In this document: positions 1-64,000 of the stretch, piece after piece
Layout: each line of letters begins with the position of its first letter
Position numbering within the stretch: position 1 is the first letter of the stretch
NCBI RefSeq assembly: GCF_035994185.1
Contig: NZ_CP108538.1
Coordinates: 2,170,001-2,234,000, forward strand
Direction: 5' to 3'
Origin: Streptomyces sp. NBC_01217
GTDB taxonomy: Bacteria; Actinomycetota; Actinomycetes; Streptomycetales; Streptomycetaceae
DNA: 64,000 bases
Position numbers and translations under genes: made by a program
Notes under the pieces: generated by a model
What the model saw: the letters and a program-made list of their open reading frames with translations, nothing else
What the model was told of the DNA's origin: nothing
Databases searched by the model: none

Positions 1-911
1 GCCGTGCGGCCATGTCGGCCGTCGTCATGGCCGTGCTCATCGTCGTGACCGGCGGCGCGGTGCGGCTGACCGGCTCCGGCCTCGGCTGCCCGACCTGGCC
101 CAAGTGCACCGACGAGTCCCTGACGGCGACCAGCGCGATGGGCTTCCACGGCGCCATCGAGTTCGGCAACCGGATGCTGACGTACGTACTGTGCGCGGCC
201 GTCGGGTGGGCGATCATCGCCGCCCGGTCCGCGAAGCCCTGGCGGCGCAGCCTCACCCGGCTCGGCTGGGCGCAGTTCTGGGTGGTCATGGGCAACGCGG
301 TGCTCGGCGGCATCGTGGTGCTGGTCGGCCTCAACCCGTACACCGTCGCCGCGCACTTCCTGCTCTCCACGGCGCTGCTCACCGTCGCGATGCTGACCTG
401 GCAGCGCACCCGCGAGGGCGACGGGGCGCCCCGCCCGCTGGTGGGCAGGGCGGTGTCCCAGCTGACCTGGCTGCTCGTGGTCGCGGCCGGGCTGCTGATC
501 GCGGTCGGCACGGTCGTCACGGGCGCCGGACGGCACGCGGGTGACTCCAGCGACGTCCACCGCATCCCGATCGACTGGAAGATGATCACGCAGCTGCACG
601 CCGATCTGGCCTGGGCCGTGGTGGCGCTGACCGTGGCTCTCTGGTTCGTCCTCAGGGCCGTGGACGCGCCCGCGGGCCCGCTCCACCGCGCCCGTGATCT
701 CTTTTTGGTGCTGCTGGGGCAGGGCGTGATCGGTTATGTCCAGTACTTCACGGACACCCCGGAGGTCCTCGTCGGCCTGCACATGTTCGGCTCGTGCCTG
801 GTGTGGATCGCGGTCGTGCGGGTGCTGCTGTCGCTGCGCGAGCGCCCGGTGGCCGGCGCCCCGGTGCCCGTCCCCGCCGCCGCGCAGCCCGAGCCCGCCG
901 CGGCGGGCTGA
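1..911 (+). CDS. ctaA: Heme A synthase (CtaA/COX15), 5' end cut by the window
   Basis: This membrane enzyme oxidises the C8 methyl of heme O to give heme A for aa3-type cytochrome oxidase. The frame is open to the window edge, so the Met at 12 is probably internal and the true start lies upstream. The N-terminal signature TGGAVRLTGSGLGCPTWPKC, with its conserved cysteine pair, is present, followed by several hydrophobic helices. A His in AAHFL and another in GLHMFG are the expected heme ligands. The C-terminus is an Ala/Pro-rich tail. Its partner ctaB (heme O synthase) lies about 31 kb away on the opposite strand, so the galactoside block appears to separate two genes that are usually close in this genus. 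A strong hairpin follows the stop. Confidence 0.93.
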   Translation, partial: RAAMSAVVMAVLIVVTGGAVRLTGSGLGCPTWPKCTDESLTATSAMGFHGAIEFGNRMLTYVLCAAVGWAIIAARSAKPWRRSLTRLGWAQFWVVMGNAVLGGIVVLVGLNPYTVAAHFLLSTALLTVAMLTWQRTREGDGAPRPLVGRAVSQLTWLLVVAAGLLIAVGTVVTGAGRHAGDSSDVHRIPIDWKMITQLHADLAWAVVALTVALWFVLRAVDAPAGPLHRARDLFLVLLGQGVIGYVQYFTDTPEVLVGLHMFGSCLVWIAVVRVLLSLRERPVAGAPVPVPAAAQPEPAAAG

Positions 912-927
912 GCCCTCTGCGTTCGAG

Positions 928-963
928 CCGGTTCACGGGCAGCCTGACCTGCCCGTGAACCGG
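928..963. terminator. Bidirectional terminator hairpin between ctaA and the GH2 gene
   Basis: A perfect 15-bp stem (CCGGTTCACGGGCAG with its complement) closes a 6-nt loop. It lies 16 bp after the ctaA stop and 10 bp after the end of the convergent GH2 gene, so it can serve both. There is no T-tract, as is usual in Streptomyces. Confidence 0.85.
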
Positions 964-973
964 CGGGCGGTCG

Positions 974-3900
974 CTACCCGGTGACCGAGCGCGACACGTT
1001 GTATCCCTCCACCACGAGCCTGGGACGGGCCCGGCCCTCGGTGTCGTGGCTCCAGTCGGCCTCTATCTCGCGCTGCTCGCCGGGCAGCAGCCACAGATAG
1101 TTGTCGCTGAAGCAGGCCGGCAGCACGCGCCGGGCGGTGCGCCGGTCGCGCAGCGAGAGCCGCACCATGGCGGCGACGGTGGCGCCGTCGTTGCGCACGA
1201 CCGCCTTCACCTTTCCGCCCGGACCCCTGCCGTGACCGGAGACGTCCGACACCGAACGCACCGTGACCCGGGTGTCGGCCAGCTTGTTCAGCGCGCCCAG
1301 ATCTGCCGGGGCACGGTAGCGCCAGTAGGTGTTGCGCGACAGTACGGTGCCGTGCGCGTCCACGAGTTCCAGGCGCAGCAGGTGCAGCGCGGGCAGCGAG
1401 TCGCTCCAGCCCACCACGTCACCGGTCGCGGCGGCCGACGGGGCGAGGTCCACGGCGCTGCGCGTCGGCTCGCCCAGGCGCTGTCCCCGCAGGTCGTACA
1501 GGGTCGCGGTGACGGTCGCCCCCTTGATGGCGCGGGTGGTGTGGTTGACCGCGCCGGTACGCCAGTCGACCGGGTTCACCTGTACGTGCACGGGCTCGGT
1601 GCCCTTGCGGACGCCGTGGTAGAAGCCGTTGACGTCCAGGTCGTAGTCGTAGGTCTGCCAGACGGTGCTGTGCCAGGCCGGGTGCGACATCCACAGCAGC
1701 AGCCCGGAGGCGTTGTCCCAGAGGCGGGTGTTCCACGCCTCGAACATCGCCCGGCCGTTCTCGTAGTTGATCAGCTGTGCCTTGCGGGTGAAGTCCGCCA
1801 GGCCCGTCGCCGCGCCCAGGCGCTCCTCGATCGCCGCCTGGTAGCTCTGCGGCTGCTGATTGCCCTTGCGCGCCCAGTCGTGGGCGCCCCACACATCGCC
1901 GATGGGCCAGGCCGGTTCGTCGCCGACGAGGTTCTTCATCGACTCCTCGACGGGCAGGACGGGCATCCCGATCTCGGTGTGGAAGCCGAAGTCCCCGGTG
2001 TTGAAGTACGAGGTGGGGTCGACCCAGTTGTACGGTCCGCGTCCCTTGACGACGCCGTCGGCGGAGCTGCCCATGTAGAGGATGCCCGGTGCTTCGGCGG
2101 TCACCAGTTCCCGTACGCCGGTGTCGATGTCGGCGGGCGGGGTGCCCTCGTTGGAACCGCACCACACCACGATGCTGGGGTGGTGGCGGTAGGCGCGGAC
2201 GGTGTCCAGCGCGTTGCGCAGGTACTCCGCGTGGTCCGGCGGGTTCATGGACCAGCCGTTCCAGAAGTCGTTCCAGACCAGCAGGCCGTTCTCGTCGCAG
2301 GCCGCGAAGAACTCCTCGCGGTTGCTGCTGCCCACCCAGTTGCGGATCATCGTGAAGTTCATGTCACGGTGCATCCGTACGGTGTCCTCGGTCCGGCCGT
2401 CCAGGGCGCGGCGCAGCAGCTCGTCATAGCCCCAGTTGCCGCCGCGGCAGAACACCCGGGTGCCGTTGACCGAGATCTGCAGCTGCCGGACCGGCGGCTG
2501 TTCGACGCTCTTGGCCTCGGTCCACTCCTGTCCGTCCGGCGAGACCTGTACGAGGAATTTCTTCGCGTAGGCGGTCTCCCAGTCGAGCACCAGCCGGTTC
2601 ACGGAGACGGCCGAGCCGAGGTCGACCTGGATCCACTCCCCGTCGGCGAACGCGGAGGACCAGCGGGTCGTGCGGTCCCCGTCCACCACGTTGGAGGCGG
2701 GTCCGGTGCCGTCCGACGAGGAGGCATCTGCGGTCGCTCCCCGGGCCAGGTCCTTGTCCGGAGCGGCGTCGCCGTACACCGAGAGCGACCACAGGGAGAT
2801 GCCCCAGTCGGTCGCCCGCTTCGTCCCGACGAGCCGCACGTAGCGGGCCTGCCGCGCCTCGAACTCCACGCTCTGGCTGCCGTGCCCGGCGACGAAGTCG
2901 ACCGGCATGCCGTAGACGTAGCCGAACTCCCTGATGCCGAAGCGCAGTTCGCGTCGGTCGGTCGCCGCTCCGCCGGTCTCGGCCTTCAGCGTGAGGTCGT
3001 ACAGATCGGGGCTGCCGTAGCCGTTGGGCCACCAGAGCTTCGGCCGCCGCACGCGCAGGGCGGGGAACTCCTTCGGCGCCAGGACGACATCGGCAAACTC
3101 CCCGGCCGGTACGGTCACCGACTTGGCGACACGCACATCGCCGAACGCGGCGCGCACGGTGATCCGCCGCGCCTCGGAGCCGGTGTTGCGGACCGGGACG
3201 GTGAGGGTGACCTCGGCGACGTCAAGCGCGGGCAGGTCCGGCAGTGTGGTGGTGATCTGCGGATCTTCCAGGACGGCGCCGCCGGTGGAGCGCAGCCGTA
3301 CGTGGTTCCAGATACCGGCGGCCCGGTCGCGCACCGGCGGCATCCAGTCCCAGCCGGAGACGGAGAGATAGGTCGGCCCGTTGCGCATCATCATGGTGGC
3401 GCCCGCGTCCAGCCAGGACTCGCCGCCGGGGCCCTTGTCCGCGGGGCTGCCCGGCAGGGGCATGGGGCTGATCCGTACGGCCAGTACGTTGTTCTTCCTG
3501 CCGTCGTCATGCAGCGCGTCGGTGATGTCGAAGGACTCCCGGGCGAAGGGGTGGCTCATCGCGCCGACCCGGGTGCCGTTGAGCCAGATCTCCGCCGCGT
3601 GGTTGATTCCGTCGAACTCCAGCCGGATCCGGCGGCCGCGGCCGGTGTCGAGGCCGTGCGGCAGCCCGAACTCCCGCCGGTACCACCAGGAGTGCCGGGA
3701 CAGCGCCTCGGGGACCTTGAGGTTGTTGAGACCGGTCACCGGGTCGGGCAGATGTCCCTGCTCGACCAGGGAGGCCAGGACCGTGCCGGGGACGGTGGCC
3801 GGGAGCCAGTCGGCGATGTCCACCCCGGAGCCGGAGACCACCGCGCCGTCGTCGGCCGGTGCGAAGTCGTCCATGGTCAGCGCCCAGCCGGATTCGAGCG

Positions 3901-4705
3901 GGACGGTGCCGTCGGCCGCGACCACCAGGGCGGGCGCGGGGGTGCGGGGCATGGACCAGTCGGTCCAGCTCTCGGCGGCCGGGCGCCCGGCCGAGGCACG
4001 GCCGTGGATCCGCAGGCCGTTGAGGCCGAGCGGGTTCTCGTTGGAGCGCTCGGCCACGGTCAGCCGCACCCACCGGCCGGTGGCCGGCTTGTCGAGCGCG
4101 ATGGTCATGGCGCCGCCGCGGCCGTCGGTGGCGCGGTGCACGGTGGTCCAGTTCCGCTCGTCCTCGGACACCTCCAGGGTGAACGCGACCGCGCAGCTGG
4201 ACAGGATCTCCTTGCCGGTCGTGCCGTCGCGGGGGTTGCCGCCCGTGCCGGGGACGAAGGGCGGGTCGGAGATCTCGGCCTCGAAGACCAGCTCCACCGA
4301 CTCCACGGTGCACCGGGCCTGGAGGTCCACGGCGATCCACTGCGGGTCACCGGGCCCGGCCCGCCAGCCGGTCCCCCGGACGCCCGGGACGGCGAGCCCG
4401 TCGACGGCGAACTCCGGCACGGTGGCCGCGTACGCGGTGGAGGAGACCTTGACCGGGCGGGCGGCCGCGAGTTCGACCACCGCCCCGCCCGGACCGCCCC
4501 TGCTTTCGGCCGCGGCCATGGAGGCGGGCAGCGCGGCACTGATGCCGAAGGCGGCCAGCAGCGTGGTGTTGGCGGCCAGGAACCGGCGCCTGGAGACCGG
4601 GGGGACGCCTGCCGGGCCCGCGGTGTCGGCTGCCTGCGCTCCGGCGGTGTCCACTGCTGTCCTGACGTCGCTGTCCAGAGGTGTGTCAGCGGGTTGTTCC
4701 GGCAC
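974..4705 (-). CDS. Secreted glycoside hydrolase family 2 enzyme with discoidin (F5/8 C) modules
   Basis: This is a 1243-aa exo-acting beta-glycosidase of GH2, most like the exo-beta-glucosaminidase/mannosidase branch. GTG start at 4705 follows an AGGAGG ribosome site. A twin-arginine signal (SRRRFLA, residues 38-44) indicates Tat export. The order is: N-terminal F5/8-type C domain (about 60-240), GH2 sugar-binding and immunoglobulin-like domains, a second discoidin-like segment (about 600-740), then the TIM barrel. The acid/base is Glu853 in WCGSNEG and the nucleophile is probably Glu911 in HTEIGMP. The second discoidin segment sits between FGIREFG (about 589) and LQISVNG (about 742), two stretches normally almost adjacent in GH2, so it looks like an insertion. 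The gene has its own promoter and LacI-type operator. Substrate (mannoside, glucosaminide or galactoside) cannot be fixed from sequence. Confidence 0.85.
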   Translation of the reverse strand: MPEQPADTPLDSDVRTAVDTAGAQAADTAGPAGVPPVSRRRFLAANTTLLAAFGISAALPASMAAAESRGGPGGAVVELAAARPVKVSSTAYAATVPEFAVDGLAVPGVRGTGWRAGPGDPQWIAVDLQARCTVESVELVFEAEISDPPFVPGTGGNPRDGTTGKEILSSCAVAFTLEVSEDERNWTTVHRATDGRGGAMTIALDKPATGRWVRLTVAERSNENPLGLNGLRIHGRASAGRPAAESWTDWSMPRTPAPALVVAADGTVPLESGWALTMDDFAPADDGAVVSGSGVDIADWLPATVPGTVLASLVEQGHLPDPVTGLNNLKVPEALSRHSWWYRREFGLPHGLDTGRGRRIRLEFDGINHAAEIWLNGTRVGAMSHPFARESFDITDALHDDGRKNNVLAVRISPMPLPGSPADKGPGGESWLDAGATMMMRNGPTYLSVSGWDWMPPVRDRAAGIWNHVRLRSTGGAVLEDPQITTTLPDLPALDVAEVTLTVPVRNTGSEARRITVRAAFGDVRVAKSVTVPAGEFADVVLAPKEFPALRVRRPKLWWPNGYGSPDLYDLTLKAETGGAATDRRELRFGIREFGYVYGMPVDFVAGHGSQSVEFEARQARYVRLVGTKRATDWGISLWSLSVYGDAAPDKDLARGATADASSSDGTGPASNVVDGDRTTRWSSAFADGEWIQVDLGSAVSVNRLVLDWETAYAKKFLVQVSPDGQEWTEAKSVEQPPVRQLQISVNGTRVFCRGGNWGYDELLRRALDGRTEDTVRMHRDMNFTMIRNWVGSSNREEFFAACDENGLLVWNDFWNGWSMNPPDHAEYLRNALDTVRAYRHHPSIVVWCGSNEGTPPADIDTGVRELVTAEAPGILYMGSSADGVVKGRGPYNWVDPTSYFNTGDFGFHTEIGMPVLPVEESMKNLVGDEPAWPIGDVWGAHDWARKGNQQPQSYQAAIEERLGAATGLADFTRKAQLINYENGRAMFEAWNTRLWDNASGLLLWMSHPAWHSTVWQTYDYDLDVNGFYHGVRKGTEPVHVQVNPVDWRTGAVNHTTRAIKGATVTATLYDLRGQRLGEPTRSAVDLAPSAAATGDVVGWSDSLPALHLLRLELVDAHGTVLSRNTYWRYRAPADLGALNKLADTRVTVRSVSDVSGHGRGPGGKVKAVVRNDGATVAAMVRLSLRDRRTARRVLPACFSDNYLWLLPGEQREIEADWSHDTEGRARPRLVVEGYNVSRSVTG

Positions 4706-4747
4706 TCCGGCCTCCTGGCTGAGGAAAAGGGACGACTAGAGAGGAGA

Positions 4748-4788
4748 TGACAACGTTGTCAGACGTCAGGAGTGAGGCCTGAAGTCAA
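4748..4788 (-). promoter_or_regulatory. Promoter of the GH2 gene with a LacI-family operator
   Basis: A perfect 14-bp palindrome TGACAACGTTGTCA occupies 4748-4761, with the central CG typical of LacI-family operators. On the minus strand a -35 TTGACT lies at 4788-4783, and a weak -10 about 17-18 nt downstream would overlap the palindrome. Bound repressor would therefore block the start region. No LacI-family gene lies in this window. The surrounding gene-free stretch 4706-5010 also holds a 24-bp palindrome and a second promoter-like pair. Confidence 0.65.
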
Positions 4789-4811
4789 TGGATGGAGGAG
4801 GTGGGCCCGTC

Positions 4812-4835
4812 GGCCCGGCCGACGTCGGCCGGGCC
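4812..4835 (-). terminator. Perfect 24-bp palindrome, likely terminator of the galactose operon
   Basis: GGCCCGGCCGAC and its exact complement abut with no loop. It lies about 175 bp beyond the stop of the last gene of the minus-strand operon and about 105 bp before the GH2 start, so it would insulate GH2 from readthrough. A protein-binding dyad is an alternative. Confidence 0.5.
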
Positions 4836-4943
4836 CCGGGAAGGGACCGCCGACTGCCGGACGAAGAAGCTGTGCCACGGCGATTTGCGGGTGGGGACCG
4901 GGATCCTGACGGACTGCCCGGTACCGGCCGCGCCGTGCGCCCC

Positions 4944-4973
4944 ATTAAAGATCGCTCCACCGACGCTTGTAAA
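4944..4973 (-). promoter_or_regulatory. Second promoter-like element in the GH2 leader
   Basis: On the minus strand TTTACA (4973-4968) is followed after 18 nt by TTTAAT (4949-4944), a good match to vegetative -35/-10 boxes in an otherwise GC-rich stretch. Transcription from it would have to pass the 24-bp palindrome before reaching GH2, so its use is uncertain. Confidence 0.35.
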
Positions 4974-5010
4974 GAGTCCGAAACATGGCGGCTCCCCGCC
5001 CGTGGCCGGG

Positions 5011-6006
5011 TCACCGTCCTCGCGCCCATTCCTGCGGCGCCGCGTCCAGCAGTCCGGCGATCCGGGCACGGTCCGGCAGCGGCCCGTGGTCACCGGTGAC
5101 GCGCAGCGCGGCGCCCGCGGTGATATGCCCGAGCCGCAGCGCCCTTACGGTGTCCTCGCCGCGCAGCAGTCCGGCCAGGAACCCGGCCGCGAACGCGTCG
5201 CCGGCGCCCACCGGTTCGACGACCTCGACCCCGGGCGCGGCCACGGTGTGGACCTCGGCGCCGTCGAAGGCGGTGGCGGCCCGCCCGCCGTCCTTGACGA
5301 CGAGGATGCGCGGCCGGGGCAGCAGCTCCCGCACGGCGGCCGCGTCAACCAGTCCGTCCCCCCACAGGGTCTGCGCCTCGTCGAGGCCGACGAAGACGAT
5401 GTCCGCCCGCCGGGCGAGGTCGAACAGTACGGCGGCCGCCGTGCCGTCCGTCCACAGGGCGGGCCGGTGGTTGACGTCGAAGCTGACGGGGCAGGGGCGT
5501 TCGTCGGCCGGGGGTTCCAGCAGCGCGGTGACCAGGTCCCGGCAGCCATCGGAGAGCGCCGGGGTGATGCCGCTGAGGTGGATGAGCCCGGCGGTGCGCA
5601 CGGCGTCGTCGTCCAGCAGCTCCGGGGTCAGGGCCGAGGCTGCGGAGCCGCGGCGGTAGTAGTGCACCCGGGTGCCGTCGGTGCCGGGGTCCTTGACGAG
5701 GAGTCCGGTCGGGCGGTGCGGATCGGTGCGCACACCGCTGATGTCGACGCCGGACGCGGCCACTTCGGTACGGATCCGGCGGCCGAACGGGTCGTCGCCG
5801 AGGGCGGAGACCCAGCGGGCGGGCACAGCGTGGTCGGCGAGGTACATCGCCACATTGGATTCGGCGCCCGCGATCCGTACCCCGAGCAGACCGGCGCCGT
5901 CCAGCGGGGCCGCGGGTTCCGGGACCAGCGCGGCCATGGTCTCCCCGATGCAGGTCACCGGGGGCCGGGCGGGCCATCGCGTCCCCGGACGGGATGCCGC
6001 GGTCAT
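5011..6006 (-). CDS. PfkB-family 2-dehydro-3-deoxygalactonate/gluconate kinase
   Basis: This 331-aa cytoplasmic sugar kinase of the ribokinase/PfkB family most probably phosphorylates 2-dehydro-3-deoxygalactonate at O6. Family marks are the N-terminal GETMAALVP and AGAESNVAMYLA stretches and the C-terminal PVGAGDAFAAGFLAG motif, which carries the catalytic Asp. The ATG at 6006 overlaps the lactonase stop by 4 bp. Context decides the substrate: it is the last gene of an operon that contains galactonate dehydratase and KDPGal aldolase. The classical E. coli enzyme for this step (DgoK) belongs to another fold family, so this would be a replacement by a KdgK-like enzyme. Activity on 2-dehydro-3-deoxygluconate is the alternative. 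Confidence 0.8.
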   Translation of the reverse strand: MTAASRPGTRWPARPPVTCIGETMAALVPEPAAPLDGAGLLGVRIAGAESNVAMYLADHAVPARWVSALGDDPFGRRIRTEVAASGVDISGVRTDPHRPTGLLVKDPGTDGTRVHYYRRGSAASALTPELLDDDAVRTAGLIHLSGITPALSDGCRDLVTALLEPPADERPCPVSFDVNHRPALWTDGTAAAVLFDLARRADIVFVGLDEAQTLWGDGLVDAAAVRELLPRPRILVVKDGGRAATAFDGAEVHTVAAPGVEVVEPVGAGDAFAAGFLAGLLRGEDTVRALRLGHITAGAALRVTGDHGPLPDRARIAGLLDAAPQEWARGR

Positions 6007-6872
6007 GCGGAACTCTCCGGCCGGTAGGGGGCGGTGGGCAGGCCCGGAACCCCGACCCGCACGGCGAAGACCGCGCCGTCCAGCGGTCCGGGTGCGGCGA
6101 GGCCGTGCCGGGCGCTGGTGACGTACAGGGTGTCCCCGTCGAGGCACAGCCCGGCGGGCTGCACCGCGGGGAGCCGGATCTGCCGGTCCAGGGTGCCGTC
6201 GGCGCGGTAGCGGCGGACGGTGCCGGTGCCCCAGACCGCGGTCCACAGGGCGCCCTCGGCGTCGACCGTCATGCCGTCCGGGCTGCCCCGGTCGAGCACG
6301 GCGAAGGTGTCCGGCGCGCCCGGCAGCCCGCTGTCCGGGTCGACCGGGTAGCGGCGGATGACGCCCTTCGCGCTGTCGGCGAGGTACATCACGGTGCCGT
6401 CCGCCCCGAACGCCGGGCCGTTGGGCACGGTGAGGCCGTCCAGCACCCGGATCACCGTGCCGTCGTGGCCGACCCGGTAGAGGGAGCCCGCGCCCTCCTC
6501 TGCGTCGTACGCCATGCTGCCCGCCCAGAACCGGCCGAGTGGATCGGCGGTGGCGTCGTTCATCCGCATCGGCGTGGCAGCCCCGTCCTCGGGGCGGTCG
6601 AGCCACTCGGGACGTCCGTCCGGGCCGATCAGGCAGATACCGGTCCCGGCGGCCGCGATCCAGTGGCCGGGGCGCCCGTGGACGGGGGCGACCGCGCCCA
6701 ACGGCTCGGTGAGCCGGGCCAGTTCGGTCAGCGGGGCCGTGCGGTCGGCGGGGCCGCTCAGCAGCCGTCCGGTGAGGATGTCGACGAGGACGACGCGGCC
6801 GCCGACCGCGCGGATCCCCTCGCCGAGCCCGAGCCGGTCCTGCCACTGGACGGCCGGTGCGCCGGCGCTCAT
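6003..6872 (-). CDS. SMP-30/gluconolactonase-family sugar lactonase
   Basis: This 289-aa six-bladed beta-propeller lactonase would open galactono-lactone to galactonate. The metal-binding Glu is visible as Glu18 in LGEG, and conserved blade motifs DATADPLGRFWAGS, TVPNGPAFGADG and GSPDGMTVDAEGALW follow; the last supplies the catalytic Asp. No signal peptide is present, so it is cytoplasmic. ATG at 6872 overlaps the aldolase stop, and its own stop overlaps the kinase start (4 bp each). This indicates translational coupling. Position between a sugar dehydrogenase and a sugar-acid dehydratase in one operon supports the galactonolactonase assignment over a general gluconolactonase. Confidence 0.82.
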   Translation of the reverse strand: MSAGAPAVQWQDRLGLGEGIRAVGGRVVLVDILTGRLLSGPADRTAPLTELARLTEPLGAVAPVHGRPGHWIAAAGTGICLIGPDGRPEWLDRPEDGAATPMRMNDATADPLGRFWAGSMAYDAEEGAGSLYRVGHDGTVIRVLDGLTVPNGPAFGADGTVMYLADSAKGVIRRYPVDPDSGLPGAPDTFAVLDRGSPDGMTVDAEGALWTAVWGTGTVRRYRADGTLDRQIRLPAVQPAGLCLDGDTLYVTSARHGLAAPGPLDGAVFAVRVGVPGLPTAPYRPESSA

Positions 6873-7510
6873 CGCCCGGCGTCCGCGGGAAGGCGTACGG
6901 CATCGAGGAAGGCGCGGGTGCGTTCGCGCAGCGCGTCGGGGCTGCCTCCGTCGGCCGCGTCGCCGACCAGCGGGGAGCCGACGCCCACGGCGACCGCGCC
7001 CCGGGCGAGATAGCTACGGGCCAGTTCGGCGTCCACTCCCCCGACCGGCACGAACGGCGCGTCCGGGAACGGCCCGCGCAGCGCCTTCAGATAGCCGGGG
7101 CCTCCGGCCTGTTCGGCGGGGAAGATCTTGTACGCGTCGGCGCCGAGGCGCTGCGCCGCGACGACGTCGGCCGGGGTCATCACTCCGGCCAGCACGGGCA
7201 GCCCGAGGCGCTTCGCCTCGGTGACGCCCTCGCAGACGGCCGGGGTGACGACGAAGTCGGCTCCCGCGTCGCGTACCGCCCGCGCGTCCTCGGCGGTCAG
7301 GACGGTGCCCGCGCCGAGCGGTGCGGCCGGGCCGAGGGCGGCGCGGGCCCGGCGGATGACGTCGAGCGTGCCCTTTCCGCTGAGGGAGACCTCGATGAGG
7401 GCAAGGCCCTCATCGGCGAGGGTGAGTACGGTCCTGAGTGCGGCATCCGCGTCGGCGCCGCGCACGATGGCGACGATCCGGTGGGTGCGCAGCGCGGTCA
7501 GCAGATCCAT
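6869..7510 (-). CDS. dgoA: 2-dehydro-3-deoxy-6-phosphogalactonate aldolase (KDPG/KDPGal aldolase family)
   Basis: This 213-aa class I aldolase would split KDPGal into pyruvate and glyceraldehyde-3-phosphate. The Schiff-base lysine is Lys128 in ADAYKIFPAE and the catalytic Glu is Glu40 in LIEVS, close to the spacing of E. coli Eda. The phosphate-binding GGV stretch (VPVGGVDAE) is also present. The ATG at 7510 has a strong purine-rich ribosome site (AAGGAAAGGG) and overlaps the mutarotase gene by 13 bp. An upstream extension of the frame has no ribosome site and lies inside the neighbouring gene, so this start is preferred. The family cannot separate KDPG from KDPGal; the adjacent dgoD-type dehydratase favours KDPGal. 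Confidence 0.88.
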   Translation of the reverse strand: MDLLTALRTHRIVAIVRGADADAALRTVLTLADEGLALIEVSLSGKGTLDVIRRARAALGPAAPLGAGTVLTAEDARAVRDAGADFVVTPAVCEGVTEAKRLGLPVLAGVMTPADVVAAQRLGADAYKIFPAEQAGGPGYLKALRGPFPDAPFVPVGGVDAELARSYLARGAVAVGVGSPLVGDAADGGSPDALRERTRAFLDAVRLPADAGR

Positions 7511-8355
7511 GTGCGGGTTCCCTTTCCTTTCTGTACTGCTGTTGCTCTCTCTGTCCGCGTCGCCGCCTGTGCCGTCACGGTGAGGCGCCAGCGGACCTCG
7601 CCGCTGTCCGGCACGCGGGCGGCGTCCCCGTCCCCGGCGGCCGCCAGGTCGAAGACCCGGCCGAGCATCGGCTCGACCCCGACGGAGCGGTACGGTTCCT
7701 GCTCGGGGAAGCCCCCGAGGTTGCGCCACAGTGCGACGGACACCGGCTGGCCCTCGGCCTCGACGGCCAGGCGCAGGGTGGCCGAACCGTCGTGGACGTG
7801 CACGTGCGGGGTGTCGACGATCGCGCCGACGGCCGTCCCGTCGTCCGGACCGAGCCGGTCGAGGCCGCCGTCCCGGCCGGGCTGCGAGGGCCAGGAGCAG
7901 GGGGTCCACCGCGCGCCGCCGTCCGGGTAGAGGCGGGTCGGTGCGCCGTCCCCGATCCCGATGCGGGCCTCCTCCGAGAGATCGAGCAGGGCGTGGGCGG
8001 CCCACAGGAAGCGGTAGCCGGGGTCCGCCGTGAGCCGGTAGTCGACCACCACCCCGTCCCCGTCGGCGTGGATCAGACGGCTGAGTCCGAAGTCGGGGCA
8101 GTCGACGGACTCGGTGCCGTCGGCGGCCCGTTGCCAGGGCCGGGCCCAGGCGTCGCCGTGGTCGGGAGTGCCGCGCACCGTCGGTACGCACTCCTCCAGT
8201 CCACCGGCGTCGGCGAAGGCGTCGCCCGGACGGACGCCGGGGCGGCGCGGCTCCTCGCGGTGCCAGAGCCATTCGCGTCCGGCCGCCCGCAGGGACGTCC
8301 ACCGTCCGCCGTGCGCCGGGTCGGTCCCGATCCGCGGCGGGGTCACGGCGCTCAC
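7498..8355 (-). CDS. Aldose 1-epimerase-like (galactose mutarotase-like) protein
   Basis: This 285-aa protein has the galactose-mutarotase-like beta-sandwich pattern: an early GGRWTSLR stretch, a GLEECVPTV stretch near residue 55, a histidine in WAAHALLDL, and a late VGVEPMLGR motif carrying the usual catalytic Glu. It would speed conversion between alpha- and beta-galactose for the dehydrogenase, or act on a related sugar. The GTG at 8355 overlaps the dehydratase stop in a GTGA junction; a GTG one codon upstream is an alternative. Sequence is diverged from classical GalM, so exact sugar specificity is inferred from the operon. Confidence 0.7.
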   Translation of the reverse strand: MSAVTPPRIGTDPAHGGRWTSLRAAGREWLWHREEPRRPGVRPGDAFADAGGLEECVPTVRGTPDHGDAWARPWQRAADGTESVDCPDFGLSRLIHADGDGVVVDYRLTADPGYRFLWAAHALLDLSEEARIGIGDGAPTRLYPDGGARWTPCSWPSQPGRDGGLDRLGPDDGTAVGAIVDTPHVHVHDGSATLRLAVEAEGQPVSVALWRNLGGFPEQEPYRSVGVEPMLGRVFDLAAAGDGDAARVPDSGEVRWRLTVTAQAATRTERATAVQKGKGTRTWIC

Positions 8356-9497
8356 CACTCGGCGAAGGCGCCGTCGTCGTGCCGCCACACCGGATTGCGC
8401 CAGGCGTGTCCGGCGCGGTCGGCCGCTCGGACGGCGTTCTCGTCGACGGTGACGCCGAGCCCCGGCAGGTCCGTCCGCCGGGCCTGTCCGTCGTCGAAGC
8501 GGAACGGTTCGGTGTCGACGACGTACGAGAGCAGATCGGCGTCCTTGTTGTAGTGAATGCCCCGGCTCTGCTCCTGGATGAGGAAGTTCGGGGTGGCGAA
8601 GGCGATCTGGAGGCTGGCCGCGAGGGCGATGGGGCCGAGCGGACAGTGCGGGGCGAGCTGCACCCCGTAGGTCTCGGCGAGCGAGCCGATGCGGTGGACC
8701 TCGGAGATGCCCCCGGCGTGCGAGAGGTCCGGCTGGGCGACCGCGATCCCGGCCGTCAGGGCGGGCAGGAACCCGGCGCGTCCGTAGAGCCGTTCGCCAG
8801 TGGCTATGGGGACGGAGGTGGCTCCGACGAGGGCGGGCAGCAGATGCCCCTGCTCGGGCAGGAGGGGTTCCTCCACGAACAGCGGGTGCAGCGGCTCGAT
8901 GGCGTGCAGCACCCGGCGGGCCCCGGCGGGACCGAATCTTCCGTGCATGTCGATGGCGACATCGCGGCCGGGACCGAGCACCTCGCGGGCGGCGGCCACC
9001 CGTTCGACGACGGCGGCGGTCTCGGCGGGGGTGGCCAGCGGTGAGGTGCGGCCCGCCGCGTTCATCTTGACAGCGGTGAAGCCGGCCTCGACCTGGGCGG
9101 TGATCTCCTCGGCGAGACTGGCGGGTTCGTCGCCGCCCACCCAGGCGTAGACCCGGACCAGGTCGCGCACGGGACCGCCGAGCAGTGCGTGCACGGGGGC
9201 GCCGTAGGTCTTTCCCGCGATGTCCCACAGGGCCTGGTCGATTCCGGCGACGGCGCTGGAGAGTATCGGGCCGCCCCGGTAGAAGCCTCCCTTGGTGAGC
9301 ACCTGCCAGTGGTCCTGGATGCGCAGCGGGTCCTGTCCGATCAGATATTCGGCGAGGACGTCGACGGCGGCCCGGACCACCTCGGCCCGGCCCTCGACCA
9401 CGGGTTCGCCCCAGCCGACGACTCCTTCGTCGGTCTCGATCCGGCAGAACAGCCAGCGGGGCGGGACGAGAAAGGTCTCGATGCGAGTGATCTTCAC
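8352..9497 (-). CDS. dgoD: D-galactonate dehydratase (enolase superfamily)
   Basis: This 381-aa enzyme removes water from D-galactonate to give 2-dehydro-3-deoxygalactonate. It is recognisable as DgoD along its whole length: MKITRIETFLVPPRW at the start, GFYRGGPIL, AGIDQALWDIAGK, and the C-terminal WRNPVWRHDDGAFAEW. Metal ligands align at Asp183, Glu209 and Glu235, with catalytic His185 and a second His at 284 in LAPHCPLGPIA. The GTG start at 9497 overlaps the GntR stop. This is the diagnostic gene showing that galactose is handled here by the De Ley-Doudoroff route. Confidence 0.95.
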   Translation of the reverse strand: MKITRIETFLVPPRWLFCRIETDEGVVGWGEPVVEGRAEVVRAAVDVLAEYLIGQDPLRIQDHWQVLTKGGFYRGGPILSSAVAGIDQALWDIAGKTYGAPVHALLGGPVRDLVRVYAWVGGDEPASLAEEITAQVEAGFTAVKMNAAGRTSPLATPAETAAVVERVAAAREVLGPGRDVAIDMHGRFGPAGARRVLHAIEPLHPLFVEEPLLPEQGHLLPALVGATSVPIATGERLYGRAGFLPALTAGIAVAQPDLSHAGGISEVHRIGSLAETYGVQLAPHCPLGPIALAASLQIAFATPNFLIQEQSRGIHYNKDADLLSYVVDTEPFRFDDGQARRTDLPGLGVTVDENAVRAADRAGHAWRNPVWRHDDGAFAEW

Positions 9498-10237
9498 CGG
9501 CTCCCGGTCCCCTCGTCGGTGGCCGCCGCGGTGCCGTGGACCCGGTCGAGGTCGCGTACGGCCTGGTCGAGCAGGGCGCGCATGGCGCGTTCGGCGGCGG
9601 CCGGGTCCTGTGCGCGCACGGCGTCCAGGACGGCACGGTGGCTGGGCACGGGGTCCTCGCCGTGCAGCGAGCTGTGCACGATCTCGTCGCGGTGCGCGAG
9701 GCCGGACTCGATGACCATCTCCATGCGTTCCAGCAGTTCGTTGTGGGTGGCGGCGAGGAGCGCGCGGTGGAAGGCGAGGTCCGCCTCGACCGCGTGGGCC
9801 GCGCCGCCCTCCTGCTCGCCCATCGCGGTGAGGGCCGCTTCGAGTGCGTCGAGGTCGGTGTCGGTGCGGCGTTCGGCGGCCAGCCGGACGGCGGCCGGTT
9901 CGATGATGCCGCGGACCTCGCCGAGGTTGCGCAGCAGCGCCAGGTCGGCGCCGGATCCGGGGCCGCCCGCGAACTGCCAGCGCAGCACGTCCGCATCGAG
10001 CAGATTCCAGTCGGAGCGGGCTCTTACGAAGGTGCCGCGCTTCTGGCGCGCGTCGACCATCCCCTTGGCCGCGAGGACCTTCAGGGACTCCCGCAGGGCG
10101 GTCAGGCTGACGTCAAGTTCGCCCTGGAGCGCCACGAGGTCGAGTGTCGCCCCTTCGGGGATCTCGCCGCTCAGGACCCGGCGCGCAAGAGTCTCCACGG
10201 TCTGGCCGTGCACTCCGCGGCGCGCGTATGGCGTCAT
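9494..10237 (-). CDS. GntR-family (FadR subfamily) regulator, DgoR-like
   Basis: This 247-aa protein has an N-terminal winged helix (about 10-75, with GATLDLVALQGELDVSLTAL and the wing KRGTFV) and a C-terminal all-helical FCD ligand domain. The FCD domain carries the metal-binding acid and histidines (DLAFHRALL, SHRAVLDAV). FCD regulators usually sense small organic acids, so galactonate or a later intermediate is the likely ligand and the surrounding operon the likely target. The ATG at 10237 has an AAAGG ribosome site. It sits between the SDR (40-bp gap) and the dehydratase (GTGA overlap), so it would be co-expressed with the genes it controls. Confidence 0.85.
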   Translation of the reverse strand: MTPYARRGVHGQTVETLARRVLSGEIPEGATLDLVALQGELDVSLTALRESLKVLAAKGMVDARQKRGTFVRARSDWNLLDADVLRWQFAGGPGSGADLALLRNLGEVRGIIEPAAVRLAAERRTDTDLDALEAALTAMGEQEGGAAHAVEADLAFHRALLAATHNELLERMEMVIESGLAHRDEIVHSSLHGEDPVPSHRAVLDAVRAQDPAAAERAMRALLDQAVRDLDRVHGTAAATDEGTGSR

Positions 10238-10277
10238 GTCTGTGTGCCTTTCTGCTGTGCGATGGGTACGGCGGCGC

Positions 10278-11036
10278 TCAGGCCGAAGCCTTGACGACGG
10301 ACCAGCCGCCGTCCACGACCAGGCTCGTTCCGGTGATGTAGGACGCTTCGTCGGCGGCGAGGAACGCGATGGCCGCCGCCGCTTCCTGCGGGGTGCCGAA
10401 CCGGCCCGCGGCGGTCTCGGTGACGCTCTTTCGGCGGTCCTCCTCCGCGACCCGGTCCCAGGCCGCGGTGAGGATGGGTCCTGGCAGTACGGCGTTGACC
10501 CGCACCTCGGGTCCGTACTCCACCGCGAGCTGTCCGCACAGGGAGAGCAGCGCGCCCTTGGACGCCGCGTAGGCGGGGTGTCCGGGGATGCCCTTGTGGG
10601 CGTGGACCGAGGAGGTCAGCACCGCGGCGCCGCGGTGTTCGCGCAGGTCGGGCAGGACCGCCCGGAAGCCGAGGAAGCTTCCGGTGAGGTTCACCGCGAG
10701 CTGGCGCTCCCAGGAGGCGACGGTCATCTCGTGGGCGGGGGTGACGTCGACCGTATAGGCGTTGCTCACCAGGACGCCGACGGGTCCGAAGGTGTGCGCC
10801 GCGGCCACGGCCCGCTGCCAGTCGGCCTCGTCGGAGACGTCCGTACGGACGAAGAGGGCCCGGCCGCCCCGGGCGCGGATGCCCTCGGCGACGCTCTCGC
10901 CGGGGCCTTCCGCGATGTCCGCGAGGATCACCGCGGCGCCCTCCGCGGCGAGCCGTTCGGCGGTGGCCGCGCCGATGCCCGAGGCGGCTCCGGTGACCAC
11001 GGCCACCTTGTCGGCGAAGCGGGGGTGCTGGTTCAT
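10278..11036 (-). CDS. SDR-family dehydrogenase, probable galactose 1-dehydrogenase
   Basis: This 252-aa Rossmann-fold short-chain dehydrogenase has the NAD(P) motif TGAASGIG, the NAY variant of the NAG motif (VSNAYTVD), catalytic Ser in LTSSVH and the YxxxK pair in YAASKG. It probably oxidises galactose to galactono-lactone, the first De Ley-Doudoroff step, because lactonase, dehydratase, kinase and aldolase follow in the same operon. A GAGGAG ribosome site lies about 13 nt before the ATG. SDR sequence alone does not give the substrate. Another sugar or alcohol remains possible, but without this gene the pathway would lack its entry enzyme. Confidence 0.75.
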   Translation of the reverse strand: MNQHPRFADKVAVVTGAASGIGAATAERLAAEGAAVILADIAEGPGESVAEGIRARGGRALFVRTDVSDEADWQRAVAAAHTFGPVGVLVSNAYTVDVTPAHEMTVASWERQLAVNLTGSFLGFRAVLPDLREHRGAAVLTSSVHAHKGIPGHPAYAASKGALLSLCGQLAVEYGPEVRVNAVLPGPILTAAWDRVAEEDRRKSVTETAAGRFGTPQEAAAAIAFLAADEASYITGTSLVVDGGWSVVKASA

Positions 11037-11100
11037 GGGGCGGGTCGACTCCTCGGGGTTCCTACGTGTTGTGGGCCTGTCGGCTCGTCGGTGACTCTAG

Positions 11101-11113
11101 TGACGGCGCGTCA
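11101..11113. promoter_or_regulatory. Candidate dyad operator at the junction of uptake and catabolic halves
   Basis: TGACG-GCG-CGTCA is a 5+5 inverted repeat overlapping the GH36 stop, in the 74-bp gap before the SDR gene. The gap also has a TAGAGT -10-like hexamer on the minus strand. It could be a site for the GntR regulator encoded two genes downstream, but a 5-bp arm dyad can occur by chance. Confidence 0.3.
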
Positions 11114-13225
11114 GGCAGGTGGCTGCTGCCTTATCAGTACGACGAGTTCCGCGTCGTACTGCGCGGTCCAGATGAACGGCAGCCCGTAGTGCAGCAGATG
11201 GGCGCCGCTGTGGACGGCCTTGGTCTGCTGATCGGTGTAGCGGGCGGCCGGGTCCAGCCCGCGCAGCCGCAGCCGGGCGGCGCGGCCGGGGACGAGCGGC
11301 GCCCCGTCCAGGCGTCCGGTGTTCCAGGCGGTGACGGCGATGCGTGCGCCGCCCTCCTCCTCGTACTGGATGCCGCAGGTGGCATCGGCCGGGGTGCCGA
11401 GCAGCCGGACCTCGCCGTGGTGGAGGAGGTCGCGGATCTCCTTGTAGCGGCTCACCCATGCGGCCGCTTCGGTGCGCTGTCCGGTGGACCAGGTGCGGAT
11501 GTCGGCGCCGATGCCCAGGACCCCGGCCATGGCGGTGACGAAGCGGAAGCCCAGGGAGCGGGGTCGCGGGTCGAAGACGCCGGGCGAGTCGGTGACCCAG
11601 GAGCTCATGGTGTGCGGGGCGTGTGCGTGCAGATAGCCGTACTGGATGGCGAGGCGGTCCAGCGGGGCGGTGTTGTCGCTGGGCCACACCACGTCGGTAC
11701 GGGCGAGGGTGGCGTGCTCGATGCGGCCGCCGCCCCCGGCGCAGCCCTCGACGGTGACGTGCGGGTGGTGCTCGCGCAGATGGTCGAGCACGCGCAGGTA
11801 TCCGGCGACGTGGGCGGCGTCCAGGTCCTGTTCATCGACGGGGCCGCCGCCCGGCCGGCCGCGCTCGGTGGGCGGGCGGTTCATGTCCCACTTGAGGTAG
11901 CTGACGGCGTGGTCGCCGAGGAGCCGGTCGAGGGTGGCGATGACGAAGTCCTGGACGTCCGCGCGGCCGAGGTCGAGGAGCAGTTGCTCGCGCACCAGCG
12001 TGGCGGGGCGGCCGTCGATCCGGTAGACCCACTCCGGGTGTTCGGCGTACAGCCGGGACGCCGGGCTGATCGCCTCGGGTTCGACCCAGAGGCCGAAGTC
12101 CATGCCGGTGGCGCGGACTTCGTCGATGAAGTGGTCGAAGCCGTCGGGGAAGTTCGCCGGGTCGGGGTGCCAGTCGCCCAGGCCGCCGGTCTCGTCGTGC
12201 CGTCCGGTGAACCAGCCGTCGTCGACGACGAAGAGTTCGGCGCCCATGTCAGCGGCGATCCGGGCGAGTTGGAGCTGGCCTTCGGCGTCGACGTCGAAGC
12301 CGGTCGCCTCCCAGGAGTTGTAGAGGACCTTGCGGGTCCGGTCCATCCGACCGCCGCTGAGCCGGCGTTCGTACCGGTGCCAGACCCGGGCCAGGCCGTC
12401 CAGGCCCTCCGGGCTGAACGCGCAGGCCAGGCGGGGGGTGGTGAGGGTGGTGCCGGGGGCGAGCCGGACGGCGCCCTCGTGGGGCACCCGTCCGGCCGCG
12501 ACCCGTACCGCGCCGCCGGGTTCGGCGTCGGCTGTCAGGTGCCAGTTGCCGGACCACTCCAGTGCGACGCCGTACGTCGGGGTGTCGCCCCCGTCCGGGG
12601 CTGCGGCGTCCTGGACGGCGAGCCAGGGCGCGTACGCGTGGCCGGGGACGCCCTGCGTGGAGGCCATCTCGAAGCGGCCGCGGGCGAGTTCGAGCTGGGT
12701 GCGGGTGAACTCCTGGGACCACTGGCCGGTGAGGTAGGTGAGCCGGGCTCCGTCCGTGACGGGGACGGTGACGGCCGCGGAGTCGATGCGTTCCAGCCGC
12801 AGTTCCTCATCGCCGGTGCAGCTCAGCTCCGTCCAGCGCAGGATCACGTCGGTGCCGGGCACGGTCTCGTAGCAGAGGACCGCGCGCAGCCCTTGCAACT
12901 CGTCGGTGAAGCCGAGGCGGAGCGCCCGGTCGCCGTCCCGGGTGGCGGAGTCGAAGGTCCACCAGGTGCCGCGTTCCTGCCCCGGGCGCCGGGCGACGAG
13001 TTCGGCGCCGGTGAAGGGGCGCAGACCGTACGGGAGGTACTCGGCGGGGGCGGCGTCGGCGGGGGTGATGAAGTGGGTGCGGTGCGGCCGGTCGAAGGGG
13101 GACTCGCCCGTCTCGACGCCGTGCGGGCCCCAGGCGACGAGTTCGGCCCAGCGGCCCCCGCCCGCTATCCGTACCGCGTAGGTGGTGTTCTCGGTGCGCA
13201 ACAGCCACCGGTCGTGCGGGCTCAC
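11111..13225 (-). CDS. Cytoplasmic GH36 alpha-galactosidase
   Basis: This 704-aa enzyme has the GH36 architecture of N-terminal beta-supersandwich, TIM barrel and small C-terminal sheet. The nucleophile is Asp447 in SYLKWDMNRP and the acid/base is Asp517 in VVWPSDNT. The CAGGGGR substrate loop and the VLYNSWEATGFDV and VVDDGWFTGR barrel motifs are present. No signal peptide is seen, so it should hydrolyse imported alpha-galactosides such as raffinose-type or galactomannan oligosaccharides. The GTG at 13225 overlaps the permease stop (GTGA); longer open frame upstream lies inside the permease gene. A paralogue of similar length and identical motif order lies at 18767-20890. Confidence 0.92.
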   Translation of the reverse strand: MSPHDRWLLRTENTTYAVRIAGGGRWAELVAWGPHGVETGESPFDRPHRTHFITPADAAPAEYLPYGLRPFTGAELVARRPGQERGTWWTFDSATRDGDRALRLGFTDELQGLRAVLCYETVPGTDVILRWTELSCTGDEELRLERIDSAAVTVPVTDGARLTYLTGQWSQEFTRTQLELARGRFEMASTQGVPGHAYAPWLAVQDAAAPDGGDTPTYGVALEWSGNWHLTADAEPGGAVRVAAGRVPHEGAVRLAPGTTLTTPRLACAFSPEGLDGLARVWHRYERRLSGGRMDRTRKVLYNSWEATGFDVDAEGQLQLARIAADMGAELFVVDDGWFTGRHDETGGLGDWHPDPANFPDGFDHFIDEVRATGMDFGLWVEPEAISPASRLYAEHPEWVYRIDGRPATLVREQLLLDLGRADVQDFVIATLDRLLGDHAVSYLKWDMNRPPTERGRPGGGPVDEQDLDAAHVAGYLRVLDHLREHHPHVTVEGCAGGGGRIEHATLARTDVVWPSDNTAPLDRLAIQYGYLHAHAPHTMSSWVTDSPGVFDPRPRSLGFRFVTAMAGVLGIGADIRTWSTGQRTEAAAWVSRYKEIRDLLHHGEVRLLGTPADATCGIQYEEEGGARIAVTAWNTGRLDGAPLVPGRAARLRLRGLDPAARYTDQQTKAVHSGAHLLHYGLPFIWTAQYDAELVVLIRQQPPA

Positions 13226-14115
13226 TTCACTGCTCCCAGATTGAGTCCGGCCACGAAGTGGCGCTGGAATTTGAGGAATACGACGACGGTCGGGGCCGCG
13301 GCGATGACGGAGCCGGCCGCGATGACGTTCCACATGGAGACGTACTGGCCCTGGAGTCCGATGAGCGAGGCGGTGATGGGCATCTGGCTGTCGGTGCGCA
13401 GCACGGTGATGGCCCACAGCAGATCGTTGAAGATCCAGGTGAACGACAGGGCGCTGAGCGCGGCCATGGCCGGTTTGGCGAGCGGCAGGATGATCCGGGT
13501 GTAGATCTGCCAGGGTCCGGCGCCGTCGATGACCGCGGCCTGCTGGATCTCCGGCGGGATGGACCGCATGAAGCCGTGCAGCACGAAGACGTAGAAGCCG
13601 ATGCCGAAGCCGACCTGGACGCCGATGAGGGCGTACAGCGAGTCGTACAGGCCCAGCAGTTCGCTGAGTCTGGAGACGGGGACCAGCAGGATCTGCGGGG
13701 GCAGCAGGTTCCCGCCGAGCATCAGCAGCAGGAGGGTGCGGCGCAGCGGTACGTCGTAGCGGCTGAGCGCGAAGGCTGCCGTCGAGGCGAGCAGCAGCGA
13801 CAGGAGCACCGTCGGTACGGTGACCAGGAGGCTGTTGATCAGGGCGCGCTGCTGTCCGCCGTCGACCCAGGCCTGGCGGAAGCCGTCCAGGGTGAAGGAG
13901 TGCGGCAGGCTGCCGACTCCGTGGGCGGCGACGTCGTCGAAGGACCGGACGCTGGTGACCAGGACCAGTGCGATGGGCAGCAGCCACAGCGCGGAGAGCA
14001 GTCCGGCGCCGATGTGGAATCCGGCGGTGCCCCAGATCCGGCGTCGTTCGCGCGGCACGGCCGGGGCGGTGTCCTGCGGGTCCGTGCGCGGGGCCGGGGT
14101 GTGGGTGGCGGTCAT
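13222..14115 (-). CDS. ABC sugar importer permease, MalG type
   Basis: This 297-aa inner-membrane protein has six predicted hydrophobic spans and the EAA-loop typical of carbohydrate importers (IPPEIQQAAVIDGAGPWQIY, then LPLAKPAMAAL). It pairs with the MalF-type permease just upstream, overlapping it by 4 bp (ATGA), and the binding lipoprotein at 15052-16341. No ATPase gene is present; Streptomyces CUT1 importers commonly share the MsiK ATPase encoded elsewhere. Cargo is inferred to be an alpha-galactoside from the following GH36 gene. Confidence 0.9.
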   Translation of the reverse strand: MTATHTPAPRTDPQDTAPAVPRERRRIWGTAGFHIGAGLLSALWLLPIALVLVTSVRSFDDVAAHGVGSLPHSFTLDGFRQAWVDGGQQRALINSLLVTVPTVLLSLLLASTAAFALSRYDVPLRRTLLLLMLGGNLLPPQILLVPVSRLSELLGLYDSLYALIGVQVGFGIGFYVFVLHGFMRSIPPEIQQAAVIDGAGPWQIYTRIILPLAKPAMAALSALSFTWIFNDLLWAITVLRTDSQMPITASLIGLQGQYVSMWNVIAAGSVIAAAPTVVVFLKFQRHFVAGLNLGAVK

Positions 14116-15050
14116 GCGTCGGCCTCCCGGAAGGCGCGGACGAGGTAGGACGCGATCACGCCGAAGGCGAGTACGAAGATCACGACCGCGAGGGCGGAGC
14201 CGTAGCCCAGTCGCAGCGACTGGAAGGCGGTGGAGTACATGTAGGTGCTGAGGAGTTCGGAGGAGTGGTACGGGCCGCCGCGGGTGAGCGCCCACACGAC
14301 GTCGAAGGAGCGCAGCGAGTCGATGACGATCACCGACAGGACGACGGCGTTGACGCTGCTGAGCTGCGGCAGGGTGATGTGGCGGAACTGCTGCAGGCGG
14401 GTGGCGCCGTCCATCTTCGCCGCCTCGTAGAGCACCGGGTCGATGCCCTTGAGTCCGGCCAGGTACAGCACCATCACATAGCCGATCTGGCGCCACAGCG
14501 CGGGCACGATCACGGCGTACAGGGCGGTGTCCTGGTCGGCGAGCCAGGCGTGGGTGAGGCCGGAGAGCCCGACCGCTTCGAGGGTCTTGTTGATCAGCCC
14601 GTCCGGCTGGTACATCGCCTGCCACACCAGCGCGGTGGCGACGAGCGAGAACACCACGGGCAGGAAGAGCGCGGCCCGGTAGAAGCCGACGCCCCGGCGC
14701 TCCTGCTGGAGCAGGAGCGCCGCGCCGAGGCCGAGGGCCGCCGAGAGGCCCCCGAAGAGCAGCAGCCAGATGACGGTGTCCAGGGCGGCGGTCCGAAAGA
14801 CGGCGTCGCCGAACATCTCACGGAAGTTGGCCAGTCCGACGAACTCCGGGGCGGAGACCCCGTCCCACTTGGTGAACGAGAGGTAGAAGCCCTGGAGCGC
14901 CGGCCAGAACACCCAGAACGCCTCGGCGAGCAGCGGCACCAGGACGAATGCCAGGACGACGGGCGGGACCCGGGTCGCCCGCTTGCGGGCCGGGGGCCGG
15001 CCCGCGGTGTGCTCCCGCGTCTCCTTCCGTGGTGCGGTGAGTACCGCCAT
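14112..15050 (-). CDS. ABC sugar importer permease, MalF type
   Basis: This 312-aa integral membrane subunit has a basic cytoplasmic N-terminus, about six hydrophobic helices, and the EAA-type loop GIDPVLYEAAKMDGATRLQQ that docks on the ATPase. It starts at an ATG one base after the lipoprotein stop and overlaps the next permease by 4 bp, so the three importer genes are translationally linked. With the partner permease and lipoprotein it forms a CUT1-family oligosaccharide importer. It is paralogous to the permease at 23586-24560. Confidence 0.9.
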   Translation of the reverse strand: MAVLTAPRKETREHTAGRPPARKRATRVPPVVLAFVLVPLLAEAFWVFWPALQGFYLSFTKWDGVSAPEFVGLANFREMFGDAVFRTAALDTVIWLLLFGGLSAALGLGAALLLQQERRGVGFYRAALFLPVVFSLVATALVWQAMYQPDGLINKTLEAVGLSGLTHAWLADQDTALYAVIVPALWRQIGYVMVLYLAGLKGIDPVLYEAAKMDGATRLQQFRHITLPQLSSVNAVVLSVIVIDSLRSFDVVWALTRGGPYHSSELLSTYMYSTAFQSLRLGYGSALAVVIFVLAFGVIASYLVRAFREADA

Positions 15051-15051
15051 G

Positions 15052-16341
15052 TCACTGGCTCCAGATCTTCTGCGCGTCCCGCTGCCAGGTGGTGAGGATC
15101 GAACCGATCTCCTTGGGCTTGGCCAGGAAGCGGGTGAGTGCGGTGTCGGCGGTGGGGGCGAGGGCGTCGCTGGAGTCGCGGTTGAAGAACTGGGTGACGT
15201 CCGCGGCGCTCTCGATCAGCTTGCGGCCCTTGATGACCAGCGGGGTTCCGCTGTCCTTCGCGTCCGGGTGGGTGGGCAGCGAGGTGCCGGAGGAGCCCTT
15301 GAGGTAGATTTCCTGGGCCTCGGCGGTGGCGAGGTAGCGCAGCAGTTCCTTGGTCTCGTCCTTGCGGCCGGTCCGGGCGCTGGCGAAGTAGCCGTCGGTC
15401 GGGGCCTCTTCGGCGAGCGGTACCTTCGGGTCGATGACGGGGAACCGGAAGAAGTCGATGTCGCCGAGCTGGTCCTTGGGGGCGGCGTCGGCGAAGAAGG
15501 TGCCGATGAGCATCATTCCGGTGCGGCCCTGGAGCAGTGCGGTGGTCGCGTCCTGGAAGGGCAGCGCGGTCCCGTTGGGGTCGAAGTAGGGCAGCGCCTC
15601 GCTCCACCGGTCGAAGACCTTGCGGACCTCGGGGTCGTCGAAGCGGTGCTTTCCGGCCAGCAGGTCGCGGTGGTATGCGGCCCCGTTGATGCGGATGTTG
15701 AGGTAGTCGAACCAGGAGGAGGCCACCCAGGGGGTGTTGCCGCCGGCGCCGAGGCCGATCGGGGCGACGCCCTTGCTCTTGAGCTTGTCGCACAGGTCGA
15801 GGAACTCGTCCCAGGTGCTGGGCTCCTTGACGCCCCACTTGGCGAAGTTGGACTTGCGGTAGAAGACGCCCCACCAGTAGTAGGTGGTCGGGACGAAGAC
15901 CTTCTTGCCCGCGGAGTCGGTGCACAGCTTCTTCAGCGCGTCCGAGTAGCCGGCCAGCTCGGGCTTCTCCCAGATGTCGCTGACGTCGAGCAGCAGGTTC
16001 TTCTTGGCGTACGACTCCGCCACGGATCCCGGGTACCAGGTGTAGAGGTCCGGCGGGTTGGCCGAGGTGAGGTAGGTCGGCAGCTGTGTACGGAAGGTCT
16101 CCGAGGCGACGGTGTTGAGCGAGCCGCGTGCTCCGCCCCGCTTGTTGAAGGCATCGATGACCTCCTGCATCGCCGACTTGGCCTGCGGTGAGGAGAGGTT
16201 GGACTGCAGGGTGACCGCTCCGCCCGAGCTCCCCTTTCCGCCGCTCGACGACGAGGCCACGCAGCCGCTGGTCAACGCGGTGGCGCCGACGGCCGCGGCA
16301 CCGGCGAGGAAGGTGCGGCGACTCTGTGCTGTGGTGTTCAT
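15052..16341 (-). CDS. Sugar-binding lipoprotein of the first importer
   Basis: This 429-aa extracellular solute-binding protein (family 1) starts with a Tat-like signal (SRRTFLAG) ending in the lipobox LTSGC, so it should be a membrane-anchored lipoprotein. The mature part has typical binding-protein segments (PPDLYTWYPGS, FYRKSNFAKWGV, TGMMLIGTFFAD, APTDGYFA). An AGGGAG ribosome site precedes the ATG. It is the first gene of the apparent minus-strand operon and lies about 60 nt downstream of the predicted transcription start. Many segments match the second binding protein at 22254 (APTDGY/APTDGF, ADVTQF/KHITQF), so the two importers look like diverged duplicates. Confidence 0.92.
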   Translation of the reverse strand: MNTTAQSRRTFLAGAAAVGATALTSGCVASSSSGGKGSSGGAVTLQSNLSSPQAKSAMQEVIDAFNKRGGARGSLNTVASETFRTQLPTYLTSANPPDLYTWYPGSVAESYAKKNLLLDVSDIWEKPELAGYSDALKKLCTDSAGKKVFVPTTYYWWGVFYRKSNFAKWGVKEPSTWDEFLDLCDKLKSKGVAPIGLGAGGNTPWVASSWFDYLNIRINGAAYHRDLLAGKHRFDDPEVRKVFDRWSEALPYFDPNGTALPFQDATTALLQGRTGMMLIGTFFADAAPKDQLGDIDFFRFPVIDPKVPLAEEAPTDGYFASARTGRKDETKELLRYLATAEAQEIYLKGSSGTSLPTHPDAKDSGTPLVIKGRKLIESAADVTQFFNRDSSDALAPTADTALTRFLAKPKEIGSILTTWQRDAQKIWSQ

Positions 16342-16402
16342 GGGTCTCCCTGTGCGCCCACGGAACGGGGCCCGGCCCCCTGACGGCCGGGCCCTCGTTC
16401 GG

Positions 16403-16455
16403 CTGATACAGACTGACGGGGCGGTGGGCCACCGTCAAGATTAATTACTAATTTA
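16403..16455 (-). promoter_or_regulatory. Operon promoter with AT-rich operator-like element (copy 1)
   Basis: On the minus strand a -35 TTGACG (16438-16433) and -10 CAGTCT (16415-16410) are 17 nt apart. Just upstream, 16432-16455 forms a 24-bp element that matches 18726-18749 at 21 of 24 positions, with the core ATTACTAATT (plus strand) and arms AATTA-C-TAATT. Such AT richness is rare in this DNA. It may be the site of the ROK protein encoded at 21069, or an UP element for RNA polymerase. A 10-bp GC hairpin (16368-16394) lies early in the leader. Confidence 0.65.
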
Positions 16456-16499
16456 TTTTTTCTTGCTCGGACCGGGCCTGCGTCAGGCCTCGTCCCCGC

Positions 16500-18632
16500 T
16501 CAGATCGCGCCCTGGCGGACGAGCCCGGCGACACCGCGGAAGGCCGTCAGCACTCCGCCGTCGGGCCCTGCCACGGCCGCCAGTTCCCCGTCGAAGGCCC
16601 CGCTGACGAAGGCGTTCTGCCGGGACCAGCCGCCCCAGCCGGTGGCGGTGGCATAGGTGCGCTGCCACAGGGTGTAGTCACCGGCGCGGGCATAGAGCCG
16701 CACCTGGTCCCCGGTGGCGACGAGCGTGGGACTGCCGCTCACGGTGCCGCCCAGCGAGGTCCAGTCCGACCATGTGCCGGACGCCTCCTGCACCCGGGTG
16801 CGCACCGAGTCGTCGTCGGTGCGAACGGCCAGATGCGTACGCCCGGCCGCGTCGGTGACGGCCGAGGGCCGCCCGTACAGCGCCGACCCCTCCGGGCCCT
16901 GGAACGCGGTCCAGCCGGTCGCCGCCCCGCGGGTGTGGATCAGCCCGTCCGTGCCCCGGGCGAAGAGGGTCCAGTGACCCGAGCTGTCGTACGCGGCGGA
17001 CGGTGCGTCGGCGAGCGTTCCGCCGAGCTTCTGCCACCGGCCCCAGCGGCCGTCGGCGTAGGAGATCCGGTAGGCCGCGTCATCGGTGCCCCGGGCGAAG
17101 ACGTCGATCCGGCCGGGCCCGGCCGAGTACGCCGCGGGCGCCCCGACGATCCTGCCGTGCGTCGGCCCGCCGAGACCGGTGTCCCCCGCGCTCCAGCGCC
17201 CGTCGCGTCCGCTGCGCTGCCGCAGCGAACCGTCCGCACCCCGGGTGAACACACTCAGCCGGTCGCCGTCCCGCACCAGTGCGGGGGTCGCCTCGGACCT
17301 GGTGCCCAGCGAGGTGCCCGGGGCCTCGTCCCGGCCGCTCAGCGCGAGGAAGGCGGTGCCGTGCGCGGGCACCTCCACGGTGTACGAACCGGTGTACGTG
17401 CCGCGGCCCTTCCTGGCCCGCAGGTCCCGCACCCCGACCGGGCCGCCCAGTCCGGCGTCGGCGAAGCTCACGGTGCGCTCGGCCGCCCGGTCGGAGCGGT
17501 TGAGGAGCACCACCGCCCGCTTGCCGGAGCCCTTCAGCACCTTGCTGTAGACATCACCGGTGGCGTCGGTCGCGACGCGCACGCCCTGGATCGCCAGGGG
17601 GTCCTGGTCGACCGCGATGATCTCCGGGTTGCGCAGGGTGTCGATCATCTGCCGGGGCAGGGTGCGCGGGTCCGAGCCGATGACCAGCGGGGAGCCCATC
17701 TCGGCCCACATCACCAGCTGGGTGGTGGACTCCTCGGCGGTCAGCTCGTACGAGCCGTCAGCCAGCTTGCGCATCGGGATCAGGTAGTCGGGGTCGTTGT
17801 AGCGGCCCGGCCCCTGCGCCTCCGGGTGCCAGGCATTGGCGTCCATGTTGCGCAGGATGTTGGGCCACTGACCGGGGGTCGGGGTGCCCCAGGCGATGTC
17901 GGTGCCGGTACGCCAGGAGTCAGCGGTCCTCGGACCGTACACATAGGCGTTGTGGGCGTCCTGCGCCGGTGTGTGCGGCAGGCCCCAGTCGTCGGTCAGC
18001 GGGTTGCAGAGATTGAGCAGCATGCGCCGGCCGGACTTGGCGACGGCATCGCTGAACTCCTTGAACGCGGGCCCCGGATCGGCCTTCTCGGTGATCCCGC
18101 AGAGGAAGTCGACCTTGATCGCGTCGACCTTCCAGCCGGCGAACTGCTCGGCGTCCTCCCGGTAGTGGCCGCGGCTGCCGAGGCCGCACGTCTTTCCGCC
18201 GTCGTAGGTCCCGGCGTCGGTGTAGATGCCGGCGCGCAGTCCGCGCTGGTGCAGATAGTCCACCAGGGCGGGGATGCCGGAGGGGAAGCGGTCCGGGTGC
18301 GCGACCAGCCGGCCCTGCCCGTCCCGCGGGTCGTCGGCCTGCCATCCACCGTCCAGCCAGACGATGTCGTAACCGCTGCTCTTGAGGCCGCTGCTGACCA
18401 GGTAGTCGGCAACTCCCTTGACCTGGACCTCGGTCGGGGCGCCCAGACCGTAGTAGGTGTTCCACCCCATGTACGGGGTCGGCGCGAGGCCGCTGTCGTA
18501 GTACGGCGGTGCGCCCTGGACGGTCCGCTGGTCGGCGTGTGCGGCCGGTGCCGACACGGCGAGCAGTACGGCCGCGCCCAGAGCGGCCGCGGCGCGCCGG
18601 GCAGGCGCCATCCTTGCACCTTGCGAAATCAA
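16500..18632 (-). CDS. Secreted GH27 alpha-galactosidase (melibiase) with C-terminal propeller-like lectin repeats
   Basis: This 710-aa protein has an N-terminal Sec-type signal (about 1-33). The GH27 TIM barrel starts with LAPTPYMGWNTYYGL; the nucleophile is Asp175 in AIKVDFLCG and the acid/base Asp245 in WRTGTDIAW. A C-terminal beta-sandwich follows, and then, from about residue 440, five repeats of the type FARGTDG-x-x-x-R about 45-50 residues apart, which resemble PLL-like beta-propeller lectins. A TTG start at 18632 is chosen because GGGAG lies 6 nt upstream; the internal ATG (Met8) has no spaced ribosome site. It has its own copy of the AT-rich promoter. The repeats probably bind cell-wall or mucin-type glycans. 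Confidence 0.88.
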   Translation of the reverse strand: MISQGARMAPARRAAAALGAAVLLAVSAPAAHADQRTVQGAPPYYDSGLAPTPYMGWNTYYGLGAPTEVQVKGVADYLVSSGLKSSGYDIVWLDGGWQADDPRDGQGRLVAHPDRFPSGIPALVDYLHQRGLRAGIYTDAGTYDGGKTCGLGSRGHYREDAEQFAGWKVDAIKVDFLCGITEKADPGPAFKEFSDAVAKSGRRMLLNLCNPLTDDWGLPHTPAQDAHNAYVYGPRTADSWRTGTDIAWGTPTPGQWPNILRNMDANAWHPEAQGPGRYNDPDYLIPMRKLADGSYELTAEESTTQLVMWAEMGSPLVIGSDPRTLPRQMIDTLRNPEIIAVDQDPLAIQGVRVATDATGDVYSKVLKGSGKRAVVLLNRSDRAAERTVSFADAGLGGPVGVRDLRARKGRGTYTGSYTVEVPAHGTAFLALSGRDEAPGTSLGTRSEATPALVRDGDRLSVFTRGADGSLRQRSGRDGRWSAGDTGLGGPTHGRIVGAPAAYSAGPGRIDVFARGTDDAAYRISYADGRWGRWQKLGGTLADAPSAAYDSSGHWTLFARGTDGLIHTRGAATGWTAFQGPEGSALYGRPSAVTDAAGRTHLAVRTDDDSVRTRVQEASGTWSDWTSLGGTVSGSPTLVATGDQVRLYARAGDYTLWQRTYATATGWGGWSRQNAFVSGAFDGELAAVAGPDGGVLTAFRGVAGLVRQGAI

Positions 18633-18696
18633 CTGGTTCTCCCAGGAGTTGGGGATGTCCGGCGCCCGGCCTCCGGAGATCAGGGGGCGGCGCCAC

Positions 18697-18749
18697 GGAC
18701 AGGACTGTGGCGCCTCACCCGACTCCCGTCAATATTTATTACTAATTAA
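18697..18749 (-). promoter_or_regulatory. Promoter of the secreted GH27 gene with AT-rich operator-like element (copy 2)
   Basis: On the minus strand a -35 TTGACG (18732-18727) and -10 CACAGT (18709-18704) have a 17-nt spacer. The 24-bp element at 18726-18749 sits immediately upstream of and overlapping the -35, exactly as in copy 1, with the same ATTACTAATT core. The element begins 94 nt before the GH27 start codon, against 91 nt in copy 1, so the two promoters are probably controlled together. Confidence 0.65.
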
Positions 18750-18766
18750 GTGAAACTTGGTCTCCC

Positions 18767-20890
18767 TCAGGGCATCCGGACCAGATGCACCGCTGCGCTC
18801 GCCCAGTCCCCACGGGGCAGTTCGGGCCGGATCCCGTACTCCCGCAGCACAGTTGCGGAGTGGACCGCGCCGGTGCGGGCGTCGCGGTAGCGGGCGGCGG
18901 GATCCAGTCCGGCCGGGCGCAGCAGCGGGGCGGGGTCGCCCGGCCGGGAGGTCCGCCGCCAAACGAGCAGCAGGGCCTCGCCGCGGTCGGCCGCGGTGTA
19001 CTGCACGGCCGCCGCGCCCTCGTCGTCGGGTGCGCGCAGCCGGTGGAGTCCGCCGTGCTGGACGAGGTGGCGGATCCGCTTGTACTCGGCCAACAGGGCG
19101 GCGCCCTCGGCGAGTTCGTCCTCGGACCACCGCGACAGGTCGCCGCCGATGCCCAGTACCCCGGCCATCGCCACATGGAAGCGGAAGCGCAGCGGCACCG
19201 AGCGGCCGGTGAACTGGTTCGGCACATCGGTCACCCAGGCGGCCATGGTCCGCGCCGGATAGAGCTGGCCGTATCCGTGCTGGATGTCGATGCGGTCGGC
19301 GGCGTCGGTGTTGTCCGAGGGCCAGGCCTGGTCGGTGCGCGCGAGCATGCCCAGGTCCACCCGGCCGCCCCCGCCGCTGCACGTCTCGATCCGGAGCCCG
19401 GGGTGCTCCGCGCGGAGCCGGTCGATGATCCCGTAGAGGTGCTGGACGTACGCCGTCCACACCGCGTCGGCCCCCTCCGCCCGGTCCGGCCAGCCGGCTT
19501 CGCTGAAGGCGCGGTTCATGTCCCACTTCAGGAAGTCGATGCCGTGGTCGCCGACGAGCCGGGTCAGCCAGCCGTACGCCCAGTCGGCGACGTCGCGGCG
19601 GGCGAGGTTGAGCACCAGCTGGCTGCGCAGCTCGGTACGGGTGCGGTGGGGGAAGTGGAGCACCCAGTCCGGGTGCGTGCGGTAGAGATCGCTGTCCGGG
19701 CTGACCATCTCCGGCTCCACCCACAGGCCGAAGCGCATGCCGAGCCGGTGCACCTCCTCGACCAGAGGCGTCAGCCCTCCGGGGAAGCGGTCCGGGGCCG
19801 GTGACCAGTCACCGAGTCCGGCCTCCGCGCTGCGGCGCGCCCCGAACCATCCGTCGTCCATGACGTAGAGCTCCACGCCGAGCGCCGCCGCCCGGGCGGC
19901 CAGCGCCCGCTGGCCCGCTTCGTCCACGTCGAAGCCGGTCGCCTCCCAGGAGTTGTAGAGGACCGGCCGGATCTCCCGGGGGTGCGGCAGTACATGGGCG
20001 AGGGTGTACGCGTGCCAGGCCCGGCTCGCCGCACCGAAGCCGCCCTCGCTGTAGAGGCCGGCGTGCACCGGGGTGGTGTGTTCCTCGCCGGGTCCGAGCG
20101 GGAGGGCCGGGCCCTCGTGACCGGCACCTCCAGTGAAGCCCGCCCGGCCGTCGGGGGTGCGCTGCACGGTGATGCGCCAGCTGCCGCTCCAGGCCAGGGC
20201 CGCGCTCCACACCTGGCCGTGGTTCTCGCTCGCGTCGCCCGCGTCGAGCATCACCCAGGGGTTCGCGTGGTGGCTGGTGATGCCCCGTCTGCTGGTGAGG
20301 ACCGTCTCGCCGAACGGCAGCGGGTCGCGGCGCAGCCGGGTCTCGGCCGACCACTGGCCGGTGACATGGCTCAGCCGGTAGCCGTCCCGGAGCGGCAGGG
20401 CCCAGGCGGCGGAGTCGGCGCGCTGGAGAGCGACGGGGGCCACGCCGTCGTTGCGCAGCACGGTCCAGCGCTCGATGACGTCGCTGTCGTCGTGGACCCG
20501 GTAGTGGAGTGCCACCCGCAGGGGGTGCACCCGGTCGCGGAACTCCAGGACCAGTTCGGTCGAGCCCGGTGCCGGCTCGTGCACCCGGTGGCCGGTGGCC
20601 TGCCATTCGAAGGCACGGGTGCCGTCGGCGAAGCGCACCTGCAGCGAGGGAGGTCCGTAGCGCGGTCCGCCGTCGACGGGCAGTTCCTCGCCGACGGACG
20701 GCCGTCCCTCGAAGCTGCTGGCCGGCGGCCCTGGCGGAGTCACGAGTTCCCCGGCCTCCTCCAGGGTCAGCGCGGGTCCCCACCCCAGGTGGCAGGGCGC
20801 TCCCGTCGCGTCGATCCGCAGCGCGTACGAGGTGCGCGGGGTGGAGAGCAGCCAGACCCCGGCGTCGGGGGCGAAGGCGATCACAGGCAT
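18767..20890 (-). CDS. Second cytoplasmic GH36 alpha-galactosidase
   Basis: This 707-aa GH36 enzyme has nucleophile Asp457 in FLKWDMNRAF, acid/base Asp526 in AWPSDNTDAA and the ETCSGGGGR substrate loop. Barrel motifs match its paralogue at 11111-13225 (VLYNSWEATGFDV, VMDDGWFGAR). No signal peptide is seen. ATG at 20890 has a GAGG ribosome site. It is transcribed divergently from the ROK regulator gene, an arrangement typical of a direct regulatory target. Two intracellular alpha-galactosidases with separate promoters suggest different linkage or chain-length preferences, which sequence alone cannot reveal. Confidence 0.92.
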   Translation of the reverse strand: MPVIAFAPDAGVWLLSTPRTSYALRIDATGAPCHLGWGPALTLEEAGELVTPPGPPASSFEGRPSVGEELPVDGGPRYGPPSLQVRFADGTRAFEWQATGHRVHEPAPGSTELVLEFRDRVHPLRVALHYRVHDDSDVIERWTVLRNDGVAPVALQRADSAAWALPLRDGYRLSHVTGQWSAETRLRRDPLPFGETVLTSRRGITSHHANPWVMLDAGDASENHGQVWSAALAWSGSWRITVQRTPDGRAGFTGGAGHEGPALPLGPGEEHTTPVHAGLYSEGGFGAASRAWHAYTLAHVLPHPREIRPVLYNSWEATGFDVDEAGQRALAARAAALGVELYVMDDGWFGARRSAEAGLGDWSPAPDRFPGGLTPLVEEVHRLGMRFGLWVEPEMVSPDSDLYRTHPDWVLHFPHRTRTELRSQLVLNLARRDVADWAYGWLTRLVGDHGIDFLKWDMNRAFSEAGWPDRAEGADAVWTAYVQHLYGIIDRLRAEHPGLRIETCSGGGGRVDLGMLARTDQAWPSDNTDAADRIDIQHGYGQLYPARTMAAWVTDVPNQFTGRSVPLRFRFHVAMAGVLGIGGDLSRWSEDELAEGAALLAEYKRIRHLVQHGGLHRLRAPDDEGAAAVQYTAADRGEALLLVWRRTSRPGDPAPLLRPAGLDPAARYRDARTGAVHSATVLREYGIRPELPRGDWASAAVHLVRMP

Positions 20891-20929
20891 TGATCCTCAC
20901 GTTCAGGTTGCGCCACGAAGGCAGTGGGC

Positions 20930-20958
20930 AGCCAACTCTTCCTTTGATCAGCTGTCAA
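20930..20958 (-). promoter_or_regulatory. Probable promoter of the divergent GH36 gene
   Basis: A clear -35 TTGACA lies at 20958-20953 on the minus strand. The -10 17 nt downstream is poor (TTGGCT, 20935-20930), which fits a promoter needing an activator or released by a repressor. It lies within 100 bp of the ROK promoter on the other strand. Confidence 0.4.
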
Positions 20959-21024
20959 TCCCCCGTCCCTGTATGAGATTTGCATGCTTCCGCCGTGGAG
21001 AGTTGAGATTTCGAAAGAGCCTGT

Positions 21025-21062
21025 TTCTTTTATTGACAGCAGAAAAGAACACCCTCTACGTT
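21025..21062 (+). promoter_or_regulatory. Leaderless ROK promoter with a flanking inverted repeat
   Basis: A -35 TTGACA (21033-21038) and -10 TACGTT (21057-21062) are 18 nt apart. Transcription should begin at about 21068-21069, the A of the ATG, so the mRNA would be leaderless. A perfect 7-bp inverted repeat TTCTTTT (21025-21031) and AAAAGAA (21043-21049) brackets the -35, a natural autoregulatory operator site. Confidence 0.6.
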
Positions 21063-21068
21063 TCGGCC

Positions 21069-22244
21069 ATGCGCTCGTCCCCCGGTACGGAGGCAGTCCC
21101 GGTCCCGACTCCGGCCGCTTCCCTCGTCTTCACCACCACGCTCTCCCACGGCCCGCTCACCCGGGCCGAGATCGGTCGTCGGACCGGTCTGTCACCGGCC
21201 GCGGTCACCAAGGCCGTACGGCCGCTGATGGCGGCGGGCTATCTCGTCGAGGGAGTGGACGAGGAGGCGCCGCCGTCGCTCGGACGGCCCGCCAACCTCG
21301 TACGGGTGGACGGCGGCCGCGCACTGTTCATCGGGGTCAAGGTCACCGGGGACGAGATCATCGCGGTGCTCACCGACCTGTGCTGCCGCATCCGGGTCGC
21401 CCGGCATGTCCGGATCACCACCCGTGATCCCGCCTCCGTGCTCGCCTCGACCGGCGCGCTCGTGCAGGAACTCCTCCTGGAGGCCGACGGGTTCGGGGTG
21501 CGGGTGAGCGGCATGGGTCTCGCGGTGTCCGGAGATGTGGACCGCGCGGCCGGAGTGGTCCGCTACTCACCGTTCCTGGACTGGCGCGATGTTCCGCTCG
21601 CCGAGCTGGCACAGGCCGTGACGGGCCTGCCGGTCACGGTCGACAACGACGTCCGGGCACTGACGGTGGCCGAGCAGTGGTTCGGGGCCGGCGTGGGGGT
21701 GCCGGACTTCGCGCTGGTGACCGTCGGCGCGGGCATCGGCTGCGGGCTCGTGGTGCACGGCAGGGTGGTCTCCGGTGCGCACGGGGTGGCCGGCGAGATC
21801 GGGCATCTGTCCATCGACCCGCAGGGACCGCCGTGCCACTGCGGCAACACCGGGTGCGTGGAAGCCATCGCGGGTGACGCCGCGATCATCCGCCGGGTGG
21901 CGGAGGTGACCGGGCTGCCGGTCACCGACTCCGCCGAGGCGCTGCGGCTCGCGCACCGGGGCGACCCCGGGGCCCGTGAGGTGTACGCCAGGGCCGGGGA
22001 GGCGATCGGCCGCGCCATCGGGGCCGTCGTCAATGTCCTGGGACCCCAGCGGGTGATCATCTCGGGCGAGGGCCTGGCGGCGTACGACCTGTTCGCCGAG
22101 CAGATCCGCGACACCTTCGCCGCGGCCGCCTTCGGCACCGCCGCCCAGTGCGACGTGATGACCCGCCCGCTCCCCTTCGAGGTATGGGCGCGCGGGGCCG
22201 CGGCCACCGCGATCCAGTCCTTCATCGGTACAGAACACGTATGA
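21069..22244 (+). CDS. ROK-family transcriptional regulator
   Basis: This 391-aa regulator has an N-terminal winged helix (about 28-65: LTRAEIGRRTGLSPAAVTKA) and a C-terminal ROK sugar-kinase-like domain. The zinc motif CHCGNTGCVE and its upstream GEIGHLSI are intact, as expected of NagC/XylR-type sensors that bind a sugar. The ATG at 21069 is preferred over in-frame upstream codons because the -10 box ends only 6 bp before it and no ribosome site exists. It heads the plus-strand operon (binding protein 9 bp downstream, with GGAG overlapping the ROK stop) and diverges from GH36. It is therefore the likely master regulator of the locus, perhaps also acting at the two AT-rich elements. Confidence 0.9.
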   Translation: MRSSPGTEAVPVPTPAASLVFTTTLSHGPLTRAEIGRRTGLSPAAVTKAVRPLMAAGYLVEGVDEEAPPSLGRPANLVRVDGGRALFIGVKVTGDEIIAVLTDLCCRIRVARHVRITTRDPASVLASTGALVQELLLEADGFGVRVSGMGLAVSGDVDRAAGVVRYSPFLDWRDVPLAELAQAVTGLPVTVDNDVRALTVAEQWFGAGVGVPDFALVTVGAGIGCGLVVHGRVVSGAHGVAGEIGHLSIDPQGPPCHCGNTGCVEAIAGDAAIIRRVAEVTGLPVTDSAEALRLAHRGDPGAREVYARAGEAIGRAIGAVVNVLGPQRVIISGEGLAAYDLFAEQIRDTFAAAAFGTAAQCDVMTRPLPFEVWARGAAATAIQSFIGTEHV

Positions 22245-22253
22245 GGAGCAGTA

Positions 22254-23564
22254 ATGACGATGCAGAGCCGCATCACGCCCGTCACCGGTCACAGCCGCCG
22301 TTCAGTGGTGCGCGGCACGCTCGGAATCGGTGCGGCGGCACTGGCCGCACCCCTGTTGACGGCCTGCGGCGGCGGCCCTTCGTCCGACCCGAAGACGGTG
22401 ACCTTCGGATCCAACGGGGCGGACGCCACCCCCAAGTCCGCCTACGCGGAGCTGACCGGCGCGTTCACCAAGGACAGCGGTCTGAAGGTGAAGACGAACA
22501 CCGTCGACCATGACACGTTCCAGAAGAGCATCTCCAGCTACCTCCAGGGCACACCGGACGATGTCTTCACCTGGTTCGCCGGTTACCGCATGCAGTACTT
22601 CGCCAAGAAGAAGCTCGCCCACCCGATCGACGACGTCTGGGACTCCATAGGCTCCGGCTTCAGCGACGCCGCGAAGCAGCTCTCCAGGGGCGAGGACGGC
22701 AAGTACTACTTCGTCCCCCTGTACAACTACCCGTGGGCCGTCTTCTACCGCAAGAGCGTGTTCAAGGAGCGCGGGTACGCACCGCCCCGCACCTGGGGCG
22801 AATTCACCGCGCTGGCCAAGCAGATGAGGAAGGACGGCCTCTCGCCGATCGCCTCCGGATACGGCGGGGGCGACAGCTGGTCGATCCTCGGCGCCTTCGA
22901 CTACCTCAACCTGCGGGCCAACGGCTACGAGTTCCACATGTCGCTGATGCGCGGCGAGGTCTCCTGGACCGACCGCAGAGCCTCGCGCACCCTGGACCTC
23001 TGGCGCGAGCTCAGCCCGTACTACCAGCAGGGCGCGGGCGGCCGTTCCTGGCAGGACGCCGCGCAGTCGCTGCTCGACAAGAAGTCCGGCATGGCGGTCA
23101 TCGGGCTGTTCCTGGGACAGCAGATCACCGACGAGAAGCTGCGTGCGGACATCGACTTCTTCGCCTTCCCGGAGATCGACCCGTCGTTCGGCCAGGACAC
23201 GGTCGAGGCGCCCACCGACGGATTCATGCTCAGCCGCAGGCCCAAGAACCCCGAGGGCGCGGCCAAGCTGCTCGAATTCCTGGGCAGCGCCCAGGCGGAG
23301 AACCTCTACATGGGGGTCGACCCGAGCAATGTGGCCGTCCACTCGAAGGCGGACACCAGCGGGTACAACCCGCTGCAGAAGAAGTCCGCGGAGCTCATCG
23401 CCTCGGCGAAGCACATCACCCAGTTCGGCGACCGCGACAGCGACCCGGGCTTCATCTCCACCGTCGTCCTGCCCGGTCTGGCGCAGTGGCTGGGCCACCC
23501 CGACGACGGCTCGGCCCTGCTGAAGAAGATCGAGTCCCAGCGCTCGCGCTTCTTCACGGCCTGA
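22254..23564 (+). CDS. Sugar-binding lipoprotein of the second importer
   Basis: This 436-aa family 1 solute-binding protein has a Tat-like signal (SRRSVVRG) and lipobox LLTACG, so it is predicted to be a lipoprotein. The mature domain has DDVFTWFAGYRM, VFYRKSVFKERG, SGMAVIGLFLGQ and APTDGFML segments shared with the first importer's protein at 15052-16341. It starts 9 bp after the ROK gene with GGAGCA as ribosome site, and two permease genes follow directly. Ligand is inferred to be a galactose-containing oligosaccharide because secreted alpha-galactosidase and fucosidase-family genes follow. Confidence 0.92.
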   Translation: MTMQSRITPVTGHSRRSVVRGTLGIGAAALAAPLLTACGGGPSSDPKTVTFGSNGADATPKSAYAELTGAFTKDSGLKVKTNTVDHDTFQKSISSYLQGTPDDVFTWFAGYRMQYFAKKKLAHPIDDVWDSIGSGFSDAAKQLSRGEDGKYYFVPLYNYPWAVFYRKSVFKERGYAPPRTWGEFTALAKQMRKDGLSPIASGYGGGDSWSILGAFDYLNLRANGYEFHMSLMRGEVSWTDRRASRTLDLWRELSPYYQQGAGGRSWQDAAQSLLDKKSGMAVIGLFLGQQITDEKLRADIDFFAFPEIDPSFGQDTVEAPTDGFMLSRRPKNPEGAAKLLEFLGSAQAENLYMGVDPSNVAVHSKADTSGYNPLQKKSAELIASAKHITQFGDRDSDPGFISTVVLPGLAQWLGHPDDGSALLKKIESQRSRFFTA

Positions 23565-23585
23565 TCAGGACCGGGAAGGTTCGCC

Positions 23586-24560
23586 ATGTCCTCCGTACGC
23601 CCGGCGCCCGACGCCGGCCCTCCCCGGGCTCCCGCGCCGGTTCGCCCGGCGCGGTCCCGCCCCCGGCCGCTGCGGCTCGGCCGCGGCGACCGTCTCTTCC
23701 TCACCGTCATCGTCGGCGTTCCGCTGCTCGCGCTGCTGGTGTTCGTCTGGCTGCCGGCCCTGGCCTCCATCGGGCTGTCCTTCACCACCTGGGACGGCAT
23801 CGAACCCGGTGACATCCAGTGGGTCGGCCTGGACAACTACCGGGAGATCTTCACCAATTACCCGCCCTTCTGGCCCGCGGTGCAGCACAACGTCGTCTGG
23901 CTGCTGTTCACGGCGCTGCTGCCCACCCCGTTCGGCATCTTCCTCGCGTACCACCTCGACCGGAAGATCAGGTTCACCCGCTTCTACCAGACCGCGGTCT
24001 TCCTGCCCATGGTGCTCTCGCTGGCCGTGGTCGGCTTCATCTGGGAGATCATCTACAACCCCGACAACGGACTGCTCAACGGTGTCCTGAACGGGGTGGC
24101 ACCCGGCCATCACATCGACTGGCTGGGCGATCCGGACCTCAATCTGTGGGCCGTGCTCATCGCCTCGGCCTGGCGGCACACCGGCTACATCATGATCCTC
24201 TACCTGGCCGGTCTGAAGGGCTTCGACCCCGCGCTCAAGGAAGCCGCCTCACTGGACGGCGCCAACGGGCGCCAGACCTTCCTGAAGGTGGTCTTCCCGG
24301 CACTCAAGCCGGTCAACATCATCATCCTGGTCGTCACCGTCATGGAGTCGCTGCGGGCCTTCGACATCGTCTATGTGCTCGGCGGCGGCGTCGGCAGCAA
24401 GCCCGGCATGGAGCTGCTGTCGCTCCTGATCACCGACAACATCATCGGCGAGTCCAGCCACATCGGTTACGGCTCCGCGCTCGCGGTCGTCCTGCTCCTC
24501 GTCTCGCTGGTCGCCATCGGGACCTTCCTTGCCCAGACCTTCCGCAAGGAGGACCAGTGA
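23586..24560 (+). CDS. ABC sugar importer permease, MalF type (second system)
   Basis: This 324-aa membrane protein has a long Pro/Arg-rich cytoplasmic N-terminus (about 40 residues), six hydrophobic segments and an EAA loop (FDPALKEAASLDGANGRQTF). It is separated from the lipoprotein gene by 21 bp with a GGGAAGG ribosome site, and its stop overlaps the next permease start in a GTGA junction. It is paralogous to the permease at 14112-15050. As in the first system, no ATPase is encoded nearby, so a shared MsiK-type ATPase is presumed. Confidence 0.9.
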   Translation: MSSVRPAPDAGPPRAPAPVRPARSRPRPLRLGRGDRLFLTVIVGVPLLALLVFVWLPALASIGLSFTTWDGIEPGDIQWVGLDNYREIFTNYPPFWPAVQHNVVWLLFTALLPTPFGIFLAYHLDRKIRFTRFYQTAVFLPMVLSLAVVGFIWEIIYNPDNGLLNGVLNGVAPGHHIDWLGDPDLNLWAVLIASAWRHTGYIMILYLAGLKGFDPALKEAASLDGANGRQTFLKVVFPALKPVNIIILVVTVMESLRAFDIVYVLGGGVGSKPGMELLSLLITDNIIGESSHIGYGSALAVVLLLVSLVAIGTFLAQTFRKEDQ

Positions 24561-25480
24561 CCGCGACCGTCACACCACCGGCCGCCGGCCCGCGCACCCG
24601 CCGCGCACCGCTCCCGGACGCGGGCCCTGCGCGCCCGAGGCGGCAGACCGGACGGCATGTCCTGCTCGGCTCGATCGCCTTCCTGTGGCTCGTCCCGCTG
24701 CTGTGGGCGGTGTACACCTCGCTGCGGCCCTACTCGGACACCAGCAGACACGGCTATCTCTCCCTGCCGCACAGCCTCGGCTTCGAGAACTTCGGCGACG
24801 CCTGGAACCAGTCGGGGATGCCGCACTTCTTCTGGAACTCCGTCCTGATCACCGTTCCGGCGGTGCTCGGCACGCTGCTCTTCTCCGCCGCGGTGGCCTT
24901 CTTCGTCTCCCGGTTCGACTTCCGCTTCAACGTCGTCCTGCTGATGCTCTTCACCGCGGGCAACCTGCTCCCCGCCCAGGTGCTGATCACTCCGCTGTAC
25001 CGGCTCTATCTGCTGATCCCACTGCCCGGCTGGATGAGCGACTCGTTCCTGCTCTACAACTCGGTGTGGGGCATCATCGTCATCCACATCGCCTACCAGT
25101 GCGGCTTCTGCACCTTCGTCCTCAGCAATTACATGCGGACGATCCCGAAGGAGATCACGGAGGCGGCGCTGGTCGACGGCGCCCCCGTGTGGCGCCAGTT
25201 CTTCCAGATCGCGCTGCCGCTGTGCCGTCCCGCGTTCGCGGCGCTCGCCACTCTCGAATCGATCTGGATCTACAACGACTTCTTCTGGTCGCTCGCCCTG
25301 ATCGAGACCGGCGACAAGCGCCCGATCACCTCCGCGCTCGCCAATCTCCAGGGCCAGTACTTCACCAATCCCAATCTCATCGCGGCCGGCGCACTGATGA
25401 CCGCGATCCCCACGCTGCTCGTGTACTTCGCGCTCCAGCGCCAGTTCATCAGCGGTCTGACCATCGGCTCGGGCAAGTAG
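24557..25480 (+). CDS. ABC sugar importer permease, MalG type (second system)
   Basis: This 307-aa permease has a basic Pro-rich N-terminus, six hydrophobic spans and the EAA motif IPKEITEAALVDGAPVWRQF. The GTG start at 24557 overlaps the preceding stop and has AAGGAGG close upstream. The C-terminal FISGLTIGSGK resembles the FVAGLNLGAVK end of the first system's MalG-type subunit, again pointing to duplication of an importer module. An 84-bp gap separates it from the secreted GH27 gene. Confidence 0.9.
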   Translation: MTATVTPPAAGPRTRRAPLPDAGPARPRRQTGRHVLLGSIAFLWLVPLLWAVYTSLRPYSDTSRHGYLSLPHSLGFENFGDAWNQSGMPHFFWNSVLITVPAVLGTLLFSAAVAFFVSRFDFRFNVVLLMLFTAGNLLPAQVLITPLYRLYLLIPLPGWMSDSFLLYNSVWGIIVIHIAYQCGFCTFVLSNYMRTIPKEITEAALVDGAPVWRQFFQIALPLCRPAFAALATLESIWIYNDFFWSLALIETGDKRPITSALANLQGQYFTNPNLIAAGALMTAIPTLLVYFALQRQFISGLTIGSGK

Positions 25481-25564
25481 CGAACGGCCCGGCCCGCACC
25501 CGGAACACCGCACCATCGCCGAATCCCCTTCCCTTTCGCCGAGAAAGCAAAGAGGTCATCTCCC

Positions 25565-27400
25565 ATGCGGTCACCCACCCGCCCCGCCGCAAGATCCCTG
25601 CGCTCCGCGCTGGTGCTCGCCGTCACAGCCGGCCTGGCCATCGCCGTACCGACAGCGCAGGCCGCCCCGTCCGGGGCCCCCGCCGTCACCACGACCGTGG
25701 CCGACGCAGCCGGCCCCGGTGAGGACGGCCTGGCCCAGAAGCCGTACATGGGCTGGAGCAGCTGGAGCCTCCAGACCACCTCGTACCCGGGAGTCAATCC
25801 CGACGGCAACTACAGCTATCTCACCGAAGCCAACGTCAACAAGCAGACCGACGCCCTGGCCTCCAAGCTCAAGAAGTACGGCTACGAGTACATCAACATC
25901 GACGCCGGCTGGTGGCGCGGCTGGGACTGGACGCCGGAGTTCGACGGGTACGGACGCCAGCAGGCCGACAAGGAGCGCTTCCCGAGCGGGATGAAGGCGG
26001 TCGCCGACCGCATTCATGGCAAGGGGCTCAAGGCCGGCATCTATCTGCCCGTCGGCCTGGAGAAGGAGGGCTACGGCGAGGGCAAGCTGCCGATCTGGAA
26101 CACCGACGACTGCACCACCGGCGACATCGTCTACAGCGACCTGCGGACGACCAACGGCTGGGACAGCTCGTACAAGATCGACTTCTCGAAGCCGTGCGCC
26201 CAGAAGTACATCGACTCACAGGCGCAGCTCATCGCCGACTGGGGCTACGACTTCCTCAAGCTCGACGGCGTGGGTCCCGGATCCTTCAAGAGCGGCGACA
26301 ACTACGACAACCGCGCGGACGTCGCGGCCTGGCAGAAGGCCATCAGGAGCACCGGACGGCCCATCCACCTGGAGATCTCCTGGTCGCTCGACATCAACTA
26401 CGCCAAGGACTGGAAGGCCACGTCCAACGGATGGCGCGTGGACACGGATGTCGAGTGCTACTGCAACACGCTGGTGTCGTGGGAGAACTCCGTCGAGGAC
26501 CGGTGGCGTGACACTCCCGGGTGGACGCGGTACGCCGGCCCCGGCGGCTGGAACGACCTCGACTCGATCAATGTCGGCAGTGCCGCGATGAGCGGCCTGA
26601 CCAAGGCCGAGCGGCAGAGCTACATGACGCTGTGGGCGATCGCCAAGTCGCCGCTGTTCAGCGGGGACGACCTCACCCGGATCGACGACTACGGCCTGTC
26701 GCTGATGACCAACCGCGACGTACTGAAGATCAACCAGCAGCCGGGGAGGCCCGCCAAGCCCGTCACCCCGGTCGGCGACGAGCAGGTCTGGGCGTCCCTG
26801 AACCCCGACGGCAGCTACACCGTCGCCCTGTTCAACCAGGGGGACTCCCCCTCGCCGGTGACCGCCGACTGGTCGGCCCTCGGCTTCACGGGCCAGGCGT
26901 CCGTACGCGACGTGTGGAACAGCGAGAACCTCGGCCGGTACAAGGACGGCATCACCCAGGCCCTGCCGGCCCACGGCTCGCGTCTGTTCACCGTCACCCC
27001 GCAGGGCCCCGCGCTGAAGACGACGGCGTACGAGGCGGAGTCCCCGGACAACGTCCTGACCGGTTCCGCGTCCGTCGCCGACTGCGCCGAGTGCTCGGGC
27101 ACGAAGAAGGTCGGCAACCTGTACCTGGGCGCCACGCTCCAGTTCACGGACGTCGTCGTCAAGCGGGCCGGCCGCTACCTGATCAACGTCGCCTACACGT
27201 CGGGGGATCCGCGGTCGATCGGCGTCTCGGCGAACGGCAAGGCACCCGTCGCGACGGCCTTCCCGTCCACCGGTGGCTGGGGTGCGGCCGACACGATCAG
27301 CGTGCCGGTCACGCTGAAGGCGGGCAGCAACACCGTCACCTTCGACAGTGGTACGGGCTACTCGCCCGACATCGACAGGATCGACGTTCCGCTCCTGTAG
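25565..27400 (+). CDS. Secreted GH27 enzyme with C-terminal CBM35-like module, alpha-galactosidase or related
   Basis: This 611-aa protein has a Sec-type signal ending near Ala-Gln-Ala (residue 33). The GH27 barrel begins with KPYMGWSSWSLQ; the nucleophile is Asp234 in FLKLDGVG and the acid/base Asp295 in WRVDTDVE. The sugar-pocket loop GGWNDLDS is present. A beta-sandwich follows, then from about residue 485 a carbohydrate-binding module of the CBM35 kind (YEAESPDN, FTDVVVKRAGRYLINVAY, SPDIDRIDV). GH27 also contains beta-L-arabinopyranosidases and isomaltodextranases, so specificity is open. An AGAGG ribosome site precedes the ATG, and the gene probably belongs to the ROK operon. Confidence 0.87.
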   Translation: MRSPTRPAARSLRSALVLAVTAGLAIAVPTAQAAPSGAPAVTTTVADAAGPGEDGLAQKPYMGWSSWSLQTTSYPGVNPDGNYSYLTEANVNKQTDALASKLKKYGYEYINIDAGWWRGWDWTPEFDGYGRQQADKERFPSGMKAVADRIHGKGLKAGIYLPVGLEKEGYGEGKLPIWNTDDCTTGDIVYSDLRTTNGWDSSYKIDFSKPCAQKYIDSQAQLIADWGYDFLKLDGVGPGSFKSGDNYDNRADVAAWQKAIRSTGRPIHLEISWSLDINYAKDWKATSNGWRVDTDVECYCNTLVSWENSVEDRWRDTPGWTRYAGPGGWNDLDSINVGSAAMSGLTKAERQSYMTLWAIAKSPLFSGDDLTRIDDYGLSLMTNRDVLKINQQPGRPAKPVTPVGDEQVWASLNPDGSYTVALFNQGDSPSPVTADWSALGFTGQASVRDVWNSENLGRYKDGITQALPAHGSRLFTVTPQGPALKTTAYEAESPDNVLTGSASVADCAECSGTKKVGNLYLGATLQFTDVVVKRAGRYLINVAYTSGDPRSIGVSANGKAPVATAFPSTGGWGAADTISVPVTLKAGSNTVTFDSGTGYSPDIDRIDVPLL

Positions 27401-27420
27401 CCCCGTCGCACGACCGCAGC

Positions 27421-27450
27421 CGGGGGCGCGTCCTGATCGGCGCGCCCCCG
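27421..27450 (+). terminator. Intercistronic hairpin after the GH27 gene
   Basis: CGGGGGCGCG and its complement enclose a 10-nt loop, 21 bp after the GH27 stop and 85 bp before GH95. It could terminate some transcripts or protect the upstream mRNA end, lowering expression of the two genes beyond. Confidence 0.6.
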
Positions 27451-27534
27451 TGCCGTGCCCTGCCCGCGCTCCTGCCCGGGCTCCCCGATGCCGTACCACG
27501 CCCTCCACCGTGTCCGCAGGAATGGAGTAGTCCC

Positions 27535-29961
27535 GTGAACGACCAGCATCCGCACACCCCTGCGCAGTCCAGCACCAGCACCAGCCGCCGTCGCGTGCTC
27601 TCGCTCGCCGCCGCCGTCGGATCGCTCACCGCCCTCGGCGGCCTTCCCGCCTTCGCCGCCTCCGCCCCGCCGAAGCGCCCCACCACCTCCCCGATGCTCG
27701 CCGAGGGCCAGGGCTCGACCACACGGATGTGGTACCGCGCACCGGCCGGCGAGAAGACGATGCTGGAGCGGGCGCTGCCGGTCGGCAACGGCCGGCTCGG
27801 CGCGCTCGTCGGCAGCGACCCCTCGCACGAACTGCTCTTCGTCTCCGACGCCACCACGTGGACCGGCGGGATCAACGACGTACTGGAGCAGGACGGGCAA
27901 TTCCCGTACGGGCGGGCCGATTTCGGCAGCCTCACCCAGCTGGCGCATGTGACGGTCGACATCCCGGAGCACGACCTCGGCACGGTCAACAGCTACCGCC
28001 GCGAGCTCGATCTCGCCCAGGGCCTGGTCACCTCCAGCTACATCCGCTCGGGTGTGTCCTTCGAGCGCCGCGTCTTCGCGAGTCAGCCGGACGACGTGAT
28101 CGTCGTGCAGTTCTCACAGCGCGGCGGCGGTCACTACACCGGCACCGTCTCGCTCGACGGCACGCACGAGGAGACGACTTCGGCGGACGGCGCGCACGAC
28201 AGCCTTTCCTTCGGCGCCGAGTTCGCCAACGGGCTCCGTTACGGCGCCGCGGTCACCGCGCGCAGCACGAGCGGATCGGTCACCGTCCAGGACTCGAAGA
28301 TCGTCTTCACCCGGTGCGCGGATCTGACGGTCGTGATCAGCGGTGGTACGAACTACGCCCCCGACCCGCGGGCCGGCTACCGGGACCCGGACCTCGACCC
28401 GGCCGCGCTCGCCAGGACCAAGGTGCGCGACGCCGTACGCCATTCACCCACCACACTGCTGCACACCCATGTGGCCGACTACCGCGACCAGTTCGACGGC
28501 ATGCAGATCTCGCTGGGCCCTTCCACGGCCGAGCAGCGGGCGCTCGACACCTGGGAACGGCTGAAGGCGCGCACCCAACAGGACGAGCCCGACCCGGAGT
28601 TCGAGGCGCTCTATCTCCAGTTCGGCCGCTATCTGATGATCAGCAGCTCCCGGGGCAGCCTTCCTGTCGCCCTCCAGGGCCCGTGGCTGGACGGCAACGA
28701 CCCGGACTGGATGGGCGATTACCACACCGACATCAACATCCAGATGAACTACTGGATGGCCGACCGCACCGCGCTCTCCCGCAACTTCGACGCGTTCACC
28801 GACTACTGCCTCTCCCAGCTCCCGGTCTGGACGGAACTCACCCAGAGCCTGTTCAACGATCCGCGCAACCGGTTCCGCAACTCCTCGGGCAAGATCGCCG
28901 GCTGGACCGTGGCGTACTCCACGAACATCTACGGCGGCCTGGGCTGGTGGTGGCACCCGCCGGGCAACGCCTGGCTGTGCAACACCCTGTGGGAGCACTA
29001 CGAGTACACCCAGGACCGGCAGCATCTCGCGAAGATCTACCCGCTCCTCCAGGGCGCCTGCGAGTTCTGGGAGACCCGGCTGCTGACCATGACGGTCACC
29101 GACGCGGAGACCGGCAGGGAACGTGAGGTCCTCGTAGCCGACAAGGACTGGTCGCCGGAGCACGGCCCGCAGGACGCGAAGGGCATCACCTACGCGCAGG
29201 AGGTGGTACGGGACCTCTTCGCGCACTACCGCGAGGCCAGTGCACTGCTCGGCAGGAACGCCGCGTACAGCAAGGCGATCGCCGGGCTCCAGGATCGGCT
29301 GTACATGCCCGAGGTCAGCCCGAGGACCGGCTGGCTCCAGGAATGGATGTCCCCCGACAACCTCGGCGAGACCACCCACCGCCATCTCTCGCCGCTGGTG
29401 GGCCTGTTCCCCGGTGACCGAATCCGCCCCGACGCCTCGCCCGCGGCGCTGGTGAAGGGCGCGACCGAACTCCTCACCGCACGGGGGATGGAGAACTTCG
29501 GCTGGGCGAACGCCTGGCGGTCCCTGTGCTGGGCACGACTGAAGCACGCGGAGAACGCGTATCAGCTGGTGGTCACCAATCTGCGGCCGTCCGTCGACGG
29601 CAGCAACGGCAGCGCGATGAATCTGTTCGACATCTACGAGACCGGGAAGGGCCGCGGGATCTTCCAGATCGAGTCCAACTTCGGCACTCCCGCCGCCATG
29701 ATCGAGATGCTGCTCTACTCGCGCCCCGGACACATCGAACTGCTCCCCGCGCTGCCCTCCGCCTGGGCGCGCTCCGGCTCGGTCACCGGTATCGGGGCGC
29801 GCGGCGGTTTCGTCGTCGACCTGAGCTGGCGCGACGGCAGGGTCCGCGAGGCCACCGTCCACAGTGCCGGCGGGCGCAGGACCAAGGTGACGGCGGGCGG
29901 CATCTCGCACGATGTCGACCTCCGCTCCGGGGAATCCGTCACGCTGCGGAACTTCCGATGA
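27535..29961 (+). CDS. Secreted GH95 enzyme, alpha-L-fucosidase/alpha-L-galactosidase family
   Basis: This 808-aa protein has a Tat signal (SRRRVLSLAAAV, about 19-30). GH95 marks include the N-terminal LPVGNGRLGALV, LQGPWLDGNDPDW, the barrel motif DINIQMNYWM, ADKDWSPEHGP with the candidate acid Glu, and HRHLSPLVGLFPG. In the well-studied Bifidobacterium fucosidase the motif equivalent to DIN holds two Asn; here the first is Asp399 while Asn401 is kept. This may change activity or substrate. GTG at 27535 has GGAG 8 nt upstream. It would remove terminal alpha-1,2-linked fucose or L-galactose from galactosides, exposing them to the alpha-galactosidases. Confidence 0.87.
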   Translation: MNDQHPHTPAQSSTSTSRRRVLSLAAAVGSLTALGGLPAFAASAPPKRPTTSPMLAEGQGSTTRMWYRAPAGEKTMLERALPVGNGRLGALVGSDPSHELLFVSDATTWTGGINDVLEQDGQFPYGRADFGSLTQLAHVTVDIPEHDLGTVNSYRRELDLAQGLVTSSYIRSGVSFERRVFASQPDDVIVVQFSQRGGGHYTGTVSLDGTHEETTSADGAHDSLSFGAEFANGLRYGAAVTARSTSGSVTVQDSKIVFTRCADLTVVISGGTNYAPDPRAGYRDPDLDPAALARTKVRDAVRHSPTTLLHTHVADYRDQFDGMQISLGPSTAEQRALDTWERLKARTQQDEPDPEFEALYLQFGRYLMISSSRGSLPVALQGPWLDGNDPDWMGDYHTDINIQMNYWMADRTALSRNFDAFTDYCLSQLPVWTELTQSLFNDPRNRFRNSSGKIAGWTVAYSTNIYGGLGWWWHPPGNAWLCNTLWEHYEYTQDRQHLAKIYPLLQGACEFWETRLLTMTVTDAETGREREVLVADKDWSPEHGPQDAKGITYAQEVVRDLFAHYREASALLGRNAAYSKAIAGLQDRLYMPEVSPRTGWLQEWMSPDNLGETTHRHLSPLVGLFPGDRIRPDASPAALVKGATELLTARGMENFGWANAWRSLCWARLKHAENAYQLVVTNLRPSVDGSNGSAMNLFDIYETGKGRGIFQIESNFGTPAAMIEMLLYSRPGHIELLPALPSAWARSGSVTGIGARGGFVVDLSWRDGRVREATVHSAGGRRTKVTAGGISHDVDLRSGESVTLRNFR

Positions 29962-31178
29962 GCCGCGCGGCGCACCGCGCCCTGATCGCGGTCGTGGCCC
30001 TCGCCGCCACAGCACTCGCCCCCGCCCACGCCTCCTCCGCCGCCGCGGCCGCTCCCGTGCCCGACCGGTCGGTGGTCAGCTGGGCGGCCAGTGCGCACCG
30101 GCTGGGCGAGGCCCCGTCCGACCGCAGTTACCGTCTGGTCGTCCGCACGAGCGTGGGCGGCAGCGGAGTGCGCATCCGGGTGTCCAACGCGTTCGGCGAC
30201 CGGCCACTGGTCATCGGCAGCGCATACGCCGGGCTGCGCAGGAGCGGTGCCCGGCTGGTCGCGGGCTCCAACAGGAAGCTGCGCTTCGCCGGGGCGGCGT
30301 CCGTGACCCTGGCGCCGGGTGAGATCCGCTACAGCGATCCGCTGCCCGGAAGGACCGAGGCCGGCAGCGATCTGGCGGTCAGTCTGTACGTACGGACGTC
30401 GGGCGGTGCCGCCACCGGGCACGGGATGGCCCTCCAGACGTCGTACGCGACCACCGGGGACCACGCGGCCGAGGAACGGGACGGCGCGTACACGGAACAG
30501 ACCGGGTCGTGGTTCTACCTCGACGCGGTCGGCGTGGACACCGGCCCCGGCACCGGCGCCGTGGTCACGCTGGGGGACTCCATCACGGACGGCTGGCAGT
30601 CCACCACCGACAAGAACCTGCGCTGGCCCGACTTCCTGGCACGCCGGCTGCGCCAGGAGCCCGGCTCCACGGTCCAGGGCGTGGCCAACGCGGGGATATC
30701 CGGGAACCAGGTCCTGGCGGACGGCGGCGGGCCGAGCGCGCTCACGCGTCTGGACCGCGATGTGCTGTCGCTGCCCGGGGTGGAGACCGTCTTCCTGTTC
30801 GAGGGCGTCAACGACATCAAGGCGCACAGCGGTGTCACGGCGGCCTCGCTGACGGAGGGCTATCGGGGGATCATCGACCGGGCGCACGCGGCGGGCAAGT
30901 GCGTGGTCGCCGCCACGGTCCTGCCGTTCAAGGGCTGGTCGGAGTGGGATCCGGCGGGCGAGGCGGTACGCACCGAGGTCAACGACTGGATCCGGACCAG
31001 TGGTGCGGCGGACGCGGTGGCCGACTTCGACAAGGTGCTGCGCAGTCCGTACGACCCGGAGCGGATCCTGCCGACGTTCGACGGGGGTGATCATCTGCAC
31101 CCGAACGACAAGGGGATGCAGGCACTGGCGGACTCGGTCCGGCTCGGTGATCTGGAGTGCCACCGCACCGGCGGGTGA
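29958..31178 (+). CDS. Secreted GDSL/SGNH-family esterase
   Basis: This 406-aa SGNH hydrolase has a Sec signal (about 1-32), block I VTLGDSITDGW with the nucleophile Ser, block III FEGVNDI and block V GGDHLHPNDKG with the catalytic Asp-His pair. About 200 residues of beta-rich sequence precede the catalytic domain, as in several actinobacterial carbohydrate esterases. The ATG overlaps the GH95 stop (ATGA), so the two are translated together. Removing acetyl or other acyl groups from the glycan attacked by GH95 and GH27 is the likely role; a lipase-like activity is the alternative. Confidence 0.85.
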   Translation: MSRAAHRALIAVVALAATALAPAHASSAAAAAPVPDRSVVSWAASAHRLGEAPSDRSYRLVVRTSVGGSGVRIRVSNAFGDRPLVIGSAYAGLRRSGARLVAGSNRKLRFAGAASVTLAPGEIRYSDPLPGRTEAGSDLAVSLYVRTSGGAATGHGMALQTSYATTGDHAAEERDGAYTEQTGSWFYLDAVGVDTGPGTGAVVTLGDSITDGWQSTTDKNLRWPDFLARRLRQEPGSTVQGVANAGISGNQVLADGGGPSALTRLDRDVLSLPGVETVFLFEGVNDIKAHSGVTAASLTEGYRGIIDRAHAAGKCVVAATVLPFKGWSEWDPAGEAVRTEVNDWIRTSGAADAVADFDKVLRSPYDPERILPTFDGGDHLHPNDKGMQALADSVRLGDLECHRTGG

Positions 31179-31212
31179 GCCGGTACGGGGCCGGGGGGCG
31201 GCACGACAGCAT

Positions 31213-31246
31213 CGAGGCCGGCCGGACAGCTGTCCGGCCGGCCTCG
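31213..31246. terminator. Perfect 34-bp palindrome between convergent genes
   Basis: Two exactly complementary 17-nt arms (from CGAGGCCGG to CCGGCCTCG) meet without a loop, 35 bp after the esterase stop and 25 bp beyond the end of the convergent 31271-31627 gene. It closes the galactoside block and serves both strands. Confidence 0.85.
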
Positions 31247-31270
31247 GTCCGTTCCACCCGCCGCCCGGGC

Positions 31271-31627
31271 TCAGTTCTTGTTGGACGGGCCGCCGATCTG
31301 GATACCGGCCATCCGGGTCCATTCGTACGGACCGGTGCGGACCTTCGCGGCGAATTCCCCGTCGAAGGACTCGTGCATAGTGATCCCGGCCTTCCGCGTG
31401 GCGCTCTCGGCGACCGCGTACGACGGGGCGACCAGATCGCCCCAGCCGCCGTCCTCACCCACGAGAACGATGCGGGCGCCCATCTGCCCGATGTAGGCGA
31501 GCTGTCCCTCCGCGCCGCCGTGCGCCTTGGAGAAGGCGCCGATCTGCTTGGCGAGCTTCGCCGCCCTGCGCTCAGCGCGGGCCGCCTGCTTGCCGCTCTC
31601 CACCTGGGTCTGTGCCGTCTCTGCCAT
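31271..31627 (-). CDS. Conserved actinobacterial protein of unknown function
   Basis: This 118-aa protein has no function I can assign. The first 35 residues are rich in Ala, Arg, Lys and Glu and predicted to be helical; the rest contains QLAYIGQMGARIVLVGEDGGWGDLVAPS and ends in TRMAGIQIGGPSNKN. There is no signal peptide or membrane segment. It lies between a terminator shared with the esterase gene and the terminator of ctaB, as a single-gene unit in core-type sequence, so it probably belongs to the ancestral ctaA-ctaB neighbourhood rather than to the galactoside block. Confidence 0.8.
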   Translation of the reverse strand: MAETAQTQVESGKQAARAERRAAKLAKQIGAFSKAHGGAEGQLAYIGQMGARIVLVGEDGGWGDLVAPSYAVAESATRKAGITMHESFDGEFAAKVRTGPYEWTRMAGIQIGGPSNKN

Positions 31628-31660
31628 GGTCAGGATGCTACCGATGGGTAGCTGAACTGG

Positions 31661-31704
31661 CGACGGGCGGGGCGCGTGGCATGGGCCACGTGCCCCGCCC
31701 GTCG
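31661..31704 (-). terminator. Terminator hairpin after ctaB
   Basis: A 20-bp stem with one G-T type mismatch (from CGACGGGCGGGGC to GCCCCGCCCGTCG) and a 4-nt loop, 22 bp beyond the ctaB stop. Confidence 0.85.
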
Positions 31705-31725
31705 GCAGGAGTCGTTGCAGCGGGA

Positions 31726-32673
31726 CTACCTCAGGAAGGGGTCGACCGCCACGGCGACGAAGAGCAGCGAGACATAGGTGATCGACCAGTGGAACAGCCG
31801 CATCTCCTTGAGCTTGGCCCCGGACACCCCGGCCTTCGCCCGGGCCTGCAGGCCGTGTGCCTCCCAGAGCCAGAACCCGCCGGTCAGCAGCGCCACCGCG
31901 GTGTAGAACCACCCGGTGTAGCCGAGGGGAGTGAGCAGCAGGGAGACGGCCACCATCACCCAGCTGTAGAGGACGATCTGGCGGGCCACCACCCGATTGG
32001 AGGCGATGACCGGAAGCATCGGGACGCCGACGCGGGCGTAGTCGTCCTTCACCTTCATCGACAGCGGCCAGTAGTGCGGCGGCGTCCAGAAGAAGATGAC
32101 GGCGAAGAGGATGACGGCGGCCCAGGACATCGAGTCGGTCACGGCGGACCAGCCGATGAGGACCGGCATGCAGCCCGCGATGCCTCCCCAGACGATGTTC
32201 TGCGAGGTCCGGCGCTTCAGCAGCATCGTGTAGACCACGACGTAGAAGAGCAGCGCACCGAGCGACAGCGCCGCCGACAGCCAGTTGACCAGCAGTCCGA
32301 ACCAGACCGTCGAGATCACCGCGAGGGCGATGCCGAAGGCCAGGCACTCGCGCGGGCTCACCATTCCCGTGACCAGCGGACGCTGCGACGTCCGATCCAT
32401 CAGCGCGTCGATGTCGCGGTCGATGTACATGTTCAGCGCATTGGCACCACCCGCGGAGAGATATCCGCCGACGGTGGTGGTGAGAACGAGCCACAGATCG
32501 GGTACACCCTGAGCGGCGAGGAACATCACCGGAACAGTGGTGATCAGCAACAGCTCGATGATCCGGGGCTTGGTCAGTGCCACGAATGCCTTGACACGGA
32601 CCCCGAACGGGCGATGGCCCCCTGGGCTGGGAGTCAAGGCGACCCCTGCGGGTCGGGACTCGACGGCCGTCAC
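31726..32673 (-). CDS. ctaB: Protoheme IX farnesyltransferase (heme O synthase)
   Basis: This 315-aa integral membrane prenyltransferase attaches farnesyl to protoheme to make heme O, the substrate of CtaA. The first diphosphate-binding motif [18 protein letters not shown] and the downstream [13 protein letters not shown] motif are intact among about nine hydrophobic helices. GTG at 32673 is chosen because AGGGG lies 5 nt before it; a GTG two codons upstream is possible. The gene is divergent from tkt across a 480-bp intergenic region containing a regular motif array. Confidence 0.95.
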
Positions 32674-32821
32674 GCACACCCCTGACAGAGAAATCCCAGC
32701 AAGCTCCGGGCGTGAAGGCCCGGTAAAGACTTGCGCGAACCAGACCACTGTAGACGTTGGGGACAGGCCCCCCTTCGCGGGGGTGGGGTCGTGTTGAAGT
32801 GGCTCACTAGCAGGCGCCCGT

Positions 32822-33022
32822 GCTCATAGGAGTGGCCCGGTCGCGCATCGGTGGCGGACCTCGCTCATGGGAGTGGGGTGGCGGCGCACAAGAAAAGAGC
32901 CTCGCTCATCGGAGTGACACAGCGGCACATAAGTAAGAGGACACGCTCATCGGAGGGCCCAGAAGTAGGGGTTCACGCTCATCGGAGTAGCGCATCGGTG
33001 AGCCGTTGCGCTCATACGGGAG
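32822..33022. repeat. Phased array of six CTC-N4-GAG motifs between ctaB and tkt
   Basis: Six copies of a motif close to GCTCATCGGAGT begin at 32822, 32863, 32904, 32945, 32977 and 33010. Spacings are 41, 41, 41, 32 and 33 bp, close to four and three helical turns, so all face one side of the DNA. Each holds the small dyad CTC-N4-GAG; the last has N6. The sequence between copies also shows weak 41-bp periodicity, as in a worn tandem repeat. It fills most of the 480-bp divergent region. No protein-coding frame fits. It is best read as a multi-site binding region for an unknown regulator or an architectural protein. Confidence 0.7.
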
Positions 33023-33084
33023 GCGAACTCAGCGGGCCGCCTGCACCCTGGAAAGCAGCCGGAAAATGCATGTTCCGACGGGGG

Positions 33085-33090
33085 TAGGCT
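33085..33090 (+). promoter_or_regulatory. Probable -10 of the tkt promoter
   Basis: TAGGCT at 33085-33090 matches the Streptomyces vegetative -10 and lies about 64 nt before the tkt start, just beyond the motif array. No good -35 is visible, which is consistent with dependence on an upstream-bound activator. Confidence 0.4.
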
Positions 33091-33153
33091 CGACAACGCC
33101 CGGTGCGGTCACAGTCACCGGTTTACAACAGTGGAGAGGAGCCCTGACTCAGG

Positions 33154-35241
33154 GTGAGCACCAAGCCGACCACCACAGACCTCCAGTGGACCGAATTGGA
33201 CCAGCGGGCCGTGGACACTGTCCGCGTCCTTGCCGCCGACGCCGTACAGAAGGTCGGAAACGGCCACCCGGGCACGGCGATGAGCCTGGCTCCCGCCGCG
33301 TACACCCTCTTCCAGAAGGTGATGCGGCACGACCCCGCCGACGCGGAGTGGACCGGTCGCGACCGGTTCGTGCTCTCGGCGGGTCACAGCAGCCTGACCC
33401 TCTACATCCAGCTCTACCTGGCCGGGTACGGCCTGGAGCTCGATGACCTCAAGGCTTTCCGTACCTGGGGTTCCAAGACCCCCGGGCACCCGGAGTACGG
33501 CCACACCACCGGCGTCGAGACGACCACGGGCCCGCTGGGCCAGGGTGTCGCCAACGCGGTGGGCATGGCGATGGCCGCCCGCTACGAGCGCGGCCTGTTC
33601 GACCCGGAGGCGGCCCCCGGCACCTCCCCGTTCGACCACATGGTCTGGGTCGTCGCCGGCGACGGCTGCCTCCAGGAGGGCATCTCCGCGGAGGCGTCCT
33701 CGCTGGCCGGGCACCAGAAGCTCGGCAACCTGGTCCTGCTGTGGGACGACAACCACATCTCCATCGAGGGCGACACGGAGACCGCGGTCTCCGAGGACAC
33801 CCTGAAGCGGTACGAGGCGTACGGCTGGCACGTCCAGCGCGTCGACCAGCTGCCCAGCGGCGACCTGGACCCGGCGGGCCTGTACCGGGCGCTGCAGGCC
33901 GCCAAGGCCGAGACCGAGCGTCCGTCGTTCATCGCGGCCCGCTCGATCATCGCCTGGCCCGCCCCGCACGCCCAGAACACCGAGGCCTCGCACGGCTCGG
34001 CGCTCGGCGCCGAAGAGGTCGCCGCGACGAAGAAGGTCCTCGGCTTCGACCCGGAGAAGTCCTTCGAGGTCTCCGACGAGGTGATCTCCCACACCCGTGA
34101 GGCACTGGACCGCGGCCGCGAGGCCAAGGCCGAGTGGGAGAAGTCCCTCGCCGCCTGGCGCACCGCCAACCCGGAGCGCGCCGCCGAGTTCGACCGGATC
34201 TCCGCGGGCGAGCTGCCCACGGGCTGGGAGGACAAGCTTCCGGTCTTCGAGCCGGGCAAGAGCGTCGCCACGCGCGCCGCCTCCGGCAAGGTGCTCCAGC
34301 AGCTCGGCGCGATCATCCCCGAGCTGTGGGGCGGCTCCGCCGACCTCGCGGGCTCGAACAACACCACGATCGACAAGACGTCGTCGTTCCTCCCCGCGGG
34401 CAACCCGCTGCCCGAGGCGGACCCGTACGGCCGCACGATCCACTTCGGTATCCGCGAGCACGCCATGGCCGCGGCCATGAACGGCATCGCACTGCACGGC
34501 AACACCCGCGTCTACGGCGGCACCTTCCTGGTGTTCTCCGACTACATGCGCAACGCCGTGCGCCTGTCCGCACTGATGCACCTGCCGGTGACGTACGTGT
34601 GGACGCACGACTCGATCGGTCTCGGCGAGGACGGCCCGACCCACCAGCCGGTGGAGCACCTGGCCTCGCTGCGCGCCATTCCGGGCCTGAACATCGTCCG
34701 CCCGGCCGACGCCAACGAGACCGCCATCGCCTGGCGCGAGATCCTGCGCCGCTACACCAAGGTGTTCGGCAAGGGCGCCCCGCACGGTCTGGCGCTGACC
34801 CGCCAGGGCGTGCCGACGTACGAGGCGAACGAGGACGCGGCCAAGGGCGGCTACGTGCTCTTCGAGGCCGAGGGCGGCAACGCCCAGGTACTCCTGATCG
34901 GTACGGGCTCCGAGGTGCACCTCGCCGTCGAGGCGCGCGAGGAGCTGCAGGCGGCCGGCATCCCGACCCGTGTGGTGTCGATGCCGTCGGTCGAGTGGTT
35001 CGAGGAGCAGGACCAGGCTTACAAGGACAGCGTTCTGCCGCCGTCCGTGAAGGCCCGGGTCGCGGTCGAGGCCGGCATCGGTCTGACCTGGCACCGGTAC
35101 GTCGGTGACGCCGGCCGGATCGTCTCGCTGGAGCACTTCGGTGCCTCGGCCGACGCCAAGGTCCTCTTCCGCGAGTTCGGTTTCACGGGCGAGCACGTCG
35201 CCGCCGCCGCGCGGGAATCTCTCGCCGCCGCCGCACGCTGA
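33154..35241 (+). CDS. tkt: Transketolase
   Basis: This 695-aa thiamine-diphosphate enzyme transfers two-carbon units in the non-oxidative pentose phosphate pathway. The N-terminal [12 protein letters not shown], the TPP-binding [13 protein letters not shown], the pyrimidine-domain [12 protein letters not shown] and the [15 protein letters not shown] substrate motif are all intact. GTG at 33154 follows a purine-rich GAGAGGAG some 13 nt upstream. It begins the run tkt-tal-zwf-opcA-pgl, the usual actinobacterial pentose phosphate cluster. Confidence 0.96.
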
Positions 35242-35275
35242 CGCCGTTATACGACTAGTAGGAGATGCAATTCTC

Positions 35276-36394
35276 ATGACAGACGCACTCAAGCGCCTCT
35301 CCGACGAGGGCGTGGCGATCTGGCTCGATGACCTGTCGCGCAAGCGGATCACCTCGGGCAACCTCGCCGAGCTGATCGACCAGCAGCACGTCGTGGGCGT
35401 CACCACCAACCCGTCGATCTTCCAGAAGGCGATCTCGCACGGCGACGGTTACGAGCAGCAGCTCACCGACCTCGCCACCCGCAAGGTCACCGTCGACGAG
35501 GCCATCCGCATGATCACGACGGCCGATGTACGGGACGCCGCGGACATCCTGCGTCCCGTCTTCGACGCCACGGACGGCCAGGACGGCCGGGTCTCCATCG
35601 AGGTCGACCCGCGCCTGGCCCACCACACCGACGCCACCGTCGCCGAGGCCAAGCAGCTGGCCTGGCTGGTGGACCGGCCCAACACGCTCATCAAGATCCC
35701 GGCGACGAAGGCCGGTCTCCCGGCGATCACCGCGGTCATCGGCAAGGGCATCAGCGTCAACGTCACGCTGATCTTCTCGCTGGAGCGCTACCGCGAGGTC
35801 ATGGACGCCTACCTGGCGGGCCTGGAGAAGGCGAAGGCCGCGGGCCTGGACATCTCCAAGATCCACTCGGTGGCCTCGTTCTTCGTCTCCCGCGTCGACT
35901 CCGAGATCGACAAGCGGCTCGACGCGATCGGCACCGACGAGGCCAAGGCGCTCAAGGGCAAGGCGGCGCTCGCCAACGCCCGGCTGGCGTACGAGGCGTT
36001 CGAGGAAGTCTTCTCCTCGGAGCGCTGGGCCGCGCTGGACAAGGCGCAGGCCAACAAGCAGCGTCCGCTGTGGGCCTCGACCGGTGTGAAGGACCCCGCG
36101 TACAAGGACACCCTGTACGTCGACGACCTGGTCGCTCCCGGCACGGTGAACACCATGCCGGAGGCCACCCTGGACGCCACGGCGGACCACGGACAGATCA
36201 CGGGCAACACCATCGCCGGCACCTACGAGCAGGCCCGTGCCGAGCTCGACGCCGTCGGGAAGCTCGGGATCTCCTACGACGACGTCGTCCAGCTCCTTGA
36301 GGACGAGGGCGTCGAGAAGTTCGAGGCGTCGTGGATCGACCTGCTCAACTCGACCGAGGCGGAACTCAAGCGCCTCGCCCCTTCGGAGGGCTGA
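35276..36394 (+). CDS. tal: Transaldolase
   Basis: This 372-aa enzyme moves dihydroxyacetone units between sugar phosphates. The Schiff-base lysine lies in [25 protein letters not shown] and the [11 protein letters not shown] strand are typical of the long actinobacterial transaldolases. The ATG at 35276 is 34 bp after tkt, with AGGAG 11-12 nt upstream. No promoter or terminator separates it from tkt, so co-transcription is expected. Confidence 0.96.
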
Positions 36395-36399
36395 CCACC

Positions 36400-37932
36400 T
36401 TGTCTGGTGTTCCCGGAGCCAACCCGCTTCGTGACGCCCAGGACCGACGGCTCCCGCGCATCGCGGGGCCGTCGGGCCTGGTGATCTTTGGCGTCACGGG
36501 CGATTTGTCCCGTAAAAAGCTGATGCCCGCCGTCTACGACCTGGCCAATCGCGGCCTGTTGCCGCCGGGCTTCTCCCTCATCGGTTTCGCGCGCCGCGAG
36601 TGGCACGACGAGGACTTCGCACAGGAGGTCCACGACGCCGTCAAGCAGCACGCCCGCACCCCGTTCCGCGAAGAGGTCTGGCAGCAGCTCATCCAGGGGA
36701 TGCGCTTCGTCCAGGGCAACTTCGACGACGACGACGCCTTCGAGACGCTGAAGGCCACGATCCAGGAGCTCGACAAGGCACAGGGCACGGGCGGCAACTT
36801 CGCCTTCTACCTGTCCGTGCCGCCGAAGTTCTTCCCCAAGGTCGTCCAGCAGCTCAAGAAGCACGGTCTCGCGGAACAGAAGGAGGGCTCCTGGCGGCGC
36901 GCCGTCATCGAGAAGCCCTTCGGCCACGACCTGGCCAGCGCGCAGGAGCTCAACCAGCTCGTGCACGATGTGTTCCCGCCCAACGAGGTCTTCCGGATCG
37001 ACCACTACCTGGGCAAGGAGACGGTCCAGAACATCCTGGCGCTGCGGTTCGCCAACACGATGTTCGAGCCGATCTGGAACAGGTCGTACGTCGACCACGT
37101 CCAGATCACGATGGCCGAGGACATCGGCATCGGCGGCCGGGCCGGCTACTACGACGGCATCGGCGCCGCCCGTGACGTCATCCAGAACCACCTGCTCCAG
37201 CTGCTGGCGCTCACCGCGATGGAGGAGCCCGGCTCCTTCCACCCGAAGGCCCTGGTCGCCGAGAAGCTCAAGGTGCTCACGGCGGTGGAGCTGCCGGAGG
37301 ACCTGGGCAAGCACACGGTCCGCGCCCAGTACGCGCACGCGTGGCAGGGCGGCGAGGAGGTCCCCGGCTACCTCGAAGAGGACGGCATCGACCCCAAGTC
37401 GAAGACCGACACCTACGCCGCGATCAAGCTGACGATCAACAACCGCCGCTGGGCGGGCGTGCCGTTCTACCTCCGTACCGGAAAGCGGCTCGGCCGACGG
37501 GTCACGGAGATCGCGGTCGTCTTCAAGCGCGCCCCGTATCTGCCCTTCGAATCCGGTGCGACCGAGGAGCTGGGCGGCAACGCCCTGGTCATCCGGGTCC
37601 AGCCGGACGAGGGCGTCACCGTGCGGTTCGGCTCCAAGGTGCCGGGCACCTCGATGGAGGTCCGGGACGTCACGATGGACTTCGCCTACGGCGAGTCCTT
37701 CACCGAGTCCAGCCCGGAGGCGTACGAGCGGCTCATCCTCGATGTGCTGCTCGGCGACGCCAACCTCTTCCCGCGGCACCAGGAGGTCGAACTCTCCTGG
37801 AACATCCTCGACCCGATCGAGGAGTACTGGGACAGGCACGGCAAGCCCGCGCAGTACCCGGCGGGCACCTGGGGCCCGGCCGAGGCGGACGAGATGCTTG
37901 CACGAGACGGACGGAGCTGGCGTCGGCCATGA
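36400..37932 (+). CDS. zwf: Glucose-6-phosphate 1-dehydrogenase
   Basis: This 510-aa enzyme begins the oxidative pentose phosphate pathway and makes NADPH. NADP binding is shown by FGVTGDLSRKKL, the active site by RIDHYLGKETVQN, and substrate binding by EKPFGHD. A TTG start at 36400, 5 bp after tal, has a strong GGAGGG at 9-nt spacing; a longer open frame upstream overlaps tal without a ribosome site. The stop overlaps opcA (ATGA). Its partner OpcA immediately follows. Confidence 0.95.
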   Translation: MSGVPGANPLRDAQDRRLPRIAGPSGLVIFGVTGDLSRKKLMPAVYDLANRGLLPPGFSLIGFARREWHDEDFAQEVHDAVKQHARTPFREEVWQQLIQGMRFVQGNFDDDDAFETLKATIQELDKAQGTGGNFAFYLSVPPKFFPKVVQQLKKHGLAEQKEGSWRRAVIEKPFGHDLASAQELNQLVHDVFPPNEVFRIDHYLGKETVQNILALRFANTMFEPIWNRSYVDHVQITMAEDIGIGGRAGYYDGIGAARDVIQNHLLQLLALTAMEEPGSFHPKALVAEKLKVLTAVELPEDLGKHTVRAQYAHAWQGGEEVPGYLEEDGIDPKSKTDTYAAIKLTINNRRWAGVPFYLRTGKRLGRRVTEIAVVFKRAPYLPFESGATEELGGNALVIRVQPDEGVTVRFGSKVPGTSMEVRDVTMDFAYGESFTESSPEAYERLILDVLLGDANLFPRHQEVELSWNILDPIEEYWDRHGKPAQYPAGTWGPAEADEMLARDGRSWRRP

Positions 37933-38960
37933 AGATCGATCTCACGGAAACCACTTCCAGCAAGATCAACCAGGCGTTGGTCTCGGCCCGCCGCGCCATC
38001 GGCACCCCGGCCATCGGCATGGTGCTCACCCTCGTCATCGTCACCGACGAGGAGAACGCCTACGACGCCCTCAAGTCGGCCGGTGACGCCTCGCGCGAGC
38101 ACCCCTCGCGGATCATCGCGGTGATCAAGCGGGTCAGCCGCTCGCCGCGCAGCCGCCGGGACGCCCGGCTCGACGCCGAGGTGCGGGTCGGTTCCGACGC
38201 GGGCACCGGCGAGACCGTCGTCCTGCGTCTCCACGGCGAGCTGGCCCACCACGCCCAGTCGGTGGTCCTGCCGCTGCTGCTGCCGGACGCCCCGGTCGTG
38301 GTCTGGTGGCCCGAGGGCGCCCCCGACGATCCGGCGAAGGACCCGCTGGGCGCGCTGGCCCAGCGCCGGATCACCGATGCGTACTCGGCGGAGAACCCGG
38401 GTGCCGAACTCGCGGTGCGCGCCCGGTCGTACACCCCCGGCGACACCGATCTGGCCTGGACCCGCATCACGCCGTGGCGCTCGATGCTGGCGGCCGCGCT
38501 CGACCAGCAGCATGTCGAGGTCGTCTCGGCGACGGTCGAGGGCGAGTCGGAGAACCCGAGCTGTGAGCTGCTCGCCATGTGGCTCGCGGACCGGCTGAAG
38601 GTTCCGGTGGAGCGCACCCTGTCCGGCGGCCCCGGTCTGACGGCCGTGCATATGGAGACCAAGAACGGCGTCATCGTCCTGGACCGTCCCGACGGTTCGC
38701 TGGCCACTCTCTCGATGCAGGGCCAGCCCGACCGCGCTGTGGCGCTCAAGCGGCGGGACACCGCCGAGCTGCTCGCCGAGGAGCTGCGGCGCCTGGACCC
38801 GGACAACACCTACGAGGCAACGGTGAAGTTCGGCGTGGAGAAGCTCGGCGGACCGGACCGGCCGAAGCCTGCCGGGTCCACCCCCGCCGAGCCCGCCACC
38901 GCATCTGCCGCCCCCGCCGCCGCGAAGAAGACCGCGGCCAGGAAGGCGGCGGCGAAGTGA
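37929..38960 (+). CDS. opcA: Glucose-6-phosphate dehydrogenase assembly protein OpcA
   Basis: This 343-aa actinobacterial and cyanobacterial protein is needed for active G6PDH. Typical stretches are MKIDLTETTSSKIN, VVVWWPEGAP, ARSYTPGDTDLAWTRITPWR and NPSCELLAMWLADRL. The last 40 residues form a low-complexity Ala/Pro/Lys tail (ending KKTAARKAAAK) not needed by the conserved fold. It overlaps zwf and pgl by 4 bp each, so the three are translated as a set. Confidence 0.94.
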   Translation: MKIDLTETTSSKINQALVSARRAIGTPAIGMVLTLVIVTDEENAYDALKSAGDASREHPSRIIAVIKRVSRSPRSRRDARLDAEVRVGSDAGTGETVVLRLHGELAHHAQSVVLPLLLPDAPVVVWWPEGAPDDPAKDPLGALAQRRITDAYSAENPGAELAVRARSYTPGDTDLAWTRITPWRSMLAAALDQQHVEVVSATVEGESENPSCELLAMWLADRLKVPVERTLSGGPGLTAVHMETKNGVIVLDRPDGSLATLSMQGQPDRAVALKRRDTAELLAEELRRLDPDNTYEATVKFGVEKLGGPDRPKPAGSTPAEPATASAAPAAAKKTAARKAAAK

Positions 38961-39739
38961 GTGCCCCTCAGCTCGTCGTCCACCGCGACAAGGAGCTGAT
39001 GGCACAGGCCGCCGCGGCCCGGCTGATCACGAGGATCGTGGACGCCCAGGCCGCGCGCGGCTACGCCTCGGTGGTCCTCACCGGCGGGCGCAACGGCAAC
39101 GGCCTGCTGGCCGCCCTCGCCGAGGCGCCCGCCAGGGACGCGATCGACTGGTCGCGTCTGGACCTGTGGTGGGGCGACGAGCGGTTCCTGCCCGAGGGTG
39201 ATCCGGAGCGCAATGTCACGCAGGCCCGCGAGGCCCTGCTGGACTCGGTGCCGCTGACCCCGTCCCGGGTGCACGCGATGCCCGCGTCGGACGGCCCCTG
39301 GGGCAAGGACGCCGACGCGGCGGCGGCCGCGTACGCCGCCGAACTGGCCGCCGCGGCCGGTCCGGAGGACCACGGTCCGGTGCCGACGTTCGATGTGCTG
39401 ATGCTGGGCGTCGGCCCGGACACGCATGTCGCGTCGCTCTTCCCGGAGCTGCCCGCGGTACGGGAGACCGAGCGCACCGTCGTCGGTGTGCACGGTGCTC
39501 CCAAGCCGCCGCCCACCCGCGTCTCGCTCACCCTGCCCGCCATCCGGGCGGCGCGCGAGGTGTGGCTGCTCGCCGCGGGCGAGGACAAGGCGGAGGCCGC
39601 GGAGATCGCGCTCTCGGGTGCCGGGGAGATCCAGGCCCCGGCGGCCGGTGCGTACGGACGCGGCCGCACCCTGTGGCTGCTGGACGCGGCGGCGGCCTCG
39701 CGGCTGCCGCGCGCGCTGTATCCGCCGGCCTCTCCCTGA
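38957..39739 (+). CDS. pgl: 6-phosphogluconolactonase
   Basis: This 260-aa DevB/SOL-type lactonase hydrolyses 6-phosphogluconolactone. Family marks are VVLTGGRNGNGLL, DLWWGDERFLPEGDPERN and the GVGPDTHVASLFP motif with its conserved Asp and His. GTG at 38957 overlaps the opcA stop. It ends the pentose phosphate operon and is followed by a terminator hairpin. Confidence 0.95.
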   Translation: MSAPQLVVHRDKELMAQAAAARLITRIVDAQAARGYASVVLTGGRNGNGLLAALAEAPARDAIDWSRLDLWWGDERFLPEGDPERNVTQAREALLDSVPLTPSRVHAMPASDGPWGKDADAAAAAYAAELAAAAGPEDHGPVPTFDVLMLGVGPDTHVASLFPELPAVRETERTVVGVHGAPKPPPTRVSLTLPAIRAAREVWLLAAGEDKAEAAEIALSGAGEIQAPAAGAYGRGRTLWLLDAAAASRLPRALYPPASP

Positions 39740-39762
39740 GCGGTCGTCAGTGCCGTTGTACG

Positions 39763-39797
39763 CAGGCCCGGTTCGCCCTTCGTGGCGGCCGGGCCTG
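39763..39797 (+). terminator. Terminator of the tkt-to-pgl operon
   Basis: CAGGCCCGG and its complement enclose a 17-nt region with a second small stem (CGCC/GGCG). It begins 24 bp after the pgl stop and 21 bp before the next gene. Confidence 0.7.
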
Positions 39798-39817
39798 TGG
39801 CATGAAAGGCTCGGCCC

Positions 39818-40177
39818 ATGGTGCGTATCGGAACCGTGGTGATGGGCGCGTCGGACGTACGGCGCGCGTCGGCCTTCTGGAAGGCGGCGCTCGGATATGT
39901 GGAGCGCGAGCCCGCAGAGGACGACTGGGTGGTGCTGGTACCGGCCGACGGCTCCGGCGTCGGGCTGTCCCTGGGCAGGAGCGGTACGCCGGTGCAGGAG
40001 GTCCCCCGGGTCCATCTCGACCTGTACACCGAGGAGCAGGACGCCGAGGTGGACCGGCTCGTGGCGCTCGGGGCGGTGCGGGTCGACTGGGATCTGTACC
40101 CGGACGACCCGGATTTCGTGGTGCTCGCGGACACCGAGGGCAACCGCTTCTGCGTCATCGACACGACGCACGGCTGA
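39818..40177 (+). CDS. VOC-superfamily (glyoxalase/bleomycin-resistance fold) protein
   Basis: This 119-aa single-domain VOC protein has the paired beta-alpha-beta-beta-beta pattern: VVMGASDVRRASAFWKAALGY opening, VHLDLYTEEQDAEVDRLVALGA in the middle and DTEGNRFCVID closing, where the Glu and His metal-ligand positions are expected. Function cannot be assigned; members include glyoxalases, dioxygenases and antibiotic-binding proteins. ATG at 39818 has AAAGG upstream. A small dyad TGACCG/CGGTCA (40175-40195) lies at the convergent end. Confidence 0.8.
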   Translation: MVRIGTVVMGASDVRRASAFWKAALGYVEREPAEDDWVVLVPADGSGVGLSLGRSGTPVQEVPRVHLDLYTEEQDAEVDRLVALGAVRVDWDLYPDDPDFVVLADTEGNRFCVIDTTHG

Positions 40178-40192
40178 CCGACCGACCGCCGG

Positions 40193-41713
40193 TCACCCCG
40201 CGGGCGGGGTGCGCTCCAGGAAGGGCTCCAGCAGACCGGGGACGGCCTCGGCGGCGAAGCCGAGGCCCTCGCTCACCTCCGCGTCGTACGCCGTGTACGC
40301 GCCCGCTCCGGCGGCCGTCGTAGCGGTAAGGTTCAGCACCCCCGACCGCCGCTGGAGGTACGTCTGCCGGACCGTCCAGCCGATGACTCCGGCCCGTTCC
40401 AGCGCGGCCGTCGAGCGCCGGACCGTGCCGGACCTGACCACCAGGTAGTCGCCGGTCACCGCATGGCCCAGACCGCGGTACGCGTCCCGGGCGAGGAGCA
40501 CCCCGAGGGGCAGCCCGACGACGGCGCAGCCGAGCGCGATCCAGAGCAGGACGGGGGTCAGCAGCGCGCCCAGAAGGGCCAGGACGCACACGGGCACGGT
40601 GACGGCCCACAGCGCCCGGCGCATCCGGCGGCCGCGGGCCGCGAGGGGGTGCGCGGTCAGCGGGGCGCCGGTCGGGGACGTGGTCTCGCGCAGGACGTCG
40701 GCGGCCACCATGCCGGCGAAGGATCTGGGCGCGGCGGGCAGCAGGGTGTTGTGGTCGCCGTGCTGCTCCTCGTCGTCCTTGGCGAGTCCGGTGGTGATCG
40801 CGTCGACCCGGGCGGCGCCGAACAGCCGGATGCCGAGCGGTTCGACGAGGTCGACGCCGCGCAGCCGCCGCTCCTCGATGGAGACGGACCGGGAGGTCAG
40901 CAGGCCGCGCCGGATGCGCAGGGTGCCGCCGGGTTCGCGCTCCAGCCGGTAGCCCCACCACATCTCGACCCACAGGCCGAGCGCGCCGACGACACCGGCG
41001 GCCGCCGCTGCGGCGGCGAGTATCACGATCATGGCGAGCAGTGAGGTGTCCCGGAACCGGTCGCCGACCCAGTCGATCACCTGCCCCTGGGCCCCGAACC
41101 AGTCGCTGACCTGCATCACCGCACCGGCTGCCGCACCGCCGAGCGCGGGGGCGACGAACGAGACGGGTGCGTAGCGGATCCAGCGCGGGTCGAGGGTGGC
41201 GAGCCGGCCCTCGCGATGGGTGCCCGGGGCGCCGGTGGCCGTGCGTTCCAGCAGTTCGCGGCGGAGTCGTTCACCCTCGCACCGGAGGACCGGGTCCAGC
41301 TCCAGGGTGGATTCGTTGCCGGAGTGCTCGCCGGTGCCGATCCGTACGGTGACCAGACCGAGGACCCGTTGCAGCAGATGGGCGGTGAGGTCGACGCTGC
41401 GGATGCGCTCGCGGGCCAGGGAGCGCTTCTTGACCAGCAGCAGTCCGGTGTGGACCTCGACCCGTTCGGCGCCTATGCGGTAGCGGGTGCGGCGCCACCG
41501 TACGTAGTCGCCGGCCGCGGTGCAGCCGATCAGCATGGCCGCACCGGCCAGCACCCAGGCGACCGCGGGGCCGAGCCCGATCCGCCCGGAGAGGCCGAGC
41601 GTGGTGGGCACGGCCGCACCGGCCGCCACCCCGGCCGTGACCAGCGCGCTGACGAGGACCGTACGCCGGTCCAGCCTGCGCCAGTCGGCAGCGGCGGCCG
41701 CCCCGGAACTCAT
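40193..41713 (-). CDS. Membrane protein with bacterial PH (YdbT-type) domains
   Basis: This 506-aa protein has three modules, each a hydrophobic pair followed by a bPH2 domain: about 15-145 (RRTRYRIGAERVEVHTGLLLVKKRSLARERIRSVDL), 190-300 and 350-500. It resembles B. subtilis YdbT, whose partner YdbS is encoded just upstream here; in B. subtilis the pair is linked to antibiotic resistance. ATG at 41713 overlaps the ydbS-like stop (ATGA). Exact role is unknown; membrane-surface lipid or peptide binding is an inference from the fold. Confidence 0.8.
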   Translation of the reverse strand: MSSGAAAAADWRRLDRRTVLVSALVTAGVAAGAAVPTTLGLSGRIGLGPAVAWVLAGAAMLIGCTAAGDYVRWRRTRYRIGAERVEVHTGLLLVKKRSLARERIRSVDLTAHLLQRVLGLVTVRIGTGEHSGNESTLELDPVLRCEGERLRRELLERTATGAPGTHREGRLATLDPRWIRYAPVSFVAPALGGAAAGAVMQVSDWFGAQGQVIDWVGDRFRDTSLLAMIVILAAAAAAAGVVGALGLWVEMWWGYRLEREPGGTLRIRRGLLTSRSVSIEERRLRGVDLVEPLGIRLFGAARVDAITTGLAKDDEEQHGDHNTLLPAAPRSFAGMVAADVLRETTSPTGAPLTAHPLAARGRRMRRALWAVTVPVCVLALLGALLTPVLLWIALGCAVVGLPLGVLLARDAYRGLGHAVTGDYLVVRSGTVRRSTAALERAGVIGWTVRQTYLQRRSGVLNLTATTAAGAGAYTAYDAEVSEGLGFAAEAVPGLLEPFLERTPPAG

Positions 41714-42213
41714 GTGGCGTCCCCGGGAGTGTCCTGGGTGATCCGGGTCAGCCGCTCGGCCAGCTCGGCCGCCAGTTCGTGGCCCAGTCCCTCGATCCGT
41801 ACCGCGCCCTTGGACGATGCGGTGGTCACGGTGACCGTGGCGAGCCGGTAGAGCTGTTCGAGCGGGCCGCGCACGGTGTCCACGGTCTGGATGCGGGACA
41901 TCGGGGCGATCCGCCACTCCTGCCTCAGTACGCCGGTTCTCACGTACACCGCTTCGTCGGTGACCTCCCAGCGATGGGTGCGAAACCACCAGAGGGGGAA
42001 GAGGACGGCGCAGCCGATGCCGAGGACCGCGAGGACCGCGGCGGGCAGCAGCAGCCAGAACCGGGCGGGCTCGATGAGCGCGCCCAGCACGGCCAGTACG
42101 GCCACCGGGGCCGCGGTCAGCAGCAGCCACTGGGCCCGCCACCAGCCGACGGCCCTCGGATCCAGCGTGTTGTTCGGCGGCCTCAGCCGCACCGTCCGCT
42201 CCCCCGTGGTCAT
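41710..42213 (-). CDS. Membrane protein with one bacterial PH (YdbS-type) domain
   Basis: This 167-aa protein has two hydrophobic helices near residues 30-75 followed by a bPH2 domain (RTHRWEVTDEAVYVRTGVLRQEWRIAPMSRIQTVD). It starts 4 bp after the pgi stop and overlaps the YdbT-like gene by 4 bp, so the two PH genes are translated as a pair and probably transcribed with pgi. No enzymatic motif is visible. Confidence 0.82.
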   Translation of the reverse strand: MTTGERTVRLRPPNNTLDPRAVGWWRAQWLLLTAAPVAVLAVLGALIEPARFWLLLPAAVLAVLGIGCAVLFPLWWFRTHRWEVTDEAVYVRTGVLRQEWRIAPMSRIQTVDTVRGPLEQLYRLATVTVTTASSKGAVRIEGLGHELAAELAERLTRITQDTPGDAT

Positions 42214-42217
42214 CGGC

Positions 42218-43870
42218 TCAGCGCCCCCTGCGGGTGCGGTAGGCCTGGACGAGCGCGGCCGTCGAGCTGTCCAGCTGCTCGCCGCCCCTGCCTTCGGTCA
42301 GCACCGGCTCGATCTTCTTGGCGAGGACCTTGCCGAGCTCGACGCCCCACTGGTCGAAGGAGTCAATGTTCCAGACGGCGCCCTGGACGAAGACCTTGTG
42401 CTCGTACAGCGCGATCAGCTGGCCGAGGACGGACGGGGTCAGCCGGTCGGCCAGGATCGTGGTCGTCGGGTGGTTGCCCTTGAAGGTCTTGTGCGGCACC
42501 AGCTCCTCGGCGACGCCCTCGGCGCGGACCTCGTCCGGCGTCTTGCCGAAGGCCAGCGCCTGGGTCTGGGCGAAGAAGTTGGCCATCAGCAGATCGTGCT
42601 GGGCGACGAGCCCGGGCAGCAGGTCGGCGACCGGCTCGGCGAAGCCGATGAAGTCTGCCGGGATGACCTTGGTGCCCTGGTGGATCAGCTGGTAGTAGGC
42701 GTGCTGCCCGTTGGTGCCGGGGGTGCCCCAGACGACCGGTCCGGTCTGCCAGTCGACCGGATTGCCGTCCCGGTCCACGGACTTGCCGTTGGACTCCATG
42801 TCCAGCTGCTGCAAATACGCGGTGAACTTCGACAGATAGTGGCTGTAGGGCAGCACGGCATGCGACTGCGCGTCGAAGAACGCGCCGTACCAGACGCCCA
42901 ACAGGCCCAGCAGCAGCGGGACGTTGTCCTCGGCGGGGGCGGTTCGGAAGTGTTCGTCGACGAGGTGGAAGCCGTCGAGCATCTCGCGGAAGCGGTCCGG
43001 TCCGATGGCGATCATCAGCGAGAGGCCGATGGCGGAGTCGTAGGAGTAGCGGCCGCCGACCCAGTCCCAGAACTCGAACATGTTCGCGGTGTCGATGCCG
43101 AAGTCCGCGACCTTCTCGGCATTCGTGGACAGCGCCACGAAGTGCTTGGCGACCGCGTCCTGGCCGGCGCCCAGACCGGTCAGCAGCCAGTTGCGGGCGG
43201 AGGTGGCGTTGGTGATGGTCTCGATCGTGGTGAAGGTCTTCGACGCGATGACGAAGAGCGTCTCGGCCGGGTCGAGATCGCGCACGGCCTCGTGGAGGTC
43301 GGCGCCGTCGACGTTCGACACGAAGCGGACGGTGAGCGAGCGGTCCGTGAAGGAGCGCAGCACCTCGTACGCCATGGCGGGGCCGAGGTCGGAGCCGCCG
43401 ATGCCGATGTTGACGATGTTCTTGATGCGCTTGCCGGTGTGACCGGTCCACTCCCCCGACCTGACGCGGTCGGAGAAGGCCGCCATCTTGTCGAGCACGG
43501 CGTGCACGGCGGGCACCACGTTCTCGCCGTCGACCTCGATCACCGCATCGCGCGGGGCGCGCAGCGCGGTGTGCAGGACGGCGCGGTCCTCGGTGGTGTT
43601 GATCTTCTCGCCGCGGAACATCGCGTCCCGCAGTTCGGCCACGCCGGTGGCCGCGGCGAGCTCGCGCAGCAGCCGGAGCGTCTCGTCGGTGACCAGGTGC
43701 TTGGAGTAGTCGACGTACAGATCGCCGACCCGGAGGGTGTATCCGGTGCCGCGCTCCGGGTCGTCCGCGAAGAGCTGCCGCAGATGCGTCGTCCCGAACT
43801 GCTCGCGGTGCTTGCCCAGAGCGGTCCACTCGGGCGTCTGGTTGAGCCTGGTTCGGCTTGGTGTGTTCAT
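42218..43870 (-). CDS. pgi: Glucose-6-phosphate isomerase
   Basis: This 550-aa enzyme interconverts glucose-6-phosphate and fructose-6-phosphate. It has the [12 protein letters not shown] phosphate-binding loop, [13 protein letters not shown], the [20 protein letters not shown] active-site segment (with catalytic Glu and His stretches in [12 protein letters not shown] and NGQHAYY) and the C-terminal [11 protein letters not shown] signature. Length fits the long bacterial Pgi class. An AT-rich patch (around 43924-43936, upstream) probably contains its promoter. Confidence 0.95.
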
Positions 43871-43983
43871 CCCGGATCTCAGCTCACTTCTTCTCGTGCC
43901 TGCAGATGCCCCGCTGCTCTTCCAACTTAATTGATCAGAGGGGTTGACGAGGCAATGGTGAGCTGCGGCACGACATAAGCGGT

Positions 43984-44015
43984 CCGGCCGGACACCCCCA
44001 TGGGTGTCCGGCCGG
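43984..44015 (-). terminator. Terminator hairpin after rbpA
   Basis: A perfect 14-bp stem (CCGGCCGGACACCC with its complement) and CCAT loop, 7 bp beyond the rbpA stop. Confidence 0.9.
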
Positions 44016-44022
44016 TGAACTT

Positions 44023-44358
44023 CTAGATCTCGCCCCGGAGTTTTGCCAGGGCCTCGGCGAGGATGGCCTCGCCGTCCGCGTCACTGCGCCGCTCGCGTAC
44101 GTACGCGAGGTGCGTCTTGTACGGTTCGGTGCGCGGCGGGTCCGGCGGGCTGTCCCGGTCCTGGCCGGCCGGGAAACCACAGCGCGGGCAGTCCCAAGTC
44201 TCCGGTACCTGCGCGTCACTGGCGAAGCTCGGCTGCGTCTCGTGCCCGTTCGAGCACCAGAAGGAGATGCGGAGGCGCGGCGCGGACTCGCCCCGCTCGG
44301 CCTCCCCCATCGGCCCCGCTCCGACCCGGCTTCCCCGGATCGCGTTGCCACTTGCCAC
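44023..44358 (-). CDS. rbpA: RNA polymerase-binding protein RbpA
   Basis: This 111-aa actinobacterial factor binds RNA polymerase and group 1/2 sigma factors, helping open-complex formation. It begins [19 protein letters not shown] and has the zinc-binding set Cys35, His39, Cys57 and Cys60 in FWCSNGHE and [10 protein letters not shown], followed by the basic linker and the C-terminal helix ([20 protein letters not shown]) that contacts sigma domain 2. It is transcribed alone and has a strong terminator. Confidence 0.95.
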
Positions 44359-44467
44359 GGTCGTAACTCCCTGCGTGATGGTGCTCGAAGATGCCCCAGT
44401 CTACGTAAGGCCCAACGCGCGTCCAGTGAAAGGAGTTACACCCTCACCGGGAATCGCGTACGACGGG

Positions 44468-44704
44468 TCAGTTGTCCAGCTTGATCAGCAGACCAAGCAC
44501 CACAATGCACGCAAACCAGGCCAGACCGACGAAGACGGTGATCCGGTCGAGGTTCCGCTCGGCGACCGAGGAGCCGCCGACGGACGACTGCATCCCGCCA
44601 CCGAACATGTCGGAAAGGCCGCCGCCCTTTCCCTTGTGCATCAGCACCAGCAGCATCAGCAGCAGGCTGAAGACGATCAGGGCGATCTCGAACGCCAAAA
44701 TCAC
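44468..44704 (-). CDS. secG: Preprotein translocase subunit SecG
   Basis: This 78-aa small membrane subunit of the SecYEG channel has two hydrophobic helices (about 2-23 and 56-75) joined by the Gly/Ser-rich cytoplasmic loop KGKGGGLSDMFGGGM, the SecG signature. GTG start at 44704. It follows tpiA, as in many Gram-positive genomes, but a hairpin at 44751-44787 separates the two. Confidence 0.93.
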   Translation of the reverse strand: MILAFEIALIVFSLLLMLLVLMHKGKGGGLSDMFGGGMQSSVGGSSVAERNLDRITVFVGLAWFACIVVLGLLIKLDN

Positions 44705-44750
44705 GGCTGGTCCCTACTTTCCGGAATTCTCTGGACTGCATGTGCGAACA

Positions 44751-44787
44751 GCGGGGGCCGGGAGGCTACGCCATCCTCGGCCCCCGC
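44751..44787 (-). terminator. Hairpin between tpiA and secG
   Basis: GCGGGGGCCG and its complement enclose a 17-nt loop, 31 bp after the tpiA stop. It is either a terminator or a partial attenuator reducing readthrough into secG. Confidence 0.65.
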
Positions 44788-44818
44788 AAGGGTACGACGG
44801 ATCCGCGCTACCGCATAC

Positions 44819-45595
44819 TCACTGGTCGCGGAAGCGGACGATCTTGACGAACTCGTCGGCGTCCAGCGCGGCCCCGCCGACCAGTGCGCCGTCCACATCG
44901 GGCTTCGACATGATCTCGGCGACGTTCCCGGACTTCACCGAGCCGCCGTACTGGATGCGGACCGCGTCGGCCAGGTCCTGCGAGTACAGCTCGGCGAGAC
45001 GGCTGCGGATCGCCCCGCAGACCTCCTGGGCCTCGTCGGCGCCGCAGACCTTGCCGGTGCCGATCGCCCAGACCGGCTCGTACGCGATCACGACCGACTC
45101 GGCCTGCTCGGCGGGGATGTCCTTGAGACCGCCGTCGACCTGCGTGAGCGTGTGCGTGACGTGGTCGCCCGCCTCGCGGACCTCCAGCTCCTCGCCGACG
45201 CAGAGGATCGGGGTCAGGCCGTGCTTGAAGGCGGCCTTCACCTTGGCGTTGCAGACCTCGTCGCTCTCGCCGTGGTACTGGCGGCGCTCACTGTGGCCGA
45301 CGGCGACATAGGTGCACCTCAGCTTGGCGAGCATCGGGCCGGAGATCTCTCCGGTGTACGCGCCGGAGTCGTGCGCCGAGATGTCCTGGGCGCCGTACTT
45401 GATCCTCAGCTTGTCGCCGTCCACCAGGGTCTGCACGGAGCGCAGGTCGGTGAAGGGCGCGAGGACGGCGACCTCTACGGCGTCGTAGTCCTTGTCGGCC
45501 AGGGCGAAGGAGAGCTTCTGGACGTGCGCGATGGCCTCGAGGTGGTTGAGGTTCATCTTCCAGTTGCCCGCCATCAGCGGGGTACGGGTGGTCAT
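44819..45595 (-). CDS. tpiA: Triosephosphate isomerase
   Basis: This 258-aa TIM-barrel enzyme interconverts dihydroxyacetone phosphate and glyceraldehyde-3-phosphate. Catalytic Lys is in GNWKMN, His in VGHSERR, and Glu in [12 protein letters not shown]; the phosphate-binding VGGAAL stretch closes the barrel. It starts 6 bp after pgk in the gap-pgk-tpiA order. Confidence 0.96.
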
Positions 45596-45601
45596 GAAAG
45601 G

Positions 45602-46813
45602 TCAGTCCTCCAGTGCGGCGAGGCCGGGAAGCGTCTTGCCCTCAAGGTATTCGAGGCTGGCGCCGCCACCGGTCGAGATGTGTCCGAATGCGTTCTCGTC
45701 GAAGCCCAGGATGCGGACGGCCGCGGCGGAGTCGCCACCGCCGACCACGCTGAAGCCCGAGGAGTCGACGAGGGCCTGGGCCACGGCCCGGGTGCCCTCG
45801 GCGTAGTCGGGGTGCTCGAAGACGCCCATCGGGCCGTTCCAGAAGACGGTGACGGCGTCGGCGAGCTTCGAGGCGTACAGCTTGTTGGTCTCGGGGCCGT
45901 TGTCCAGGCCCATGAAACCGGCCGGGATGGCGTCCGCGGGCACGGTGCGGTGCTCGGTCGGTGCCTTGGCCCCGAGGTCGGGGAACTGCTCGGAGACCAC
46001 GACGTCGACGGGGAGCACGAACTCCACGCCCTTCTCCTCGGCGCGCTTGAGGTACTCCAGCACCACCGGGATCTGGTCCTCCTGCAGGAGGGAGCTGCCG
46101 ACCTCGTGGCCCTGGGCCTTGAGGAAGGTGTACGCCATGCCGCCGCCGATGAGGATGCGGTCGGCGCGCTCCAGCAGGTGATCAATGACACCGAGCTTGT
46201 CGGAGACCTTGGAACCGCCGAGGACGACGGCGTACGGGCGCTCGACGTTCTCGGTGAGCTTCTTCAGGACGCCGACCTCGGTGGCGATCAGGTCGCCCGC
46301 GGCGTGCGGCAGCCGGGCCGGGAGGTCGAAGACCGAGGCGTGCTTGCGGTGGACGGCTCCGAAGCCGTCACCCACGTACACATCGGCGAGCTCGGCGAGC
46401 TGATCGGCGAACGCGCCGCGCTCGGCGTCGTCCTTCGACGTCTCACCGGGGTTGAAGCGGAGGTTCTCGATGACGGCGACCTCGCCGTCGGTGAGCGCGG
46501 CGACCGTGGCGCGGGCGGACTCGCCGACCGTGTCGGTCGCGAAGGCCACCTCGCCGCCGATCAGCTCGCCGAGACGGGCCGCGGCGGGCGCCAGGGAGAA
46601 GGCCGGGTCCGGGGCGCCCTTGGGGCGGCCCAGGTGCGAGGCGACAACGACCCGCGCACCGGCCGCGGCGAGCTTCTCCACGGTCGGCTGGACGGCCCGG
46701 ATGCGGCCGTCGTCGGTGATGGTGGTGCCGCTCAGCGGCACGTTGAGGTCGGCGCGGACGAATACGCGCTTGCCGGTGACCCCTTCGGCGAGAAGTTCGT
46801 CGATCGTCTTCAT
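45602..46813 (-). CDS. pgk: Phosphoglycerate kinase
   Basis: This 403-aa enzyme makes ATP from 1,3-bisphosphoglycerate. RADLNVPL and [11 protein letters not shown] form the substrate pocket, and [16 protein letters not shown] and GGGDSAAAV the nucleotide-binding half. ATG at 46813 has AAGGAG at 9-nt spacing; the longer upstream frame lacks this and is not conserved-looking. It lies 109 bp downstream of gap and 6 bp upstream of tpiA. Confidence 0.96.
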
Positions 46814-46853
46814 CCTGCTGGACTCCTTGGGAGGGCGAGAGAGCATGCAACGA

Positions 46854-46887
46854 GGCTCGAACGGCGCCGCGTTGCGCTGTCCGAGCC
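46854..46887 (-). other. Small hairpin between gap and pgk
   Basis: GGCTCG and CGAGCC pair across a 22-nt GC-rich loop in the 109-bp gap. It could stabilise the gap mRNA 3' end after processing, which would fit the usual excess of gap transcript; it is weak as a terminator. Confidence 0.35.
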
Positions 46888-46922
46888 CCGTGCTCACTTC
46901 GAGGTGCCTGCCGACTCGACGG

Positions 46923-47945
<1,023 letters not shown>

Positions 47946-48056
47946 TTAGGTACGCCGGGTTTCGACGCCGGCGAGTTGTATGGGATGTCCCCGACCGCCT
48001 CCGACCCTACCTCTCCGATGGCCCCCGAGTGACATCGAGCGGGGCCGGAAGAGCCG

Positions 48057-48094
48057 CGGAGGCCCGTACTCCTCGGTAGGAGTACGGGCCTCCG
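48057..48094 (-). terminator. Terminator of the uvrC-rapZ-yvcK-whiA operon
   Basis: A perfect 17-bp stem (starting CGGAGGCCCGTACTCCT) with a CGGT loop. It lies about 157 bp beyond the whiA stop but only 27 bp beyond a small frame at 48122-48226. The remaining gene-free DNA, 47931-48056, should contain the gap promoter, but I see no unambiguous boxes. Confidence 0.88.
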
Positions 48095-48121
48095 GATACT
48101 CGGCCGTACACGCAGCGACGA

Positions 48122-48226
48122 TTACGGAGCGTCAACACCGCCGGGAACGCCGCGCGTTCCGAATTTGGCCGACTTCACAGCCTTCTTCATGGCGCTCTTC
48201 GCGGCCGGCTTCGGGGCCTTCCTCAC
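48122..48226 (-). CDS. Possible small Lys/Ala-rich frame directly after whiA
   Basis: After the whiA TGA, the same reading frame stays open for 42 codons to a TAA at 48122. The peptide is rich in Ala, Lys and Pro (VRKAPKPAAKSAMKKAVKSA within it), and most codons keep the high-GC third position of real genes. A GTG at 48226 would give 34 aa, but its ribosome site is weak. The terminator follows the TAA by 27 bp. It may be a small basic protein, a readthrough tail of WhiA, or a remnant of a longer ancestral C-terminus. Confidence 0.35.
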   Translation of the reverse strand: MRKAPKPAAKSAMKKAVKSAKFGTRGVPGGVDAP

Positions 48227-48250
48227 GGCCGTCTCAGTGGCCTTCGCGGG

Positions 48251-49240
48251 TCAGCCCACCAGGCCGTCGGCGAGCTCTTCGCTGAGGGTGGATTCCGTGC
48301 CCGGGATGCCCAGGTCCTGGGCCCGCTTGTCGGCCATCGCCAGCAGCCGGCGGATCCGGCCGGCGACCGCGTCCTTGGTCAGCGGCGGGTCGGCGAGCGC
48401 ACCCAGCTCCTCCAGGGACGCCTGCTTGTGCTCCATGCGCAGCCGTCCGGCCGCCGCGAGGTGCTCGGGCACCTCCTCGCCCAGGATCTCCAGAGCGCGC
48501 CCGACCCGGGCGCCCGCGGCGACCGCGGCCCGCGCGGAACGGCGCAGATTGGCGTCGTCGAAGTTGGCGAGCCGGTTGGCGGTGGCGCGGACCTCGCGGC
48601 GCATCCGCCGCTCCTCCCAGGCCAGCACCGACTCATGGGCGCCGAGCCGGGTGAGCAGGGCGCCGATCGCGTCGCCGTCGCGGACGACGACCCGGTCCAC
48701 CCCGCGCACCTCGCGGGCCTTCGCCGCGATGGAGAGCCTGCGGGCCGCGCCGACCAGCGCGAGCGCCGCCTCCGGGCCCGGGCAGGTCACCTCCAGCGAG
48801 GAGGAGCGGCCCGGCTCGGTGAGCGAGCCATGGGCCAGGAACGCCCCGCGCCACGCCGCCTCGGCATCGCACGTGGCCCCCGAGACCACCTGCGGGGGCA
48901 GCCCGCGGATGGGGCGGCCGCGGCCGTCCACCAGGCCGGTCTGGCGGGCCAGCTGATCGCCGCCCGCCACCACCCGTACGACATAGCGCGAGCCGCGCCG
49001 CAGCCCGCCGGGAGCCATCACGATCAGCTCCGAGCTGTGGCCGAAGATCTCGAGGATGTCCCGCTTCAGCCGGCGCGCCGCCATCGCGGTGTCCAGCTCC
49101 GCCTCGATCACAATCCGGCCGCTCACCAGGTGCAGCCCACCTGCGAACCGAAGAATCGCCGAGACTTCTGCCTTCCTGCAGCAGGTCCGGGTCACGGGAA
49201 GCCGAGAGATTTCGTCCTTCACCGCCGGCGTCATCGCCAT
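48251..49240 (-). CDS. whiA: Sporulation regulator WhiA
   Basis: This 329-aa DNA-binding protein works with WhiB to start sporulation septation in aerial hyphae. It has the N-terminal LAGLIDADG-like fold ([35 protein letters not shown]) and a C-terminal helix-turn-helix ([27 protein letters not shown]). Sequence is near-identical to what I know of Streptomyces WhiA. The ATG overlaps yvcK by 10 bp. The operon order uvrC-rapZ-yvcK-whiA is standard for the group. Confidence 0.97.
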
Positions 49241-50265
49241 GGGCCGATCCTTCCATGCATCCGAAAAATACGGTCGTACGCGGCGGCCAACAGCTCCGGA
49301 TCATGAATCGGAACGCCGTCGGGTGAGGCCACCGGCGCCAGCTCGACCGTGGCACCGAGCCGCTTGGCGGCGTCGGCGAGGGACTCACGATCGGGCACGG
49401 CGGCTTCGTCGGCCAGCACCACGTCCATGGCGAGTTTAGGGGCGTGTCGTCCCAAAACCTCCAAATGACGCTGCGGGGAGAAGCCATCAGTTTCGCCGGG
49501 TTGTGGTGCGAGGTTGAGCGAGAGGACCTTGCGGGCCCTGGTCTCGACGAGCGCGTCGAGCAGTTCCGGAACGAGCAGATGCGGGATCACGGAGGAGAAC
49601 CAGGACCCCGGGCCGAGCACCACCCAGTCGGCGTCCAGGACGGCGGCGACGGCCTCGGGAACGGCCGGCGGGTCGTTCGGGACGAGGTGGACGGACTGCA
49701 CCTCACCCGGAGTGAGCGCCACGGTGGCCTGGCCGCGGACCGTGTCCACGTCGTCCGGGCGGTCCGGGTCGTGTCCCCGTACGAGCGCCTGGAGCTCCAG
49801 CGGCACGGCGGACATGGGCAGGACCCGGCCGTGCGCCCCGAGGAGCTTGCCGACCAGGTCCAGGGCCTGGACGTGGTCGCCGAGCTGCTCCCACAGGGCG
49901 ACGATCAGCAGATTGCCGACCGCGTGCTCGTGCAGATCGCCCTTGGACTGGAAGCGGTGCTGGATGACCTGGGCCCAGGTCTGGCCCCAGTCGTCGTCAC
50001 CGCACAGGGCGGCGAGCGCCTTGCGCAGGTCGCCGGGCGGCAGGACGCCCAGCTCGTCGCGGAGCCTGCCGCTGGAGCCGCCGTCGTCGGCGACGGTGAC
50101 CACTGCGGTGAGGTCGCCGGTGATCCGGCGGAGCGCCGCGAGCGACGCGGACAGGCCCATGCCGCCGCCGAGAGCGACGACCTTGGGCTGCGCGCCGCGC
50201 TTGCGGCCCGGCAGCGCGGCGGTGGCTCTGCGCAGCCGCCGCAGGCGGAGATTGCGACTGGTCAC
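49231..50265 (-). CDS. yvcK: YvcK/CofD-like protein (gluconeogenesis factor)
   Basis: This 344-aa cytoplasmic protein has the YvcK/UPF0052 family fold: [14 protein letters not shown] nucleotide loop, [30 protein letters not shown] and [17 protein letters not shown]. Relatives bind UDP-sugars and link carbon state to cell-wall growth. GTG at 50265 overlaps the rapZ stop (GTGA). The basic N-terminal 25 residues ([20 protein letters not shown]) are longer than in B. subtilis. Confidence 0.92.
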
Positions 50266-51248
50266 TCGCGCCCCATGTCCCGGTGGACGATGACGGTCTC
50301 GATGCCTTCGGTGGCGAGCCTGACCGCGAGCTTCTCGGACATGGCGACCGAGCGGTGCTTGCCGCCCGTGCAGCCGACGGCGATCGTCACATAGCGCTTG
50401 CCCTCGCGGCGGTACCCCGCGGCGATGAGCTGGAGCAGCTCCGTGTACTGGTTGAGGAACTCCTTGGCGCCCGGCTGGTCGAAGACGTAGGCGGAGACCT
50501 CTTCGTTGAGCCCGGTGAAGGGGCGCAGCTCGGGGACCCAGTGCGGGTTGGGCAGGAATCGGCAGTCGACCACCAGGTCGGCGTCGACCGGGAGGCCGTA
50601 CTTGAAGCCGAACGACATCACCGTGGCGCGCAGCTCCGGCTCCTCGTCACCGGCGAACTGGGCGTCCATCTTGGCGCGCAGTTCGTGCACGTTGAGGCTG
50701 GAGGTGTCGATCACCAGGTCGGCGTCGCCGCGCAGCTCGCGCAGCAGGTCGCGCTCGGCGGCGATGCCGTCGACGATCCGGCCGTCGCCCTGGAGGGGGT
50801 GCGGGCGGCGGACCGACTCGAAGCGGCGGACCAGGGCGTCGTCGGAGGACTCCAGGAAGACGATGCGCCGGGTGACGTGCTTGGCCTCCAGGTCGGCGAG
50901 GGACTCGCGGAGGTTGTCGAAGAAGCGGCGGCCCCGTACGTCGACGACGACGGCGATCCGGGCCACATTGCCCTGAGAGCGCGCGCCGAGCTCGACCATG
51001 GTGGGGATCAGGGCGGGCGGCAGGTTGTCGACGACGAACCAGCCGAGGTCCTCCAGACACTTGGCGGCGGTGCTGCGCCCGGCGCCCGACATCCCCGAGA
51101 TGATCACCAGCTCGGGGATGGCCGCGCCCACGTCACCCGTCTCGATCGTGGTGCCCGTACTCACGTGTCCTGCTCCGTCTGCTCGGTCGGTGCTGTGGTG
51201 CTCGACTTCTTCGTGTTCTTCTTCGTGCTCGTGTGCGTGCTCAGTCAT
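50262..51248 (-). CDS. rapZ: RapZ/YvcJ-family P-loop nucleotidase
   Basis: This 328-aa protein has Walker A ([10 protein letters not shown]), a Walker B-type strand ([12 protein letters not shown]) and the C-terminal RapZ domain ([33 protein letters not shown]). In E. coli RapZ adapts a small RNA for RNase E; in Gram-positives the family binds nucleotides and influences competence or development. The ATG at 51248, overlapping uvrC, gives a 28-residue prefix unusually rich in His and Glu ([16 protein letters not shown]). A GTG at codon 29 could be the alternative start. Confidence 0.92.
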
Positions 51249-53284
51249 GTCGTGCTGCCCCCGTCGTCATCTTCAATGATCTCTCCTGTCGCCGTATTCA
51301 CGGCGGGCATGGCCGGGGCGGCCGAGGCCAGGGCGACAGCCACCGATTCCGCCGTCCTGCGGCCTATCCCCGGAACCTCGCAGATCTCGTCGATTGTCGC
51401 CTGCTTCAGCTTCTTCACGGAGCCGAAATGCTTGATCAGCGCCTGTTTCCGGGTCTCACCGAGGCCGGCGACGGCATCCAGGGGGCTGGACCGGATGCGC
51501 TTGGCCCGCTTGGCGCGCTGATACGTGATCGCGAAGCGGTGGGCCTCGTCACGGACGCGCTGGAGGAGGTAGAGGCCCTCGCTGGAGCGGGGCAGGACGA
51601 CGGGGTCGTCGTCATCGGGCAGCCAGACCTCTTCGAGGCGCTTGGCGAGGCCGCAGACGGCGATGTCGTCGATCCCCAGCTCGTCGAGGGCTCGCTTGGC
51701 GGCTGCGACCTGCGGCTGGCCGCCGTCGACCACGACGAGCTGCGGCGGATAGGCGAACCGCTTGGGCCGACCGTCGTCCTCCCGGGGCTCGCCATCCGGC
51801 TCGGGGGTGGTCTCGGGGACGGGGCCGGTCGGGGCGGGGACGGGGCCGGACGAGGCCGGGGTCTCCTCCCACTCCCCCGTGCGCTCCTTCTCCTGGAGGT
51901 ACCGCTTGAAACGGCGGCCGATCACCTCGTGCATCGACCGGACGTCGTCCTGCCCCTCGAAACCCTTGATCTGGAAGCGGCGGTACTCGCTCTTGCGGGC
52001 CAGCCCGTCCTCGAAGACGACCATGGAGGCGACCACGTCGTCGCCCTGGAGATGGGAGATGTCGAAGCACTCGATGCGCAGCGGGGCCGTGTCGAGGCCG
52101 AGCGCCTCGGCGATCTCCTCCAGGGCGCGGGAGCGGGTCGTGAGGTCCGAGGCGCGCTTGGTCTTGTGCAGCCCCAGGGCCTGCTGGGCGTTGCGCTGGA
52201 CCGTCGCCATCAGGTCCTTCTTGTCGCCGCGCTGCGGGATGCGCAGGCTGACCTGGGAGCCCCGGCGGCCGGCGAGCCACAGGGAGACCGCTTCGGGGTC
52301 CTCGGGGAGGGCCGGGACGAGGACCTCCTTGGGGACGGAATCGCCCGTCTCCTCGCCGTACAGCTGCTGCAGGGCGTGTTCGACCAGGCCCGACGTGTCG
52401 ACGTTCTCCACCTTGTCGGTGACCCAGCCGCGTTGGCCGCGCACCCGTCCGCCGCGCACATGGAAGATCTGGACGGCGGCTTCGAGCTCGTCCTCGGCGA
52501 CCGCGATCAGGTCGGCGTCGGTGGCGTCGGCGAGGACGACGGCACTCTTCTCCATGGCCCGCTTGAGGGCCTCCACGTCGTCACGGAGCCGGGCCGCCCG
52601 CTCGTACTCCATCTCCTCGGCCGCCGCCATCATGTCCTTCTCCAGGCGGCGGATGTACGTGCCGGTGCGGCCGGCCATGAAGTCGCAGAAGTCGTCCGCC
52701 AGTTCGCGGTGTCCCTCGGGGGTGACCCGGCCGACGCAGGGGGCCGAGCACTTGCCGATGTAGCCGAGGAGGCACGGGCGGCCGGTCCTGGCGGCGTTCT
52801 TGAAGACTCCGGCGGAGCACGTACGCACCGGGAAGACCCGGAGCATCAGGTCGACCGTCTCGCGGATCGCCCAGGCGTGCCCGTACGGACCGAAGTAGCG
52901 CACGCCCTTCTTCTTGGCTCCGCGCATGACCTGGACGCGCGGGAATTCCTCGTTGAGCGTGACCGCGAGGTACGGATAGCTCTTGTCGTCGCGGTACTTG
53001 ACGTTGAACCGGGGGTCGAACTCCTTGATCCAGGAGTACTCCAGCTGGAGCGCTTCGACCTCCGTGGACACGACGGTCCACTCCACCGAGGCCGCCGTGG
53101 TGACCATCGTGCGCGTACGCGGGTGGAGCGCGGCCAGGTCCTGGAAGTAGTTGGCCAGGCGCTGGCGAAGGTTCTTGGCCTTTCCGACGTAGATCACCCT
53201 GCGGTGTTCGTCGCGGAATTTGTAGACCCCCGGGGAGTCGGGGATCTGTCCCGGCTTGGGGCGGTAGCTGGAGGGGTCTGCCAT
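51245..53284 (-). CDS. uvrC: Excinuclease ABC subunit C
   Basis: This 679-aa nuclease cuts on both sides of a UvrB-bound lesion. The GIY-YIG domain is at the start ([20 protein letters not shown]), followed by the Cys-containing region ([15 protein letters not shown]), UVR motif, the RNase H-like C-terminal nuclease ([22 protein letters not shown]) and tandem helix-hairpin-helix ([32 protein letters not shown]). ATG at 53284 is preferred to the GTG three codons upstream, which lies too close to its purine tract. A Pro/Gly/Glu-rich insert near residue 470 is specific to actinomycetes. Confidence 0.96.
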
Positions 53285-53336
53285 GTGTCCCACCCTACTT
53301 GCGGGCAGTGACAGTGCGGTCTGCTCAGCGGTGGTG

Positions 53337-53381
53337 CCGTGCTCCGGGGCGCGGATGGAGGGAGCGCACCCCGGAGCACGG
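53337..53381 (-). terminator. Terminator hairpin after a decayed gene
   Basis: A perfect 13-bp stem (CCGTGCTCCGGGG with its complement) with a 19-nt loop, 28 bp beyond the last stop of the pseudogene at 53410-53848. It has outlived the gene it served. Confidence 0.75.
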
Positions 53382-53409
53382 GGTCAGCGGGTGCCGTTGC
53401 CGGTCAGGG

Positions 53410-53848
53410 TCAGGGGAGTCCCCGGTGGCGGCGGCGGTTGCGCAGTACCGTGACGCCGACGAGAGCGAGGGCGCCCGCTCCGGCGGCGGCCCACGCGGTG
53501 GTCAGGGCCGTGCCGGAGGCTGTGTTCCCGGCCGCCGCCCGGTGCGCTCCCCCGGCACCTTCCCGGGGGTGGTGGCGGATGCGGTGTCGGAGCGGTCGTA
53601 AGCGGAGCCGGGAAGCTTGTCGCCGTAGGCCTCCCACACCCGTGCGCGGTAGCGGGCCGGCGCGGATCGAAGGTGTGTACGGGGACGGCGGTGCCCTCGA
53701 TGCGCGGTGCGGCCGCCGATCTGGCGATCCTGCCTTCGTGGGCGAGGAACCGGGACAGGGTGTCGAGCGTTGCCGGGTCGGTGGCCGCCCGGCGTACGGC
53801 GGTAAGGGCGGCCGGATCGGCTGCGGTGCGGGCGGTCCTGGAGATCAT
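53410..53848 (-). pseudogene. Decayed gene for a membrane-anchored surface protein
   Basis: Coding traces continue through all three frames. The ATG at 53848 opens 58 codons (MISRTARTAADPAALTAVRR to VPVHTFDP); the next frame carries ARYRARVWEAYGDKLPGSAYD and TTPGKVPGERTG; the third ends in a hydrophobic anchor (AWAAAGAGALALVGVTVLRN) and basic tail before a stop at 53410. Two frameshifts therefore break it. It starts 4 bp after the peptidase remnant, as in an old two-gene operon. The original product was probably a secreted or surface companion of the peptidase. Confidence 0.75.
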
Positions 53849-53852
53849 TCCG

Positions 53853-54221
53853 TCACGCCCCCATCCGGTGGAGCGAGTGGGTCCAGGAGAACTCGTCGTT
53901 GTTCACGTACCAGGCGTGCGAGGCCCAGTTGTAGCGGTTGCCGGAGGGCCATGGGTCGCCCCGGTGGACCAGGCTGTTGGCGTCGTCGTATCCGTACAGG
54001 ACATGCATGTGGCCGCCGCCCGACCACCACTGGATGCGGCTCTCGACGGGGCGTCCCGCGGAGATCTCGGTCTGGACGGTGGAGTGGCGCAGCCAGCCGG
54101 TGACGTATGAACCGGGGTTGATACCGGCCTAATACAGACCATCCTGGACATTGCCGAGCGTGGCCTGCGAGTTGGGGCACTCGTATCCCTGGGAGCGGCC
54201 GAAGGCGGCGTATCGCAGGCG
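53853..54221 (-). pseudogene. Truncated papain-like (C39-type) cysteine peptidase
   Basis: Reading the minus strand gives the C-terminal half of a Streptomyces papain-like peptidase: GYECPNSQATLGNVQ, VQTEISAGRPVESRIQWW, GGGHMHVLYGYDDAN with the catalytic His, and the ending FSWTHSLHRMGA. An in-frame TAG interrupts it at 54129-54131, and the N-terminal half with the signal peptide and QWCWA-type active-site Cys is missing; sequence of another gene begins at the break. It cannot make an active enzyme. Confidence 0.85.
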
Positions 54222-54227
54222 CGCGTC

Positions 54228-54849
54228 CGGACGCTGCCCAAGCTGCCGCTCCAGCGGGTGCAGCACCATCTCGCACACCGCGGGGTCAAGGTCGGTGTGA
54301 CCAGCCTGAGTTACTGGCAGCAGGGAGCCAGGCGCCCGCAGCGCGCGGAGTCCCTGCGGGCCGTGAAGGCGCTGGAGGAGGTGCTGGAACTGCCGGTGAA
54401 CTCGCTGCTCCGGCTGCTGGAGGCCGGGAGCGGACGCGTGGACGCCGACCGGTCGGCGGCGCGTTCGTACCGTTCCCTGATGGAGGCGTCCGGCGCGGTG
54501 GAGCGCCTGCTCGCCGCGCTGGGGTCACCGCTGGACGGCGGGCTGCACACGGTGGGGCATCACGAGCGGATACGGATCGGCCCGGCCGGGAGATGCGGCA
54601 CCGGGCGTCGCACCAGGTAGTGCGTGCGCACCGGGACGGAATCGACCGCTATCTCGCCGTCTACCGGGGTGATCCGGGCTTCGACGCGGCCGCGCTGCCG
54701 GTACGGTGCCGGAGCTTCGCCCAGGTCTCGGCGGGCGCGCCGCGCGGCGCCCGGACAGATTCACGCTGACCGGCCGGCACCGGACCGTTCACCTGGTGGA
54801 GCAGGGGGTACGGCCCGGCCTGGTCGGCATCGACTGGGACTGGGAGTGA
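54228..54849 (+). pseudogene. Decayed XRE-family regulator
   Basis: The plus strand has a helix-turn-helix stretch (VKVGVTSLSYWQQGARRPQR, LEEVLELPVNSLLRLL) without a proper N-terminus. Continuation is in another frame (HRDGIDRYLAVYRGDPGFD) and then a third (TVHLVEQGVRPGLVGIDWDWE, stop at 54847). At least two frameshifts plus loss of the 5' end make it a pseudogene. The GTG at 54258 can still start a 120-codon frame, but that product would lack most of the ligand domain. Confidence 0.8.
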
Positions 54850-54868
54850 GCCGGTCCCCGGCCGGGCC

Positions 54869-55297
54869 TCAGGCGTCGGGGCCCGCGACGAGCCGTCCGT
54901 CCTCGACCCTGACCGGGACCGCGGGCAGTGGCGCGGTCGCCGGGCCGTGCATCGCCTCGCCGGTCGTCGTGTCGAAGTGGCTGCCGTGGCAGGGGCACCT
55001 GCCCACGTTGTCCTCGACCTTGTCCAGCAGGCAGCCCGCGTGGGTGCACTGGGCGCTGAACGCCTTGTACTGGCCCTTGGCCGGGCATGTGACGATGACC
55101 CGCTGGTCGCGGTAGAGCTTGGATCCGCCGACCGGAACCTCGTCCGCAGCACCGAGCGCGACGGGGGCGGTCGGGGTCGGGGTCTCGGCGTGGCCGAGCT
55201 TCGATTCGGTCGAGCAGGCGGCCACTCCCAGCCCGGCGACGCCGACGAGAGCGGCGCCCTTCAGCACGGTACGGCGGGCGGCGGGCTGGCCGGACAT
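54869..55297 (-). CDS. Rieske [2Fe-2S] lipoprotein
   Basis: This 142-aa protein starts with a Tat signal (RRTVLKGAALVG) and a lipobox (VAAC, Cys28), so it is probably an exported lipoprotein. The Rieske cluster ligands are CTHAGC and CPCHGSHFD, giving two Cys and two His. It is a small stand-alone Rieske protein of the kind found in actinobacteria, not the cytochrome bc1 subunit, which is larger and has membrane helices. Electron partners are unknown. It stands alone between pseudogenes and uvrA. Confidence 0.9.
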   Translation of the reverse strand: MSGQPAARRTVLKGAALVGVAGLGVAACSTESKLGHAETPTPTAPVALGAADEVPVGGSKLYRDQRVIVTCPAKGQYKAFSAQCTHAGCLLDKVEDNVGRCPCHGSHFDTTTGEAMHGPATAPLPAVPVRVEDGRLVAGPDA

Positions 55298-55599
55298 GCG
55301 GTCTCCACTGGTTCAGAGGGGGGCAGAGTGCAGAGGGTCACCGGGGCGGCTGAGGCTCCGGAGGTACCGGTGGTACCCGCGGCTGTCAGAGCCATCGGTG
55401 ACAGAACCGACGATACCGGCGGAGACCGGCGACTCGATGGCCGGGCCACCCAACACCGATCGTCCCTGGTCAGGGGGCGGGGACGGCAGGACAGCCGCCC
55501 CCGAGGGCTCATGGACAGGGACACACGGGCCCCACCCGGCGGGGGCGACGCGCGAACTCACCCAGCACCGGTGGCGGCGCAGCTCGCGCCGTACCGGCG
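55298..55599. other. Gene-free stretch between uvrA and the Rieske gene
   Basis: No frame here looks like a gene. It includes GGTACC repeated three bases apart (55363-55377) and an inverted repeat CTGTCA/TGACAG (55383-55404), about 65-105 bp upstream of the Rieske gene start. These may be regulatory sites, but I cannot name a binder. Confidence 0.4.
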
Positions 55600-55635
55600 G
55601 AAGCGGTGGCCGCCGAATTTCGGGGCCACCGCTTC
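55600..55635 (-). terminator. Terminator of uvrA
   Basis: A 12-bp stem (GAAGCGGTGGCC with its complement) whose loop can pair further (CCGAA/TTCGG), starting 11 bp after the uvrA stop. Confidence 0.88.
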
Positions 55636-55646
55636 GGCGCGGGCCG

Positions 55647-58676
<3,030 letters not shown>

Positions 58677-58816
58677 GCCGGTCCGCACCTTTCTAGAGAG
58701 AAGTGGGGGAACTGAGCCCCTGTCCCAGGGTATGGGGGGCGCCACAGCGATGTACGAAGCTTGTCGACTCCGAGCGTATAGCACGCGCATTCGATTTACG
58801 GACGGTCGCAGACTCC

Positions 58817-58845
58817 TTCACCCGAATGAGTGGCGAGGCTAGGCT
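58817..58845 (+). promoter_or_regulatory. Leaderless promoter for the 58853 gene
   Basis: A -35 TTCACC (58817-58822) and -10 TAGGCT (58840-58845) are 17 nt apart. The ATG begins 7 nt after the -10, so the transcript probably starts at or next to the start codon. Confidence 0.55.
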
Positions 58846-58852
58846 CAGCCTC

Positions 58853-59542
58853 ATGATTGATCATGCGCACGACCTGGGCGCCGTACGGGAAGCGACCGAC
58901 CGGCTGCTCAGCGCCACCGGGAAATTGGACGACGCCGCGCTCGCCGAGCCGTCGCGACTGCCGGGCTGGAGCCGCGGCCATGTCGTTGCGCACCTTTCTC
59001 GTAACGCCGACGCGCTCGTAAATGTTCTCCAGGGCCGCCCGATGTACGCAGACAGCGAAACCCGCGACCTCGACATCGAGCGCGACGCCACCCGGCCACT
59101 GGCCGAACAGCTGGCCGACCTGGCCGCAAGCGCGGCCCGCTTCACGGACGCCGCCTCGGCCCCGGCCGACTGGTCGCGCACGGTCGCCATGCGCAACGGC
59201 GTGACGGACTCGGCCTCCCGGATCCCCTTCCGCCGCCGCATCGAGGTCGAGCTGCACCATGTCGACCTGGGGGTCGGCTACGAGCTGGAGGATCTCCCGG
59301 ACGAGTTCGTCACCCGGGAGATCGACTTCCTCACGGAGCGGTTCGGCCGGCACCCGGCGGTCGTGTCCACGGGCGTGGCCGACGACAAGGGCCGGGTCTG
59401 GACCACGGGCGGCGGCGCGGAAGGCGGTCCTGTCGCGGTCCGCGGCACGGCGCCTGAGCTGCTCGGCTGGCTCTCCGGGCGCCGCGACGGCTCGGCCCTG
59501 ACCGTCGAGGGCGGCCCGCTTCCCGCACTGCCCCCGCTGTAG
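58853..59542 (+). CDS. Maleylpyruvate isomerase/DinB-like family protein
   Basis: This 229-aa protein has the four-helix DinB-like N-terminal domain typical of mycothiol-dependent enzymes, with SRLPGWSRGHVVAHLSRNAD and EVELHHVDLGVGY supplying the His metal-ligand positions, and a C-terminal domain (GTAPELLGWLSGR). Actinobacterial members use mycothiol as cofactor, but the substrate is unknown. The ATG at 58853 is chosen because of the leaderless promoter; an upstream in-frame ATG at 58826 lies inside the promoter. Confidence 0.85.
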   Translation: MIDHAHDLGAVREATDRLLSATGKLDDAALAEPSRLPGWSRGHVVAHLSRNADALVNVLQGRPMYADSETRDLDIERDATRPLAEQLADLAASAARFTDAASAPADWSRTVAMRNGVTDSASRIPFRRRIEVELHHVDLGVGYELEDLPDEFVTREIDFLTERFGRHPAVVSTGVADDKGRVWTTGGGAEGGPVAVRGTAPELLGWLSGRRDGSALTVEGGPLPALPPL

Positions 59543-59683
59543 CGAAGGTGTTCACCGAACGCCCATACGCTGCGGTCCGGCCCCCCTGGAGACTCCTCGT
59601 GGGACCGGGACGTCGTCGCCCGGGATGCAGGCCGGCTCCGTTCTGCCCCATGGGTGCGGCCTGGAGCGTCCTTGAGAACGGAT

Positions 59684-59689
59684 TAGGCT
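59684..59689 (+). promoter_or_regulatory. -10 box of a second leaderless promoter
   Basis: TAGGCT ends 7 nt before the ATG at 59697, the same geometry as at 58840, and no ribosome site is present. The -35 region is poor. Confidence 0.45.
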
Positions 59690-59696
59690 GAGACGC

Positions 59697-60353
59697 ATGA
59701 CGTACAGCGGAGCGGTCAAGGTCGGCGGGCGTGCGGACGTACATGAGTTGACGGATCTGATGATCTCCAAGGTCGCCGTCGGCCCGATGAACAACAACGC
59801 CTATCTGCTGCGTTGCCGGGCCACCGGCGAGCAGCTCCTGATCGACGCGGCCAACGAGGCCGGGACCCTGCTGCAGCTGATCGGGGACGACGGCATCGCG
59901 TCCGTCGTCACCACCCATCGGCACGGCGACCACTGGCAGGCGCTCGGCGAGGTGGTGGCGGCCACCGGCGCGCGTACATACGCCGGGCGGTACGACGCCG
60001 AGGGCATCCCCGTCCCGACCGATGTCCTGGTCGAGGACAACGACACGATCCGGGTGGGCCAGGTCGTCCTGACCGCCCGTCATCTCGTCGGCCACACCCC
60101 CGGCTCGATCGCGCTGATCTACGACGATCCGCACGGCGCCCCGCATCTGTTCACCGGGGACTGCCTCTTCCCGGGCGGCGTCGGCAATACGCACAAGGAC
60201 GCCGAGGCCTTCGCGAGCCTGCTCCACGATGTGGAGACCAAGCTCTTCGACCAGTTGCCCGACGAGACCTGGGTCTATCCGGGCCACGGTCACGACACCC
60301 TGCTCGGCGACGAGCGTCCGCAACTGCCGCAGTGGCGTGCCCGCGGCTGGTGA
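59697..60353 (+). CDS. Metallo-beta-lactamase-fold hydrolase (glyoxalase II-like)
   Basis: This 218-aa enzyme has the metal motif THRHGDHW, a second ligand in HLVGHTPGS and the bridging Asp in FTGDCLFPGG. The C-terminal PGHGHDTLLGDERP completes the site. Such proteins hydrolyse thioesters, for example glutathione- or mycothiol-linked acids. With the mycothiol-type gene just upstream, a mycothiol thioester is a plausible but unproven substrate. Confidence 0.85.
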   Translation: MTYSGAVKVGGRADVHELTDLMISKVAVGPMNNNAYLLRCRATGEQLLIDAANEAGTLLQLIGDDGIASVVTTHRHGDHWQALGEVVAATGARTYAGRYDAEGIPVPTDVLVEDNDTIRVGQVVLTARHLVGHTPGSIALIYDDPHGAPHLFTGDCLFPGGVGNTHKDAEAFASLLHDVETKLFDQLPDETWVYPGHGHDTLLGDERPQLPQWRARGW

Positions 60354-60380
60354 CGGCGGCCCCGGACGCACTCTCCACCC

Positions 60381-60442
60381 GTACGAACACCGGCCGGGGC
60401 GGGCAACGGACAGTTGCGCGCCCCGGCCGGTGCTGTTCGTAC
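60381..60442. terminator. Long bidirectional terminator between MBL and terC genes
   Basis: A 62-nt hairpin: outer 9 bp (GTACGAACA/TGTTCGTAC), a 3-nt bulge, then about 17 paired bases with one mismatch around a 5-nt loop. It lies 27 bp after the MBL gene and 16 bp beyond the convergent terC stop. Confidence 0.9.
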
Positions 60443-60458
60443 AGGCCGTCCGCCATGG

Positions 60459-61469
60459 TCAGGCGTCGATGCTGGAACCCTTCTCGGCGGGCCTGTCCGC
60501 CTCCGCCGCCGCGACGGCCTCGGCCTGCACCTGCTTCTTGTTGGCGATGAGGCTGGTGATCGTGGTGATCACCAGCACGCCGCAGATGACGCCGAGCGAG
60601 ACCGGGATGGAGATCTCGGGGACGTGCACCCCGGACTCGTGCAGTGCGTGCAGCACCAGCTTCACGCCGATGAAGCCGAGGATGACCGAGAGGCCGTAGC
60701 TGAGGTGGACCAGCTTCTTCAGCAGGCCACCGATCAGGAAGTACAGCTGCCGCAGCCCCATCAGGGCGAAGGCGTTGGCGGTGAAGACGATGTACGGATC
60801 CTGGGTCAGGCCGAAGATCGCGGGGATCGAGTCCAGGGCGAACAGCACATCGGTGGTGCCGATGGCGAGCATGACGACCATCAGCGGCGTCAGGACGCGC
60901 TTGCCGTTGTTGCGGATGAAGAGCTTGGTGCCGTGGTACCGGTCGGCGACCCCGAAGCGGCGTTCGATGGTCTTGAGGAGCCGGTTCTCCTCGAACTCCT
61001 CCTCTTCCTCGTCGCCCCGCGCCTCCTGGATGAGCTTCCAGGCGGTGTAGATCAGGAACGCGCCGAAGATGTAGAAGACCCACGCGAAGTTGGCGATGAC
61101 CGCGGCACCCGCGGCGATGAAGACCGCTCGCAGCACCAGCGCGATCAGGACACCGACGAGCAGCACCCTTTGCTGGAGGTGGGAGGGGACCGAGAACTTC
61201 GCCATGATCAGAACGAACACGAAGAGGTTGTCCACGCTGAGCGACTTCTCGGTGATGAAGCCCGCGAAGAACTCGCCCGAGGCCTGACTCTCTCCGAAGA
61301 CCAGCAGGCCGAGCCCGAAGAGCGCGGCCAGCGCGATCCAGATGACCGTCCAGATTCCGGCTTCTTTGGTCGTCACGTCATGGGGCTTGCGCCCGATGAA
61401 GAAGTCGATGGCAATAAGGGCCGACAGACCAAGAATGGTCAGCACCCAAAGGGCCCATGAAACGTCCAC
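60459..61469 (-). CDS. terC: TerC-family membrane protein, probable manganese exporter
   Basis: This 336-aa protein has about nine hydrophobic helices with the acidic family motifs SVDNLFVFVLIM and FALDSIPAIFG, and an acidic loop (GDEEEEEFEENR). TerC/Alx proteins export Mn2+ and help load metal onto secreted proteins. GTG at 61469 has GGAGG 4 nt upstream. The leader contains a manganese riboswitch, which strongly supports Mn as the relevant ion. TerD-family genes lie upstream on the same strand. Confidence 0.92.
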   Translation of the reverse strand: MDVSWALWVLTILGLSALIAIDFFIGRKPHDVTTKEAGIWTVIWIALAALFGLGLLVFGESQASGEFFAGFITEKSLSVDNLFVFVLIMAKFSVPSHLQQRVLLVGVLIALVLRAVFIAAGAAVIANFAWVFYIFGAFLIYTAWKLIQEARGDEEEEEFEENRLLKTIERRFGVADRYHGTKLFIRNNGKRVLTPLMVVMLAIGTTDVLFALDSIPAIFGLTQDPYIVFTANAFALMGLRQLYFLIGGLLKKLVHLSYGLSVILGFIGVKLVLHALHESGVHVPEISIPVSLGVICGVLVITTITSLIANKKQVQAEAVAAAEADRPAEKGSSIDA

Positions 61470-61516
61470 TGCGCCTCCGGCAGTTCGCTACGGCTACTGA
61501 TCAGCGTCGTCGCTGC

Positions 61517-61626
61517 CGGAGGTCTCCTCCACCCGGGTGCACGGGCTGCGCACCACGGGCCGGCGCCCCGGGACCGGTCACAGTCCGTACTGACGGGCAC
61601 GCCGCGTTCGGGAGTACTCCCCTCCG
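61517..61626 (-). promoter_or_regulatory. yybP-ykoY manganese riboswitch upstream of terC
   Basis: On the minus strand the leader has the aptamer hallmarks: P1 strand CGGAGG, then GGAGTA, an internal CGTCAGTACGG, and GGTGGAGGAGACC before the closing P1 strand CCTCCG. The 3' strand extended (61522-61513, CCTCCGGCAG) is also exactly complementary to CTGCCGGAGG at 61483-61474, which contains the terC ribosome site. P1 formation with bound metal would free the site; without metal a 10-bp helix would hide it. This is a translational ON switch readable from the sequence. Confidence 0.85.
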
Positions 61627-61634
61627 CCCAAAGA

Positions 61635-61664
61635 ACAGTACAGGGAACACCAAGGAAAGGTAAA
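61635..61664 (-). promoter_or_regulatory. Promoter of the terC leader
   Basis: On the minus strand TTTACC (61664-61659) and TACTGT (61640-61635) are 18 nt apart. The predicted start at about 61628 is 1-2 nt before the riboswitch P1 helix. Confidence 0.6.
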
Positions 61665-61735
61665 GGGGAGGGTAAAGATCTTCCAAGAGAGCAGGTCAGG
61701 GGCGGTGAGACGGAATTGCCGCCTCCCTTCGGGGC

Positions 61736-63688
61736 TCAGGAGCGCCCGGGGCGGCGGGCCGCGGCCACGGCGGCGAGCACCTGCTCAAGGACCCGGCTGC
61801 CGGGCGGCATCCTCAGCGGCTCGTACGTCCAGGCATGGCCGACCCAGGGATCGGCCAGGTGATCGTCGGCGACCGGGGTGATTCGCAGCAGCGAGCGCCA
61901 CAGCGGGTCGAGCACCGGCCCGTACTGGGCGGCGTCCTCGCGGTCCGCGACCATCAGCAGATGGACGCCGACCGAGGGCCCCTCGTCGGCGAGGTAGCGC
62001 AGCTGGGTGACGGCCCGGTCGTCGAAGCCGTGCGGGAAGTCATTGACGATCAGCAACTGTTCGCCCGTGTCCAGGTCCGGCGGAAGCGAGTCGGCGGCGC
62101 CGGCCCGGATCGCCATCTGCACCAGGTCGACACGCCGGGTGAGCCGGGCGAGGACCGAGGCCACTCCCCCGGGTCCCGCGGCGGGCGGCCCGGCGAGGGC
62201 CCCGGACCCGACCAGAGGGGCCAGGGCTCCGGCCGCCGAACCCGCGGGGTCGATGACATGGACGGAGAACTCGTCGGCCGGGTACACGGCCAGCAGCCGG
62301 GCCGCGAGCGCGACGGCGTTCTCCATGGCCAGGCGGCGCAGCCGGTCGGTATCCGTCAGGGCCGCGGCCTCGGACGCCGTACGGCCGCTGTCGATCCAGA
62401 TCCCGCGCTCCAGCGGGAGCCGCACCAGCAGCGGGATGCGCAGGCCGGGGCTCTCGGGCAGATGGAGGTCGCCGATGCGCAGCGCCATGGGGATCTCCAT
62501 CGGGACGCGGTAGGCGTGCCAGACGGGGTTGTCCCATCCCGCGTACGCGGCGGGGAGCGCGGGTTCCACGACGGCGGACTCGGCGGCGAGCTGGGCGAGG
62601 TCGCGGTCGAGGACCTCACGGGCCCGGGCGGTCAGTTCGTCGCGCTTGACGCGGGCCTGTTCGCGGGCCCGGTCGCCCGCGCCGCCGATCCGGCTGCGCG
62701 GGTCGGACAGGGTCCGGTCGAGCTCCTGGTCCATGCGGGACTCGGCGAAGTCGACGGCGCTGCGGTACGCGGCGGTGGTGCGGGCCAGGTCCTCGAACAT
62801 GCCCCAGATCTGGTTGTAGAGGCGCTCCTCCATGGACCAGCCGGTCGCGTCCCCGGCGACGGGCTGGGCGGGGCGGCCGGGCTCGGCGGGCGGGGCGGTG
62901 GGAGGGGGCGGCGGGGGCGCGGACGCCTGGCGGCGCGGGTGCGCGTAGTTGATGGGGCCGCCCGCCGTGGCCGTGGGCGGCGGGGTGGTGGGCTCGGTGA
63001 GCGGCTCGGGCTGCTGGGCGGCCGTCGGCGGTGCGGCGGGAGGCCGACGGCCGTCGGAGGACGGTACGGAGCCCGTGCCGTGACCGACCCGGTCCCCGTC
63101 CGGGGTGCGCGGCGGGGGCGGTGCGACCGAGCGGGCCATCGCCCGGGCGACGGCGTCCTGGATGGAACGCGCCAGCTCGGCCGCCTGCGTCAGGCCCTGG
63201 TCGGCGAGCATGGCGGCGAGGCCCCCCGCGTACCCCTGGCCGACGGCGCGGACCTTCCAGGCGCCCTGGCGGCGGTAGAGCTCCAGGGCGGTGACCGCGG
63301 ACTCGGCGTCCAGTCCGGTGAGGGTGCAGGTGGCGATCTCGGTGCCTTCGAGCCCGGTCACGGCGACGAACGGTGCGGCGACCGCACCGAACCTGACCGG
63401 GCCGCCGACGCCCGTGGGCAGAGCCAGCAGCACGGTGACCCGGTGCACCGAAGCGGGCAGGGCATCGAGGTCCACGGCGAGCCGGTGGTCGGCGGCGGCC
63501 TGCCTGGACACTTCGAGCCCGGGCAGCTGGGGCGAGCCCGGGTGGGCGATCCACTCGGTGCCGTGCACGGTGCCGTTCTCGTCGCCGAGCGTGGCACCGG
63601 CCACGACGGGCGTGCCGGCCGATACCCGGATCTCCAGACGGGTCTGGGGCAAGGTGTGGTTCTGCCCCCGGACCAGCTCGGCCGTCAT
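61736..63688 (-). CDS. TerD-domain protein with coiled linker and FtsK-like C-terminal domain
   Basis: This 650-aa protein begins with a TerD domain (about 1-190: AAGTP-type opening, TALELYRRQGAWKVRAVGQG, GYAGGLAAMLADQG). A long Pro/Ala-rich linker (about 200-290) and a charged helical region (about 300-400) follow. The C-terminal part resembles a degenerate FtsK/SpoIIIE-type ATPase (LLIVNDFPHGFDD as Walker B-like strand, SVGVHLLMVADRED), but I see no Walker A. It probably acts in a Ter stress complex at the membrane or with calcium signals. ATG at 63688 follows GAGGGGACAGGG. Confidence 0.8.
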   Translation of the reverse strand: MTAELVRGQNHTLPQTRLEIRVSAGTPVVAGATLGDENGTVHGTEWIAHPGSPQLPGLEVSRQAAADHRLAVDLDALPASVHRVTVLLALPTGVGGPVRFGAVAAPFVAVTGLEGTEIATCTLTGLDAESAVTALELYRRQGAWKVRAVGQGYAGGLAAMLADQGLTQAAELARSIQDAVARAMARSVAPPPPRTPDGDRVGHGTGSVPSSDGRRPPAAPPTAAQQPEPLTEPTTPPPTATAGGPINYAHPRRQASAPPPPPPTAPPAEPGRPAQPVAGDATGWSMEERLYNQIWGMFEDLARTTAAYRSAVDFAESRMDQELDRTLSDPRSRIGGAGDRAREQARVKRDELTARAREVLDRDLAQLAAESAVVEPALPAAYAGWDNPVWHAYRVPMEIPMALRIGDLHLPESPGLRIPLLVRLPLERGIWIDSGRTASEAAALTDTDRLRRLAMENAVALAARLLAVYPADEFSVHVIDPAGSAAGALAPLVGSGALAGPPAAGPGGVASVLARLTRRVDLVQMAIRAGAADSLPPDLDTGEQLLIVNDFPHGFDDRAVTQLRYLADEGPSVGVHLLMVADREDAAQYGPVLDPLWRSLLRITPVADDHLADPWVGHAWTYEPLRMPPGSRVLEQVLAAVAAARRPGRS

Positions 63689-63738
63689 TGCCCTGTCCCC
63701 TCGATGAGTTGCTGCTGCGTGGTGCGGCGCCATGCGGT

Positions 63739-63772
63739 GCAGCTCCCGGCGGCCGATGCCTCCGGGAGCTGC
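63739..63772 (-). terminator. Terminator of terD
   Basis: GCAGCTCCCGG and its complement form an 11-bp stem with a 12-nt loop, 34 bp beyond the terD stop and 50 bp before the TerD-fusion gene. Confidence 0.8.
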
Positions 63773-63806
63773 GCGTACCGATGCCGAACGGCCGGTCCGG
63801 CCGTGC

Positions 63807-64000
63807 CTACAGGTGCGGCAGGATCGCCGGCATCAGGTCCTGGAAGGTGCGGCCGTTGGCCGGGTTGCCGAGGGCGGTCATCTGCCACCCGCTCCCCGCG
63901 CGGTGCACCTTCGCCATGATCTGGGCGGTGTACTGCCCGCCGCCGTCCAGCGTGTAGCGGGCGAGTTCCTGGCCGTTGGTCTCGTCGACGATGCGGCAGA
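63807..64000 (-). CDS. terD: TerD-family stress protein, 5' part outside the window
   Basis: Only the last 64 codons are present. They read CRIVDETNGQELARYTLDGG, TAQIMAKVHRAGSGWQM and finish NGRTFQDLMPAILPHL, the usual C-terminus of Streptomyces TerD proteins. The family binds calcium and is linked to tellurite and general stress resistance. It ends 118 bp upstream of the TerD-fusion gene and has its own terminator. Confidence 0.88.
   Translation of the reverse strand, partial: CRIVDETNGQELARYTLDGGGQYTAQIMAKVHRAGSGWQMTALGNPANGRTFQDLMPAILPHL

Follow-up and report, generated by a model that had tools for sequence, protein, structure and literature searches.

In Streptomyces, the oxidative pentose phosphate operon is a source of the NADPH that antibiotic synthesis and redox defence consume. 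In a 9.03-Mb Streptomyces genome a row of six similar short sequences lies between this operon and the gene for heme O synthase, which raises the question of whether they are binding sites of a regulator or a tandem repeat. The window analysed here is a stretch of 64,000 nucleotides of that genome (G000:C1:2170001-2234000). Judged by transketolase, the nearest named relative among the matches listed is Streptomyces sp. Ncost-T10-10d (97% identity).

The ctaB-tkt locus

The two genes are divergent, with ctaB read leftward and tkt rightward, and tal, zwf, opcA and pgl follow downstream of tkt. The landmarks of the region are:

31726..32673, minus strand: ctaB, heme O synthase (UbiA family; UbiA E 4e-68)
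33085..33090, plus strand: putative tkt -10 hexamer TAGGCT, within the conserved block GGGGGTAGGCTCG
33154..35241, plus strand: tkt, transketolase (Transketolase_N E 2.2e-137)

The start of ctaB probably lies near 32673, and its longest open frame reaches 32748. The block GGGGGTAGGCTCG was present, with up to two mismatches and in order with a ctaB-side block, in 77 of 81 ctaB-tkt loci; a scan with the sigma-70 consensus found no promoter. Closer to the gene, the tkt leader GAGAGGAGCCCTGACTCAGGGTG (33134-33156) is nearly invariant among the ctaB-tkt loci inspected and holds an inverted repeat, CCCTGACTCAGGG, which follows the likely ribosome-binding site and precedes the GTG start. Elsewhere in the window, positions 18767-27400 hold a galactoside-type cluster that encodes a GH36 melibiase, a ROK-family protein, solute-binding and transport proteins and an alpha-galactosidase with carbohydrate-binding modules.

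Six copies of a two-box unit

The hexamer GCTCAT starts at 32822, 32863, 32904, 32945, 32977 and 33010 in the ctaB-tkt spacer, which reproduces the six copies and the spacings of 41, 41, 41, 32 and 33 bp given in the original prediction. The pattern GCTCATNGGAG fits five of the six copies, and the sixth (33010) reads GCTCATACGGGAGG. The dyad CTC-N4-GAG, which had been described as preserved, is therefore found in the five copies that fit the pattern but not in the sixth, where it is CTC-N6-GAG. Such variable dyad spacing would be unusual for a rigid dimer and counts against the reading as operators. Common to all six copies is the half-site GCTCA, and because N6 occurs in the copy that keeps a fixed promoter distance (the anchor copy), GCTCA/TGAGC describes the site better than CTC-N4-GAG does.

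The motif as first described turned out to be half of the repeated unit: the A-box is real, but a weaker B-box upstream of it had been missed. The unit is about 32 bp long and consists of the B-box CnCAgnaGtG, a fixed gap of 8 nt and the A-box CGCTCATCGGAG, a consensus drawn from 40 non-anchor and 26 anchor units of the window and related genomes. A repeat finder placed five 32-nt units in ungapped register, starting at 32801, 32842, 32883, 32924 and 32956. The B-box stretch begins 21 nt upstream of the A-box in each of these five, and the sixth copy keeps the same B-to-A register. This register is constant although the linkers between the units vary (9, 9, 9, 0 and 1 bp). The units are:

32801..32832, plus strand: unit 1, weak B-box, gap and A-box GCTCATAGGAG (32822-32832); 66% to the reference copy
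32842..32873, plus strand: unit 2, B-box GCGCATCGGTG, gap and A-box GCTCATGGGAG (32863-32873); 63% to the reference copy
32883..32914, plus strand: unit 3, degenerate B-box, gap and A-box GCTCATCGGAG (32904-32914); 75% to the reference copy
32924..32955, plus strand: unit 4, B-box GCACATAAGTAAG, gap and A-box GCTCATCGGAG (32945-32955); reference copy of the repeat family
32956..32987, plus strand: unit 5, B-box GCCCAGAAGTAGG, gap and A-box GCTCATCGGAG (32977-32987); 81% to the reference copy
32989..33023, plus strand: unit 6, the anchor copy, B-box GCGCATCGGTGAGC, 6 nt and GCTCATACGGGAGG; fixed distance to the putative tkt -10

All 26 rows compared, most of which had been chosen for containing the anchor copy, have it 73, 74 or 75 bp upstream of TAGGCT (G332, for which no flanks were found, was dropped, and L017 is the same as G155). 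The promoter region holds several copies of one site, as is expected of a cooperative operator array. With up to one mismatch allowed, 50 of 77 ctaB-tkt spacers have the sequence GGGAGGCG (33018-33025 in the window) at 65-67 bp upstream of TAGGCT; five others have it at other distances, and 22 have no match in range. Because this element is placed alike in the 50 spacers, the anchor copy is in part a promoter element that is more widespread than the array lineage.

Boxes are conserved above their surroundings

The five strict copies of the window are 90.8% identical to one another in the A-box and 62.5% in the B-box, compared with 40% both in the gap and in the flank that follows the box. Over 29 distinct within-genome pairs the values are 93.7% for the A-box, 58.6% for the B-box, 40.9% for the gap and 33.0% for the following flank (15 spacers scanned, 13 with distinct pairs; the window and L011 supply 16 of the 29). 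The four A-box columns that are free of the selection pattern are still 72-93% identical. In the single-copy sister clade (11 rows), all four variable columns of 48 fall in the gap between the boxes. The original suggestion that the motif is under selection while the sequence between the copies has diverged agrees with these values, and the A-box does appear, from its conservation, to be selected.

The main rival is a decaying minisatellite, in which slippage or unequal crossing-over duplicated one promoter-upstream segment in tandem, short-tract gene conversion kept the A-box alike, and only the last copy, or none, would be functional. Tandem Repeats Finder gives 2.4 copies of a 41-bp period, the distal units are degenerate, and close relatives such as the window and L011 have unequal copy numbers and linkers of different length. 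However, a 12-bp box with 91-94% identity beside a gap of about 40% is not what uniform drift would produce, and the spacers of other lineages hold the same half-site in other arrangements. The units are not alike over their whole length, as those of a minisatellite would be; rather, the site is conserved above what separates its copies (91-94% vs 33-41%), as in a cooperative operator array. We consider the minisatellite rather unlikely, since the pattern of conservation is that of a putative bipartite binding site and not of an evenly decaying repeat.

Each unit could also be a composite site for two factors, one bound at the B-box and one at the A-box. The lower conservation of the B-box (58.6% vs 93.7%) is in line with this, and reading by eye showed a B-like CAGAAGT close to the -10 of the single-copy clade as well as several in L012 that are not accompanied by A-boxes. 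In several anchor units, on the other hand, the B-box CATCGGTGAGC is close to the reverse complement of the A-box CTCCGATGAGC, and we regard a second factor as unlikely.

Copy number among relatives

A tkt tree (34 rows, 1350 columns) groups the array spacers, 11 rows with two to six strict copies, with support 92/86. A clade of eight rows has exactly one copy (support 100/98), and a clade of seven rows has no strict copy (support 100/99). As placed on this tree, copy number (2-6, exactly 1, or 0) tracks phylogeny. Tandem units with copy numbers that vary between relatives are also what a minisatellite or VNTR shows.

The spacings of 41, 41, 41, 32 and 33 bp in the window compare with 32, 50, 32 and 33 bp in L011, whose transketolase is 97% identical to that of the window, and with 33, 32 and 33 bp in G075. 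Since the spacings of close relatives differ, turnover is fast among the distal copies, and the anchor is retained. Comparison across relatives had been proposed as a check of the array; the copies do recur in related Streptomyces, but their number and spacing differ and one clade has no strict copy.

Of 392 genomes, 51 contain the pair GCTCATNGGAG-N15-45-GCTCAT, compared with 3 for the reversed control. It represents array sequence in 12 of them (G000, G075, G070, G313, G179, G204, G155, G171, G166, G116, G147 and G335, the last assigned from the printed match string only). The 39 other genomes have one pair each. Nine of these 39 matches were inspected, all on the forward strand; six lie in an open frame and three (L172, L177 and L194) do not, and on these nine it is possible that some species have a further locus with one such pair.

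The array is unique in the non-coding part of its genome

The largest family of 11-mers (up to one mismatch) within 32721-33120 has five members, and 500 dinucleotide shuffles gave at most four. Family size five is reached by 4 of the 318 stretches of 400 bp in the window; two are the array and the others start at 6601 and 62801. These two stretches, about 6601-7000 and 62801-63200, each contain five near-identical 11-mers of their own. More telling is a run of three GCTC-N4-GAG boxes separated by 8-38 bp, which the whole 9.03-Mb genome has only at the array (three overlapping matches; reversed control 0).

The pattern GCTCATNGGAG has 21 sites genome-wide (reversed control 1), 16 of them outside the array. 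All 16 lie in a frame that is open over 300 bp; an open frame has little diagnostic power in G+C-rich DNA, but none of the three array positions tested has one. Two same-sequence pairs, located near opposite chromosome ends, are among the 16. The array is the sole non-coding place with an A-box in its genome, and the genome-wide search gave no A-box regulon, which counts against the reading as operators. Outside the window, G000:C1:1203338-1203399 holds an array of GCTCATA-like heptamer repeats.

Two longer patterns were searched in 61 genomes. The extended dyad CGRTGAGC-N6-GCTCAYCG (up to one mismatch) occurs in 33 of the 61, with 45 forward sites vs 19 in the reversed control, counts taken without reading the sites themselves; in the genome of the window its three matches all lie outside the array, a further point against that reading. 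The pattern ATTGAGC-NNNCN-GATGAGC, the paired box of other lineages, was found in 7 of the 61 genomes, with one match each. All seven lie no more than about 210 bp from the tkt-promoter match on the same contig, so that no regulon was found for this pattern either.

The TGAGC half-site in the genus

The comparison across the genus used 77 ctaB-tkt spacers, which are an uneven sample because they come from the closest 80 of 588 confirmed loci. No 5-mer is more over-represented in them than TGAGC (127 vs 24.5 expected; present in 62 of the 77). Among the 458 5-mers of 39 non-redundant spacers from other lineages than that of the window it ranks third (46 vs 11.3; in 27 of the 39). CTC-N4-GAG is the top dyad across the 77 spacers (64 vs 4.84); that it is seen in other lineages too is borne out by the 39 spacers, where it ranks seventh (17 vs 2.35). 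Among 6-mers, TATTCA, AATACG and GAATAC rank above ATGAGC in the 77 spacers, and the 6-mers that contain TGAGC are exceeded in over-representation by other words such as TATTCA and CGTATT, which counts against the TGAGC reading.

In the set of 39, TATTCA is the most over-represented 6-mer (17 of 39 spacers). A palindrome, CCGTATTCAnTTGCCGAATACGG, lies just downstream of the TGAGC pair in other lineages, complete in L077 and imperfect in others, L024 among them; it may be an OhrR-type site of those lineages.

The half-site is arranged differently from lineage to lineage. The last copy lies 33 bp from the -10 in L034 (spacings 109, 20, 11 and 20 bp) and L073 (20, 11 and 20), and 111-112 bp from it in L048 (21 and 12) and L079 (20 and 12); between lineages the distances compare as 75, 33 and 110-112 bp. 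These distances, together with orientation and spacing, which also vary between lineages, are not what a single conserved regulator would predict. TGAGC is absent from 15 of the 77 spacers; for this reason, and since the clade of seven rows has no strict copy, the site is dispensable.

The near-whole-turn phasing that had been claimed for the window copies found no support within this lineage: it rests on tandem copies of one unit, and the five distinct spacings (32, 33, 34, 41 and 50 bp) show no significant phasing (Rayleigh p about 0.26). When same-strand TGAGC spacings of up to 60 bp were pooled over the genus (11, 12, 20, 21, 22, 32, 33, 34, 41, 50 and 52 bp), they were found to lie near whole turns, with R 0.71 and a mean phase of 0.03 turn at 10.5 bp per turn. 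Over 10.4-10.6 bp per turn, R is 0.69-0.73, the mean phase 0.00-0.05 turn and the random p at most 0.001, for eleven spacings that form five clusters only and in a test picked after the spacings had been seen. With spacings of up to 120 bp the phasing is weaker (p 0.07-0.10). TGAGC ranks second of 72 5-mers by phasing (third by clusters), and is the sole one with R of at least 0.70 among the 20 that have 9-13 distinct spacings. The pooled phasing is suggestive.

OhrR and RNA structure

In S. avermitilis, OhrR is reported to shift the tkt2-ctaB intergenic region in gels, and ctaB, tkt2, tal2, zwf2 and pgl transcripts to be raised in an ohrR mutant (PMC6034001). The array could accordingly be a local version of the operator of this peroxide sensor, as the intergenic region, the gene pair and the reported control of ctaB and the tkt operon are the same (PMC6034001). 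The OhrR operator is a MarR-type 13-nt box, ACAATTNAATTGT, which was located at S. avermitilis tkt2-ctaB with three mismatches (PMC6034001). The A-box is unlike it, and its best match in the window spacer has five mismatches, which is the level of single-base shuffles (117 of 385 at five, 26 better); the best matches in 15 array spacers have 5-7. A second OhrR consensus, GCAACTNAATTGC, gave at best five mismatches in the window spacer and 4-6 in the 15 array spacers, as raw mismatch counts. An OhrR operator is thus a very unlikely description of the array.

The repeats might instead act as nucleic-acid structure, as transcribed hairpins or a leader RNA element, and segments of the form GCTCAtcgg...tcggTGAGC that are able to pair can be read from the sequence. 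The array, however, lies upstream of the putative tkt -10. Folding of the two strands was no better than that of shuffles (z -0.37 and +0.75), and a search of Rfam gave no match up to E 1, which speaks against an RNA element. A structural role is highly improbable.

The original statement that no named regulator has this site stands for the literature searched, with partial coverage: no published one was found there, and the sites appear to be undescribed. A literature search with the motif letters gave no work on Streptomyces by title among the matches listed, and the passage matched in PMC10433416 is a primer. According to PMC3293853 and PMC4848846, TktA1 is lower in an argR mutant and SCO1935-1942 show no glucose effect. 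Within the part of the literature searched, OhrR in S. avermitilis is the only reported cis-regulator of this spacer or operon.

Discussion

The units with their rigid register, the conservation of boxes over gaps, the promoter distance, the clade-wise copy number and the uniqueness among non-coding sequence are all direct observations. The array is probably a set of operators of one candidate regulator of tkt, and perhaps of ctaB, that was expanded by tandem duplication under selection. Such a regulator would read the half-site TGAGC/GCTCA, and each 32-bp unit would offer it a strong site, the A-box, and a weaker one, the B-box, at a rigid distance. The principal site would be the anchor copy, 73-75 bp upstream of the putative -10, and the upstream copies, arising from tandem duplication with fast turnover, would raise occupancy or cooperativity. 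The predicted target is tkt-tal-zwf-opcA-pgl, possibly together with ctaB; protein binding, a single regulator and the sign of the regulation are likewise part of the model. From the position of the array we infer the link between respiration and NADPH supply.

A wider reading, which we put forward tentatively as possible, is that an undescribed Streptomyces regulator reads TGAGC in either orientation, cooperatively and on one face of the helix, mainly or only at ctaB/tkt-tal-zwf-opcA-pgl. The lineages would have built their arrays independently, as two-box units of three to four turns here and as direct repeats of one to two turns elsewhere, tying heme O to NADPH supply. If this is true, independent arrays of one half-site at one promoter would be a clear case of regulatory convergence. 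The boxes provide a concrete bait for finding the regulator, and a natural series for comparison is available in relatives that have no copy, one copy or 2-6 copies.

Comparison with known systems

It is familiar for divergent promoters to hold arrays of regulator sites. What is unusual is that across the genus one half-site recurs at one promoter, apparently independently, and is arranged differently from lineage to lineage. Direct-repeat operators are known in Streptomyces, namely the 11-nt repeats of PhoP and the heptamer repeats of SARP regulators, about 11 bp apart. They resemble L034, L073 (20, 11, 20) and the 12-bp pairs in having short half-sites in one orientation at a spacing of about one or two turns. 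They differ in that the core TGAGC is unlike their consensus, and in that the window lineage has spacings of three to four turns and a second, weaker box in each unit.

HrcA/CIRCE sites are of the ACTC-N9-GAGT type and HspR/HAIR sites are CTTGAGT-N7-ACTCAAG. Both are inverted repeats with CTC/GAG or TTGAG halves, like the present site, but their spacers are 9 and 7 nt, compared with 4 or 6 here. Intergenic minisatellites (VNTR) of actinobacteria are built from tandem repeats of 30-50 bp, in numbers that are specific to the lineage. The array is likewise made of tandem units whose copy number is lineage-specific, but here the boxes alone are conserved, and the rest of the unit is about 40% identical.
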